Assembly: GCA_017536445.1 (NCBI GenBank)
Contig: JAFXHJ010000004.1
Span: forward strand, 1 to 37,676
DNA length: 37,676 nucleotides
Direction of reading: 5' to 3'
Source of the DNA: Clostridia bacterium
GTDB lineage: Bacteria; Bacillota; Clostridia; TANB77; CAG-465
Shown: positions 1 to 37,676 of the stretch, one piece after another
Layout of the letters: the number at the start of each line of letters is the position of its first letter
Position numbering within the stretch: the first letter of the stretch is position 1
Program-made: the position numbers and the translations under genes
The notes under the pieces: generated by a model
Database searches by the model: none
What the model was told of the DNA's origin: nothing
What the model saw: the letters and a program-made list of their open reading frames with translations, nothing else

Positions 1-141
1 GTGCTAAAAATGGCTTAAAATAGCACCTTGTAAGAAAATATAAAAAACGAAGTGAAGATATAAAAAACGCTAAAAAAGCCTTGGTTGCTCTTAGGAACCA
101 GTGTCAACGACGTGGGGGTTCAAGTCCCTTCATCCGCACCA
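1..141. repeat. Left copy of exact 141-bp terminal repeat
   Basis: Identical base for base to 37536-37676. It begins with a hairpin (GTGCTA at 1-6 pairs with TAGCAC at 21-26), carries the AT-rich repeat containing AACGAAGTGAAG, and ends with the tRNA-Leu 3' fragment. Because phage-specific DNA upstream of the tRNA core is also duplicated, this is best read as the assembly overlap of a circular contig rather than as attL and attR. An overlap of exactly 141 is a common largest k-mer in metagenome assemblers. Confidence 0.85.
90..141 (+). other. attP: attP core: 3' half of tRNA-Leu(UAG)
   Basis: From base 90 the sequence reads as an anticodon loop CTTAGGA (anticodon TAG at 92-94), an anticodon-stem strand ACCAG, a long class II variable arm, a T-stem (114-118 with 126-130), the T-loop TTCAAGT, an acceptor strand CATCCGC (131-137), A138 and CCA (139-141). 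The 5' half of a tRNA is absent: bases before 90 do not properly pair with the anticodon stem (a C-C mismatch arises). This is the usual signature of a phage core that restores the 3' end of a host tRNA gene on integration. The exact left boundary cannot be set without the host attB. Confidence 0.8.
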
Positions 142-148
142 GAGTAAG

Positions 149-178
149 AAAAGAGAGATTTTAAAAACTCTCTTTTTT
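149..178. terminator. Bidirectional terminator between attP and int
   Basis: AAAAGAGAG (149-157) pairs with CTCTCTTTT (168-176) around a 10-base AT loop, with T-runs on both strands. It would end int transcription on the minus strand. On the plus strand it would terminate the reconstituted host tRNA-Leu after integration. Confidence 0.75.
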
Positions 179-185
179 CTTGTTT

Positions 186-205
186 TTAATGCAATTTTAA
201 TGCAA
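186..205 (+). repeat. Tandem TTAATGCAA sites, candidate integrase arm sites (right arm)
   Basis: TTAATGCAA occurs at 186-194 and again at 197-205, 11 bp apart. The same tandem pair is found on the other side of the attP core at 37457-37477. An inverted pair (408-416 and 421-429) lies inside int. Paired direct repeats on both sides of a core are typical arm-type binding sites of tyrosine integrases with an N-terminal arm-binding domain. Confidence 0.5.
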
Positions 206-1312
206 CCCGATTTTATTTTCTTCAAAATACTTAAGAAGTTTATCATCCTCTTGACCTTCAAACTTATCGAAAACACTAGCATAAGTATCTAATGTGGTCT
301 GAATATTTTTGTGTCCTAGTTTCTTTTGTAAAACTTTTATATTTATACCAGCTTCTATACATCTTGTAGCATAAGTATGTCTAAACATATGTGGGTGAAT
401 ATGATTTTTAATGCAATTGGTTGCATTAAATTTATTAGTAAAATCTTGTACGTTTCTAGGAGTTATGTTAGGGAAAAGAAATTCATCAGAACAAGGAATT
501 TCTGATATAATTTTTTTTAGAATATTATTAATAGGTATTTGTCTTAACGAAGTTTCTGTTTTGGTATCTTCACCTAAAACAACTTTTCCATCTTCATCTC
601 TAGTTAAACTTTGTTGAATATCTATAAAATCATCAGTTATACAATCCCATTTTAAAGCAAGAACTTCTCCAAGTCTCATTCCAGTAAAAAGCATTAATAG
701 GATTATATGTTTATATAATGTTTTTTCGTGCAACAATGCCGAAATAAGCTTTTTTTCTTCATCAACAGTTAAAGCTTCGACCTTGATGCTTTTTTTACTA
801 GATTTTGGTTTTCGAGCTTCCTCAAAGGTGATAGGATTCTTTATTATATAATTTCTTTCAATAGCTCTTTTGAATGTTTGTCCTAATAATTGATAAATTT
901 TTTTTAAAGTCGATTCAGAATAATCTGTATTATCATTTAAAAAGTTTTTAATATCTTTTGCTGAAATTTTTTGAATAGGGGTTGAGCCTAATGTGCTATC
1001 TTCTATAATCTTTAATGTATATTTAGCTCTATTATATGTACTAGATCCAATCTGATTAGAGTTCTTTTTATCTTCTATGATTTCTTTTGATATATCATAT
1101 ACAGTTATATCTGTTTTATCTATAAAAGTATTTGTTTGAACTTCTGATAATGCTTTGGTTACTTTTTCTTTTACTTCTTTTCTAGTATTGCCATAAACAG
1201 ACTTTCTATCTAATCTGCCATCCGCTTTTCTTCCAGCAGTAAATTGTCCAACCCATTTATTAAGTTTTTCGCTAAAGTATATAGTTCCTTCTCCGTTGCC
1301 ACGTTTAGCCAT
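197..1312 (-). CDS. int: Tyrosine recombinase (phage integrase)
   Basis: This 371-aa protein would integrate and excise the phage at the tRNA-Leu site about 60 bp from its 3' end. An N-terminal arm-binding domain (about residues 1-55, basic, with an IYFSEKLNKWVGQF strand pattern) is followed by a SAM-like core-binding domain (about 68-165) and the catalytic domain (about 175-360). Catalytic residues are visible: R213 in FTGMRLGEVLAL, H308-x-x-R311 in HMFRHTYAT, H334 in LGHKNIQTT and the nucleophile Y344. Length is normal for Firmicute prophage integrases. The start ATG has a clear AGGAGG about 5 bases upstream. It is the last leftward gene after the repressor and the 1411-1902 membrane gene, separated from them by hairpins at 1331-1413. 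Confidence 0.97.
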   Translation of the reverse strand: MAKRGNGEGTIYFSEKLNKWVGQFTAGRKADGRLDRKSVYGNTRKEVKEKVTKALSEVQTNTFIDKTDITVYDISKEIIEDKKNSNQIGSSTYNRAKYTLKIIEDSTLGSTPIQKISAKDIKNFLNDNTDYSESTLKKIYQLLGQTFKRAIERNYIIKNPITFEEARKPKSSKKSIKVEALTVDEEKKLISALLHEKTLYKHIILLMLFTGMRLGEVLALKWDCITDDFIDIQQSLTRDEDGKVVLGEDTKTETSLRQIPINNILKKIISEIPCSDEFLFPNITPRNVQDFTNKFNATNCIKNHIHPHMFRHTYATRCIEAGINIKVLQKKLGHKNIQTTLDTYASVFDKFEGQEDDKLLKYFEENKIGLH

Positions 1313-1330
1313 AGTTACCTCCTATAAAAT

Positions 1331-1354
1331 AAGATAAGTATTTCTACTTATCTT
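1331..1354 (-). terminator. GAAA-capped hairpin upstream of int
   Basis: Read on the minus strand, AAGATAAGTA pairs with TACTTATCTT around a GAAA tetraloop, followed by ATTTTATA and then the int ribosome binding site. It may be a weak terminator that reduces int transcription from the repressor operon, or a leader structure. The short T-run makes termination uncertain. Confidence 0.5.
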
Positions 1355-1387
1355 TAGAATAAAAGATTTAGATTTATCGATTGTTTT

Positions 1388-1413
1388 GAATAAATAGCAT
1401 ATATATTTATTCA
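1388..1413. terminator. AT-rich hairpin at the end of the membrane-protein gene
   Basis: TGAATAAATA (1388-1397) pairs perfectly with TATTTATTCA (1404-1413) and includes the stop codon of the 1411-1902 gene. With the 1331-1354 hairpin it gives two stem-loops between that gene and int. There is no strong T-run on the minus strand, so it may stabilise mRNA rather than terminate. Confidence 0.35.
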
Positions 1414-1902
1414 TATTTTTTTATTTTGGATTTGAATTTGTTTATTTATTAACTTTTGCAAGTATTGTTTTTCAAACTCATCGTAATCTAGATAATGTAT
1501 TTTAAAACATTGTCTTTTTAAATCTTCGCTAACATATAAATTATATATTTTTTCCCAATCAAATAAATCCGCAGAAAATTCATTAATATATTCTAATAGT
1601 CCAAAGTCGTCATATTTAGAGAACAAAAAGACAATATCTATAATATAAATACAAAAAAATATAATAAATAAATAGATATTAATGTTATATGTTAACTTCA
1701 TAAAGAACAATATAAGTCCTACTGAAAATAAGATATAAGGATATCTACCTCTGATATCGTTGGATAGGTCAGGAGCCATAATTTTATAACAAGAAGCCAT
1801 AGGTCTTATAAAAAATAAGCTTTTCATTATATAGTTTAAACAAACAAGACATATATATCCATAAAAAAGATACATACAAACTCCAATTAAATTTTCCAAC
1901 AT
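1411..1902 (-). CDS. Small membrane protein co-transcribed with the CI repressor
   Basis: A 163-aa protein of no recognised family. It has three hydrophobic segments, at about residues 3-27 (with several Cys and Tyr), 52-70 and 74-95, followed by a charged cytoplasm-like tail ending in a Lys/Gln-rich stretch. The start follows a GGAGAT site. It begins only 11 bases after the repressor stop, so it should be expressed from the repressor promoter in the lysogen. That position between repressor and integrase is where temperate phages often carry superinfection-exclusion or other prophage-expressed genes. Such a role here is inference from context only. Confidence 0.7.
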   Translation of the reverse strand: MLENLIGVCMYLFYGYICLVCLNYIMKSLFFIRPMASCYKIMAPDLSNDIRGRYPYILFSVGLILFFMKLTYNINIYLFIIFFCIYIIDIVFLFSKYDDFGLLEYINEFSADLFDWEKIYNLYVSEDLKRQCFKIHYLDYDEFEKQYLQKLINKQIQIQNKKI

Positions 1903-1913
1903 AAAATTATCTC

Positions 1914-2543
1914 CTATTTATTAATCTCCATTTTTCCTACGTATTTTCCTAATATCTTAATAGGTGTAGTTTTATCATATACTTGTGTTTTAAAGTTATC
2001 ATCAGTTGATTCTGGTTCTAATATAATCATTTCACCTTGTCTAGTAAATTTCTTTAATGTTGCATCATATCCATTAACTAATACAACTGCAATTTCTCCG
2101 TCGTTTACCATATCTTGTTTATGAATAAGGGCATAAGCTCCATTTCTAACAATTTTATTCATACTTTCTCCGTTTACACGTAAGAAGAAGTGTTCTTCAG
2201 GATTAACAATACCCATTAAATCTGGGTCCAACATTAATCTTCCTTCAATACATTCTTCAGCCCAGTTAGGTTGTCCAGCAGATATGTTTCCATATACAGG
2301 GCACATATAATACTGTTTTTCATTATCATCTATATTATTAACATTATTTCTTATATCAGTTCTACCTAATAAATAATCGGTAGACACGTTAAAGTAATTG
2401 GCTAATATTATAATAGTTTCAGGAGACATATCTCTTTTTCCAGTCTCATAGTTTCCTACAGCTCTATCTGATACACCTAATATTTTACCAATATCACTTT
2501 GCAATTTATTTTTTTCTAGCCTAAGCTCTTTTAATCTATTCAT
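1914..2543 (-). CDS. LexA/CI-type phage repressor (XRE HTH plus S24 peptidase)
   Basis: The 209-aa protein has an XRE helix-turn-helix (about residues 3-60; SDIGKILGVSDRAVGNYETG) and a C-terminal S24 self-cleavage domain (about 80-205). The Ala-Gly cleavage site is A89-G90 in GNISAGQP, the catalytic Ser is S127 in VNGESM and the Lys is K164 in ATLKKF. It should repress the early promoter and be inactivated by RecA-stimulated autocleavage during the SOS response. The start is preceded by GAGGTG. It reads divergently from the Cro-like gene, and its own promoter contains an operator in the spacer, so it is likely autoregulated. Confidence 0.95.
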   Translation of the reverse strand: MNRLKELRLEKNKLQSDIGKILGVSDRAVGNYETGKRDMSPETIIILANYFNVSTDYLLGRTDIRNNVNNIDDNEKQYYMCPVYGNISAGQPNWAEECIEGRLMLDPDLMGIVNPEEHFFLRVNGESMNKIVRNGAYALIHKQDMVNDGEIAVVLVNGYDATLKKFTRQGEMIILEPESTDDNFKTQVYDKTTPIKILGKYVGKMEINK

Positions 2544-2560
2544 AAGTACACCTCACAAAT

Positions 2561-2589
2561 ATTATAGAACAAAAAGTTCATTTTGTAAA
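2561..2589 (-). promoter_or_regulatory. Leftward repressor promoter
   Basis: On the minus strand TTTACA (plus 2584-2589), a 17-base spacer and a perfect TATAAT (plus 2561-2566). The palindrome GAACAAAAAGTTC fills most of the spacer, so a bound repressor would block polymerase directly. Confidence 0.85.
2567..2579. promoter_or_regulatory. Operator GAAC-N5-GTTC inside repressor promoter
   Basis: GAACAAAAAGTTC is a 13-bp palindrome matching the sites at 2628, 2702 and 2919 (consensus GAACRAAAWGTTC). It lies between the -35 and -10 of the leftward promoter. Confidence 0.75.
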
Positions 2590-2627
2590 GTTTTTTAAAA
2601 CTTTTTTTCTTACAGCCACAAGAGAAA

Positions 2628-2640
2628 GAACGAAATGTTC
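2628..2640. promoter_or_regulatory. Operator GAAC-N5-GTTC between the divergent promoters
   Basis: GAACGAAATGTTC, identical to the copies at 2702-2714 and 2919-2931. It lies about 20 bp upstream of the rightward -35 box. Confidence 0.75.
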
Positions 2641-2660
2641 AAAAAACTTTTTAAAAAGTA

Positions 2661-2689
2661 TTGACATAGAACAAAATGAAGTATATAAT
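2661..2689 (+). promoter_or_regulatory. Rightward early promoter (consensus sigma-70)
   Basis: TTGACA (2661-2666), a 17-base spacer and TATAAT (2684-2689), a perfect consensus promoter. The spacer carries a half-operator (GAACAAAATGAAG, 2669-2681), and a full operator lies just downstream at 2702-2714. It should drive the Cro-like gene and the long early operon when CI is absent. Confidence 0.92.
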
Positions 2690-2701
2690 GACCACAACAA
2701 C

Positions 2702-2714
2702 GAACGAAATGTTC
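2702..2714. promoter_or_regulatory. Operator GAAC-N5-GTTC at the early transcription start
   Basis: GAACGAAATGTTC starts about 12 bases after the -10 box, overlapping the initial transcribed region of the early promoter. This is a position where bound CI or Cro would block transcription. Confidence 0.75.
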
Positions 2715-2731
2715 TGAAAGAAGGTGAAAAA

Positions 2732-2959
2732 ATGACAATGCAACAAATAAGAAAAAAAGCTAAAATGACACAACAAGATACAGCAAAAATAACTGGATTA
2801 ACTATAAAATTCATATCTGAGATAGAAAATGGAAGAAGAAACCCAAGTGACAAATCAAAAAGAAAATTAGCAAGAGCATATAAAGTTCCGGTTGTCGAAA
2901 TTTTTTTAGCTTGTCAGCGAACGAAATGTTCGAAAGAAAAACGAAAGGAGGCGAGATGA
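2732..2959 (+). CDS. Cro-like XRE-family regulator
   Basis: A 75-aa protein that is almost only a helix-turn-helix (about residues 3-58; KMTQQDTAKITGLTIKFISEIENGRRNPS), with a short basic tail. It is the first gene of the rightward operon and diverges from the CI gene, so it most likely acts as Cro or a co-regulator binding the GAAC-N5-GTTC sites. The start follows AAGGTG. A further operator copy lies inside its last codons (2919-2931). Its TGA stop overlaps the ATG of the next gene. Confidence 0.88.
   Translation: MTMQQIRKKAKMTQQDTAKITGLTIKFISEIENGRRNPSDKSKRKLARAYKVPVVEIFLACQRTKCSKEKRKEAR
2919..2931. promoter_or_regulatory. Distal operator copy inside the Cro-like gene
   Basis: GAACGAAATGTTC, identical to the two sites near the early promoter and flanked by C and G to make a 15-bp interval. 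It lies about 205 bp downstream of the promoter-proximal copy. It could be a roadblock site or a partner for repressor looping. Confidence 0.6.
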
Positions 2960-3135
2960 TGGAGATATTAAAAAATGTTCAAACAATACTGGGAATATTA
3001 TTTGAACATATAGAAGGTGTAATGTTAGTTATCGCTATTTGTTTGACCGCTTTTAACGTAATCTTTAACATTGTTATAAGAAACCAATATCGTTCTCAAA
3101 TTAACAAAGGTACAAATCAAAAAGAAGAGGTTTAG
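2956..3135 (+). CDS. Small single-span membrane protein
   Basis: A 59-aa protein with one long hydrophobic segment (about residues 18-42, VMLVIAICLTAFNVIFNIVI) and a polar C-terminus. I chose the ATG at 2956, eight bases after AGGAGG and overlapping the Cro TGA, over the upstream in-frame ATG at 2911. No family is recognised. Its last 110 bases overlap the convergent gene at 3025-3363, which lowers confidence that both are fully functional. Confidence 0.6.
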   Translation: MMEILKNVQTILGILFEHIEGVMLVIAICLTAFNVIFNIVIRNQYRSQINKGTNQKEEV

Positions 3136-3363
3136 AAGGTTGTCAATAGAGTAAAAGTTATGGAATAGCACTTTATAATCAAATCCTATGCAAGAAAAGA
3201 TTAAAGAAAAAACGCCTAGATAAAAGCTGAAATTAAAGCAAAATAGTATATTGTCTTCTTTGTATTTTTTTCGCATGAATTTATAAGTAAAAGATGCTGC
3301 AGCTACGGTAATGGAACAAACTAACCCAGCTATTACAGAATTTAGTATTTCATTAAAATCCAA
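3025..3363 (-). CDS. Leftward membrane protein with its own promoter
   Basis: About 112 aa from a TTG start at 3363, chosen because GAGGTGA lies 6-7 bases before it; the reading frame also allows GTG at 3372, which overlaps that site. Three hydrophobic segments are visible, at about residues 8-26, 43-62 and 77-95. It is the only leftward gene inside the early region and has a near-consensus promoter (3418-3446). It could therefore be expressed in the lysogen independently of the lytic operon. No family is recognised. A prophage-conversion or exclusion role is inference from this arrangement. Confidence 0.55.
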   Translation of the reverse strand: MDFNEILNSVIAGLVCSITVAAASFTYKFMRKKYKEDNILFCFNFSFYLGVFSLIFSCIGFDYKVLFHNFYSIDNLLNLFFLICTFVNLRTILVSYNNVKDYVKSGQTNSDN

Positions 3364-3417
3364 CAGAATCACCTCATTTTCTATAAATTAAAATATTTTT
3401 CTCTTAAGTGTGAGGAC

Positions 3418-3446
3418 ATTATACAAAGTTTTTATTAAAAAGTAAA
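3418..3446 (-). promoter_or_regulatory. Leftward promoter for the embedded membrane gene
   Basis: On the minus strand TTTACT (plus 3441-3446), 17 bases, then TATAAT (plus 3418-3423). The predicted transcript starts about 48 bases before the TTG start. It overlaps the ribosome binding site of the rightward gene at 3458. Confidence 0.65.
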
Positions 3447-3457
3447 GGAGGAATAAA

Positions 3458-3709
3458 ATGCAAGAGAAGAAAGCAAGTAAAAATTATAGAGATTTGCCAG
3501 ACACAATAACACCGCTAGACTATGCAGAATGGAGAGGCGTAGGAGGAAATACAGCAAGAAATATATTTAACTCAAAGGGATTCCCAAGAATACAAGAAAC
3601 AGGAGTAAAACAAATTGCAGATAAAAGAGCGGTTTTACTTTATGACTTAGGACTATCAGAAGAAGATAGAAAAGAAGTATTAAAAGAATTAGCACGACAA
3701 ATTATATAA
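3458..3709 (+). CDS. Excisionase-like small winged-HTH DNA-binding protein
   Basis: An 83-aa protein with a strong AAAGGAGG site. Residues about 20-65 (LDYAEWRGVGGNTARNIFNS) fit the pattern of small MerR/excisionase-like winged helices found just downstream of Cro in Firmicute phages. The C-terminus is a charged helix. It could be the excisionase or an early DNA-binding regulator; the sequence alone does not decide. It is tightly linked to the small genes that follow. Confidence 0.65.
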   Translation: MQEKKASKNYRDLPDTITPLDYAEWRGVGGNTARNIFNSKGFPRIQETGVKQIADKRAVLLYDLGLSEEDRKEVLKELARQII

Positions 3710-3722
3710 GGAGGAAAAACAA

Positions 3723-3851
3723 ATGAAAAGAAAACAAAAGAAACTAAACAAATTATTTAACCTAGTAGGACAAGCAGTAATGTACATATTATTCTGCAGC
3801 AGTTGTTCAGCAATACTAGTTGTGGGATTTTTATTAAACACAATTTATTAA
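3723..3851 (+). CDS. 42-aa membrane microprotein
   Basis: A short ORF with GGAGG seven to eight bases upstream. It has a very basic start (MKRKQKKLNK) followed by a 26-residue hydrophobic segment containing Cys-Ser-Ser-Cys. The layout suits a single-span membrane peptide or a short lipoprotein-like signal. Function unknown. Confidence 0.55.
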   Translation: MKRKQKKLNKLFNLVGQAVMYILFCSSCSAILVVGFLLNTIY

Positions 3852-3868
3852 TGAAAGGAGTGAATAAA

Positions 3869-4039
3869 ATGAGTGATTTAGAACATGTAACAGAAGTATT
3901 TGAAATGGAAGATTATGCAAAAGACTTATTATTTAATTCAACAACAGAAAGACAAATAGAAAGTGCAAGAAGTTTTTTAAATAGAGCACAACAAGAAATA
4001 AAAATGCTATACATCCCAACGCCAATTGAAAATGTATAG
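3869..4039 (+). CDS. Hypothetical early protein (56 aa)
   Basis: Start chosen at 3869, where AAAGGAG precedes ATG; the frame runs upstream to 3803 but has no ribosome site there and overlaps the previous gene. Acidic, helical protein (MSDLEHVTEVFEMEDYAKD...) with no recognised domain. Similar short acidic proteins are common in early operons of Firmicute phages. Confidence 0.6.
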   Translation: MSDLEHVTEVFEMEDYAKDLLFNSTTERQIESARSFLNRAQQEIKMLYIPTPIENV

Positions 4040-4117
4040 CTAACCATAAACTTTGATAAACATATGATTTTTCTAGATTATAACAAATAATTGCAGATAA
4101 ATCAAGAGGGAGAAATT

Positions 4118-4396
4118 ATGAAAATTGATTATTATAGACACATGAAAACAGATGAAATAGTCTACAAGGAAGAAGCAGAAAGTTATGCGCTAGATAAATT
4201 AGGAATAACAATAACACCAAAAGGAAAACACGGAGAAATGACACAAGAGCAAATAGCAAATATACAAGAAACAGTAGAATGGTACTTCAGTGGAAATTGG
4301 ATAGCAGAAGAGATAGAGGAAGCGAGAACAGACAGAGAAGATATAGAGGATATAAAGTATCAATACGATTTAGAAGTAAAGTGGGGGATAGCCTAA
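4118..4396 (+). CDS. Hypothetical early protein (92 aa)
   Basis: Acidic protein beginning MKIDYYRHMKTDEIV, with the start set by AGAGGGAG upstream of 4118 rather than the ATG at 4091. No motif is recognised. Its TAA overlaps the ATG of the next gene, indicating translational coupling. Confidence 0.65.
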   Translation: MKIDYYRHMKTDEIVYKEEAESYALDKLGITITPKGKHGEMTQEQIANIQETVEWYFSGNWIAEEIEEARTDREDIEDIKYQYDLEVKWGIA

Positions 4397-4542
4397 TGGA
4401 TTATTCAGAAAAGATAAAAAAATACACTTATGAGCAACTCGTATATGAAAGAGCAATAATTGATAAAGAAAAAGATAATTTATACATAAGGGATAAAGAA
4501 TTAAAAGAAGAGTTTAAAAGAAGATTAGCAGAGGAGAAATAA
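4396..4542 (+). CDS. Hypothetical helical protein (48 aa)
   Basis: Starts at the TAATG overlap with the preceding gene. Highly charged single helix (Lys/Glu-rich) with no recognised domain. The longer in-frame ORF from 4279 lies wholly within the previous gene up to 4396, so the short form is preferred. Confidence 0.6.
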   Translation: MDYSEKIKKYTYEQLVYERAIIDKEKDNLYIRDKELKEEFKRRLAEEK

Positions 4543-4543
4543 T

Positions 4544-4633
4544 ATGGATTATTTAGATAATTTAATCAATAGTACAGGAGATTATTTTGAAGATTATTTT
4601 ATAAACAAAGAAAATATCAAGGAGGAAAATTAA
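4544..4633 (+). CDS. Acidic 29-aa microprotein
   Basis: ATG follows GAGGAG and the previous stop directly; the product begins MDYLDNLINSTGDYFEDYF and is rich in Asp, Tyr and Phe. It ends three bases before the SSB-like start, so it could also act as a leader that couples translation to that gene. Confidence 0.45.
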   Translation: MDYLDNLINSTGDYFEDYFINKENIKEEN

Positions 4634-4635
4634 TT

Positions 4636-5274
4636 ATGAGTATGATAGCAAAAAGCGAAGGAAATTCAAATATAAAAAGATTAGAAGATGGAGTATATAC
4701 AGCAATATCAAGTATGTTGATAGATTTAGGAATACAAAAGAGTGAAAAATATGGAAAGAGTTCAAGAAAATTTATAATCGTTTGGAATATAGAAAATGAA
4801 TTTATAGAAGTAAACGGAGAACAATTACCAAGAGTTATGAGCAAGGAATACACAATGTCTCTAGGAGAAAAAAGTAACTTAAGAAAAGACTTACAAGCAT
4901 GGAGAGGAAAACAATTTACTCCTGAAGAACTAGAAGGATTCAATTTAATAAACATTCTTAATAAAGGATGCCAATTACAGATATTAAATACAGAGAACAA
5001 CGGAAAAACATATACTAACATAGTTTCAATAATGGCACTACCAAAAGGCATGGAAATTAATCAATTAGACCATACAGTAGTATTTGACACATACGATGAA
5101 AGCACATGGAATAATTACATACAAATACCTAAGTGGATGCAAGAAAGAATAAAACAATGCGAGAATATTGCTGCACAAGGATTAGATATATTTATAAAAG
5201 AATACGAAGCATCACTACCAAATGAGGAACCAAATAAAGAAATGGATGTTCCAGAAGATGACTTGCCATTCTAA
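4636..5274 (+). CDS. Putative phage single-stranded DNA-binding protein
   Basis: A 212-aa protein with a GGAGG site. The body (about residues 10-165) looks like a beta-rich OB-type domain, including KFIIVWNIENEFIEVNG. The C-terminus is acidic and ends EDDLPF, which resembles the SSB C-terminal tip (DDDIPF) that recruits replication partners. That tip and its place at the head of the replication genes support an SSB-like role. Sequence similarity to canonical SSB is not obvious by eye, so this is a functional inference. Confidence 0.6.
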   Translation: MSMIAKSEGNSNIKRLEDGVYTAISSMLIDLGIQKSEKYGKSSRKFIIVWNIENEFIEVNGEQLPRVMSKEYTMSLGEKSNLRKDLQAWRGKQFTPEELEGFNLINILNKGCQLQILNTENNGKTYTNIVSIMALPKGMEINQLDHTVVFDTYDESTWNNYIQIPKWMQERIKQCENIAAQGLDIFIKEYEASLPNEEPNKEMDVPEDDLPF

Positions 5275-5286
5275 TGGAGGTACATT

Positions 5287-5616
5287 ATGTGGGATGATAT
5301 AGAAGAAGCAATCAATGAGTTAAACAAAACATTGTCAGAATATAAGAAAATACAAAAGGATTATGCATTAAAAGAATACAAGTATAGAACAGCATTAAGT
5401 AAAAAGTTAGTACAACTACGAGCAGAGGGACAAGCAGTAACACATCTAGCAGATATAGCAAGAGGGATGGAAGAGATAGCACAATTAAGATTTGACAGAG
5501 ATATAGCTGAAGGATTAGTAAAGAGTGCTGAAGAAGGGATAAACTTTTACAAGTTAAAAATAAGAGAACTAGAAGCACAACATTCACGAGAGTGGGGTGC
5601 AACCAAGTTTCAATGA
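5287..5616 (+). CDS. Coiled-coil early protein (109 aa)
   Basis: Good GGAGG site and ATG at 5287. The sequence is almost entirely charged helix with heptad-like spacing (INELNKTLSEYKKIQKDYALK), suggesting a coiled coil. Similar proteins often sit between SSB-like and nuclease genes in Firmicute phages, but I cannot name the family. Its TGA overlaps the ATG of the next gene. Confidence 0.65.
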   Translation: MWDDIEEAINELNKTLSEYKKIQKDYALKEYKYRTALSKKLVQLRAEGQAVTHLADIARGMEEIAQLRFDRDIAEGLVKSAEEGINFYKLKIRELEAQHSREWGATKFQ

Positions 5617-6029
5617 AAGTAGTAACAGATTTATCAAACAGTTTCAATCCAGTACCAAAGAATACACAGAAAACTACACAGAAGTGCACAGAAAAGGACA
5701 GTAAAAGCGGACAGATAAAACAGAAGAGTAACAAACTAGCAAAATTAGAAAAAGACAGATTTAGTATTCTTCAGAAGAATGACAAGAAATGCTTCCTATG
5801 TAAAAGACAATTAAAATTAGACAAGCACGAAGCACTAGGAGGCTCAAATAGACAAAAAAGTATGCAATGGGGATTAGTTTATTACCTATGCAGAGAATGT
5901 CACTCTAAAGCTGATTTAGACAAGAATACAAAGCAATACTTACACGATTTTGCAAGAGAATTATTTATAAAAAATTATAGTGAAGAACTATTTTTAAAAG
6001 AATTTAAAAAGATGTATAGGAGGAAATAG
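5613..6029 (+). CDS. HNH-like zinc-binding nuclease-fold protein
   Basis: 138 aa from the ATG that overlaps the previous stop (ATGA); a GTG at 5592 is an alternative start. A disordered basic N-terminus (about 1-45) precedes a metal-binding motif: C60-x2-C63, H72-E73 in LDKHEALGG, then C93-x2-C96-H97 in LCRECHSKA. This is the pattern of small phage HNH/treble-clef proteins of the replication-recombination region. The catalytic His would be H72. It may process recombination or replication intermediates, but the substrate is unknown. Confidence 0.7.
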   Translation: MKVVTDLSNSFNPVPKNTQKTTQKCTEKDSKSGQIKQKSNKLAKLEKDRFSILQKNDKKCFLCKRQLKLDKHEALGGSNRQKSMQWGLVYYLCRECHSKADLDKNTKQYLHDFARELFIKNYSEELFLKEFKKMYRRK

Positions 6030-6031
6030 AA

Positions 6032-6289
6032 ATGGAAAGTGAAAAAGTATGTTGTGCTGAAATAAAAGAAAAAACAGTTAATAATTATATGAAAGAAAAT
6101 CATGAATTAATTTCTAAGATTAGATACATAGCTAAAGGAATAGAAAGTGAAATTTTTTGTTCAAAAGAAAACGAATGTGACAATCCAAGTCCATCATGTT
6201 TAATGCATGCATTAGAAATTCAAAATTATAATTTAAGAGAAACAATTGACACTTTAGAAAAAATAAAAAATACGATAACAGCAAATTAA
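6032..6289 (+). CDS. Cys-containing hypothetical protein (85 aa)
   Basis: AGGAGG lies nine bases upstream. Contains five Cys, including an N-terminal CC pair and Cys residues in a CSKENECDNPSPSC segment, with helical flanks. Possibly metal-binding. No family is recognised. It is the last gene before the hairpin at 6306-6334. Confidence 0.6.
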   Translation: MESEKVCCAEIKEKTVNNYMKENHELISKIRYIAKGIESEIFCSKENECDNPSPSCLMHALEIQNYNLRETIDTLEKIKNTITAN

Positions 6290-6305
6290 ATAAAGATTAA
6301 CAACT

Positions 6306-6334
6306 AGGGCAGACAATATGTGGTTTGCCCTTTA
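6306..6334 (+). terminator. Hairpin/attenuator before the replication-initiation gene
   Basis: AGGGCAGAC (6306-6314) pairs with GGTTTGCCCT (6322-6331), leaving a 7-base loop, then TTTATTATA. It resembles an intrinsic terminator with an imperfect T-run, so it may be a partial terminator setting the level of the DnaD-domain gene. Confidence 0.6.
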
Positions 6335-6354
6335 TTATACGAAAGGAGAAAACA

Positions 6355-7035
6355 ATGGCAAGAGACAGTTTTATATTTTATAGAAGTTTTTATGACGCCT
6401 TAAACGAATTGCCAAAAGAGAATCAAGCAGATACATATAGAGCTATTGCAAGATATGCTTTAGACCAAGAAGAAACAGAACTCACAGGAATATCAAAAGC
6501 AATTTTCTCTTTAGTAAAACCACAGCTAGATGCAAATTATAAAAAATATGAAAATGGAAAGCAAAAGAAAAGCAAAACAGAAGCAAACGATAAGCAAAAA
6601 GTAAGCAAAACAGGAACTAATGTAAATGATAATGTAAATGTAAATGGTAATGTAAATGTAAATGTAAATGCAAATGATAATGTGGGCGACAGTTGTGTTG
6701 ACGGTCTACAAAAAATCATTGACTTTTATCAAAATAACATTGGATTAATCACGCCTTATGCAGTAGACGTTTTTGCAGATTATGCTAAAGAAATGCCTTA
6801 CGATGTCATTATATATGCAATGCAAAGAGCGGTAGAAGCGAATATAAGGACAATTAAGTACATAAAGGGCACATTAAATAATTGGCAAAATGCAGGTGTT
6901 AAGACATTAATTCAAGCAAAAGAAGAGAGTGAAAATTATAGAAAAAGCAAGCAAGTGATTAATACATGCGAGACAGAAGAGGAGAAAAAACAGAGAAAAT
7001 TAAAAGCTTTAGAGGAGGCATTAGGAAGTGACTAG
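6355..7035 (+). CDS. DnaD-domain replication initiation protein
   Basis: 226 aa from the ATG at 6355 preceded by AAAGGAG; the ORF extends to 6325 but without a site. The N-terminus (MARDSFIFYRSFYDALNELP..., about 1-75) matches the DUF6291-like domain that precedes DnaD domains in phage proteins. A low-complexity Asn/Val linker (about 89-110) joins it to a C-terminal DnaD/DnaB2-like helical domain (about 115-185; FADYAKEMPYDVIIYAMQRA, then YIKGTLNNW). Such proteins bind the phage origin and help load the host replicative helicase. The origin may lie in or near this gene, but no iteron set is evident. Confidence 0.85.
   Translation: MARDSFIFYRSFYDALNELPKENQADTYRAIARYALDQEETELTGISKAIFSLVKPQLDANYKKYENGKQKKSKTEANDKQKVSKTGTNVNDNVNVNGNVNVNVNANDNVGDSCVDGLQKIIDFYQNNIGLITPYAVDVFADYAKEMPYDVIIYAMQRAVEANIRTIKYIKGTLNNWQNAGVKTLIQAKEESENYRKSKQVINTCETEEEKKQRKLKALEEALGSD
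6618..6682 (+). repeat. Short-period repeat encoding the Asn-Val linker
   Basis: About eleven near-copies of AATGTA/AATGAT-type hexamers encode alternating Val-Asn residues between the two domains of the DnaD-family protein. The repeat is prone to length change, so linker length may vary between related phages. Confidence 0.75.
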
Positions 7036-7462
7036 AAGTGAGTTTATAGAAGCTACAAGTAGGTTAGAACAATACTACGACAAAGAATACAATACGCAGC
7101 AGTTACAAATTATGTATGAAGAATTAAGTAACTTTGATGTAAACAGGTACAGACAATTAATATCAGCGGTAATAAGAAAGAGTAAGTTTCTTCCTAAAGT
7201 TGCAGACATAATAGGTGCAAATGCAGAAGAGCCTTATACAAATAGCAACGCTGACAAAGAAGTAGTTGATTGTAATAAATGCAAAGGTACAGGATATGTA
7301 CTATACACAAAGCTAATTGATAATGGTGTGGGAAAATTTAAAAACATCTATGGAGCAGTATGCAGTTGTGGAAATGCAAAACAATACAAAGGATGGGAAG
7401 TAAACGATAGTGAACATAGAACTAATTTCTATACACCGCTAGCTCAAGAATTAGGAATTTAA
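7028..7462 (+). CDS. G39P/DnaI-N-like protein with zinc-binding C-terminus
   Basis: 144 aa, starting with GTG at 7028 inside the end of the DnaD gene; GGAGG lies about nine bases upstream. Residues 1-65 (MTRSEFIEATSRLEQYYD..., then VIRKSKFLPKVADI) resemble the helical N-domain of phage G39P-type helicase-loader regulators. C82-x2-C85-x-GTGY and C112-x-C114 form a likely zinc site. The order DnaD protein then G39P-like protein is common in Firmicute phages. A role in controlling host helicase loading is inferred. Confidence 0.65.
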   Translation: MTRSEFIEATSRLEQYYDKEYNTQQLQIMYEELSNFDVNRYRQLISAVIRKSKFLPKVADIIGANAEEPYTNSNADKEVVDCNKCKGTGYVLYTKLIDNGVGKFKNIYGAVCSCGNAKQYKGWEVNDSEHRTNFYTPLAQELGI

Positions 7463-7476
7463 GGAGTGTGAAACAA

Positions 7477-7755
7477 ATGAATACAATATGTGAAGAAACA
7501 AGAAGAGAAGCAAATGAAAAAATAGATAAAAAAGCGAGAGAGAATCAAGTATTAGAGATATTAAGTGACGGAATAGAGAGAACAGCTAGACAAGTAGCTT
7601 ATGAAATGCAAGAAAAAGGATTTACAAATAATGCTGAAAGGAATAATGCAAGTCCGAGACTTACAAGCCTATTAGAGCAAAGAAAGGTAATAGTAGTAGG
7701 AAAAACATTAGACAAGATAACAGGAAAGAAAGAAGCAATTTATAAAAAATCATAG
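7477..7755 (+). CDS. Winged-helix-like phage protein
   Basis: 92 aa from the ATG at 7477, which is correctly spaced from AAGGAG at 7461; the GTG at 7468 is too close to the site. The arrangement RENQVLEILSDG, TARQVAYEMQEKGF, ASPRLTSLLEQRKV and a short beta-wing ending in Tyr fits a compact winged helix seen in phage early operons. It probably binds DNA; no target is known. Confidence 0.65.
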   Translation: MNTICEETRREANEKIDKKARENQVLEILSDGIERTARQVAYEMQEKGFTNNAERNNASPRLTSLLEQRKVIVVGKTLDKITGKKEAIYKKS

Positions 7756-7767
7756 GAGGACAAAATT

Positions 7768-8136
7768 ATGGAAGCAGATAAAATGTCAAGAAAAGAATTA
7801 AGAGAGTTAGATTATTTTAGACCAGATATGGATTTTAACTCTGTAGTTATTGTGCCAAACGGAGATACACATGATAGTGGCTATGAATGTATGGATTTTA
7901 TATTGTGTGATGGAGTTGAAATAGTTGGTAAAGTTGGAGGGGCTAGTGATGTTGTACATATAAATGGAATAGGCGGATATGGAGATTGGAGAAATGGATT
8001 TAAGGCTTTAATAGAACCAGTAGCTTGGAGTATAGATTGTTTTCCTAAAAATCATTTATTAAGGCTATTTGGACCTCATAAATTAAGTTTACCAGATTTT
8101 ATTGGTAGTAGTTTTGAAATCTATAAAAAAGATTAA
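7768..8136 (+). CDS. Hypothetical protein (122 aa)
   Basis: Clear AGGAGG upstream. Mixed alpha/beta protein with Gly- and aromatic-rich segments (GKVGGASDVVHINGIGGYG, then EPVAWSIDCFPKNHLLRLFG). Codon use matches its neighbours. No known domain is recognised; conserved-looking Asp, Cys and His residues leave an enzymatic role possible but unsupported. Confidence 0.65.
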   Translation: MEADKMSRKELRELDYFRPDMDFNSVVIVPNGDTHDSGYECMDFILCDGVEIVGKVGGASDVVHINGIGGYGDWRNGFKALIEPVAWSIDCFPKNHLLRLFGPHKLSLPDFIGSSFEIYKKD

Positions 8137-8151
8137 ACGAGGAGATAAACC

Positions 8152-8703
8152 ATGAGTAGTAACAAAGGAGCAAAGAACAAACTAATAGAGATATACGGAA
8201 AACATTGTATGTTTGAAAGAGCAAAAGTAGCAGAGAGAATAGAAAGAATGGGCGGAATAAGAACATATAAAAGTTATTTAGTAGATAAGAAGTTCAAAGG
8301 TAAAAGAATAGTAAAGCAGCTTACATATCATCATTTAGTACATAAAGCAGATGGCGGAAGAGCAACAGTAGAAAACGGAGTAGTTGTTGATTCAACGGCA
8401 CATGCATATATGCACAGCTTACCAAGACATCAAGAAGAAATAATAAACAATATGCTAAGAGCCTATAAGATAAACGCATTAGAGTTAAGAGATGGACAAG
8501 TAATAAGAGCAGACAGTGTTCAAGTAGAAGATGATATAGAGTTTATATCAATACCAATAGAAACAGATGAAGCTGAAATAAGAAGAGCAAGAGCTATTTA
8601 TGAGAAAAAGAAACAAGAGCAATTTAGTAGAGCTAAAGTAAAAGAAGATACGAGAAGAAAGATAGAAGAATATTGGGAGAAGCAATATGAAACAGATAGA
8701 TAA
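8152..8703 (+). CDS. HNH-endonuclease-like protein
   Basis: 183 aa. The segment TYHHLVHKADGGRATVENG followed by H84AYMH88 matches a degenerate HNH (H60/H61, N75, H84/H88). The C-terminal third is a charged helix rich in Arg and Lys. It lacks the CxxC pairs of zinc-stabilised HNH proteins. It may be a phage-encoded nuclease or homing-type enzyme living as a resident early gene. It overlaps the 28-aa Cys-rich ORF at its end. Confidence 0.65.
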   Translation: MSSNKGAKNKLIEIYGKHCMFERAKVAERIERMGGIRTYKSYLVDKKFKGKRIVKQLTYHHLVHKADGGRATVENGVVVDSTAHAYMHSLPRHQEEIINNMLRAYKINALELRDGQVIRADSVQVEDDIEFISIPIETDEAEIRRARAIYEKKKQEQFSRAKVKEDTRRKIEEYWEKQYETDR

Positions 8704-8773
8704 ACAATACAAGTGCTATAGCTGTTATGGATGTAGTCGATTAGAACTAGAAGAATTTAATCGGCGTATATAG
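8687..8773 (+). CDS. 28-aa Cys-rich microprotein
   Basis: Overlaps the end of the HNH-like gene. The product contains CYSCYGC, three Cys in seven residues, in a peptide rich in Lys and Glu. A weak GGGAGA site precedes it. It could be a tiny metal-binding peptide or a chance ORF; it belongs to a recurring series of Cys-rich small genes in this operon. Confidence 0.4.
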   Translation: MKQIDKQYKCYSCYGCSRLELEEFNRRI

Positions 8774-8812
8774 GTGTAATAATTACATTGAAAAGGAGAG
8801 AACAAAGGAAGA

Positions 8813-9202
8813 ATGCCAGCAGAAGAACTGTTAAGATACATATTAAACTTTTTTCAAGACATAGATAAAAGATTATCAGAATTAAGCAGTAAGCAAAGTG
8901 AGTGGGATAAAAAGCAGGATGAATTATTGCATTATATAGAAAATCACAACTTAGATGCGATTAAATCTTGCAAAATAATAAAACAAATAAAGTATGTAAG
9001 GGCAGAACGAAGACAAGTAAAAAATGAAATAGACGTCATACGTTCTCTCAAAGATACTTTTGTAGATAAATATAAGAACAAGTTCATTGAAAGAGATTTA
9101 ATGCTTGCATTAAAGAATCTGAAAGAGCTAGAGCAGAAGAAAACAAATCCCAAATACTCATATCAGTATTTGACAGAAGAATTAGAAATAAGAGAGGAAT
9201 GA
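8813..9202 (+). CDS. Coiled-coil hypothetical protein (129 aa)
   Basis: Site AAGGAAG and ATG at 8813. Long charged helices (about residues 5-45 and 60-110) suggest a coiled-coil protein. No domain is recognised. The gap of about 40 bases before it holds a GGAGAG sequence but no gene. Confidence 0.6.
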   Translation: MPAEELLRYILNFFQDIDKRLSELSSKQSEWDKKQDELLHYIENHNLDAIKSCKIIKQIKYVRAERRQVKNEIDVIRSLKDTFVDKYKNKFIERDLMLALKNLKELEQKKTNPKYSYQYLTEELEIREE

Positions 9203-9208
9203 GAACAA

Positions 9209-9373
9209 ATGAATTGTAAACATGTTAGGTTAAAAGGAACAACAACTAAATACTATTATTGTCCACTAAAAAGAAAATCAGTAGATGATTATATTTGCAG
9301 AGATTGTATGTTGAGATTACCTGATTTACCTGAAGGATTCGAAGAAGTATTTGGAAAGGGATTTAGAAGATGA
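9209..9373 (+). CDS. Cys-rich small protein (54 aa)
   Basis: Begins MNCKHVRLKG and carries C3, C18, C30 and C33 (ICRDC), a plausible four-Cys zinc site. AGAGAGGAATGAG upstream gives a ribosome site. Its TGA overlaps the next ATG (ATGA), so the two Cys proteins are translationally coupled. Confidence 0.6.
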   Translation: MNCKHVRLKGTTTKYYYCPLKRKSVDDYICRDCMLRLPDLPEGFEEVFGKGFRR

Positions 9374-9621
9374 ATATAGGCCGAGACAAAAGGCATCCTC
9401 GCTATATATGCGATAAGTGCAGAAATGAAATAGCTTACATAGGGCAAAAAGGGTTTGTTGGAATTAATAGATATTGCAAGAATACTCATAGAGATCAAGT
9501 TTATAAAAAAGACTTTGACTTATGTCGTGCGTGTGAAAAGAAGTTCAGAAAATGGTTATCAGAAAAAGAGATTCTAAGAATAGAAGACATAAAAGATAAT
9601 TTTCCGAGATGGGAGGAGTAG
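9370..9621 (+). CDS. Zinc-ribbon-like small protein (83 aa)
   Basis: Contains C14-x2-C17 (CDKC) and C52-x2-C55 (CRAC), with basic and aromatic residues between them, suggesting a zinc ribbon. Coupled to the preceding gene by a four-base overlap. No specific family is recognised. Confidence 0.65.
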   Translation: MNIGRDKRHPRYICDKCRNEIAYIGQKGFVGINRYCKNTHRDQVYKKDFDLCRACEKKFRKWLSEKEILRIEDIKDNFPRWEE

Positions 9622-9624
9622 GTT

Positions 9625-9840
9625 ATGGAGGAAATTAAAACACCTATCTTAATAGACGGTGATATATTAAATAAAAGTAAATATACTGATGTGAGCATAC
9701 TTAAGTATACTCCGGCAGAAAAGCATCCAGAAAATAAATGTGTTGCAATAGTTAATTTCATTGCAACAAAATATATTGTTGGCAATACAAAACAAGAAAT
9801 AAGTAATTTAATAAACGAGGAACTAAAAAAGGAGAAGTAA
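9625..9840 (+). CDS. Hypothetical protein (71 aa)
   Basis: GGGAGGAG upstream; starts MEEIKTPILIDGDIL. Mixed strand/helix with a charged C-terminus. No domain is recognised. It lies two bases before the next start. Confidence 0.6.
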   Translation: MEEIKTPILIDGDILNKSKYTDVSILKYTPAEKHPENKCVAIVNFIATKYIVGNTKQEISNLINEELKKEK

Positions 9841-9842
9841 AA

Positions 9843-10082
9843 ATGGAAGAAAAGTTCATAGAACAAATGTTAAAAAAGAGCATAGAGTCAATAGTGATAA
9901 ACAAAATAGAAGAAGAATTAGAACAAGAGGTTAAGAAATTTGCTTATAAATTAGAAAGTAGGAAAGATGAATACATAGCAGAAGTGATGAAAGGAATTAG
10001 AATATATCACGAGCGAGACGCTGGTACATTAGGAATGAATTATAGAATAATTTTTGAAAATACAACTAGGCTTGAAAAATAG
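9843..10082 (+). CDS. Hypothetical acidic helical protein (79 aa)
   Basis: Good GGAGAAG site. The N-terminal 60 residues are amphipathic, Glu/Lys-rich helix. No domain is recognised. Followed at once by AGGAGG and the next Cys-rich gene. Confidence 0.6.
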   Translation: MEEKFIEQMLKKSIESIVINKIEEELEQEVKKFAYKLESRKDEYIAEVMKGIRIYHERDAGTLGMNYRIIFENTTRLEK

Positions 10083-10091
10083 GAGGACTAA

Positions 10092-10235
10092 ATGCAAATA
10101 GAAAGAAAATGTATTAATTGCACTAGCTTTCCTTGTATGAAAGCAGAGTGTAACAAGGATAATGTATGTAGTGAGCATACTTTGGGAAGTGAAAAGATAA
10201 TTAAGGAGTTAGAGGAGCAATGGAAGAATACATAG
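10092..10235 (+). CDS. Cys-rich small protein (47 aa)
   Basis: AGGAGG lies at the right spacing. The product holds C7-x2-C10, C15, C20 and C26 (KCINCTSFPCMKAEC), so one compact metal site is plausible. It overlaps the next gene by 16 bases. Confidence 0.55.
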   Translation: MQIERKCINCTSFPCMKAECNKDNVCSEHTLGSEKIIKELEEQWKNT

Positions 10236-10666
10236 AGCTATTAGAAGAATTTAAGGATAAGGGTTATTCTATGTTGTATATGAAGTTTGATGGAGATAGA
10301 AATACAACAAATTTAAGAATAAAAACAGCAATAGAAAACCTAATAAAAGGATATAGAAAATTAGAGGAAAGAAATAAAGAACTTTTTGAAACTTGTTGCA
10401 GATATGAAGATACTTTAGAACATTATGAATACAAAATTTTTGATGAATTAGATGATTATATTAAATTAGATGAAATTAGAAAATTAGACAAAATAAGTAT
10501 TAAAGGTAAAAAATATATTAGCGAAATGAAAGTAAAAGAAAAGATAGAAGAATTAAATAAAAAAGAAAAAGAAGAATTAAAAGGACTAAAAGGGCAAGAT
10601 AGATATTTTGTAAAGCAAATGTATATGTATAAAAGAAATATTTTACAAGAACTTATGAAAGGATAA
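10220..10666 (+). CDS. Hypothetical charged helical protein (148 aa)
   Basis: Helical, with several Lys/Glu stretches and a CC pair in the middle (ELFETCCRYEDTLEHYEY). No domain is recognised. Ribosome site AAGGAG lies 12 bases upstream, with a closer GAGGAG. Confidence 0.65.
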   Translation: MEEYIELLEEFKDKGYSMLYMKFDGDRNTTNLRIKTAIENLIKGYRKLEERNKELFETCCRYEDTLEHYEYKIFDELDDYIKLDEIRKLDKISIKGKKYISEMKVKEKIEELNKKEKEELKGLKGQDRYFVKQMYMYKRNILQELMKG

Positions 10667-10671
10667 ATAAA

Positions 10672-10896
10672 ATGATAACATTAGAGGATTATGTTTTAAC
10701 AAATTTAAGTTTAAGAGAGAGTTGTTTTACTATAAGGCTAAAAGACAACAATGAATATATTGTATATCATAGAAAACAAAAAGGACAAAAAACAATATAT
10801 TACATAAAAAAAGATGGAAAAGAAATATTATTAGATGATGAAGTAAAAAAGTGTTATTTATCAGAAGTAAGACTATATAACCGTGTGGGAATTTAG
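10672..10896 (+). CDS. Hypothetical beta-rich protein (74 aa)
   Basis: AAAGGA precedes ATG at 10672. Several strands (CFTIRLKDNNEYIVYHR, TIYYIKKDGKEILL) suggest a small beta-sheet domain. No family is recognised. Confidence 0.6.
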   Translation: MITLEDYVLTNLSLRESCFTIRLKDNNEYIVYHRKQKGQKTIYYIKKDGKEILLDDEVKKCYLSEVRLYNRVGI

Positions 10897-10905
10897 GAGG
10901 AATAA

Positions 10906-11049
10906 ATGAAAGCTAGTTTTGATAAAACATATTGCACAAGTGAAATATGCAAAAATAAATGTGATAGACACAAAGACAAATGGGAATTTGAAGAAAATGA
11001 ATTATATTGGTTTATGGAAAGGTGCGAGAAAGAAAATGGGGAGATATAG
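10906..11049 (+). CDS. Cys-rich small protein (47 aa)
   Basis: AGGAGG upstream. Carries C10, C15, C19 and C40, with a His after C19 (YCTSEICKNKCDRH). Likely metal-binding. It overlaps the next gene by 14 bases. Confidence 0.55.
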   Translation: MKASFDKTYCTSEICKNKCDRHKDKWEFEENELYWFMERCEKENGEI

Positions 11050-11305
11050 AAAAATACCAGTAGAAATAGAAGCATTAAAAAAGAAAGTGGAAAAGATAGA
11101 TGTAAATACAAATAAAAACACAATAACAATAGATATAGAAGAATACAAGGAATTATTAGACTATAAATATAAATGGTTAAATCATCAATGTAAAACTATA
11201 ACAATAACTGAACCTCAAAAGATAGAAAACCCGTTTATAAATCCTTATACACCATATTATCCAAGTTATCCTATTTGGATGAATACACAGTCAAAGGAGG
11301 TATAA
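11036..11305 (+). CDS. Hypothetical protein (89 aa)
   Basis: Start taken at the ATG 11036, nine bases after AAGGTG; the same frame is open back to 10919, but that part overlaps the Cys-rich gene. N-terminus MGRYRKIPVEIEAL followed by strands and a Pro/Tyr-rich tail (NPYTPYYPSYPIWM). No domain is recognised. Confidence 0.6.
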   Translation: MGRYRKIPVEIEALKKKVEKIDVNTNKNTITIDIEEYKELLDYKYKWLNHQCKTITITEPQKIENPFINPYTPYYPSYPIWMNTQSKEV

Positions 11306-11311
11306 AACAAA

Positions 11312-11683
11312 ATGAACAGAGGAGAGAGGCGAAGAAAAGCAAAAGAATATAACACGCCCCATAAATTGCAAATGTTAGAAGGGAAATTAGAAAGTGCTAT
11401 AAGAAAAGAATATGATGATCTAACAAATAGAAGAATGGAAGCGTTTATAAGGGGTTATACGACACTTGTTATATATGTACTATGGTATAGCTTCGGATTA
11501 GGCGAAAAGAGGCTTAAAAGGTTTACAGATGAGTTAAACAAGCATTTAGACATATTAGGAGATGAAAAGCGATACGAATTAACATTAAAAGATATGACAG
11601 AAATATTAAAAAATGAAGCAAAGGTTGATTTGCATTTTTTAGATGATGGAAAAAAGATTGATGGGAAAGGAGAAATAAAATGA
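11312..11683 (+). CDS. Hypothetical helical protein (123 aa)
   Basis: Strong AAAGGAGG site. Basic N-terminus (MNRGERRRKAKEYN), then a moderately hydrophobic helix (FIRGYTTLVIYVLWYSFGLG) that may be buried or membrane-associated, then charged helices. No family is recognised. Confidence 0.65.
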   Translation: MNRGERRRKAKEYNTPHKLQMLEGKLESAIRKEYDDLTNRRMEAFIRGYTTLVIYVLWYSFGLGEKRLKRFTDELNKHLDILGDEKRYELTLKDMTEILKNEAKVDLHFLDDGKKIDGKGEIK

Positions 11684-12033
11684 CAGATAAAGAAGATAAA
11701 GCAATTTTGAGATTATGGCAAATAAGTTGTGTATTAGAAAACAGTATTGAAAAAGCTAGACATGATAAAGAATATGCAGAAGATGTACCTATAGAAGAAT
11801 ATATAGAAGAAAAAAATGCAATAGATACAGTATTAAACCTATTAGAAAAGAAAGATAAAATAATAAATGAAATCATAAGTTTTATTGAAGTGTTCGAATT
11901 AGATAGTGAAATAGCAAAAACATATTGTGGAGAAACGATAAAAAAATGTAAACATATAGATGAAGATGGCTGTTCAAGTTGCATAAAAGAATACTTTATA
12001 AACAAAGTAGAAAAGGAGAATAAAGATGAGTAA
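11680..12033 (+). CDS. Hypothetical protein with C-terminal Cys cluster (117 aa)
   Basis: Coupled to the previous gene (ATGA). Helical for about 75 residues, then C83, C90, C98 and C101 around an Asp/His-containing loop (KCKHIDEDGCSSC), a likely zinc site. No family is recognised. Confidence 0.65.
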   Translation: MTDKEDKAILRLWQISCVLENSIEKARHDKEYAEDVPIEEYIEEKNAIDTVLNLLEKKDKIINEIISFIEVFELDSEIAKTYCGETIKKCKHIDEDGCSSCIKEYFINKVEKENKDE

Positions 12034-12259
12034 AGCAGATGAGATGTTTAAAGAATTAGGGTATATAAAAGACATTAATGTTGGTTATGGGCTTATTAGA
12101 TATAACAAAGACGATAAATGTTTTATAAGATTTATGATGGATACGGAAGAAATAGAAACTAACAAAATATCATCAGATGGTAGTGTATGGATATTAGACA
12201 TAAATATGAGCTTACTACAAGCAATAAATGAAAAAGTAAAAGAACTAGGCTGGTTATAA
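12026..12259 (+). CDS. Conserved-type phage protein (77 aa)
   Basis: MSKADEMFKELGYIKDI... with strands ending WILDINMSLLQAINEKVKELGWL. This layout is familiar from small proteins of unknown function in many Firmicute phages. Overlaps the previous gene by eight bases. Confidence 0.7.
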   Translation: MSKADEMFKELGYIKDINVGYGLIRYNKDDKCFIRFMMDTEEIETNKISSDGSVWILDINMSLLQAINEKVKELGWL

Positions 12260-12308
12260 AAGAATATAAGAACAACTAATAACAAATACTATGCCAAAGA
12301 GGTGTAGT

Positions 12309-12512
12309 ATGACAGACAGAGAGATAATAAAACTATGGAGAAGTGGATTAACTAAAAATAAATTAGCAGAGATATACAGAAGACAATACAATCAGCAAAT
12401 AAGAATAATAAGAAGCAGTGTAAGACATAGACATGATGGACGATTTATAACGAATTATGAAGCTTTAGGACACGTAGAGCGTGTAATATATAAATATTTA
12501 AAGGAGAGATGA
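12309..12512 (+). CDS. Small HTH-like basic protein (67 aa)
   Basis: ATG at 12309 has GAGGTG just upstream; the in-frame ATG at 12291 has no site. Basic protein with a possible helix-turn-helix (TDREIIKLWRSGLTKNKLAEIYRR), the pattern of recombinase or sigma-4-like HTH segments. It may bind DNA; target unknown. Confidence 0.6.
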   Translation: MTDREIIKLWRSGLTKNKLAEIYRRQYNQQIRIIRSSVRHRHDGRFITNYEALGHVERVIYKYLKER

Positions 12513-12514
12513 AG

Positions 12515-12844
12515 ATGGGACAAAGATTGAATATAGAAATAGTAAAAAATGGAGGCGTATTAGCAAATAGTTATTATCATTGGAGTGGATATTCAAATAG
12601 TGCAGTAGATTTGACTATAAAGATAATAGAAGCTTTTGACTATGTGAAAAGATGCAAAGTAGAAGAATATATAAAGAATCAAGATTTATTGTTTGCAATT
12701 AGATTATTAGAGACAACTGGAGCAGGGCTTAATGACATAGAAGGGACGAGAAAAGTATTAGAAGACCAAACAATGAACTTAAAATTACAACCTTGCAAAG
12801 ATAGAAATGAAGGTATTATACGGAATAACAGAAGAAGATATTAA
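12515..12844 (+). CDS. Conserved-type phage protein (MGQRLNIE family)
   Basis: 109 aa from the ATG at 12515, correctly spaced from AAGGAG; ATG 12509 is too close. The opening MGQRLNIEIVKNG and the LANSYYHWSGYSNSAVDLT segment recall a family I have seen in many Clostridia and Bacilli phages; its function is unknown. It is overlapped by the next gene. Confidence 0.65.
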   Translation: MGQRLNIEIVKNGGVLANSYYHWSGYSNSAVDLTIKIIEAFDYVKRCKVEEYIKNQDLLFAIRLLETTGAGLNDIEGTRKVLEDQTMNLKLQPCKDRNEGIIRNNRRRY

Positions 12845-13124
12845 AGAAACAAGAGATTGGGAAGAAGGAAGAGTAACAATTGATATCGAAAAGAAAACAA
12901 TAGATTTTGAGGTAATGCATAAATACACATTCGAAAAAATCAAAGAATATTATGATGAAGATGAAAGAAAAGAACTTGATTTCAAAGAAATAGATAGAAA
13001 TTTTGAGAACATACCTTTTGAAGATGTTTTTGAATTAAAAGCATTTATAGATAAAGCTAATTTCAATGAACAATACTATTTTTATAATAAAAATGATGAC
13101 ACATACATATTTTTAATTCAATAA
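12807..13124 (+). CDS. Hypothetical acidic protein (105 aa)
   Basis: Starts 38 bases inside the end of the previous gene with only a weak ribosome site, implying coupling. Very acidic, with many Glu, Asp and Lys and aromatic residues near the C-terminus (NEQYYFYNKNDDTYIF). No family is recognised. Confidence 0.6.
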   Translation: MKVLYGITEEDIKETRDWEEGRVTIDIEKKTIDFEVMHKYTFEKIKEYYDEDERKELDFKEIDRNFENIPFEDVFELKAFIDKANFNEQYYFYNKNDDTYIFLIQ

Positions 13125-13151
13125 TATAGATATAAAAGGAGCTGATTACTA

Positions 13152-13364
13152 ATGATAATATACAAATGTGATATATGTAAAAAGCAAGTAGATAATATAG
13201 AAAGCATAGTATTATACAAAACAACATTAGACTATTGTGAAAAGTGCAAAACAAAAGCTGAGAAGATAAAAAAAGCAATGGCTAATAGCATTACATATTA
13301 CAAAAATGAAGCAGATAAGCAGATAATAGAAGCAGAAAATAATATATTAAGGAGAAACAAATGA
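13152..13364 (+). CDS. Zinc-ribbon-like small protein (70 aa)
   Basis: Good AAAAGGAG site. C6-x2-C9 (CDIC) and C29-x2-C32 (CEKC) form a probable zinc ribbon, followed by a helical Lys/Glu tail. Coupled to the next gene by overlap. Confidence 0.65.
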   Translation: MIIYKCDICKKQVDNIESIVLYKTTLDYCEKCKTKAEKIKKAMANSITYYKNEADKQIIEAENNILRRNK

Positions 13365-13552
13365 GAATACCTAAAATAATACATAATAGAAACAGGGAAT
13401 ATATTTTTGTAAAAGAATACAAAGACTATATCAGATACAAAGATATGATAACAGGATCAATGACATGTTTTGATAAGCAAGAGCTAGGTTTAGTAAAAGA
13501 AATAATAAAACCCAATATAGCAGAGGGAAGAATAGGGAGAAGAAAATTATGA
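13361..13552 (+). CDS. Hypothetical basic protein (63 aa)
   Basis: Four-base overlap on both sides. Basic strands (IFVKEYKDYIRYKDMITG) then a short Arg-rich tail. Similar short proteins precede late-activator genes in some Firmicute phages. Function unknown. Confidence 0.6.
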   Translation: MRIPKIIHNRNREYIFVKEYKDYIRYKDMITGSMTCFDKQELGLVKEIIKPNIAEGRIGRRKL

Positions 13553-13959
13553 GATTACCAAAAGAAGAATATAAACGAGCAAACAATTGCTTAAAAAGAT
13601 ACAACTATAATTGTATTATGATATTAAATATAAGGGCGGATATAATGAGCATAAGCGGAAACGGAATAGATGGTATGCCAAAAGCTCCATATAGTATATC
13701 AGATAGCGTATTTAATAGTGTAATACAGCTACAAGAGAATCAAGAATTGCAAATAGCATTAAAAGAATACAAAGCAGTAGTACAAGCATTACAGTTGGTT
13801 AGCAAAGATAGTAAATACATATTTGAACAATTATATGTAAAAAGTAAAAGTAAATGGGAAATAATCAATTCAGGGATGTCAGAAAGCACATATTTTAGAA
13901 GAAAAAGAGAATTAATTTGTGCTGTAAATAAAGAATTAAAAAAATTGACAGTAAATTGA
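13549..13959 (+). CDS. ArpU/RinA-type late transcription activator
   Basis: 136 aa, the last gene of the early operon. The C-terminal half has a sigma-region-4-like helix-turn-helix (KYIFEQLYVKSKSKWEIINS, then GMSESTYFRRKREL). The N-terminus is helical, with a glycine-rich insertion. Size, layout and position directly before the packaging genes match the ArpU/RinA families, which turn on late transcription. Two TTGACAG repeats overlap its 3' end and may form part of the promoter it controls. Confidence 0.75.
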   Translation: MRLPKEEYKRANNCLKRYNYNCIMILNIRADIMSISGNGIDGMPKAPYSISDSVFNSVIQLQENQELQIALKEYKAVVQALQLVSKDSKYIFEQLYVKSKSKWEIINSGMSESTYFRRKRELICAVNKELKKLTVN

Positions 13960-13989
13960 CAGTTTTTTGATAAAAAACCGTGGTAAAAT
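13945..13989 (+). promoter_or_regulatory. Candidate late/ncRNA promoter with tandem activator motif
   Basis: TTGACAG occurs at 13945 and 13956, exactly 11 bp apart. An extended -10 (TGGTAAAAT, 13981-13989) follows, but no -35 lies at normal spacing from it (the second TTGACA is 22 bp away). A -10 with helically phased repeats upstream suggests activator dependence. Transcription would start near 13996, just before the structured RNA region. Confidence 0.5.
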
Positions 13990-14062
13990 AGTATCAGTGA
14001 AATAGTCGCAGGTAGAAATACCTCTAATGTCCGAGCGACAATATAAGGTCTATATTTTCTAT

Positions 14063-14092
14063 GAGCTGATGTAAGTCGGCTCTTTATTATTG
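14063..14092 (+). terminator. GUAA-capped hairpin with T-rich tail
   Basis: GAGCTGAT pairs with GTCGGCTC (14063-14070 with 14075-14082) around a GTAA tetraloop, then TTTATTATT. It may be a weak terminator for a short 5' RNA or an internal stem of the large RNA. It shares its outer GAGCT...GGCTCT frame with the hairpin at 14435. Confidence 0.5.
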
Positions 14093-14201
14093 GTATTAAT
14101 CAGAGCTAGGCTGTTAATATAAAGTGATTTAGTTTAATGATATATGATTTTTCCTTTTATAAGAACTTTTGTAAGTGAGCTTTCCTAGCAGGTTCATATA
14201 T

Positions 14202-14277
14202 CTAGGTCAAGTCTTGATGGTAAGATGCGGGTCTTGGATACCTGAGATTGAAGGTTCAACTCCTTCGACCTAGACCA
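14202..14277 (+). tRNA. tRNA-Pro (anticodon UGG), CCA encoded
   Basis: A complete 76-nt cloverleaf. Acceptor CTAGGTC (14202-14208) pairs perfectly with GACCTAG (14267-14273), then A and CCA. The D-stem is GTCT/AGAT with G18-G19 in the loop. The anticodon stem CGGGT/ACCTG holds the loop CTTGGAT, anticodon TGG at 14235-14237. The T-stem GAAGG/CCTTC holds loop TTCAACT. It would read CCA, a frequent proline codon in the late genes. Oddity: position 8 is A and position 14 is T, the reverse of the near-universal U8-A14 pair. Confidence 0.85.
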
Positions 14278-14434
14278 GGGGCAGTTGATAGGTCTGTCAG
14301 GTACCGCAAAACCTTGGAGTGTCTTTACGGGTGGACTATAAAGTATCCGTACAATTAAAATATTAATTAAATTCCATTAAGTTGGGGGCCAAACCTGAGG
14401 GAATAGTATTCTATAGAAAAAGATATCTTTTGCG

Positions 14435-14467
14435 GAGCTACGTACTAAGTGCGTGGCTCTATTTTTC
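14435..14467 (+). terminator. Strong 11-bp terminator-like hairpin
   Basis: GAGCTACGTAC (14435-14445) pairs with GTGCGTGGCTC (14449-14459) through a TAA loop, followed by TATTTTTCT. It has the form of an intrinsic terminator and may end the tRNA-containing RNA, leaving 14482-14606 as a separate domain. Confidence 0.65.
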
Positions 14468-14679
14468 TAATTGTAGATAGCAGGTAGGACACATATTAAG
14501 GTTGAGAATTAATAGGCTATAGCAAGTCACAATAGGCTATACCGCTCAAGCAGTAGTTGTGTTATAGATTGGAATAGCTATCCGAGAAAAATGATGTGTC
14601 TTACCTAGTGTTTATACGTACAAATGAAGTTATTAATTATATTGATATATAGTTTAATAAAGATAGAGAGGTGTTTATT

Positions 14680-14811
14680 ATGACGACACAAGAACTAATG
14701 TTAGAACATTACAATGACAAATGTAAATATTGTGATGGAAAAAACTGCGATGGTATCCGTATAACTGAGAAGAACACTACGAGGTGCAATAGAGATGAGA
14801 AGAAAAGGTAG
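14680..14811 (+). CDS. Cys-rich small protein (43 aa)
   Basis: GAGAGGTG seven bases upstream. Contains C15-x2-C18, C23 and C36 (CKYCDGKNC), a four-Cys metal-site pattern, in a charged peptide. First gene after the structured-RNA region. It overlaps the next small gene by 17 bases. Confidence 0.55.
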   Translation: MTTQELMLEHYNDKCKYCDGKNCDGIRITEKNTTRCNRDEKKR

Positions 14812-14965
14812 TTACATTGCAGGAGAGATAATGAGAGAATACAAGCAGAGAAAAGCATTTGAGAAAAAGCAGCGTGCAAACTGCAAAGAGAAAGAGTGCA
14901 GCAGTTGTGAGTATTCAGTGATATGTTCAGAAAAGAACGATGGAAAAGATAAAAATGAATTATAA
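14795..14965 (+). CDS. Cys-rich basic small protein (56 aa)
   Basis: Basic N-terminus (MRRKGSYIAGEIMREYKQRK), then C30, C35, C38 and C44 (NCKEKECSSCEYSVIC), a probable zinc knuckle. It lies directly before the terminase small subunit. No family is recognised; a packaging or regulatory role is possible. Confidence 0.55.
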   Translation: MRRKGSYIAGEIMREYKQRKAFEKKQRANCKEKECSSCEYSVICSEKNDGKDKNEL

Positions 14966-15005
14966 AAAAGTGGAACAAAACACTATAAAGTAGGGAGAGG
15001 ATAAC

Positions 15006-15386
15006 ATGAGTGAGAAACATGCAGGTGGAAGACCACCAAAATATAAAACAAAAGAAGAAATACAAGAAAAAATAGATGAATATTTTAAAATGTGCAAATT
15101 AAACAACAAACCATATACAATAACAGGTCTAGGATTAGCATTAGATATGAGCAGGCAGGATCTTATAAACTACTCTAAAAAAGATGAGTTTTTTGACACA
15201 ATAAAAAGAGCAAAAATGAGAGTGGAAAATTATTTAGAGGAAAGACTAATAAATGATTCTAGTGCAACTGGAATCATTTTTAATTTAAAAAACAATTATG
15301 GGTGGAAAGACAAACAAGAAAATGTCAATGTTGGGGTTAGTTATGAAGATTATATAAAAAGAGTAGAAGATGAAGAAGAATATTAA
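15006..15386 (+). CDS. terS: Terminase small subunit (P22 gp3-like)
   Basis: 126 aa beginning MSEKHAGGRPPKYKTKEEIQ. The GRP-K-YKT opening, helical DNA-binding body (ALDMSRQDLINYSKK) and C-terminal segment containing GIIFNLKNNYGW are typical of terminase small subunits that recognise the packaging site. It overlaps the large-subunit gene by 17 bases. Ribosome site GGGAGAGG. Confidence 0.88.
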   Translation: MSEKHAGGRPPKYKTKEEIQEKIDEYFKMCKLNNKPYTITGLGLALDMSRQDLINYSKKDEFFDTIKRAKMRVENYLEERLINDSSATGIIFNLKNNYGWKDKQENVNVGVSYEDYIKRVEDEEEY

Positions 15387-17016
15387 TACAAGAAAATATA
15401 TAGAAGAATATGTAAAGATAAGAAACAAAAATAGCAAAATAATTCCATTAAAGCTTAACGAACCACAACTAAAGTATTACAACATTATTAAAGAACTAAA
15501 AGCAAAAGGGAAACCCGTAAGAATAATAATACTTAAAGCGAGACAAATGGGATTTAGCACAGTTACAGAAGGGATATTTTTTAAGGAAACAGTAACTAAA
15601 CCTAATATAAATACTGCAATAGTAGCTCACAAAGAAGATTCAACTACAAACTTGTTTAATATGAGCAAATTAATGTATGATGAATTACCTGAACCAATGA
15701 AACCCGAGAAAAAGAAAAGTAACGCTAAAGAATTAGTATTTGACAAAGAAGATGGAAGTGGCTTAAAAAGTAAAATAAAATGTTTTACAGCAGGCGGAAA
15801 AGGAGTTGGAAGGTCAGACACTATAAATAATTTACATTTATCAGAATTAGCCTTTTGGCAAGGAGACAAGAAAACAACATTGACAGGTTTGTTACAAGCA
15901 GTTCCAAATACTCCTGATACAATGATAGTAATAGAATCTACAGCGAATGGATATGAATATTACAAAGAGTTATGGGATGATGCAGTAGCAGGGAAAAACG
16001 ACTTTATTCCAATTTTCATAGGTTGGAATGAATTACAAGAATATAAGATGACATACACAGGTTTTGAATTGACAAAAGAAGAAAATGAACTACAGAAGAC
16101 ATATGGATTAACTTTGGAACAATTGACTTGGAGAAGATGGTGCATAGCAAATAACTGCGGTAACGATATAGAACAGTTTAAACAAGAATATCCAATAAAT
16201 CCAGAAGAAGCATTTATCAGTACAGGTAAATGTTATTTTGATAAACAAAACATAATAAATAGAATACAAGAAGTCAAAGATATAAAACCTATTCAACAAG
16301 GATATTTTATCTATGATTATAATGGGATAAAAATATCTAAAATACAATGGGTTGAAGACAAAGAAGGTCCAATAAAAATATATAAGAAACCAAAGCAAAC
16401 GCATCCATATGTATTGTCAGGAGATACTGCTGGAGAAGGTTCGGATTATTTTACAGGACATGTATTAGATAACACAACAGGAAAGCAAGTAGCAGTATTA
16501 AAACAAGAATTTGATGAAATAGAATATACAAGGCAAATGTATTGCTTAGGAAAACATTATAACAACGCATTAATAGGAATAGAAGCAAATTACACTACTT
16601 ATCCAATACAAAAGCTAGAGGAATTGCAGTATTCAAAACAATATATAAGAGAAAAAGAAGACACTTACACAGGCAAGACAGAAAAAAGATTTGGATTTAA
16701 GACAAATTTAATAACAAGACCATTAATATTAGCACAATTACAAACAATTGTAAAAGAGATGATTGAGCTAATAGTAGATGTGGATACATTAAAAGAAATG
16801 CTGACATTTATAAAAAACGAAAAAGGACGAGCAGAAGCACAGCAAGGATATCACGATGACTTAGTAATGGCACTAGCAATAGCATATTACATAAGACCAC
16901 AGCAAAGTATGCATGCTATAAAGAAAGAAAAGATAATTAAAGATAACATGTATAAAGACTTTGGAATTAAAGAAACATCAGATGAGGATTACGGAAGTAG
17001 AATAGAAATTATTTAA
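15370..17016 (+). CDS. terL: Terminase large subunit (packaging ATPase and nuclease)
   Basis: 548 aa, full length. ATPase domain: Walker A-like KARQMGFST (residues 56-64), Walker B with catalytic E159 in NLHLSELAF, and the coupling motif IESTANG (188-194). Nuclease domain: acidic residues D352 (SGDTAGEGSD), E405 (IGIEAN) and D496/D497 (YHDDLVMALA). These are the hallmarks of a headful-type terminase that packs and cuts concatemers. Its order with terS and a P22-like portal suggests headful packaging. Confidence 0.95.
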   Translation: MKKNINTRKYIEEYVKIRNKNSKIIPLKLNEPQLKYYNIIKELKAKGKPVRIIILKARQMGFSTVTEGIFFKETVTKPNINTAIVAHKEDSTTNLFNMSKLMYDELPEPMKPEKKKSNAKELVFDKEDGSGLKSKIKCFTAGGKGVGRSDTINNLHLSELAFWQGDKKTTLTGLLQAVPNTPDTMIVIESTANGYEYYKELWDDAVAGKNDFIPIFIGWNELQEYKMTYTGFELTKEENELQKTYGLTLEQLTWRRWCIANNCGNDIEQFKQEYPINPEEAFISTGKCYFDKQNIINRIQEVKDIKPIQQGYFIYDYNGIKISKIQWVEDKEGPIKIYKKPKQTHPYVLSGDTAGEGSDYFTGHVLDNTTGKQVAVLKQEFDEIEYTRQMYCLGKHYNNALIGIEANYTTYPIQKLEELQYSKQYIREKEDTYTGKTEKRFGFKTNLITRPLILAQLQTIVKEMIELIVDVDTLKEMLTFIKNEKGRAEAQQGYHDDLVMALAIAYYIRPQQSMHAIKKEKIIKDNMYKDFGIKETSDEDYGSRIEII

Positions 17017-17028
17017 AGGAGAAATAAG

Positions 17029-17259
17029 ATGCAAATTTTATATTCAATTTTAACAGCTCTATGCTTATGCATAGGGTTTTATTTTGGTTTTAAATTGGGA
17101 AGAACGAATGAATTACCTCGATTTAAAACTATAAAAGAGCGCAAACAACAATACGAAGAAAAAGAGGAAGAGAAAAAGAAAATCGATAAGTTAAACAAAA
17201 TATTAGGAAACTTGGACAGATATGATGGGAGCTCAGAAGGACAGGAGGATATAGTATGA
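17029..17259 (+). CDS. Small membrane-anchored protein (76 aa)
   Basis: A hydrophobic N-terminal segment (about residues 3-24, YSILTALCLCIGFYFGFKLG) is followed by a highly charged helix. It lies between large terminase and portal, where similar tiny membrane proteins occur in other phages. No function is known; its stop overlaps the portal start. Confidence 0.65.
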   Translation: MQILYSILTALCLCIGFYFGFKLGRTNELPRFKTIKERKQQYEEKEEEKKKIDKLNKILGNLDRYDGSSEGQEDIV

Positions 17260-18992
17260 TAGAAAATGAAGAACAACATTTTGAAACAGAAGAGTGGAAA
17301 CTATATGAAAAAGGTAAAAGCTACAATATGTCTATTGGTTTGTACGAAGATACAGAAAGAAACCATAAATTTTATCATGGAAACCAATGGGGAAATGCAA
17401 AATTGGGAAGCATACAACCAATAACTCTTAATGTTATAAGACCTACAGTAAAATATAAAGTAGGAGTACTGAACAATAACCTATATCAAATCGTATTTAA
17501 TCCTAATACATATGCTAACTATGAGGAACAGAGAAAATTAGATGAAGTATGCAAAAGTTTAAACAGATATAGTAACAAAATGTGGGAATTGTCTCAAGTG
17601 AACAAAAAAGTAAGAGAAATACTAAAAGACTCTTGCGTTGATTCAGAAGGAATTGCTCATACATACGAAGAAGATGGAGAAATAAAAACAGAAGTAATCG
17701 ATAAAACAAATATTTACTATGGGAATGAAAACGATGATGATATTCAAGCACAACCATATATAATAATTAGTTATAGAAGAACCGTGGATAGTGTAAGAGA
17801 AGAGGCAATAAAATACGGAATGTCTGAAGACGAAGCAGTGGCAACAATAACTGCTGATTCTGATTACGAAGAACAACCAGGAAGAGATAAAAGAGTCGAT
17901 GAAATATCTCCAATGTGTTTAGTACTGCTAAAATATTATAAAAAAGATGGCACAGTATGGCTTAAAAAGAGCACAAAGACAGCAGTAATAAGAGAAGATT
18001 CTAATACCAAGCTTGCATTATATCCTATAGCGCATATGGTATGGGAAGATGTGAAAGGATATGCTAGAGGATGTGGAGAAGTTAAGTATCTAATACCAAA
18101 CCAAATAGAAATAAACAAAACAGCAACAAGAAGAGCAATAGCAGTGCAATTATGTGCATATCCAAAATTAGTTGTTAATACTGCTTATGTATCTGATACA
18201 AGTAGTTTAGACAAAGTAGGAACAACAATAAAAGTAAATGGAACAGGTGCAGATGATGTTAATAAAATAGTTAATTATTTAAGACCTGTTACTATGTCCG
18301 CAGATGCACTAAATTTACAACAAGAGTTGATGAAAGATACACAAGAATTGGCAGGAGCAGGAGACACTGTAACTGGAAATGTAGATCCAACTCAAGCTAG
18401 TGGAAAAGCTATATTAGCAGTACAGCAAGCTGGTCAGCAGCCATTAAATGAACAAGCAGAGAAATTCAAAACATTCTTAGAGGATTTGGCAAGGATATGG
18501 TATGAAATGCTTCAGACATATTCTACGGATGGAATCATGGTAACTAGAGAAGAAAAGGACAGAAAGACAGGTGAGACAATAGAAATTCCATATACAATAG
18601 ATTATGAAGAACTACAAAAGCTGAAATTCAATGTAAAAATAGATATTACACCACGTTCAGCGTATGATAAGTACGCGCAAGAACAAAGTTTAGAAAACTT
18701 GATGTTACAAAAGTTAATAACCTTTGAGGAATATACAAGCGCTCTTCCAGAAGATAGCGTAATGCCAAAAACAAAACTAGAAAAAATATTAAACGACAGA
18801 AAAGAAAAAGAAGCCAAATTAATGCAAATGCAGAAAGAAGCAAATCAATTAAATAGTGCAATGAAACAAGCAATGGCAATGCAAGAACAAAATAGTAACG
18901 AAGTAGAAAACATTGCAATGCAAGGAGCAAGTGTAAACGCTAATGCTATCAATATGATGGGAGGTAATCCTAATGAAATGTCCGCAATGTAG
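17256..18992 (+). CDS. Portal protein (P22 gp1-like)
   Basis: 578 aa. The N-terminus (KFYHGNQWGNAKLGSIQPITLNVI pattern, given here only in part: FYHGNQW at about residue 35) and the central segment with IPNQIEINKTATRRA are characteristic of the P22-type portal family. The Gln/Met-rich C-terminus would form the barrel helices. It forms the dodecameric DNA channel that docks terminase and later the connector. Position after terL and before scaffold fits. Confidence 0.88.
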   Translation: MIENEEQHFETEEWKLYEKGKSYNMSIGLYEDTERNHKFYHGNQWGNAKLGSIQPITLNVIRPTVKYKVGVLNNNLYQIVFNPNTYANYEEQRKLDEVCKSLNRYSNKMWELSQVNKKVREILKDSCVDSEGIAHTYEEDGEIKTEVIDKTNIYYGNENDDDIQAQPYIIISYRRTVDSVREEAIKYGMSEDEAVATITADSDYEEQPGRDKRVDEISPMCLVLLKYYKKDGTVWLKKSTKTAVIREDSNTKLALYPIAHMVWEDVKGYARGCGEVKYLIPNQIEINKTATRRAIAVQLCAYPKLVVNTAYVSDTSSLDKVGTTIKVNGTGADDVNKIVNYLRPVTMSADALNLQQELMKDTQELAGAGDTVTGNVDPTQASGKAILAVQQAGQQPLNEQAEKFKTFLEDLARIWYEMLQTYSTDGIMVTREEKDRKTGETIEIPYTIDYEELQKLKFNVKIDITPRSAYDKYAQEQSLENLMLQKLITFEEYTSALPEDSVMPKTKLEKILNDRKEKEAKLMQMQKEANQLNSAMKQAMAMQEQNSNEVENIAMQGASVNANAINMMGGNPNEMSAM

Positions 18993-19095
18993 ATTAGTAG
19001 AAATGTCAGTAAGAGAAGTAAAAGACAATATAGTAACACATGAATGTAAGAAATGTGGCAAAACAATTAAAGAAGAACAATTAAAAAGTAATTAA
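18973..19095 (+). CDS. Zinc-ribbon microprotein after portal (40 aa)
   Basis: MKCPQCRLVEMSVREV... with C3-x2-C6 and C25-x2-C28 (CKKC), a classic small zinc ribbon. It overlaps the portal end by 20 bases, with GGGAGG inside the portal gene as its site. Similar proteins occur in this spot in other Firmicute phages. Role unknown. Confidence 0.7.
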   Translation: MKCPQCRLVEMSVREVKDNIVTHECKKCGKTIKEEQLKSN

Positions 19096-19129
19096 TATTA
19101 TGCCTATACGGCAATTTATAAAGATTTAT

Positions 19130-19160
19130 AAGAGCATCTATAAAGGTGCTCTTTTATTAT
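19130..19160 (+). terminator. Intrinsic terminator after portal block
   Basis: AAGAGCATC (19130-19138) pairs with GGTGCTCTT (19145-19153), a 6-base loop, then TTTTATTAT. It separates packaging genes from scaffold and coat. No consensus promoter is obvious before the scaffold gene, so partial read-through or processing is likely. Confidence 0.8.
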
Positions 19161-19235
19161 GCCCAAAACATGTGCATGGCACTAAACTGCTAATCAAGGA
19201 ATTAATAGTCGACGGACTCAAAACGGGAGGTTTTT

Positions 19236-20099
19236 ATGGAAAACGAAGAATTAGACAACGAATTAGTTGTTAGTGATGATGTACCTGAAACATCAGAACA
19301 AACACTTGAAGATGTTCAAGTTAGTGCTAGCGAAAACGAGGAACAAATTCAAGATACTACTCAAGAAGTAGTAACACCTAATCAAGAAGATATTGATGCA
19401 AAAATAGAAGCAAGAGCTAATGAACTTATGGAAGAAAAAATAAAAGACAGGTTAGCAAGAGACAGAGCAAGTCAAGAAAGAAAGTTTAGTAAAGAACTTT
19501 CTAAATATAAGCATTTAGAAAGCATCATGAAAGCAGGGTTAGGAGTAGAAACATTAGATGAAACAATAAATAAATCATCTGAGTTTTATAAAGGACAAGG
19601 GGTTAGCATTCCCGAATACAAAGACAGTTATGACGAAAGACGTGAAGAAAGATTAGCTAAGATAGAAGCTCAAGACATTATAGAGTTAGGCAAAGAAGCA
19701 ATGGAAGAAGAAGCTACAAAGCTTTCTACAATTCCATATGAAAAAAGAACAACTTATGAAAAGGCTATGTTTAATGAACTATGCAAGGAATTATACAACT
19801 TAAGAGATATTGAAACATTGAAGGCTAAAGGATACGGAACAGAGCTTTTAAATGAAAAGAAGTTTATAGACTTCAGAAAACAATTCAATGTAAATACACC
19901 TATTGAATCAATAGTAGGTATGTATAAGCAAATAAACAAGGTTAATGTTGAAAAACCTGCATCAGCTGGAAGTGCAAAAAGCGAAAGCAGACCAACTGAC
20001 GAAACTTTTTCAGCAGAAAGAATCAACAACATGAAACCACAAGAAATGATGAAATATTGGAACAATCCTGCATTTAGAAAAGCTGCAGGACTTAATTAA
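19236..20099 (+). CDS. Scaffolding protein
   Basis: 287 aa, acidic N-terminus rich in Glu, Gln and Val, a long charged helical middle (KIEARANELMEEKIKDRLAR) and an Ala/Ser-rich C-terminal segment before a final short basic region. Size, composition and position directly before the coat gene fit a head scaffold. Strong GGGAGG site. Confidence 0.8.
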   Translation: MENEELDNELVVSDDVPETSEQTLEDVQVSASENEEQIQDTTQEVVTPNQEDIDAKIEARANELMEEKIKDRLARDRASQERKFSKELSKYKHLESIMKAGLGVETLDETINKSSEFYKGQGVSIPEYKDSYDERREERLAKIEAQDIIELGKEAMEEEATKLSTIPYEKRTTYEKAMFNELCKELYNLRDIETLKAKGYGTELLNEKKFIDFRKQFNVNTPIESIVGMYKQINKVNVEKPASAGSAKSESRPTDETFSAERINNMKPQEMMKYWNNPAFRKAAGLN

Positions 20100-20119
20100 T
20101 TTTAAAGGAGGAATAGCAG

Positions 20120-20944
20120 ATGGCTATAACAGTAAGTATTGATAAATTAATATCAACAAAAGTATTAAAGGAATTAGAAAACAATCTAATCGCAAAAAGA
20201 ATATGTACATTAGATACAGGTTCTCAAATCAAAAAGAAAGGTGACCAAGTAACATTTGCTGGTTTAGGAGACCCAAGTGTTCAAAAATATACAGGAACTA
20301 TCAACTATGAAGAATTAGAAGACACAGGTGTTACTTTAAAAATTGACCAAGCTGAATATACAGCTTTCAAAATTGATGATATAGAAGCTTTTAGAAGTTC
20401 TATAGATGTTAAAGGAACACAAGTTGAAAGAAGTGGATACAAATTAAAAGATAGTGCTGATAAATATGTTCTAGCTTTAGCAGAAGACGCATCTATCACA
20501 AACAGAGTTGATGGAACAGGAATAAATGAAGATAACGCTCTTCAATTACTTGCAAAAGTAAGAAGAAAATTAGACGAAGCTAATGTACCACATGGACAAG
20601 CTTTCTTAGTAATAGATCCAATGGTTAAAGAAAAATTAGAATTAGCTGGTATTAAATTCGGAATCAACGAAGGAATGAAAGGATTCGAAGGTGGCTTAGA
20701 GTGGGCTGACTACTTAGGAATGAAATTATTCGTTTCTAACAATGTAAAAGTAACAGATGGTGGAAAACACTTATGCATGGCAGGTTCTTTCAATGCTATC
20801 GTATATGCTGACCAAATATTAAAATCAAGATTTATAGCTGATGCAGAAAACGCATTTGAAGGACTATATAGTGCTTTACATGTATATGATGCAAAAGTAA
20901 TCAAACCAGCAGAAGTAGTTGTATTAGAAGCTACAGAAGCTTAA
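20120..20944 (+). CDS. Major capsid protein (HK97-fold, coat)
   Basis: 274 aa with an AAAGGAGG site. The pattern (VSIDKLISTKVLKELENNLI near the start, a KYTGTINYEELEDTGVTLKI strand pair, then AFLVIDPMVKEKLELAG and CMAGSFNAIVYADQILK) matches small HK97-fold coat proteins. Codon use is richer in preferred codons than in neighbouring genes, as expected for the most abundant virion protein. The hairpin at 20948-20967 lies right after its stop. Confidence 0.88.
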   Translation: MAITVSIDKLISTKVLKELENNLIAKRICTLDTGSQIKKKGDQVTFAGLGDPSVQKYTGTINYEELEDTGVTLKIDQAEYTAFKIDDIEAFRSSIDVKGTQVERSGYKLKDSADKYVLALAEDASITNRVDGTGINEDNALQLLAKVRRKLDEANVPHGQAFLVIDPMVKEKLELAGIKFGINEGMKGFEGGLEWADYLGMKLFVSNNVKVTDGGKHLCMAGSFNAIVYADQILKSRFIADAENAFEGLYSALHVYDAKVIKPAEVVVLEATEA

Positions 20945-20947
20945 TCA

Positions 20948-20967
20948 AAGAGGGAGAAATCCCTCTT
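20948..20967 (+). terminator. GAAA-capped hairpin after coat gene
   Basis: AAGAGGGA pairs with TCCCTCTT around a GAAA tetraloop. No T-run follows, so it more likely stabilises coat mRNA or acts as a partial terminator. A second 5-bp hairpin (TCAGG/CCTGA) follows at about 20989-21005. Confidence 0.6.
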
Positions 20968-21026
20968 AATATCACTTAAAGAGAATAATCAGGTGCAACT
21001 CCTGAATAAGTGGAAAGGAGATAAAA

Positions 21027-21170
21027 ATGAGTTTGATTAAAAATTTAAAAAGAAAAGAAGTAGAAATATTTGGAGCAAAAAGAATTGTAAGAAATGATAC
21101 TTCAAAAAATAAAACAGAAGAAGTTAAAGTTACTAAAAAGTCTAAAAAGAAAAAGACGGAGGTACAATAG
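21027..21170 (+). CDS. Lys-rich small protein between coat and connector (47 aa)
   Basis: Strong AAAGGAG site. Very basic, with a KKSKKKK tail. Position suggests a head-associated or DNA-binding accessory protein. No family is recognised. Its stop lies one base before the next start. Confidence 0.6.
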   Translation: MSLIKNLKRKEVEIFGAKRIVRNDTSKNKTEEVKVTKKSKKKKTEVQ

Positions 21171-21171
21171 T

Positions 21172-21750
21172 ATGACATTAGGAGAAAATAAAAAAATAGC
21201 TTTAGGATTAATAGAAGAGTATTCAAAGACTAATAAAGCATTAACAGATGATGAAGATATAGCAATGAGATTAAACTTTGCCTATGCTACTAATTATCAA
21301 GAATTAAGCCAAGTTAAGAAAATACTAAAAACAAGAGTATTAAGAGAAATTAGTGGAGAAACTTCAGAGGGTTATACAGAATATTCATTGCCATCAAATA
21401 TGTATCAATTAAAAAGAATAATAGCTTTAGATGACAACAATAACATTAAGGAAGCTAATTATTATACATTAGGTAAAAAAATATATATAAGCAATAAAAA
21501 TGATTATCAATACACATTAGAATACTATCAATATCCAACAATTATTAAAGAAGATACTCAAGACAGTTTTACTTTAGAGTTAGACCAAGATGTATTAATG
21601 ATACTACCATATGCTGTAGCAAATGATATTTTAAAGGTAGACCCAAGCGCAGACTACACAGCTTTCTTATCAGAATATCAAAGAAGAAAGGAAAACCTAG
21701 ATACAAGAAGAGAGATTCCTTCAATCGTAGTAGAGGAAGGAGTGATATAG
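21172..21750 (+). CDS. Head-tail connector/adaptor (P22 gp4-like)
   Basis: 192 aa from ATG 21172, with GGAGGT about ten bases upstream; the open frame from 21094 is overlap with the Lys-rich gene. Helical N-terminus (LGLIEEYSKTNKALTDDEDI), middle strand region (YSLPSNMYQLKRII) and a C-terminal helix. This is the layout of portal-adaptor proteins that sit between portal and tail hub in podoviruses. Position between coat and the gp10-like gene supports it. Confidence 0.75.
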   Translation: MTLGENKKIALGLIEEYSKTNKALTDDEDIAMRLNFAYATNYQELSQVKKILKTRVLREISGETSEGYTEYSLPSNMYQLKRIIALDDNNNIKEANYYTLGKKIYISNKNDYQYTLEYYQYPTIIKEDTQDSFTLELDQDVLMILPYAVANDILKVDPSADYTAFLSEYQRRKENLDTRREIPSIVVEEGVI

Positions 21751-23541
21751 ATGGCAACATTAATTAAAAGAGCGTATACAGGTTTTAGAGGTGTAGACTT
21801 TGCAAACGATGCAAGTTTGGTAAATTTATCAAGAAGCCCAGACGCTTTAAATGTATGGAAAAACTACGCAGATACACAAGGCAGTTGCATTGAAACGAGA
21901 CCAGGATATGTCAAAATAGGAGATTTTGGAGATAATATCAATGGTATATATTTTTATAATAATCAAGCATTTATTCATTCAGGAACAAATTTATATCTAT
22001 GGACAAACTTTCCAACATATCCGGAAGAAAAAACACTATTAAAAAGTGATATGAACAATAAAAGAAGTAGTTTTGCAATATTTGATGACAAATTATATAT
22101 ACTAGACGGAAAAAATTATCTTGTATATTATGATAAAACATTAAAAAAAGTATCAGAAGATAATCCGATAATTCCAACAACAGCAATAAGTAGAGCTCCA
22201 TTAGGTGGAGGAGAGCAGTATCAAGATATCAATGTTTTACAACCGTTGAGGAAAAACACTTTTGTAGGAGATGGAACTTCAGTAGATTATTATTTAGATG
22301 CTCAAAATATATCAGAAGTTACAGAAGTAAAAGTAAATGATGATGTAGTTACTGAGTATGAAGTAGATGTAGTAACGGGTAAAGTAACATTTACGATAGC
22401 TCCTATAAAACCAGATTTAGCTGGAATAGACAATGTAGAGATAACCTTTAAAAAAGAGATAGAAGGCTACACAGACAGAATAGATAAATGTACCAAGGTA
22501 GTGTCTTTTGATAGAAGATTGTTCTTTACAGGCAATCCTGATTATCCAAACGCAGTATTCCATTCAATGATTAATACACCATCATATATAAGTGACTTAT
22601 CTTACTATCAAGACGGAACAGATGAAAGCGAAATAAAGGCAATGGTAGTAGGGAATAATATGCTATGGGTATTTAAAGAACCAAATCAGCAAAACGAAAC
22701 TATTTTCTATCATACATCAACGCTAGATGCAGAAGGAAAAGTATATCCAAGCTATCAAGGAAATGTAAGCACAGGTTGTTATTCAGATGCTATAAACTAC
22801 AAAGATGACATAGTTTTCTTAAGCAGAAATGGATTAGAAGGAATATCAAGCAATGATATTAATTCAAAACAATTATTAAGTCATAGAAGTAGTTTGGTAG
22901 ACAATAAACTAACAAACGAGAACAATTTTAATCATGCAATGATGGCAGAATGGAATGGATATTTATTAGTATTGGCTAATCATAGAATATATTTAGCAGA
23001 TATGAGGCAAATGTTTGCTGGAACATTAGGATATGAATATGAATGGTATCTGTGGGACTTATCAGATGACGAAATAAGCTACATAAAAGAATATAAAGGT
23101 AATTTATATATAGGCTCAGAAAAAGGGCTTATTTTTTGTTTTCAAGGCACTAACGATGATGGGAAAGTAATCAACAGCTATTGGACAACTCCAATGGACA
23201 ATTTCGGATATGGTAATACATATAAAACAACAAACAAAAGAGGCGGAATAGCAAAAATAAAAACTATTCCAAACGGAATAATTAAAGTATCAGAAAAAAC
23301 GAACAAAAAAGAAACAACAAAGGAGATAGCAAAGCACAGTGCAACAGGTTTTGACTTTGAAAACATAGATTTTGAGAACTTCTCTTTTGAAACACAAAAC
23401 AACTCATACATAGTTTACAAGATAAAAGAAAAGAAGTTTGTCGAGATTTCATTGAAATTTTATAGTGATGAAATAGACAAACCATTTGGACTATATAGTG
23501 CAATATTGGAATCTTTTATTGGCGGCTATGTAAAGAAATAG
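21751..23541 (+). CDS. Tail hub/nozzle protein (P22 gp10-like)
   Basis: 596 aa. The N-terminus (IKRAYTGFRGVDFANDAS, then SRSPDALNVWKNY) and repeated beta-strand blades fit the beta-propeller tail-hub family represented by P22 gp10. It would bind the adaptor and close the short tail, holding fibres. Together with the missing long-tail genes it is the best evidence for podovirus morphology. Starts one base after the adaptor stop. Confidence 0.75.
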   Translation: MATLIKRAYTGFRGVDFANDASLVNLSRSPDALNVWKNYADTQGSCIETRPGYVKIGDFGDNINGIYFYNNQAFIHSGTNLYLWTNFPTYPEEKTLLKSDMNNKRSSFAIFDDKLYILDGKNYLVYYDKTLKKVSEDNPIIPTTAISRAPLGGGEQYQDINVLQPLRKNTFVGDGTSVDYYLDAQNISEVTEVKVNDDVVTEYEVDVVTGKVTFTIAPIKPDLAGIDNVEITFKKEIEGYTDRIDKCTKVVSFDRRLFFTGNPDYPNAVFHSMINTPSYISDLSYYQDGTDESEIKAMVVGNNMLWVFKEPNQQNETIFYHTSTLDAEGKVYPSYQGNVSTGCYSDAINYKDDIVFLSRNGLEGISSNDINSKQLLSHRSSLVDNKLTNENNFNHAMMAEWNGYLLVLANHRIYLADMRQMFAGTLGYEYEWYLWDLSDDEISYIKEYKGNLYIGSEKGLIFCFQGTNDDGKVINSYWTTPMDNFGYGNTYKTTNKRGGIAKIKTIPNGIIKVSEKTNKKETTKEIAKHSATGFDFENIDFENFSFETQNNSYIVYKIKEKKFVEISLKFYSDEIDKPFGLYSAILESFIGGYVKK

Positions 23542-23550
23542 GAGGATAAA

Positions 23551-24039
23551 ATGTCTTTAACAAAATTAAATGAAAACTTAAATAGAGTTCAGAGTTTGCC
23601 AAACAAACCAACTTTAGAGGCAGAGGAATTAAAAGCAATATTTGACGAATCTGCAAACATAATAAAAGAGTACATAAATGAAGTATTAACACCAGAAATT
23701 GATACATTAGTGGAAAATGCTATAGCTTCTGCAAAAATACCAATAGAAGATAATTTAACAAGCACAAGTGTATCTAGTGCATTAAGTGCATTACAAGGGA
23801 AAGTACTTAAAGATTTAATAGATGTTATACAAACCAAGGTAGATGGAATTGAAGAAGGTGCAAACAAAACAATAATAGAAGATGTATTGACAAGCACAAG
23901 TACAACCAATGCTTTAAGTGCAAACCAAGGAAAAGAACTAAAAACACTAATAGATGGAAAACAGAACACTATTACAATAGGAACTGCTACACCAAGTGAA
24001 GGAAATAGTGGGGATATATACATTCAATACTTTAGTTAA
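23551..24039 (+). CDS. Short tail-fibre-like protein
   Basis: 162 aa with two copies of a fibre motif, about residues 69-91 and 109-131, each centred on LTSTS...ALSA.QGK.LK.LID. This motif recurs in Gram-positive phage fibre and collar proteins, where it forms a trimeric shaft. N-terminus is helical and may attach to the hub. Probably a hub-proximal fibre or collar. Confidence 0.75.
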   Translation: MSLTKLNENLNRVQSLPNKPTLEAEELKAIFDESANIIKEYINEVLTPEIDTLVENAIASAKIPIEDNLTSTSVSSALSALQGKVLKDLIDVIQTKVDGIEEGANKTIIEDVLTSTSTTNALSANQGKELKTLIDGKQNTITIGTATPSEGNSGDIYIQYFS

Positions 24040-24052
24040 GGAGGTCGAATAA

Positions 24053-25147
24053 ATGGCAACAATATTTACATCTGAGTATAGTGGTGATTATGGTTACTTG
24101 TATGAATTTAAAGTTGATGCAACAGAGAGTAATGTGTCTAGTTCGGCTAACACAAGCAAAGTAACAGCAAAAGCATATGTAAGAAGAACAAATAGTAGTG
24201 CCAACGGAGCTTATAATTTAAATGGAACTGCATGGAGTATAACTATTGACGGAACTACTACAAGCGGTACAAGTACTTGGGATACTAGAAATACAGATGA
24301 ATGGCAACTTTTAGGAACAGCAAGTAAAACAATAACACACGATGATGATGGATCAAAAACAATCACAATAAAAGGTAGTCACACAGGTAACAGTGCATCT
24401 GGTGCTTCTAAGATGGGAAATGCTTCAGGAAGTGGAACATTTGAATTAACAGAAATTCCTAGATATGCTACAGCATCTCAAAGTTTAAATAGTAAAACCG
24501 TCGACACAATCAAAATGAACTGGTCTAGCGACAGTACAATAGACTATATCTGGTATAGTAAAGATAATGGTAGTACTTGGACAGGTATTAATGTATCAGA
24601 CGGTAAAAGTGGAACATATTCAATTACAGGATTGTCTCCAAATACAACTTACAAAATAAAAACGAGAGTAAGAAGAAAAGATAGCCAATTAAAAACAGAT
24701 AGTTCGGCATTAAGTGTAACTACTTATGATATAGCAAGAATAAGTACTTTGTCAAACTTTGAACATGGTGATAATCAAGTTGTGGGTATAACAAACCCAG
24801 CAAGTATTAGTTCATTGAGTTTAGTGATGAAAATAGGAGATACTCAAATATTAAGTAGAACGGTAAAGGCAGGAAACAACACAATAACTTTTAGCGATAC
24901 AGAGCTAGATAATATATATAAGAAATACAGTAGCAGTAGTAGTTTAACTGCTACTTTTATTTTATCAGGAAGCGGATATACAAATTCTAAAACTTGCACG
25001 ATCACATTAAAAGGAAATCAAAAAACAATAAGAACAAACGTAAGTGCCAATTGGAAACGTGGCAAAGTTTGGACAAATGTTGGCGGGACATGGAAAAAGG
25101 CAGTGATTTGGACAAATGTAGCCGGAACATGGAAAAGAAGTATTTAA
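24053..25147 (+). CDS. Tail fibre protein with Fn3-like domain and Trp repeats
   Basis: 364 aa. An N-terminal beta domain of the DUF859 type (about 1-140), an Fn3-like domain near 145-225 (SPNTTYKIKTRVRRK), then a further beta domain, and three C-terminal copies of a [VI]WTNVGGTWKKA-like motif ending WKR. Such Trp-rich repeats are seen at the tips of gut-phage fibres and may bind glycans. Candidate receptor-binding protein. Confidence 0.75.
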   Translation: MATIFTSEYSGDYGYLYEFKVDATESNVSSSANTSKVTAKAYVRRTNSSANGAYNLNGTAWSITIDGTTTSGTSTWDTRNTDEWQLLGTASKTITHDDDGSKTITIKGSHTGNSASGASKMGNASGSGTFELTEIPRYATASQSLNSKTVDTIKMNWSSDSTIDYIWYSKDNGSTWTGINVSDGKSGTYSITGLSPNTTYKIKTRVRRKDSQLKTDSSALSVTTYDIARISTLSNFEHGDNQVVGITNPASISSLSLVMKIGDTQILSRTVKAGNNTITFSDTELDNIYKKYSSSSSLTATFILSGSGYTNSKTCTITLKGNQKTIRTNVSANWKRGKVWTNVGGTWKKAVIWTNVAGTWKRSI

Positions 25148-25161
25148 AATAGGAGGGAAAA

Positions 25162-26148
25162 ATGGCCACAGGATATGAAGATATTGAAAAATTAACTAAT
25201 GACCAAAGCGAAATGCTAGATAACGCTCTAGCACAGCAACAAGATATTATAAATAAACAAACAGAACAAAATGTAGCGGAATTAGAAAAACAAAAAGCGG
25301 AAGTAGACAAAGAAGCAACTAAAACAAACAAAGGATTGTATACAGAATATAAAAAAGCTTCTAATCCTTATGGAGCTAATGCTGAACAACTGTATTCACG
25401 AGGATTAGGAAATTCAGGATATGCAGAAACATCACAAACAAACCTTTACAATACATATCAAAAAAATGTAACAGAAACAATAAATAGTGCTCAAAAATTA
25501 AAAGCTGATTTTGATTCTGAAATAAGCAGGGCTAGACAAAATGGAGATATAGCGCTTGCTCAAAATGCATTAGAAATTTATAAGCAAAAGATGGAATTAT
25601 TAACTCAAGAATATGAACTAAGAAACAATAGAGAACAATATTTATATCAAAAAGAACAAGATGCCTTAGCACAATCTAATTGGGAAAAAGAATGGGCATA
25701 TCAACAAGAAAGAGATGCTGTATCAGATAATCAGTGGCAACAATCATTTGATTACAATAAATCTCGTGATGAAGTATCAGACAATCAATGGCAACAAAGT
25801 TTTGATTATCAAAAGAACAGAGATGCCGTTTCAGATAACCAATGGCAACAATCAATGGATTATCAAAAGCAAAGAGATGCTGTTTCAGATAGTCAATGGG
25901 CTAAGGAGTATGCTTTATCAAAATCTAATTATGAAAATCAGCTAAAAGCAAAAGAGGAAGATGAAGCAGAAGAACCAAAAGTAAATAAAAATCTAGAAAA
26001 AGTATATAAAGGAGTAAATTTACTTGTAGGAGGGGGAGCTGCTCCAGCGGAAATGGATTCTGCTAGAGAACTAATATATGGCGAAGTACAAAACGGACGT
26101 ATAACAGAGGAAGAAGCAGCATATTTATTTGAAAAATTTGGGCTATAG
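25162..26148 (+). CDS. Candidate ejection/internal protein with 18-aa repeats
   Basis: 328 aa, Gln-, Glu- and Ala-rich, with a long helical N-terminal half and about five copies of an 18-residue repeat (RDAVSDNQWQQSFDYQK-type, residues about 166-255). Repeats like this occur in internal virion proteins of podoviruses. The C-terminus has a Gly-rich segment and a short folded end. It precedes the giant ejection-type gene and may be the small partner delivered with DNA. Confidence 0.65.
   Translation: MATGYEDIEKLTNDQSEMLDNALAQQQDIINKQTEQNVAELEKQKAEVDKEATKTNKGLYTEYKKASNPYGANAEQLYSRGLGNSGYAETSQTNLYNTYQKNVTETINSAQKLKADFDSEISRARQNGDIALAQNALEIYKQKMELLTQEYELRNNREQYLYQKEQDALAQSNWEKEWAYQQERDAVSDNQWQQSFDYNKSRDEVSDNQWQQSFDYQKNRDAVSDNQWQQSMDYQKQRDAVSDSQWAKEYALSKSNYENQLKAKEEDEAEEPKVNKNLEKVYKGVNLLVGGGAAPAEMDSARELIYGEVQNGRITEEEAAYLFEKFGL
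25657..25926 (+). repeat. Five tandem 54-bp coding repeats
   Basis: Units of exactly 54 bases start at 25657, 25711, 25765, 25819 and 25873. The inner three are nearly identical at protein level (RDxVSDNQWQQSxDY). In-frame length means copy number can change without disrupting the gene. Confidence 0.85.
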
Positions 26149-26157
26149 GAGGTAAAC

Positions 26158-29100
26158 ATGTCTTGGGAAGAATTTAAAAAGAAAAAACAGCAAAAATCAT
26201 CATGGCAAGAGTTTAAAAACAAAAAAGAAAACAATGTACAGCAAACAACAAAAAAACAAGAAGTTTCCTTATGGCAAAACATACAAAATTTAGCTGCAGA
26301 TACAGGAAGGTCAATTCAAAATCTATTTCTAGGTGCATCAAGTGGAGTAAAACAATCATTTAATTATGGTTTAAAAACTGCAGAGTCAAAATATAAAACA
26401 GAACAACGTGCAAAAAATGAAAGAGTATTAGGCTCAAAGGAATTAAGCGCTAGCGATAAAGCAATTTATATAGCCGGAACTCGTCAAAACTATAAAAAGA
26501 ATACTATTCAAGATGTCAACTTACCAGTAAAGAGCTTTGCATGGCATGATAAAGAAAAATATGATTATGATAAAGAAAAAGTAGAAGAAATTGCTAATAA
26601 AAATGTTTTAGACAAAGCTATAGAAAAAGACCAACAAAAAATACAAAATAATATAGATGAACAAACTAACAAAGCAACAAAGAAATTAGCAGAACTAGCG
26701 CCATCAATAGGTAATATGGGAGTAGGTGCAGCATTAAGTGCTGTTAATCCAGCACTAGGAACTGCATATTTTACTACTAGTGCGGGTGGAAGCTATATAC
26801 AAGATGCTGAAGAACGAGGAATGACAAGAGAAGAAGCGGTAACATATGGTTCAATTATGGGATTAATGGAAGGTGCAACTGAAGCAATTGGTTGGGAAAA
26901 CTTATCAAAGGCAGGAAAAGGAGTAAAAGCATTAATCAAAGGAACAAGTAAAGAAATAGTCGAAGAGGGAGTAGAACAAGTTGCTAAAAATAGTCTAAAA
27001 ACAGTTTTAAAAGATTATGGAATAGGTATAGCAGATAATGTCTTACAAGAGTCTCTTATAGAACCAATTCAAGAAATAACAGCAGGAGCGGTAGCAGGAA
27101 ATGATAAAGCTGATTGGTCTGATATGGGACAAAGAATGTTAAAAGCTGGTATAGATGGAGGATTGACAAGTGCTATAGTTGGAGGAGCAAATCTAGGAAT
27201 AGAATCTTGCATAGGTATTGTAGAAAAAACGCAAAATGGGCAAAATGTAACACAGCAAGAATTGCAATCAGCAGTTAAAGATGCATCAAAACAATTAGAT
27301 GTAGAAAAAATGATTAAAGATTCTACACAACAGCAAGTACAGAAGTACAACACCTCTCAAGAAAACGTTCAAAATAAAATTATAGAGGAAATAAATCCAT
27401 ATAGAAATATTGCTAAAGCAAATAAACTTGTAAAAGAAAAGAATAACAAAATAAGAGAATTAGAAGAACAAATTAAACAGACTAATTCAGCAACTATAAA
27501 AAATAATTTGCAAGAAGAAATTAATCAAATTGAAGGTGAATATAACAGCCAAATACAAGAATTGTATGACAGCACAAATGAATATAGCGATTCGAATCAA
27601 GAAAATGCTCAAAATGGAGTTTTAGAGCAAACAAGAAAAAGAAATAAAATTAATGAAAAAGTTAATGAATACATAAAACAAACTCGAGACAGTTTTAGTA
27701 CTGATATAAATATAAGTACAGATGTAGTAAACAAAAATAATGAATCATATATAAATTATAAATCTCAAAATCAAAGAACGATATATACTAAAGCTAAAGA
27801 ATTGTTCTCTGGCTTACATAAAAGGGTATTTAAAAATAACAACCAAAATATTTATGTAACAAATGCCGATATTAGTGAAAGTATAAACAAAACAATAAAA
27901 AATATACAACAAAAAGAATTAATACATGAAAATTTAGCTGTTTTTTCACAACTTGACAAAATAATAGAAAATGCAGAAATAATTAGCACAGATAATTATG
28001 ATAACAAAGGTAGAACACAATATAGTGATTATGAATATTATGTATCAAAAGCTAATATAGACGGACAACCTTATATTGTAGAATTTGATACAAGATTACA
28101 AGAAGGAACTTCAGGGAAACCAGAAAGACATTTTAGGCTTGAAAGAGTATATAAAATTAATGAAGCAGTTCCAGTGACTGGTACCGCAAATGCGATGAGC
28201 CAGTTTGTTCCTGGAACTGCTTCTGTTAATAATATTATACCACAAAATACACAAAATATGCAAGTCAAACAAGAAAATATGCCTGTAAGTGAGAGTAATG
28301 CTGCGAAATATAACAGATATAAAAAGAATATTTTGAAAGCTCAATCAACTGAAGTTAATAATTTAATAAAAAATAAAAATAACACAATAAATGAAATAGA
28401 ACAAAAAATAGCAGAGAAAAAACAATTGTTAAATAATAAGAAAAATAAAAATACACAAACCGCTAGTAACTTAAAAATGCAAATAGAAAATTTAAAAAAA
28501 CAAAAAGCTAAAATCGAAAATGAATATAATAGCAGAATTGATAGAAAGTTCGGCAAAGCAACAAAAGATATTATAAACTATGCAACAAAGAAAAAAATGG
28601 GGACAACAAGAAAAGAAATTCATCAAAATCTTTTAGCAGATACAAATATATTGAATGAAAGTTTAGATAATGCACAAAATTTGACTATGTTAAATATAAA
28701 CAGAACTGACCCTATCAGATTACAAGAAAAAGTATTTGGAAAAGAATTAGGAACAAAAATCAATGAAATGTTCTTTAGAAAAGTAAAACACAATACTGCC
28801 GAAAAAACAAGATTTCTAAATAAAGAACGAACAGATATAAAAAACTGGGGAATAAAAGCAAGAAGTTTTGAATCTGAGGTATTACAAAAATATACAGAAA
28901 AGTCTTATGTAAATGACAAAGGAGTAGAAATAGCATATACTAATACAGATTTAGAAGCAGATATACCTAATCAAGAAATAAGAAATAAAATAAAAAAGGC
29001 ATCAAAAGAATTAAGGGAAAAATATGATTATTATATTGATACAGCAAACGAAGTTTTAATTGGTCTAGGATACGATGCGATACCCAAAAGAAAAGACTAT

Positions 29101-31536
29101 GTAAGACACTTTACAGAACTAAATGACATATTCACTCAATTTGGAATACCTGGAAAGTTCGAGGACTCTATACCTACAGATATAAATGGTATAACCGAAC
29201 AATTTAGACCCGGCAAGAACTTTTTTGCTAATGCACAAAGAAGATATGGGAACAAAACAACATATGATGCTATAACTGGTATTGATGGCTATATTGATGG
29301 TATAAGTAATCTTATATATCACACCGAAGACATACAAAGATTAAGAGCATTTGACAAATATATTAGAGATATTTATGGGCAACATGGATTTGAGAATTTA
29401 GACAACTTATCAGAAGAAGAAAAAAATACAAGAATAGAAAAAATATCTCAAAATCACTTGTCGAACTATGTATCTTGGCTAACTGAATATACAAATAATC
29501 TTGCTGGAAAGAATGCTGGAATTGATAGAAGTATAGAAAAGCTTGCGGGAAGAAATATTTATTCTACATTAAATACAATAAAAAAACAAACTGGAAGTAA
29601 TATGACAGGATTTAATATAGGGAGTGCATTAACTAATTTTATATCTGTTATGCAAGGTGCAAGCAAAACGGAAAAACTAGCATTGCTGAAAGGAACTGCA
29701 AGCACAATTCAAAACATTTTTGCAAATGATGGTTTTGTAGAAAGAAGTGATTTTTTAACTAATAGGTTTGGCAGTGATAGAATATCAAAAAAAATGTGGC
29801 AAAAAATCAGTGATACAGGACAAGTATTTATGGGAGCTACAGATTATTTTACTTCTAATTTAATAGTGAGAAGTAAATATTATGAAAATCTTTCTAAAGG
29901 AATGAACGAAACAGAAGCTTTGAAAAGTGCAGATGATTTTGGAGAACGAATTTTAGGAGATAGATCACAGGGAGCCACAGCAAATGTATTTAACTCGAAA
30001 ATGTTAGGAATAGTAACACAATTTCAATTAGAAGTAAATAATCAATTCGACACTATGATACATGATACTATACAAGACTTTAAAACTACCGCTGAAGAAC
30101 GAGGAACTCCAAAAGCTTCATTAGGCGCTGTTTGGACATTGGGTCAAATGGCTGTATATCAGTATATATTCAACAATATATTTGAAGCAATTGCTGGAAG
30201 AAGACCGGCATTTGATATTATAGATATTATTAAAACTGCATTTGGATTAGATGATGATGAAAATGATGAAGATACAATTCTAGATAATTTGCAACAAGCA
30301 TCAAGAAAATTAATAGAATCATTACCATTTATAAATTTATTAAGCGAAGATGCTCGTATTCCAATTGCAAGTGCTACACCTAATCTTATTAGTGTTGCAA
30401 CTGGAGATAGTACATTAAAAGATGAAATATCTAAACTAGTATATTTATTACCACCAACCGCAGGGTCTCAAGCGAAAAAAAGCATCGAAGGAATAAAAAC
30501 AGTCATAGATGGCGGAAGTTATGTAACAAATTCTGAAGGAGAAAAAGAACTGAGATTTCCAGTAGAAAATACTAGCGCTTTAGATTATATAAAAGCTGGA
30601 GTATTTGGTAAATATGCGTTACCTTTAGCGCAAGAATATATAGATAGAGATTATAAAAGATTATCTGCAAAGCAAACAAAGACTTACGAAGAAAGTAACT
30701 TACCTTTTAAAGAATATCTAAAATATATAGATGCAGGATTAAAGACAAACGAAGATAAAATCAATTATTTAGAGTCTAAAGAAATGAATACAGAACAAAA
30801 GTGGGGAATATATACAAATGATTTGTTTAGTTCTACTGAAAGAAAAGAAGATGGTGGTTCTCAATTATCTGATGCAAAATACATAACGTCTAACGGTATA
30901 AGTAAAAATGAATATATTGAACTATATAATAAAGCTCAAAAAAACAATATTGATATGCCAACAGAGGATGAATACAAAGAAATGAAATCTAATAACATAT
31001 CTTTAAGTAATTATATTGATTACAAAATAAAAGTGAAAGATTTAACAGAAAGCAAAAGAAAGAGTAAAGAACTATCAGATACCGAAAATTTAAAAAATGC
31101 AGACAAAATTCAAATATTGTTAGATTCAAATTATTCTAATAAAGAGATTTCTGGAATATATGCTAATTATATAAAAAGCGAAAAAGATACTGAATATGAC
31201 ATAATGAAAGTAACAGGAATTGATATTGAAGAGTATTTAAAATATAAACAGCAAGAATTTACTTCTGACACTACAGATGATGGTACTTTATCTGGAAAAA
31301 CAGTAAGCAAAAGCAAACAGAAGAAGGTTGTATCATACTTAAATTCTATGAATATAAAAGGAAATCAAAGACTTTTACTATATGCGATGCAAGGATATGC
31401 TCTAACAGCATCTCAAAAGACACAGCTTGCAAATTATGTATATAGACTTGATTTGGACAGAGATACTAAATTAAAACTTTATAACAAATTTAGTGGATTT
31501 ACTGCGTATAAAGATGGAAAAGTAACTTGGCAGTAA
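26158..31536 (+). CDS. Giant virion ejection protein (polyvalent type)
   Basis: 1792 aa, the largest gene. It opens with two WEEFKKKK-type repeats. A Gly/Ala-rich, membrane-active-looking region (about 175-370) follows, then coiled coils, and a segment near 560-680 resembling LPD3-like polyvalent domains (VSKANIDGQPYIVEFD). Later come long helices and a hydrophobic segment near 1320-1350 (WTLGQMAVYQYIFNNIFEAI). No lysozyme or protease motif is evident. In P22-like phages, large internal proteins are injected to build a DNA conduit through the envelope; that role is inferred from size, position and composition. Confidence 0.75.
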   Translation: MSWEEFKKKKQQKSSWQEFKNKKENNVQQTTKKQEVSLWQNIQNLAADTGRSIQNLFLGASSGVKQSFNYGLKTAESKYKTEQRAKNERVLGSKELSASDKAIYIAGTRQNYKKNTIQDVNLPVKSFAWHDKEKYDYDKEKVEEIANKNVLDKAIEKDQQKIQNNIDEQTNKATKKLAELAPSIGNMGVGAALSAVNPALGTAYFTTSAGGSYIQDAEERGMTREEAVTYGSIMGLMEGATEAIGWENLSKAGKGVKALIKGTSKEIVEEGVEQVAKNSLKTVLKDYGIGIADNVLQESLIEPIQEITAGAVAGNDKADWSDMGQRMLKAGIDGGLTSAIVGGANLGIESCIGIVEKTQNGQNVTQQELQSAVKDASKQLDVEKMIKDSTQQQVQKYNTSQENVQNKIIEEINPYRNIAKANKLVKEKNNKIRELEEQIKQTNSATIKNNLQEEINQIEGEYNSQIQELYDSTNEYSDSNQENAQNGVLEQTRKRNKINEKVNEYIKQTRDSFSTDINISTDVVNKNNESYINYKSQNQRTIYTKAKELFSGLHKRVFKNNNQNIYVTNADISESINKTIKNIQQKELIHENLAVFSQLDKIIENAEIISTDNYDNKGRTQYSDYEYYVSKANIDGQPYIVEFDTRLQEGTSGKPERHFRLERVYKINEAVPVTGTANAMSQFVPGTASVNNIIPQNTQNMQVKQENMPVSESNAAKYNRYKKNILKAQSTEVNNLIKNKNNTINEIEQKIAEKKQLLNNKKNKNTQTASNLKMQIENLKKQKAKIENEYNSRIDRKFGKATKDIINYATKKKMGTTRKEIHQNLLADTNILNESLDNAQNLTMLNINRTDPIRLQEKVFGKELGTKINEMFFRKVKHNTAEKTRFLNKERTDIKNWGIKARSFESEVLQKYTEKSYVNDKGVEIAYTNTDLEADIPNQEIRNKIKKASKELREKYDYYIDTANEVLIGLGYDAIPKRKDYVRHFTELNDIFTQFGIPGKFEDSIPTDINGITEQFRPGKNFFANAQRRYGNKTTYDAITGIDGYIDGISNLIYHTEDIQRLRAFDKYIRDIYGQHGFENLDNLSEEEKNTRIEKISQNHLSNYVSWLTEYTNNLAGKNAGIDRSIEKLAGRNIYSTLNTIKKQTGSNMTGFNIGSALTNFISVMQGASKTEKLALLKGTASTIQNIFANDGFVERSDFLTNRFGSDRISKKMWQKISDTGQVFMGATDYFTSNLIVRSKYYENLSKGMNETEALKSADDFGERILGDRSQGATANVFNSKMLGIVTQFQLEVNNQFDTMIHDTIQDFKTTAEERGTPKASLGAVWTLGQMAVYQYIFNNIFEAIAGRRPAFDIIDIIKTAFGLDDDENDEDTILDNLQQASRKLIESLPFINLLSEDARIPIASATPNLISVATGDSTLKDEISKLVYLLPPTAGSQAKKSIEGIKTVIDGGSYVTNSEGEKELRFPVENTSALDYIKAGVFGKYALPLAQEYIDRDYKRLSAKQTKTYEESNLPFKEYLKYIDAGLKTNEDKINYLESKEMNTEQKWGIYTNDLFSSTERKEDGGSQLSDAKYITSNGISKNEYIELYNKAQKNNIDMPTEDEYKEMKSNNISLSNYIDYKIKVKDLTESKRKSKELSDTENLKNADKIQILLDSNYSNKEISGIYANYIKSEKDTEYDIMKVTGIDIEEYLKYKQQEFTSDTTDDGTLSGKTVSKSKQKKVVSYLNSMNIKGNQRLLLYAMQGYALTASQKTQLANYVYRLDLDRDTKLKLYNKFSGFTAYKDGKVTWQ

Positions 31537-31570
31537 GTATGACAAATGTCATACTTACTTTTCATTTTTT
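31533..31570. terminator. Perfect 12-bp inverted repeat after the giant gene
   Basis: GTAAGTATGACA (31533-31544) and TGTCATACTTAC (31547-31558) are exact inverted copies separated by AA and overlap the stop codon; TTTTCATTTTTT follows. It could be a terminator. A second palindrome, TGACAA-N6-TTGTCA, about 10 bp further on has the same TGACA/TGTCA half-sites, so a protein-binding operator is also possible. Confidence 0.6.
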
Positions 31571-31605
31571 GACAAATATAATTGTCATACGAGGTGACTG
31601 TTCCA

Positions 31606-31704
31606 ATGAATAGATATGATAAAAAAGAAATTTTAACATCAGGAGAGAGATTAACAAACAATGATTATACTATTATCTCCTATATCTATGGCACATTCTG
31701 GTAG
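31606..31704 (+). CDS. Possible 32-aa ORF overlapping the YHYH gene start
   Basis: ATG at 31606 with GAGGTG nine bases upstream, product beginning MNRYDKKEILTSGERLTN. It overlaps the beginning of the YHYH gene in another frame. The better ribosome site belongs to this ORF, so it may be a leader peptide or the remnant of a former start. Weak evidence as a protein. Confidence 0.3.
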   Translation: MNRYDKKEILTSGERLTNNDYTIISYIYGTFW

Positions 31705-32014
31705 AACTGATGCAAATGGTGGTCATTATGATAGGTCAACAGGAATATATCATTATCACAATGGTGGGTCTAACTATGAGAACGAGTTAATTGCAGAAGA
31801 TGATGATGACAGTAATAGCAACTCTAGTTTTTATGAATATCGAATAAACAAATTAAATAGTACCATAGAAACCAAACAAGAAACTATCGATGAGTTGAAT
31901 GCTGAAATAGAAGAACTTAATAAAAAGTTGGAAGATGACGAATTATGGACATTTATATATATTTTAGTCATCACAGGATTAAGCATATACATATATTATA
32001 TTAAAAAGAAATAG
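31661..32014 (+). CDS. YHYH-motif protein with C-terminal membrane anchor
   Basis: 117 aa. The segment AHSGRTDANGGHYDRSTG then YHYHNG matches the small YHYH family, whose members normally start with a full signal peptide. Here only a short hydrophobic start (MIILLSPISMAHSG) remains, so the N-terminus may be truncated. A coiled coil (about 62-92) and a C-terminal transmembrane helix (about 95-113) follow. Function of the family is unknown to me; the His-rich motif suggests metal binding. Confidence 0.65.
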   Translation: MIILLSPISMAHSGRTDANGGHYDRSTGIYHYHNGGSNYENELIAEDDDDSNSNSSFYEYRINKLNSTIETKQETIDELNAEIEELNKKLEDDELWTFIYILVITGLSIYIYYIKKK

Positions 32015-32019
32015 TAACA

Positions 32020-32047
32020 AAGCACTTACAAAATGTAGGTGCTTTTT
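32020..32047 (+). terminator. Intrinsic terminator after YHYH gene
   Basis: AAGCACTTACA (32020-32030) pairs with TGTAGGTGCTT (32034-32044) around AAA, followed by TTTAT. An 11-bp stem, strong. Confidence 0.85.
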
Positions 32048-32062
32048 ATGTTGGAGGAAAAA

Positions 32063-32803
32063 ATGATAGAAAGACCAAAAAGACCAATGAAAATACACAA
32101 TCAAGACAACAAGCAACCGCAAACAATAGAGCAGTTAATTAGAAGATATGACTTAGATAATACAAAAATCTACGACTTTTTAGATGAACTGATTATGGGG
32201 TTAACTAATATGAAAGGAAGCTTAGAAAGCGAAATACAAGAGGGAAAAAACAAAAACGAAGAAAACTTTACGAAGATTAATGAAGAAATATCCAACTTAA
32301 AAACCAAAACATATCCCATAGGCTCAGTGCACATCACAAATGTTAATAATAATCCTAGTGAAACATTGGGTGGTACTTGGGAATTGATAGATAAAGAATT
32401 TATCCCAAAAATGGGAGCAGTTGCAGTTACATTAAATGAAGCAAATTCTTGTACAGTTCATTGTTCTAGAGCTAATCACACTATATATATGAGAATACAG
32501 TTTGTTAACACAAACGAATTAAATGACACACAAACGACAATAGGTACACTTGATTTATCTGCTTTGGGAGTAACGGACTTGTCATACCAAAAATATGCGG
32601 TTGGTTATAGTGATGGAGGACAAGGCGTAATTATGGCATCTATTTTAAGTGATGGAGTATTAGTAGTATATGATGTTATAGGGAAATCTGAAACTACAAT
32701 ATCAGCTGGAAATAATTGCGCTGTTGATTTTGTTCATGTAGTTAGCACAGACAGTATGTTAGACGAAGCATGCAATAAATTTTATTGGAAAAGAATTGCT
32801 TAA
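32063..32803 (+). CDS. Tail fibre/collar-type protein
   Basis: 246 aa from ATG 32063 with GGAGG; the frame is open back to 32039 but that codon has no site. The helical N-half leads into YPIGSVHITNVNNNPSETLG-type sequence (about 93-112) followed by GGTWE, the signature of phage fibre and collar tips. The C-terminal beta domain may bind a receptor. Confidence 0.75.
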   Translation: MIERPKRPMKIHNQDNKQPQTIEQLIRRYDLDNTKIYDFLDELIMGLTNMKGSLESEIQEGKNKNEENFTKINEEISNLKTKTYPIGSVHITNVNNNPSETLGGTWELIDKEFIPKMGAVAVTLNEANSCTVHCSRANHTIYMRIQFVNTNELNDTQTTIGTLDLSALGVTDLSYQKYAVGYSDGGQGVIMASILSDGVLVVYDVIGKSETTISAGNNCAVDFVHVVSTDSMLDEACNKFYWKRIA

Positions 32804-32820
32804 AAAGAAAGGAGATAAAA

Positions 32821-33201
32821 ATGACTAATGAGCAACTAACTCAAACAGTTATAGATCTAGTAGCATATAAAGCAAAAGCAGAAGAAGAACACAAAACATA
32901 CGATGCTATATTAAATGAAATTCAGGCAGATGTAAAAGCTACCAAATCATTAGCGGAAGATGTGCACATAATGGCTATCAATATGCAGAATATGCAGAAA
33001 GCACAAGAGAGTATGCAAAAAGCGCAGGAAGAAACAAACAAAAAAGTTGACGCACTAAGCTCGAAAGAGTTTGTGGAGTATAAAGAAAATAAGAAACTAA
33101 TTAAACAAAATTTAATAAATAAAGTCAGTGGTGGACTGATAGGAGCGGTATTAACAGGCATAGCTTGGTTAGTATCGCTCTATTTTAAAGGAGGGAATTA
33201 G
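32821..33201 (+). CDS. XhlA-like holin-associated protein
   Basis: 126 aa from ATG 32821 with AAAGGAG. Long coiled coil including repeats of MQKAQE (about 60-75), then one C-terminal transmembrane segment (about 103-122, VSGGLIGAVLTGIAWLVSLY). This layout matches XhlA/haemolysin-type proteins that act with a holin in host lysis. Confidence 0.7.
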   Translation: MTNEQLTQTVIDLVAYKAKAEEEHKTYDAILNEIQADVKATKSLAEDVHIMAINMQNMQKAQESMQKAQEETNKKVDALSSKEFVEYKENKKLIKQNLINKVSGGLIGAVLTGIAWLVSLYFKGGN

Positions 33202-33202
33202 A

Positions 33203-33439
33203 ATGAAACAAGCATGGAGTGATTTAAAAAGTTTTATAACAGTATCAATGATAGTTCTACTATTTGTCATTGTCATTGCCAATCTAATGGGATTAAAAAT
33301 AGAAGAAAATTTACTTATATTAATAACCAATCTAATTACTGCAGTATTTACTTACTATTTTACAAGAAAAAAAGAAGAAACAATAAGTATAAACAGCAAT
33401 GAAAGTGAGGTAAACGATGACCAAAACAAAAATAATTGA
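33203..33439 (+). CDS. Holin (two transmembrane helices)
   Basis: 78 aa, AAAGGAGGG site. Two hydrophobic helices (about 11-31 and 37-56) and a polar charged C-terminus, the class II holin layout. It should form the membrane lesion that frees the endolysin. It lies just after the XhlA-like gene and overlaps the next gene by 23 bases. Confidence 0.75.
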   Translation: MKQAWSDLKSFITVSMIVLLFVIVIANLMGLKIEENLLILITNLITAVFTYYFTRKKEETISINSNESEVNDDQNKNN

Positions 33440-33791
33440 TTATGAATTTAAAAGAGGAGATACAGCATTTTTAGAAAAATTCAGACCAAATGATTTAAAT
33501 GGGATTCCGCTAACACTTTCAGCAGATGACAACATTTACTTTACAATGAAGCAAGAAGCAGACGGACAAGCAATATTGAAAAAGAAAATTAACAATGGAA
33601 TTACATATGAAGAAGATGGATATTTTCATATAACTTTAGAACCACAAGACACAGCCAATTTATCTGCCGAAACATACAAATATGATATAGAACTTGTGTT
33701 GCAAAGTTTTGAACCTACATATGTAAAGACATTAATTGAAGGAGAAATAACTCTATTGCAAGATATTACAAAGGAAGGTGATAGGGTATGA
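33417..33791 (+). CDS. Baseplate upper-protein-like (BppU-N) fibre adaptor
   Basis: 124 aa. Strand pattern with YEFKRGDTAFLEKFRPND, YFTMKQEADG and KYDIELVLQSFE matches the N-terminal domain of Firmicute baseplate upper proteins, which anchor adhesins. It overlaps the next large adhesin gene, so it probably serves as its attachment partner. Confidence 0.65.
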   Translation: MTKTKIIDYEFKRGDTAFLEKFRPNDLNGIPLTLSADDNIYFTMKQEADGQAILKKKINNGITYEEDGYFHITLEPQDTANLSAETYKYDIELVLQSFEPTYVKTLIEGEITLLQDITKEGDRV

Positions 33792-35608
33792 GTAATAAAA
33801 TAGTAGGTTCAGTAGAGACTAAAATAGATGTAATTAATATATATCCTGAATTAGAAGATGTAGTAATAACACCAACGAAAAAAGAACAAAATTTATTATC
33901 AAATAAATATGGATATAAGAACATAAAAGTAAAAGAAATACAAGGAGAAAATATAACTATTACTCCTTCAACAAAAGAACAAGTTTTTGAAGGAATATAT
34001 GACAAAGTAAAAGTAGCACCAATAGATTCAGAAGAAATAAATATAACACCATCTCAACAAACGCAAACCTATGAAGGTATGTATAAGAAAATAAATGTTG
34101 CTGCAATAGAGGGAGAAAACCTAATAGTAACTCCTACAACGAAAGAACAGGTATTAGAAGGGGTATATACCAACGTAAGTATAAACCCAATAGAAGGCGA
34201 AACATTAGAAGTAGCACCAACAACAGAGGCACAAAAGTTTGAAGGAGTATACACTAACGTAAATGTAGACCCAATAACAGGTGAAACCTTAAATGTAACA
34301 CCAACTAGTGAAAAACAAAATTACAAAGGTGTATATACTGATGTAAATGTAGATGAAATAACAGGCGAACAATTAAATGTAACACCAACTACTAATTCAC
34401 AATTACACGAAGGTGTTTATACGACAGTATATGTAGAACCAATAGAACCACAAGAATTAGTTGTAACACCATCAAATGAGGCACAAACTCAAGAAGGTGT
34501 TTTCACAAGTGTAACAATAGCAGGAGATGAAAATTTAGTATCTGAAAATATTAAAAGTGGAACATCTATATTTGGAGTAGAAGGAAACTTTGAAGGTAGT
34601 AGCGACTATAACATTTCAGCTACCAACATGACTTCAACTTTTTCTTGGACTACTTGGATAACAAAAATTGGTTCATTAAATTTTAAAAATCTTACAAGTC
34701 TTAGTAATACTTTTAAAGGAATGTACAATCTAAGAGAAATAACAGGAGATTTAAATACTATAAAAGCAACAAATGCAAACAGCATGTTCAATGGTTGTAC
34801 TTCATTAATAGCAGTTCCTACAATGGATTTATCAAAAGTACAAAGTGCATACCAAATGTTTTATAATTGTAGTAAATTAGTAGAAATACCAGAATATAAT
34901 ATGCCTGCTTGTACAAATATGCAAGAAATGTTTTACAATTGTAGTGCTTTGAAAAAGGCTGTAATAAAAAACACTTCAAAAGTTACAACTATGCGTTCAT
35001 TGTTTGAAAAATGTAATGCACTAGAAGAAGTAGAATTAGATATGACTTCTTGTACTGATGTAGCTAATATGTTTGCTAATAGTTATGGTACTGCACGCAA
35101 CATAGACATAACCTTACATAATACATCAGGATTAACAAGTGTAAATGCCATGTTTTATTATAATTCGTGGATACAAAACGGACCAGAAATGGACACTTCA
35201 AATGTTACTAACATGAATGCGTTTTATTTGGGTGCTGGTAATGTTAGCACTGTTCCTGCGTATAATGCAGGCAAAGTAACAAATATTTCAAACGCGTTTG
35301 TACAGGCATACGATATAGAAGATTTTGGAGGACTTATAGATTTAGGAAAAGCATATACAGCGACAACAGCAAACAATTCTTCATATACATTAAATTTAAG
35401 TGATTGTACTAAATTAACACACGATAGCTTAATGAATGTAATAAATAATCTATACGACTTAAATTTAACATACGATGTGGCAAACGGCGGAACATTATAT
35501 AGACAAAGTGTGATATTAGGGGCAACAAATCTAGCCAAACTACAAGCAACAGAAGAGGGGCTACAAGCATTAGCAGACGCAGACGCTAAAGGCTGGGACG
35601 TAAGCTAG
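33788..35608 (+). CDS. BspA-like LRR adhesin / receptor-binding protein
   Basis: 606 aa. Residues about 58-250 hold six full 28-residue repeats plus a partial seventh, each with a TPTT...Q..EGVYT.V core, probably a beta shaft. Residues about 300-540 hold BspA-type leucine-rich repeats rich in MF.NC..L and TSKVT elements (for example AYQMFYNCSKLVEIP). BspA repeats are typical of surface adhesins of gut bacteria and eukaryotic microbes, so this is the leading receptor-binding candidate. Confidence 0.8.
   Translation: MSNKIVGSVETKIDVINIYPELEDVVITPTKKEQNLLSNKYGYKNIKVKEIQGENITITPSTKEQVFEGIYDKVKVAPIDSEEINITPSQQTQTYEGMYKKINVAAIEGENLIVTPTTKEQVLEGVYTNVSINPIEGETLEVAPTTEAQKFEGVYTNVNVDPITGETLNVTPTSEKQNYKGVYTDVNVDEITGEQLNVTPTTNSQLHEGVYTTVYVEPIEPQELVVTPSNEAQTQEGVFTSVTIAGDENLVSENIKSGTSIFGVEGNFEGSSDYNISATNMTSTFSWTTWITKIGSLNFKNLTSLSNTFKGMYNLREITGDLNTIKATNANSMFNGCTSLIAVPTMDLSKVQSAYQMFYNCSKLVEIPEYNMPACTNMQEMFYNCSALKKAVIKNTSKVTTMRSLFEKCNALEEVELDMTSCTDVANMFANSYGTARNIDITLHNTSGLTSVNAMFYYNSWIQNGPEMDTSNVTNMNAFYLGAGNVSTVPAYNAGKVTNISNAFVQAYDIEDFGGLIDLGKAYTATTANNSSYTLNLSDCTKLTHDSLMNVINNLYDLNLTYDVANGGTLYRQSVILGATNLAKLQATEEGLQALADADAKGWDVS
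33959..34547 (+). repeat. 84-bp coding repeats in the LRR adhesin
   Basis: Codon-aligned repeats of exactly 84 bases start at 33959, 34043, 34127, 34211, 34295 and 34379, with a partial copy at 34463. They encode the 28-aa shaft unit. Copy number may vary between relatives and would change shaft length. Confidence 0.85.
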
Positions 35609-35630
35609 GAAAGAAAGTGAGGAAACTAAG

Positions 35631-35708
35631 ATGAATGATAAAGAATTAGAAGTAATGCAAGAAATTGTAGACGAAAATTTTGAAGAAAGATTCGAGGAAG
35701 AGGTGTAG
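35631..35708 (+). CDS. 25-aa acidic microprotein before endolysin
   Basis: GAGG about eight bases upstream, product MNDKELEVMQEIVDENFEER and a short Glu-rich end. Short and strongly acidic; a leader peptide or a minor lysis regulator are both possible. Low confidence as a functional gene. Confidence 0.35.
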   Translation: MNDKELEVMQEIVDENFEERFEEEV

Positions 35709-35711
35709 AAT

Positions 35712-36548
35712 ATGGGATGTAGAGTATTTAAAAATAATGCCTGTAAGATAACTTTCAAATATAAAGGAAACGACCATACAGGGATAGATCTAGTAGGACC
35801 TAATTCTACATTTGATTACATTGTAGCACATAGTGCCGGAACCGTGGTAGCTGTAGTAAGTAATTGCAATAAAAATACAAGCAAAACGGGAGAGAGAATC
35901 TACGGAAACTATGTAAAACTTAAACATGATAATGGAATGTATACACTATACGCTCATATGAAATATGGAAGTATAAAAGTTAAAAAAGGCGACAAAGTAT
36001 TAAAAGGACAAGTACTAGGATATATGGGAAATACAGGATACTCATTTGGAGCACACGTACATTTTGAAGTAAGAAACGAAAAGGATAAGTACATAGACCC
36101 AACGAAATATGTAGATGCAGATTTACCTAAAGAAGAAACAAGTACTAGTTCATCAGCCTTAACTCACAAAGTAGGAGAAAAAGTAACAATAAATGGAGTA
36201 TATACAAGCTCAACTTCTACAATGAGATTAACTCCTGCAGTGAATACAGGTAAAATCACCAAAATAGTTGAGGGTGCTAGAAATCCATATTTATTAAACG
36301 ACGGTGGACTTGGTTGGGTAAATGATGATTGTATAGTATCTGCAGCAAAGAAAACAACAAACAATTCTATTAAAGTAGGAGATAAAGTAAAAGTAAAAAA
36401 AGGAGCAAAGAGTTATAAAGGAACTTCTCTTGCATCGTTTGTTTATAATACTACATATGAAGTTATGGAATTAAAAGGGGATAGAGCAGTAATTGGAAAA
36501 AATGGAGCCGTAACAACGGACATACATATAGATAATTTATATAAATAA
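35712..36548 (+). CDS. M23-family peptidase endolysin
   Basis: 278 aa. LytM/M23 zinc metallopeptidase (about 10-135) with H22-x3-D26 in HTGIDLVG, H82 in YAHM and H115-x-H117 in GAHVHFEV. Two C-terminal SH3-like modules (about 150-210 and 218-278) should bind cell wall. No signal peptide, so release depends on the holin. It is the last gene before the main late terminator. It likely cuts peptide cross-links in peptidoglycan. Confidence 0.9.
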   Translation: MGCRVFKNNACKITFKYKGNDHTGIDLVGPNSTFDYIVAHSAGTVVAVVSNCNKNTSKTGERIYGNYVKLKHDNGMYTLYAHMKYGSIKVKKGDKVLKGQVLGYMGNTGYSFGAHVHFEVRNEKDKYIDPTKYVDADLPKEETSTSSSALTHKVGEKVTINGVYTSSTSTMRLTPAVNTGKITKIVEGARNPYLLNDGGLGWVNDDCIVSAAKKTTNNSIKVGDKVKVKKGAKSYKGTSLASFVYNTTYEVMELKGDRAVIGKNGAVTTDIHIDNLYK

Positions 36549-36555
36549 GATTATA

Positions 36556-36594
36556 GGGGTAGGTTAGAGTAATTTCTAGTCTACCTCTTTTTTT
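36556..36594 (+). terminator. Strong terminator at the end of the late region
   Basis: A stem of up to 13 bp: GGTAGGTTAGA (36558-36568) pairs with TCTAGTCTACC (36575-36585) around GTAATT, extended outward, then TCTTTTTTT. Ends the late transcription unit. Confidence 0.9.
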
Positions 36595-36614
36595 GTGCCC
36601 AAATGCAGCAAAAT

Positions 36615-36638
36615 CAAGGCATATAACTTGTTGCCTTG
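36615..36638. repeat. CAAGGCA inverted repeat in the 36595-36770 gap
   Basis: CAAGGCA (36615-36621) and TGCCTTG (36632-36638) pair across a 10-base loop. The rest of this 176-bp interval contains the TTCGACA repeats and the promoter of the next gene; I see no coding sequence. Confidence 0.5.
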
Positions 36639-36707
36639 AAAATAAAAAAGCCTTAAAATCGATTTTCATGCGTCGTTTTTTGGCTATTTTTCAATAAAAT
36701 TTTATCG

Positions 36708-36751
36708 TTCGACAAGTTTCGACATAAGGATAACATAAAGTGTGCTATAAT
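36708..36751 (+). promoter_or_regulatory. Promoter for the 57-aa gene, with TTCGACA direct repeats
   Basis: TTCGACA occurs at 36708-36714 and 36718-36724. An extended -10 TGCTATAAT lies at 36743-36751 with no good -35 at 17 bp. The repeats, one helical turn apart, may bind an activator or repressor. Confidence 0.55.
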
Positions 36752-36770
36752 AATTTTAGAGGTGATGTAT

Positions 36771-36944
36771 ATGAAAAAAGCATATGAAAAATCTCTACAA
36801 ATGATAAAAGAATTAAATATTAAAAGCGAAAAAGAGTATAACAAAATTATGAAAGACTACCTAATACTATCTGCAGAGAGTCTAAAGTATATAAGTAGGA
36901 CCAGAAGATTCAGAAAAATAATTAAACTAGCAAAAGGGGCATAG
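36771..36944 (+). CDS. Hypothetical basic protein (57 aa)
   Basis: ATG 36771 lies six bases after GAGGTG; the upstream GTG at 36762 is within that site. Helical, Lys-rich product with an Arg/Lys C-terminus (SRTRRFRKIIKLAKGA), possibly nucleic-acid-binding. It has its own promoter and a terminator overlapping its stop, so it is an independent one-gene unit, perhaps expressed in the lysogen. No family is recognised. Confidence 0.65.
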   Translation: MKKAYEKSLQMIKELNIKSEKEYNKIMKDYLILSAESLKYISRTRRFRKIIKLAKGA

Positions 36945-36956
36945 AGCCTCTTTTTA
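36932..36956 (+). terminator. Terminator overlapping the 57-aa gene stop
   Basis: AGGGGC (36935-36940) pairs with GCCTCT (36946-36951) with one G-T pair around ATAGA, followed by TTTTT; flanking A and T residues extend the stem. Confidence 0.8.
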
Positions 36957-36983
36957 TATTTTATAAAAGAAAATATTGTTTTT

Positions 36984-36995
36984 CCACCATAGTGG
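36984..36995. promoter_or_regulatory. Operator CCACCATAGTGG upstream of the broken XRE gene
   Basis: Within TTCCACCATAGTGGACA, which differs by one base from the site at 37300. The placement upstream of the XRE gene, with a copy upstream of the next gene, suggests an autoregulated two-operator cassette. Confidence 0.65.
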
Positions 36996-37049
36996 ACAGA
37001 AAGTATGTTATAAGGAAAAAGGTGCATACTAAAAACAAAGGTGGAATAT

Positions 37050-37251
37050 ATGAAAATAGAAATATTGTTATATGATATAAGAACAAAAAGGCGGATTGAG
37101 TTTAAGACAACTTGCTCAAATGACAGGCATTTCAAAAACTCATCTTAATTATATAGAAAAAAATGAGAGAGAGCCATCTTTTCCTATGGCAATAAGGATT
37201 GCCTATGCGCTTAATATAAAATTAGAAGATTTATATAGAATAGTACCATAA
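37050..37251 (+). pseudogene. XRE-family regulator with a +1 frameshift
   Basis: From ATG 37050 (site AAAGGTGG) the frame gives MKIEILLYDIRTKR and then runs out of homology and stops early (TAA after 32 codons). One base over, from 37090, the sequence reads G-G-L-S-L-R-Q-L-A-Q-M-T-G-I-S-K-T-H-L and continues as a normal XRE helix-turn-helix to TAA at 37249. The join is a run of five A (37085-37089); four A would restore a 66-67-aa repressor. This may be a true inactivating indel, a population variant, an assembly error or recoding at the A-run. Operators on both sides suggest it was recently functional. Confidence 0.7.
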
Positions 37252-37269
37252 AAGTACTATTCTTTTTTT
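37237..37269 (+). terminator. Terminator after the XRE gene
   Basis: AGAATAGTAC (37237-37246) pairs with GTACTATTCT (37254-37263) around CATAAAA, then six further T. The stop codon lies in the loop. Confidence 0.9.
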
Positions 37270-37299
37270 GCATATAAAAGAATACATTTTATAAAACTT

Positions 37300-37311
37300 C
37301 CACCATGGTGG
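37300..37311. promoter_or_regulatory. Operator CCACCATGGTGG upstream of the 50-aa gene
   Basis: A perfect 12-bp palindrome inside TTCCACCATGGTGGACA, matching the 36984 site at 16 of 17 positions. It lies about 50 bp before the gene at 37364. Confidence 0.7.
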
Positions 37312-37363
37312 ACACGAATAATTATATCCTCCAATCAGAATATAAAACGTAGGAGGAAATGAA

Positions 37364-37516
37364 ATGAAAGATGTAGTATTAGATGAAAAAGAATATCAAA
37401 GACTAAAAAAAGAGATGAACAAAGCTAATGATTATTATAATATAGGAGAGATAAATTTAATGCAATTTTTAATGCAACGCGAAAGAAAAGTTATAAAAAA
37501 CGAAGTGAAGTTATAA
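37364..37516 (+). CDS. Hypothetical protein next to attP (50 aa)
   Basis: ATG 37364 with AGGAGG at 37351. Charged helical protein starting MKDVVLDEKEYQRLKKEMNK and ending in a basic tail. It is controlled by the CCACCATGGTGG operator and lies beside the attachment site; its coding sequence contains the TTAATGCAA arm-site pair. A role as recombination directionality factor is possible from position only. No motif supports it. Confidence 0.55.
   Translation: MKDVVLDEKEYQRLKKEMNKANDYYNIGEINLMQFLMQRERKVIKNEVKL
37457..37477 (+). repeat. Tandem TTAATGCAA sites, candidate integrase arm sites (left arm)
   Basis: TTAATGCAA at 37457-37465 and 37469-37477, 12 bp apart, about 150 bp before the attP core on the circle. 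Matches the pair at 186-205 on the other side. Confidence 0.5.
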
Positions 37517-37604
37517 AAAGCACACAAAAAACGAGGTGCTAAAAATGGCTTAAAATAGCACCTTGTAAGAAAATATAAAAAACGAAGTGAAGATATAAAA
37601 AACG
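37491..37604 (+). repeat. AT-rich direct repeat beside attP
   Basis: TATAAAAAACGAAGTGAAG occurs at 37492-37510 and 37574-37592, each followed by an A/T base and TATAAAAA. Between them lies a hairpin (AGGTGCTA 37534-37541 with TAGCACCT 37556-37563). These may be core-flanking sites bound by integrase, an excisionase or a host bending protein. Confidence 0.55.
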
Positions 37605-37676
37605 CTAAAAAAGCCTTGGTTGCTCTTAGGAACCAGTGTCAACGACGTGGGGGTTCAAGTCCCTTCATCCGCACCA
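37536..37676. repeat. Right copy of exact 141-bp terminal repeat
   Basis: Identical to 1-141. Ends exactly at the CCA of the tRNA-Leu fragment. The true circular genome should count this sequence once. Confidence 0.85.

Follow-up and report, generated by a model that had tools for sequence, protein, structure and literature searches.

The stretch of DNA analysed here, called the window throughout, is the whole 37,676 nucleotides of contig JAFXHJ010000004.1. It carries phage packaging genes, terS (GP3_package, 15006–15386) followed by terL (15370–17016), and an integrase gene at its opposite end, which suggests a temperate phage. Upstream of terS lies an interval, 13960–14679, bounded by a DUF1492-like regulator of late-type transcription (PHROG 36/248, 13549–13959) directly on its 5' side and by a 43-aa CxxC ORF (14680–14811), the first gene downstream. 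The regulator gene, the CxxC ORF, terS and the RNA features of the interval are on the forward strand. A PHROG search with the 43-aa ORF gave no match; a tiny CxxC protein is frequently the first gene past such intervals in phages that are otherwise dissimilar. The interval of 720 bp contains no ORF of at least 50 aa, as expected from an earlier note on this DNA, which had described it as gene free and as the site of a large, structured RNA with a tRNA embedded in it. Its predicted folding is better than that of shuffled sequences (z of −2.6, with none of 20 shuffles as good), which taken alone is modest evidence for structure.

Searches with DNA, patterns and models, run on IMG/VR and within the same bacterial order, gathered about 20 phage or prophage loci of uncultured Clostridia in which a leader with the same modules lies between a PHROG-36/248 regulator and terS/terL. 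Eight of the nine upstream regulators tested matched PHROG 36, and the terS/terL genes downstream are of several unrelated kinds, so the modules travel independently of the packaging genes. A distant blastn search of the INPHARED phages returned no match to the interval. In L020, a phage contig whose terL is 88% identical to that of the window, the homologous leader (about 3720–4430) keeps the 5' hairpins, the GCTAGG/CCTAGC hairpins, the hairpin of an RNA that we call M3 and the 3' domain (83%); it has no tRNA and differs at the counterpart of 14278–14412. The flanks are thus conserved and the tRNA is optional, the reverse of an outcome that the earlier note had entertained, in which the tRNA alone would be conserved between freely varying flanks. 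Modules have been gained, lost and duplicated among the leaders, and in L031 an ORF separates the 5' module from the kissing-loop module. We are highly confident of this modular RNA architecture, in which discrete base-paired modules hold the same position in many phages and are exchanged or lost independently. Comparison of homologous intervals, which the earlier note had proposed, revealed covariation in three separate modules (M3, the kissing loop and a framed cassette), and with the tRNA these confirm a large structured RNA locus. That the interval is a neutral spacer around a tRNA is hardly credible: a lack of conservation in L020 at 14278–14412 would suit such a spacer, but the covariation already contradicts it, and the tRNA is the very part that is gained and lost. 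Two further loci, L022 (3390–3640) and L021 (150–370), whose terL proteins are 61–66% identical, have a different structured interval before terS; we considered these as homologous leaders and rejected them as unrelated to the leader of the window.

At the 3' end of the regulator gene is a direct repeat of AAATTGACAGT (two copies with 11-bp spacing, 13942–13963; none of 300 shuffles was as good), followed by an extended −10-like element, TGGTAAAAT (13981–13989). This arrangement fits an activator-dependent late promoter, with the repeat as the proposed activator site and the −10-like element as the proposed late promoter, recognized by its sequence pattern. L061, L123 and L059 have, in the corresponding position, direct repeats of different sequence with 10- to 11-bp spacing; the repeat statistics are weak at several loci, and the promoter model derives mainly from these three and the window. 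Downstream is a hairpin, GTCGC/GCGAC, enclosing an inner hairpin (14005–14039), which is found in the window, L020, L031 and L062, and in divergent form in L061; the stem of the inner hairpin changes in step from phage to phage. It is followed by a terminator-like hairpin with a GTAA loop (14063–14082) and a T-rich tail, together spanning 14063–14092. This and M3 are the two terminator-like sites found in the interval, where 0.3 would be expected.

Next are two hairpins, at 14093–14120 and 14175–14197, whose loops GCUAGG (14105–14110) and CCUAGC (14184–14189) are complementary and could kiss. Complementarity was found in 16 of 16 instances, as GCUAGG/CCUAGC, ACUAGG/CCUAGU, ACUAGA/UCUAGU and close variants, after removal by hand of two antisense artefacts (L042 and L112, both + strand) admitted by a scan that lacked a strand filter; the permutation P value of 0.0002 was computed with both artefacts still included. 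The stems of the hairpins differ in sequence among phages and retain their pairing. Eight of 15 instances carry, between the two hairpins, an anti-Shine-Dalgarno CTCCT, where 0.27 would be expected; none of the 15 has its reverse complement there. CTCCT is frequently part of CCTCCTTTC, as at the 3' end of 16S rRNA. In the window, this segment (14093–14197) holds only CCTTTT and no CTCCT.

The tRNA in the middle of the interval was confirmed as a complete tRNA-Pro(UGG) at 14202–14277 by ARAGORN and Rfam (52.2 bits). These searches also give its cloverleaf and UGG anticodon, and C1-G72, A73 and an encoded CCA were read from the sequence as identity elements. Across the leaders, the identity of the tRNA in this slot varies or, as in L020, the tRNA is missing. 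The stretch that follows (14278–14412) is structured in the window and not conserved. Of the helices named in the earlier note, the one placed here, TACGGGTG/TATCCGTA nested within TCAGGT/ACCTGA (about 14300–14395), exists in the window and is replaced by other sequence in L020; those kept in relatives are GTCGC/GCGAC with its inner hairpin, the GTAA-loop hairpin, a hairpin of 11 to 12 bp and a 13-bp helix. A GC-rich, closed and structured segment of ~230 nt lies between a tRNA-Trp and the CxxC ORF in L029 (about 1650–1875), in a position shared with L062; for the L029 segment, Rfam gives no match.

M3 is an RNA of ~60 nt (14413–14470) with a covarying 12-bp hairpin (14434–14460) that ends in a T-run, and it is a homologue of a small RNA found 3' of host Abi_2 genes. 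It recurs in 26 of 385 genomes, with all exact matches in uncultured Clostridia. Its stem is paired in 98.8% of cells, a value reached in none of 500 shuffles, in an alignment that was fitted to the model; upstream of the stem is an invariant CTTTTGCGG. In ten genomes, the stop codon of an Abi_2 gene is followed ~10 nt later by the start of M3, and a promoter-like sequence for M3 sits inside the 3' end of that gene. The adjacent protein is Pfam Abi_2 (E value, 4e-26; AbiD in PADLOC) and carries RNACAH, a HEPN RNase motif resembling the RNQCAH of AbiF_Cd. A converse search that started from the Abi_2 protein alone, a stronger test of linkage than one starting from M3, found the protein in 9 genomes among 366, and M3 was directly downstream in all nine. 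L163, with an Abi_2 protein of 56% identity, also has M3. When the model was built exclusively from host copies, it detected M3 in the window at 14413–14470 (61.4 bits; E value, 2.6e-9), with the next match in the window at 17.8 bits (E value, 0.62), and by this model the window copy belongs with the Abi_2-linked M3 RNAs. The host genome of the window itself has no Abi_2 gene.

Away from Abi_2, 11 of 28 M3 loci are neither adjacent to the gene nor in phage leaders. Copies in L111, L113, L120, L122, L127, L129, L130 and L131 adjoin genes resembling those for toxin-antitoxin, HipA-like, type I modification, Eco57I-like or DUF1016 proteins (named by eye), and the copies away from Abi_2 generally have restriction-like, toxin-antitoxin-like or plain host genes nearby (names read from translations). 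At L161, around 6601 on the reverse strand, M3 is present with no full Abi_2 gene, and at L154 (759–873) the last 15 Abi_2 codons, with the promoter inside, remain beside an intact M3 as a solitary antitoxin-like RNA. In the phages L023 and L024, M3 directly follows a tRNA-like CCA end; processing of the tRNA would thus leave M3 with a 5' terminus close to the one set by the promoter in hosts.

These neighbourhoods bear on what M3 might do. It could be only an efficient terminator or a small mobile element that hitch-hikes beside Abi_2, as its hairpin plus T-run and the variety of other genes that it adjoins would allow. We judge this improbable, given that M3 is conserved beyond the needs of a terminator, in the invariant sequence upstream of its stem, and shows compensatory stem changes among the Abi_2-linked copies. 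Its spacing to the gene is also constant across Abi_2 proteins that are 56 to 100% identical, and it appears to have its own promoter, which L154 keeps together with M3 after losing most of Abi_2.

M3 is instead likely, by analogy, an antitoxin mimic directed against an Abi_2 toxin. In Clostridioides difficile, AbiF_Cd, which carries the RNQCAH motif, is neutralised in trans by the RNA RCd22 (PMC12373285). Like this AbiF antitoxin RNA (RF03085), M3 is a small hairpin RNA adjoining the gene of an Abi_2-family HEPN toxin; it differs in sequence and structure, in lying downstream of the gene and in having its own promoter-like sequence, and its Abi_2 subfamily is distant, with 23 to 27% identity to the Abi_2 proteins that adjoin RF03085. 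We accordingly rejected M3 as a canonical abiF RNA, since it does not match RF03085 and is not upstream of the gene. Taken alone, M3 would be a new form within a known kind, the Abi_2-linked RNAs. There are precedents for phage RNAs that copy host defence RNAs, as proposed for M3, in the pseudo-ToxI of phage PhiTE (PMC3475682) and the RNA anti-CRISPRs (PMC10651486); unlike these, M3 is known by its resemblance to a host RNA, and it belongs to a leader with several RNAs.

Directly after M3, the 3' domain (14472–14616) is a framed cassette, in which a 22-bp stem (14472–14494 with 14594–14616) surrounds a payload (14495–14593). Part of this stem is the 13-bp helix that closes the domain (14482–14494 with 14594–14606). 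Together with its conserved flanks, this stem was counted 23 times at 19 loci, after removal of identical sequences and with some loci possibly from related phages, and not at all in reversed sequences. In the inner 12 pairs, 274 of 276 cells are paired, a count that by itself is selected because the scan demanded at least 11 of 12 pairs; when the arms were re-paired at random, the count averaged 197 and reached at most 241. The independent evidence for the cassette comes from this excess over re-paired arms, the zero matches in the control and the abundance of compensatory changes. All 23 copies share a G.G mismatch and a U.G pair that lie beyond the stretch used for selection. A universally kept wobble is expected of RNA, unlike a DNA palindrome. 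We considered a DNA recombination site and judged it unlikely because of the invariant U.G and G.G and the constant orientation of the stem to transcription.

The payloads range from 9 to 234 nt and fall into several unrelated families, one of which is common to the window and L020. The window cassette has all the defining traits: the 22-bp stem, the invariant G.G, the conserved flanks, a variable payload and a position before late genes. A longer-spaced form of the cassette pattern did not occur in IMG/VR. None of the payload families has an Rfam entry, and at relaxed E values Rfam matched only tRNAs and ROOL at the payload-bearing loci. Some payloads are tRNA-Leu-like with a hugely expanded middle, namely in the L085 cassette at 1243 (− strand), L089, L096 (reverse strand, about 4430–4620) and L024; they bear a TGGCGGAAT D-arm and a T-arm with GTGCAAAT, and neither ARAGORN nor Rfam calls them. 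RNase III is specific for double-stranded RNA and cuts the stems around pre-16S and pre-23S rRNA. At about two helical turns, the length of the cassette stem fits an RNase III substrate, and from this length and the analogy to rRNA operons we infer that the stem may be cut. As in those operons, a long stem frames an RNA, which here would be released from a polycistronic transcript; the cassette differs in its new stem sequence, its invariant G.G mismatch and its exchangeable small-RNA payloads.

The earlier note had raised two giant phage RNAs, GOLLD and ROOL, or else a new class, and had suggested a search with the Rfam models. ROOL is a phage-borne structured RNA found near tRNAs, and GOLLD is likewise phage borne, with tRNAs sometimes inside the RNA (PMC12286853). 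The covariance models of GOLLD and ROOL (RF03087) did not match the interval up to an E value of 10, ROOL shows no match to it in sequence either, and Rfam finds only the tRNA there. The search works on such sequence, given that it detects a genuine ROOL (311 bits) in L096 (− strand, 6672–7253), in the same late leader with tRNAs and two cassette-like stems. A divergent RNA of the GOLLD/ROOL type, folding as a whole and forming one multimeric cage, would share with the interval its size, phage setting, internal tRNA and kissing loop, and the ROOL in the corresponding interval of L096 speaks for it; nevertheless, it is very improbable in the face of the negative search, of modules that are gained, lost, duplicated and split by an ORF, and of an L096 leader that has ROOL in addition to its cassettes. 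Rather than a single compact and ornate RNA, the interval is a string of modules that are independent of one another: it has small modules in place of the single 550- to 600-nt fold of ROOL, and in place of the single conserved 3' region of GOLLD an exchangeable cassette. A new class is the option that fits, as the modular leader RNA is absent from Rfam. The framed cassette, the kissing-loop module and M3 each lack an Rfam 15 family and a description in the literature that we searched, and because this holds for the framed cassette, we rate the architecture as categorically new.

The main rival to a leader that works through released RNAs is a cis-acting control leader, the modules of which act on their own transcript. 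Terminator-like hairpins would halt the polymerase, and the kissing loop, the cassette stem or a put-like element would permit read-through to the late genes; alternatively, the anti-Shine-Dalgarno sequence of the kissing module would govern translation of the first gene. Its position between a late regulator and late genes, the two terminator-like hairpins (14063 and M3) in line with transcription, the excess of CTCCT between the kissing hairpins and the cassettes that frequently end immediately 5' of the first gene all suit such a leader. It accounts poorly for payload families that are wholly different within a constant frame, for tRNAs and an entire ROOL in the same leader, for M3 as a free-standing gene beside Abi_2 with its own promoter-like sequence and for the ORF that interrupts the leader in L031, and we consider it rather unlikely as the explanation. 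Cis control and release of RNAs can both be true together.

Our preferred reading, for which we see about an even chance, is that a late transcript begins with this interval as its untranslated leader, which acts as an RNA island releasing trans-acting RNAs. The upstream regulator would turn on the promoter at 13942–13989 late in infection, and the transcript, running through the leader into the late (packaging and structural) genes, would be cut into pieces. The tRNA would be freed by tRNA processing, and the cassette stem would be cut by RNase III or another nuclease specific for dsRNA, yielding stable small RNAs. M3, in analogy to the AbiF antitoxin RNA, would bind and silence an Abi_2 toxin (an AbiD/F-type HEPN RNase) during infection, and the remaining payloads would be additional RNAs of this sort. 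The phage tRNA would substitute for tRNAs cleaved by host defences, and phage tRNAs acting against host defence have precedent (PMC11555353). An anti-defence function of the leader RNAs, argued from these analogies, has in our estimate slightly less than an even chance. A general system, in which a conserved RNase III-cut 22-bp frame delivers exchangeable anti-defence RNAs from the late leader, ranging from antitoxin mimics, tRNAs and tRNA-like decoys to even ROOL, with each payload family matching a different host defence, is a tentative and doubtful extension.

If the preferred reading is correct, phages hold arrays of interchangeable RNAs where only tRNAs and ROOL were noticed earlier, and M3 connects an RNA of phages with the Abi_2/AbiF toxins, the presumed ancestors of Cas13. 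The role of ROOL, GOLLD and other large phage RNAs would become testable, as possible payloads of anti-defence arrays. Two further observations were made on the sequences examined. A 606-aa phage protein of the window (33788–35608) has three stretches that match Pfam DUF285 (“Mycoplasma protein of unknown function”), and L099 carries a skipping-rope RNA (RF02924, 50 bits) at 931–1027 (− strand) on the same fetched stretch.
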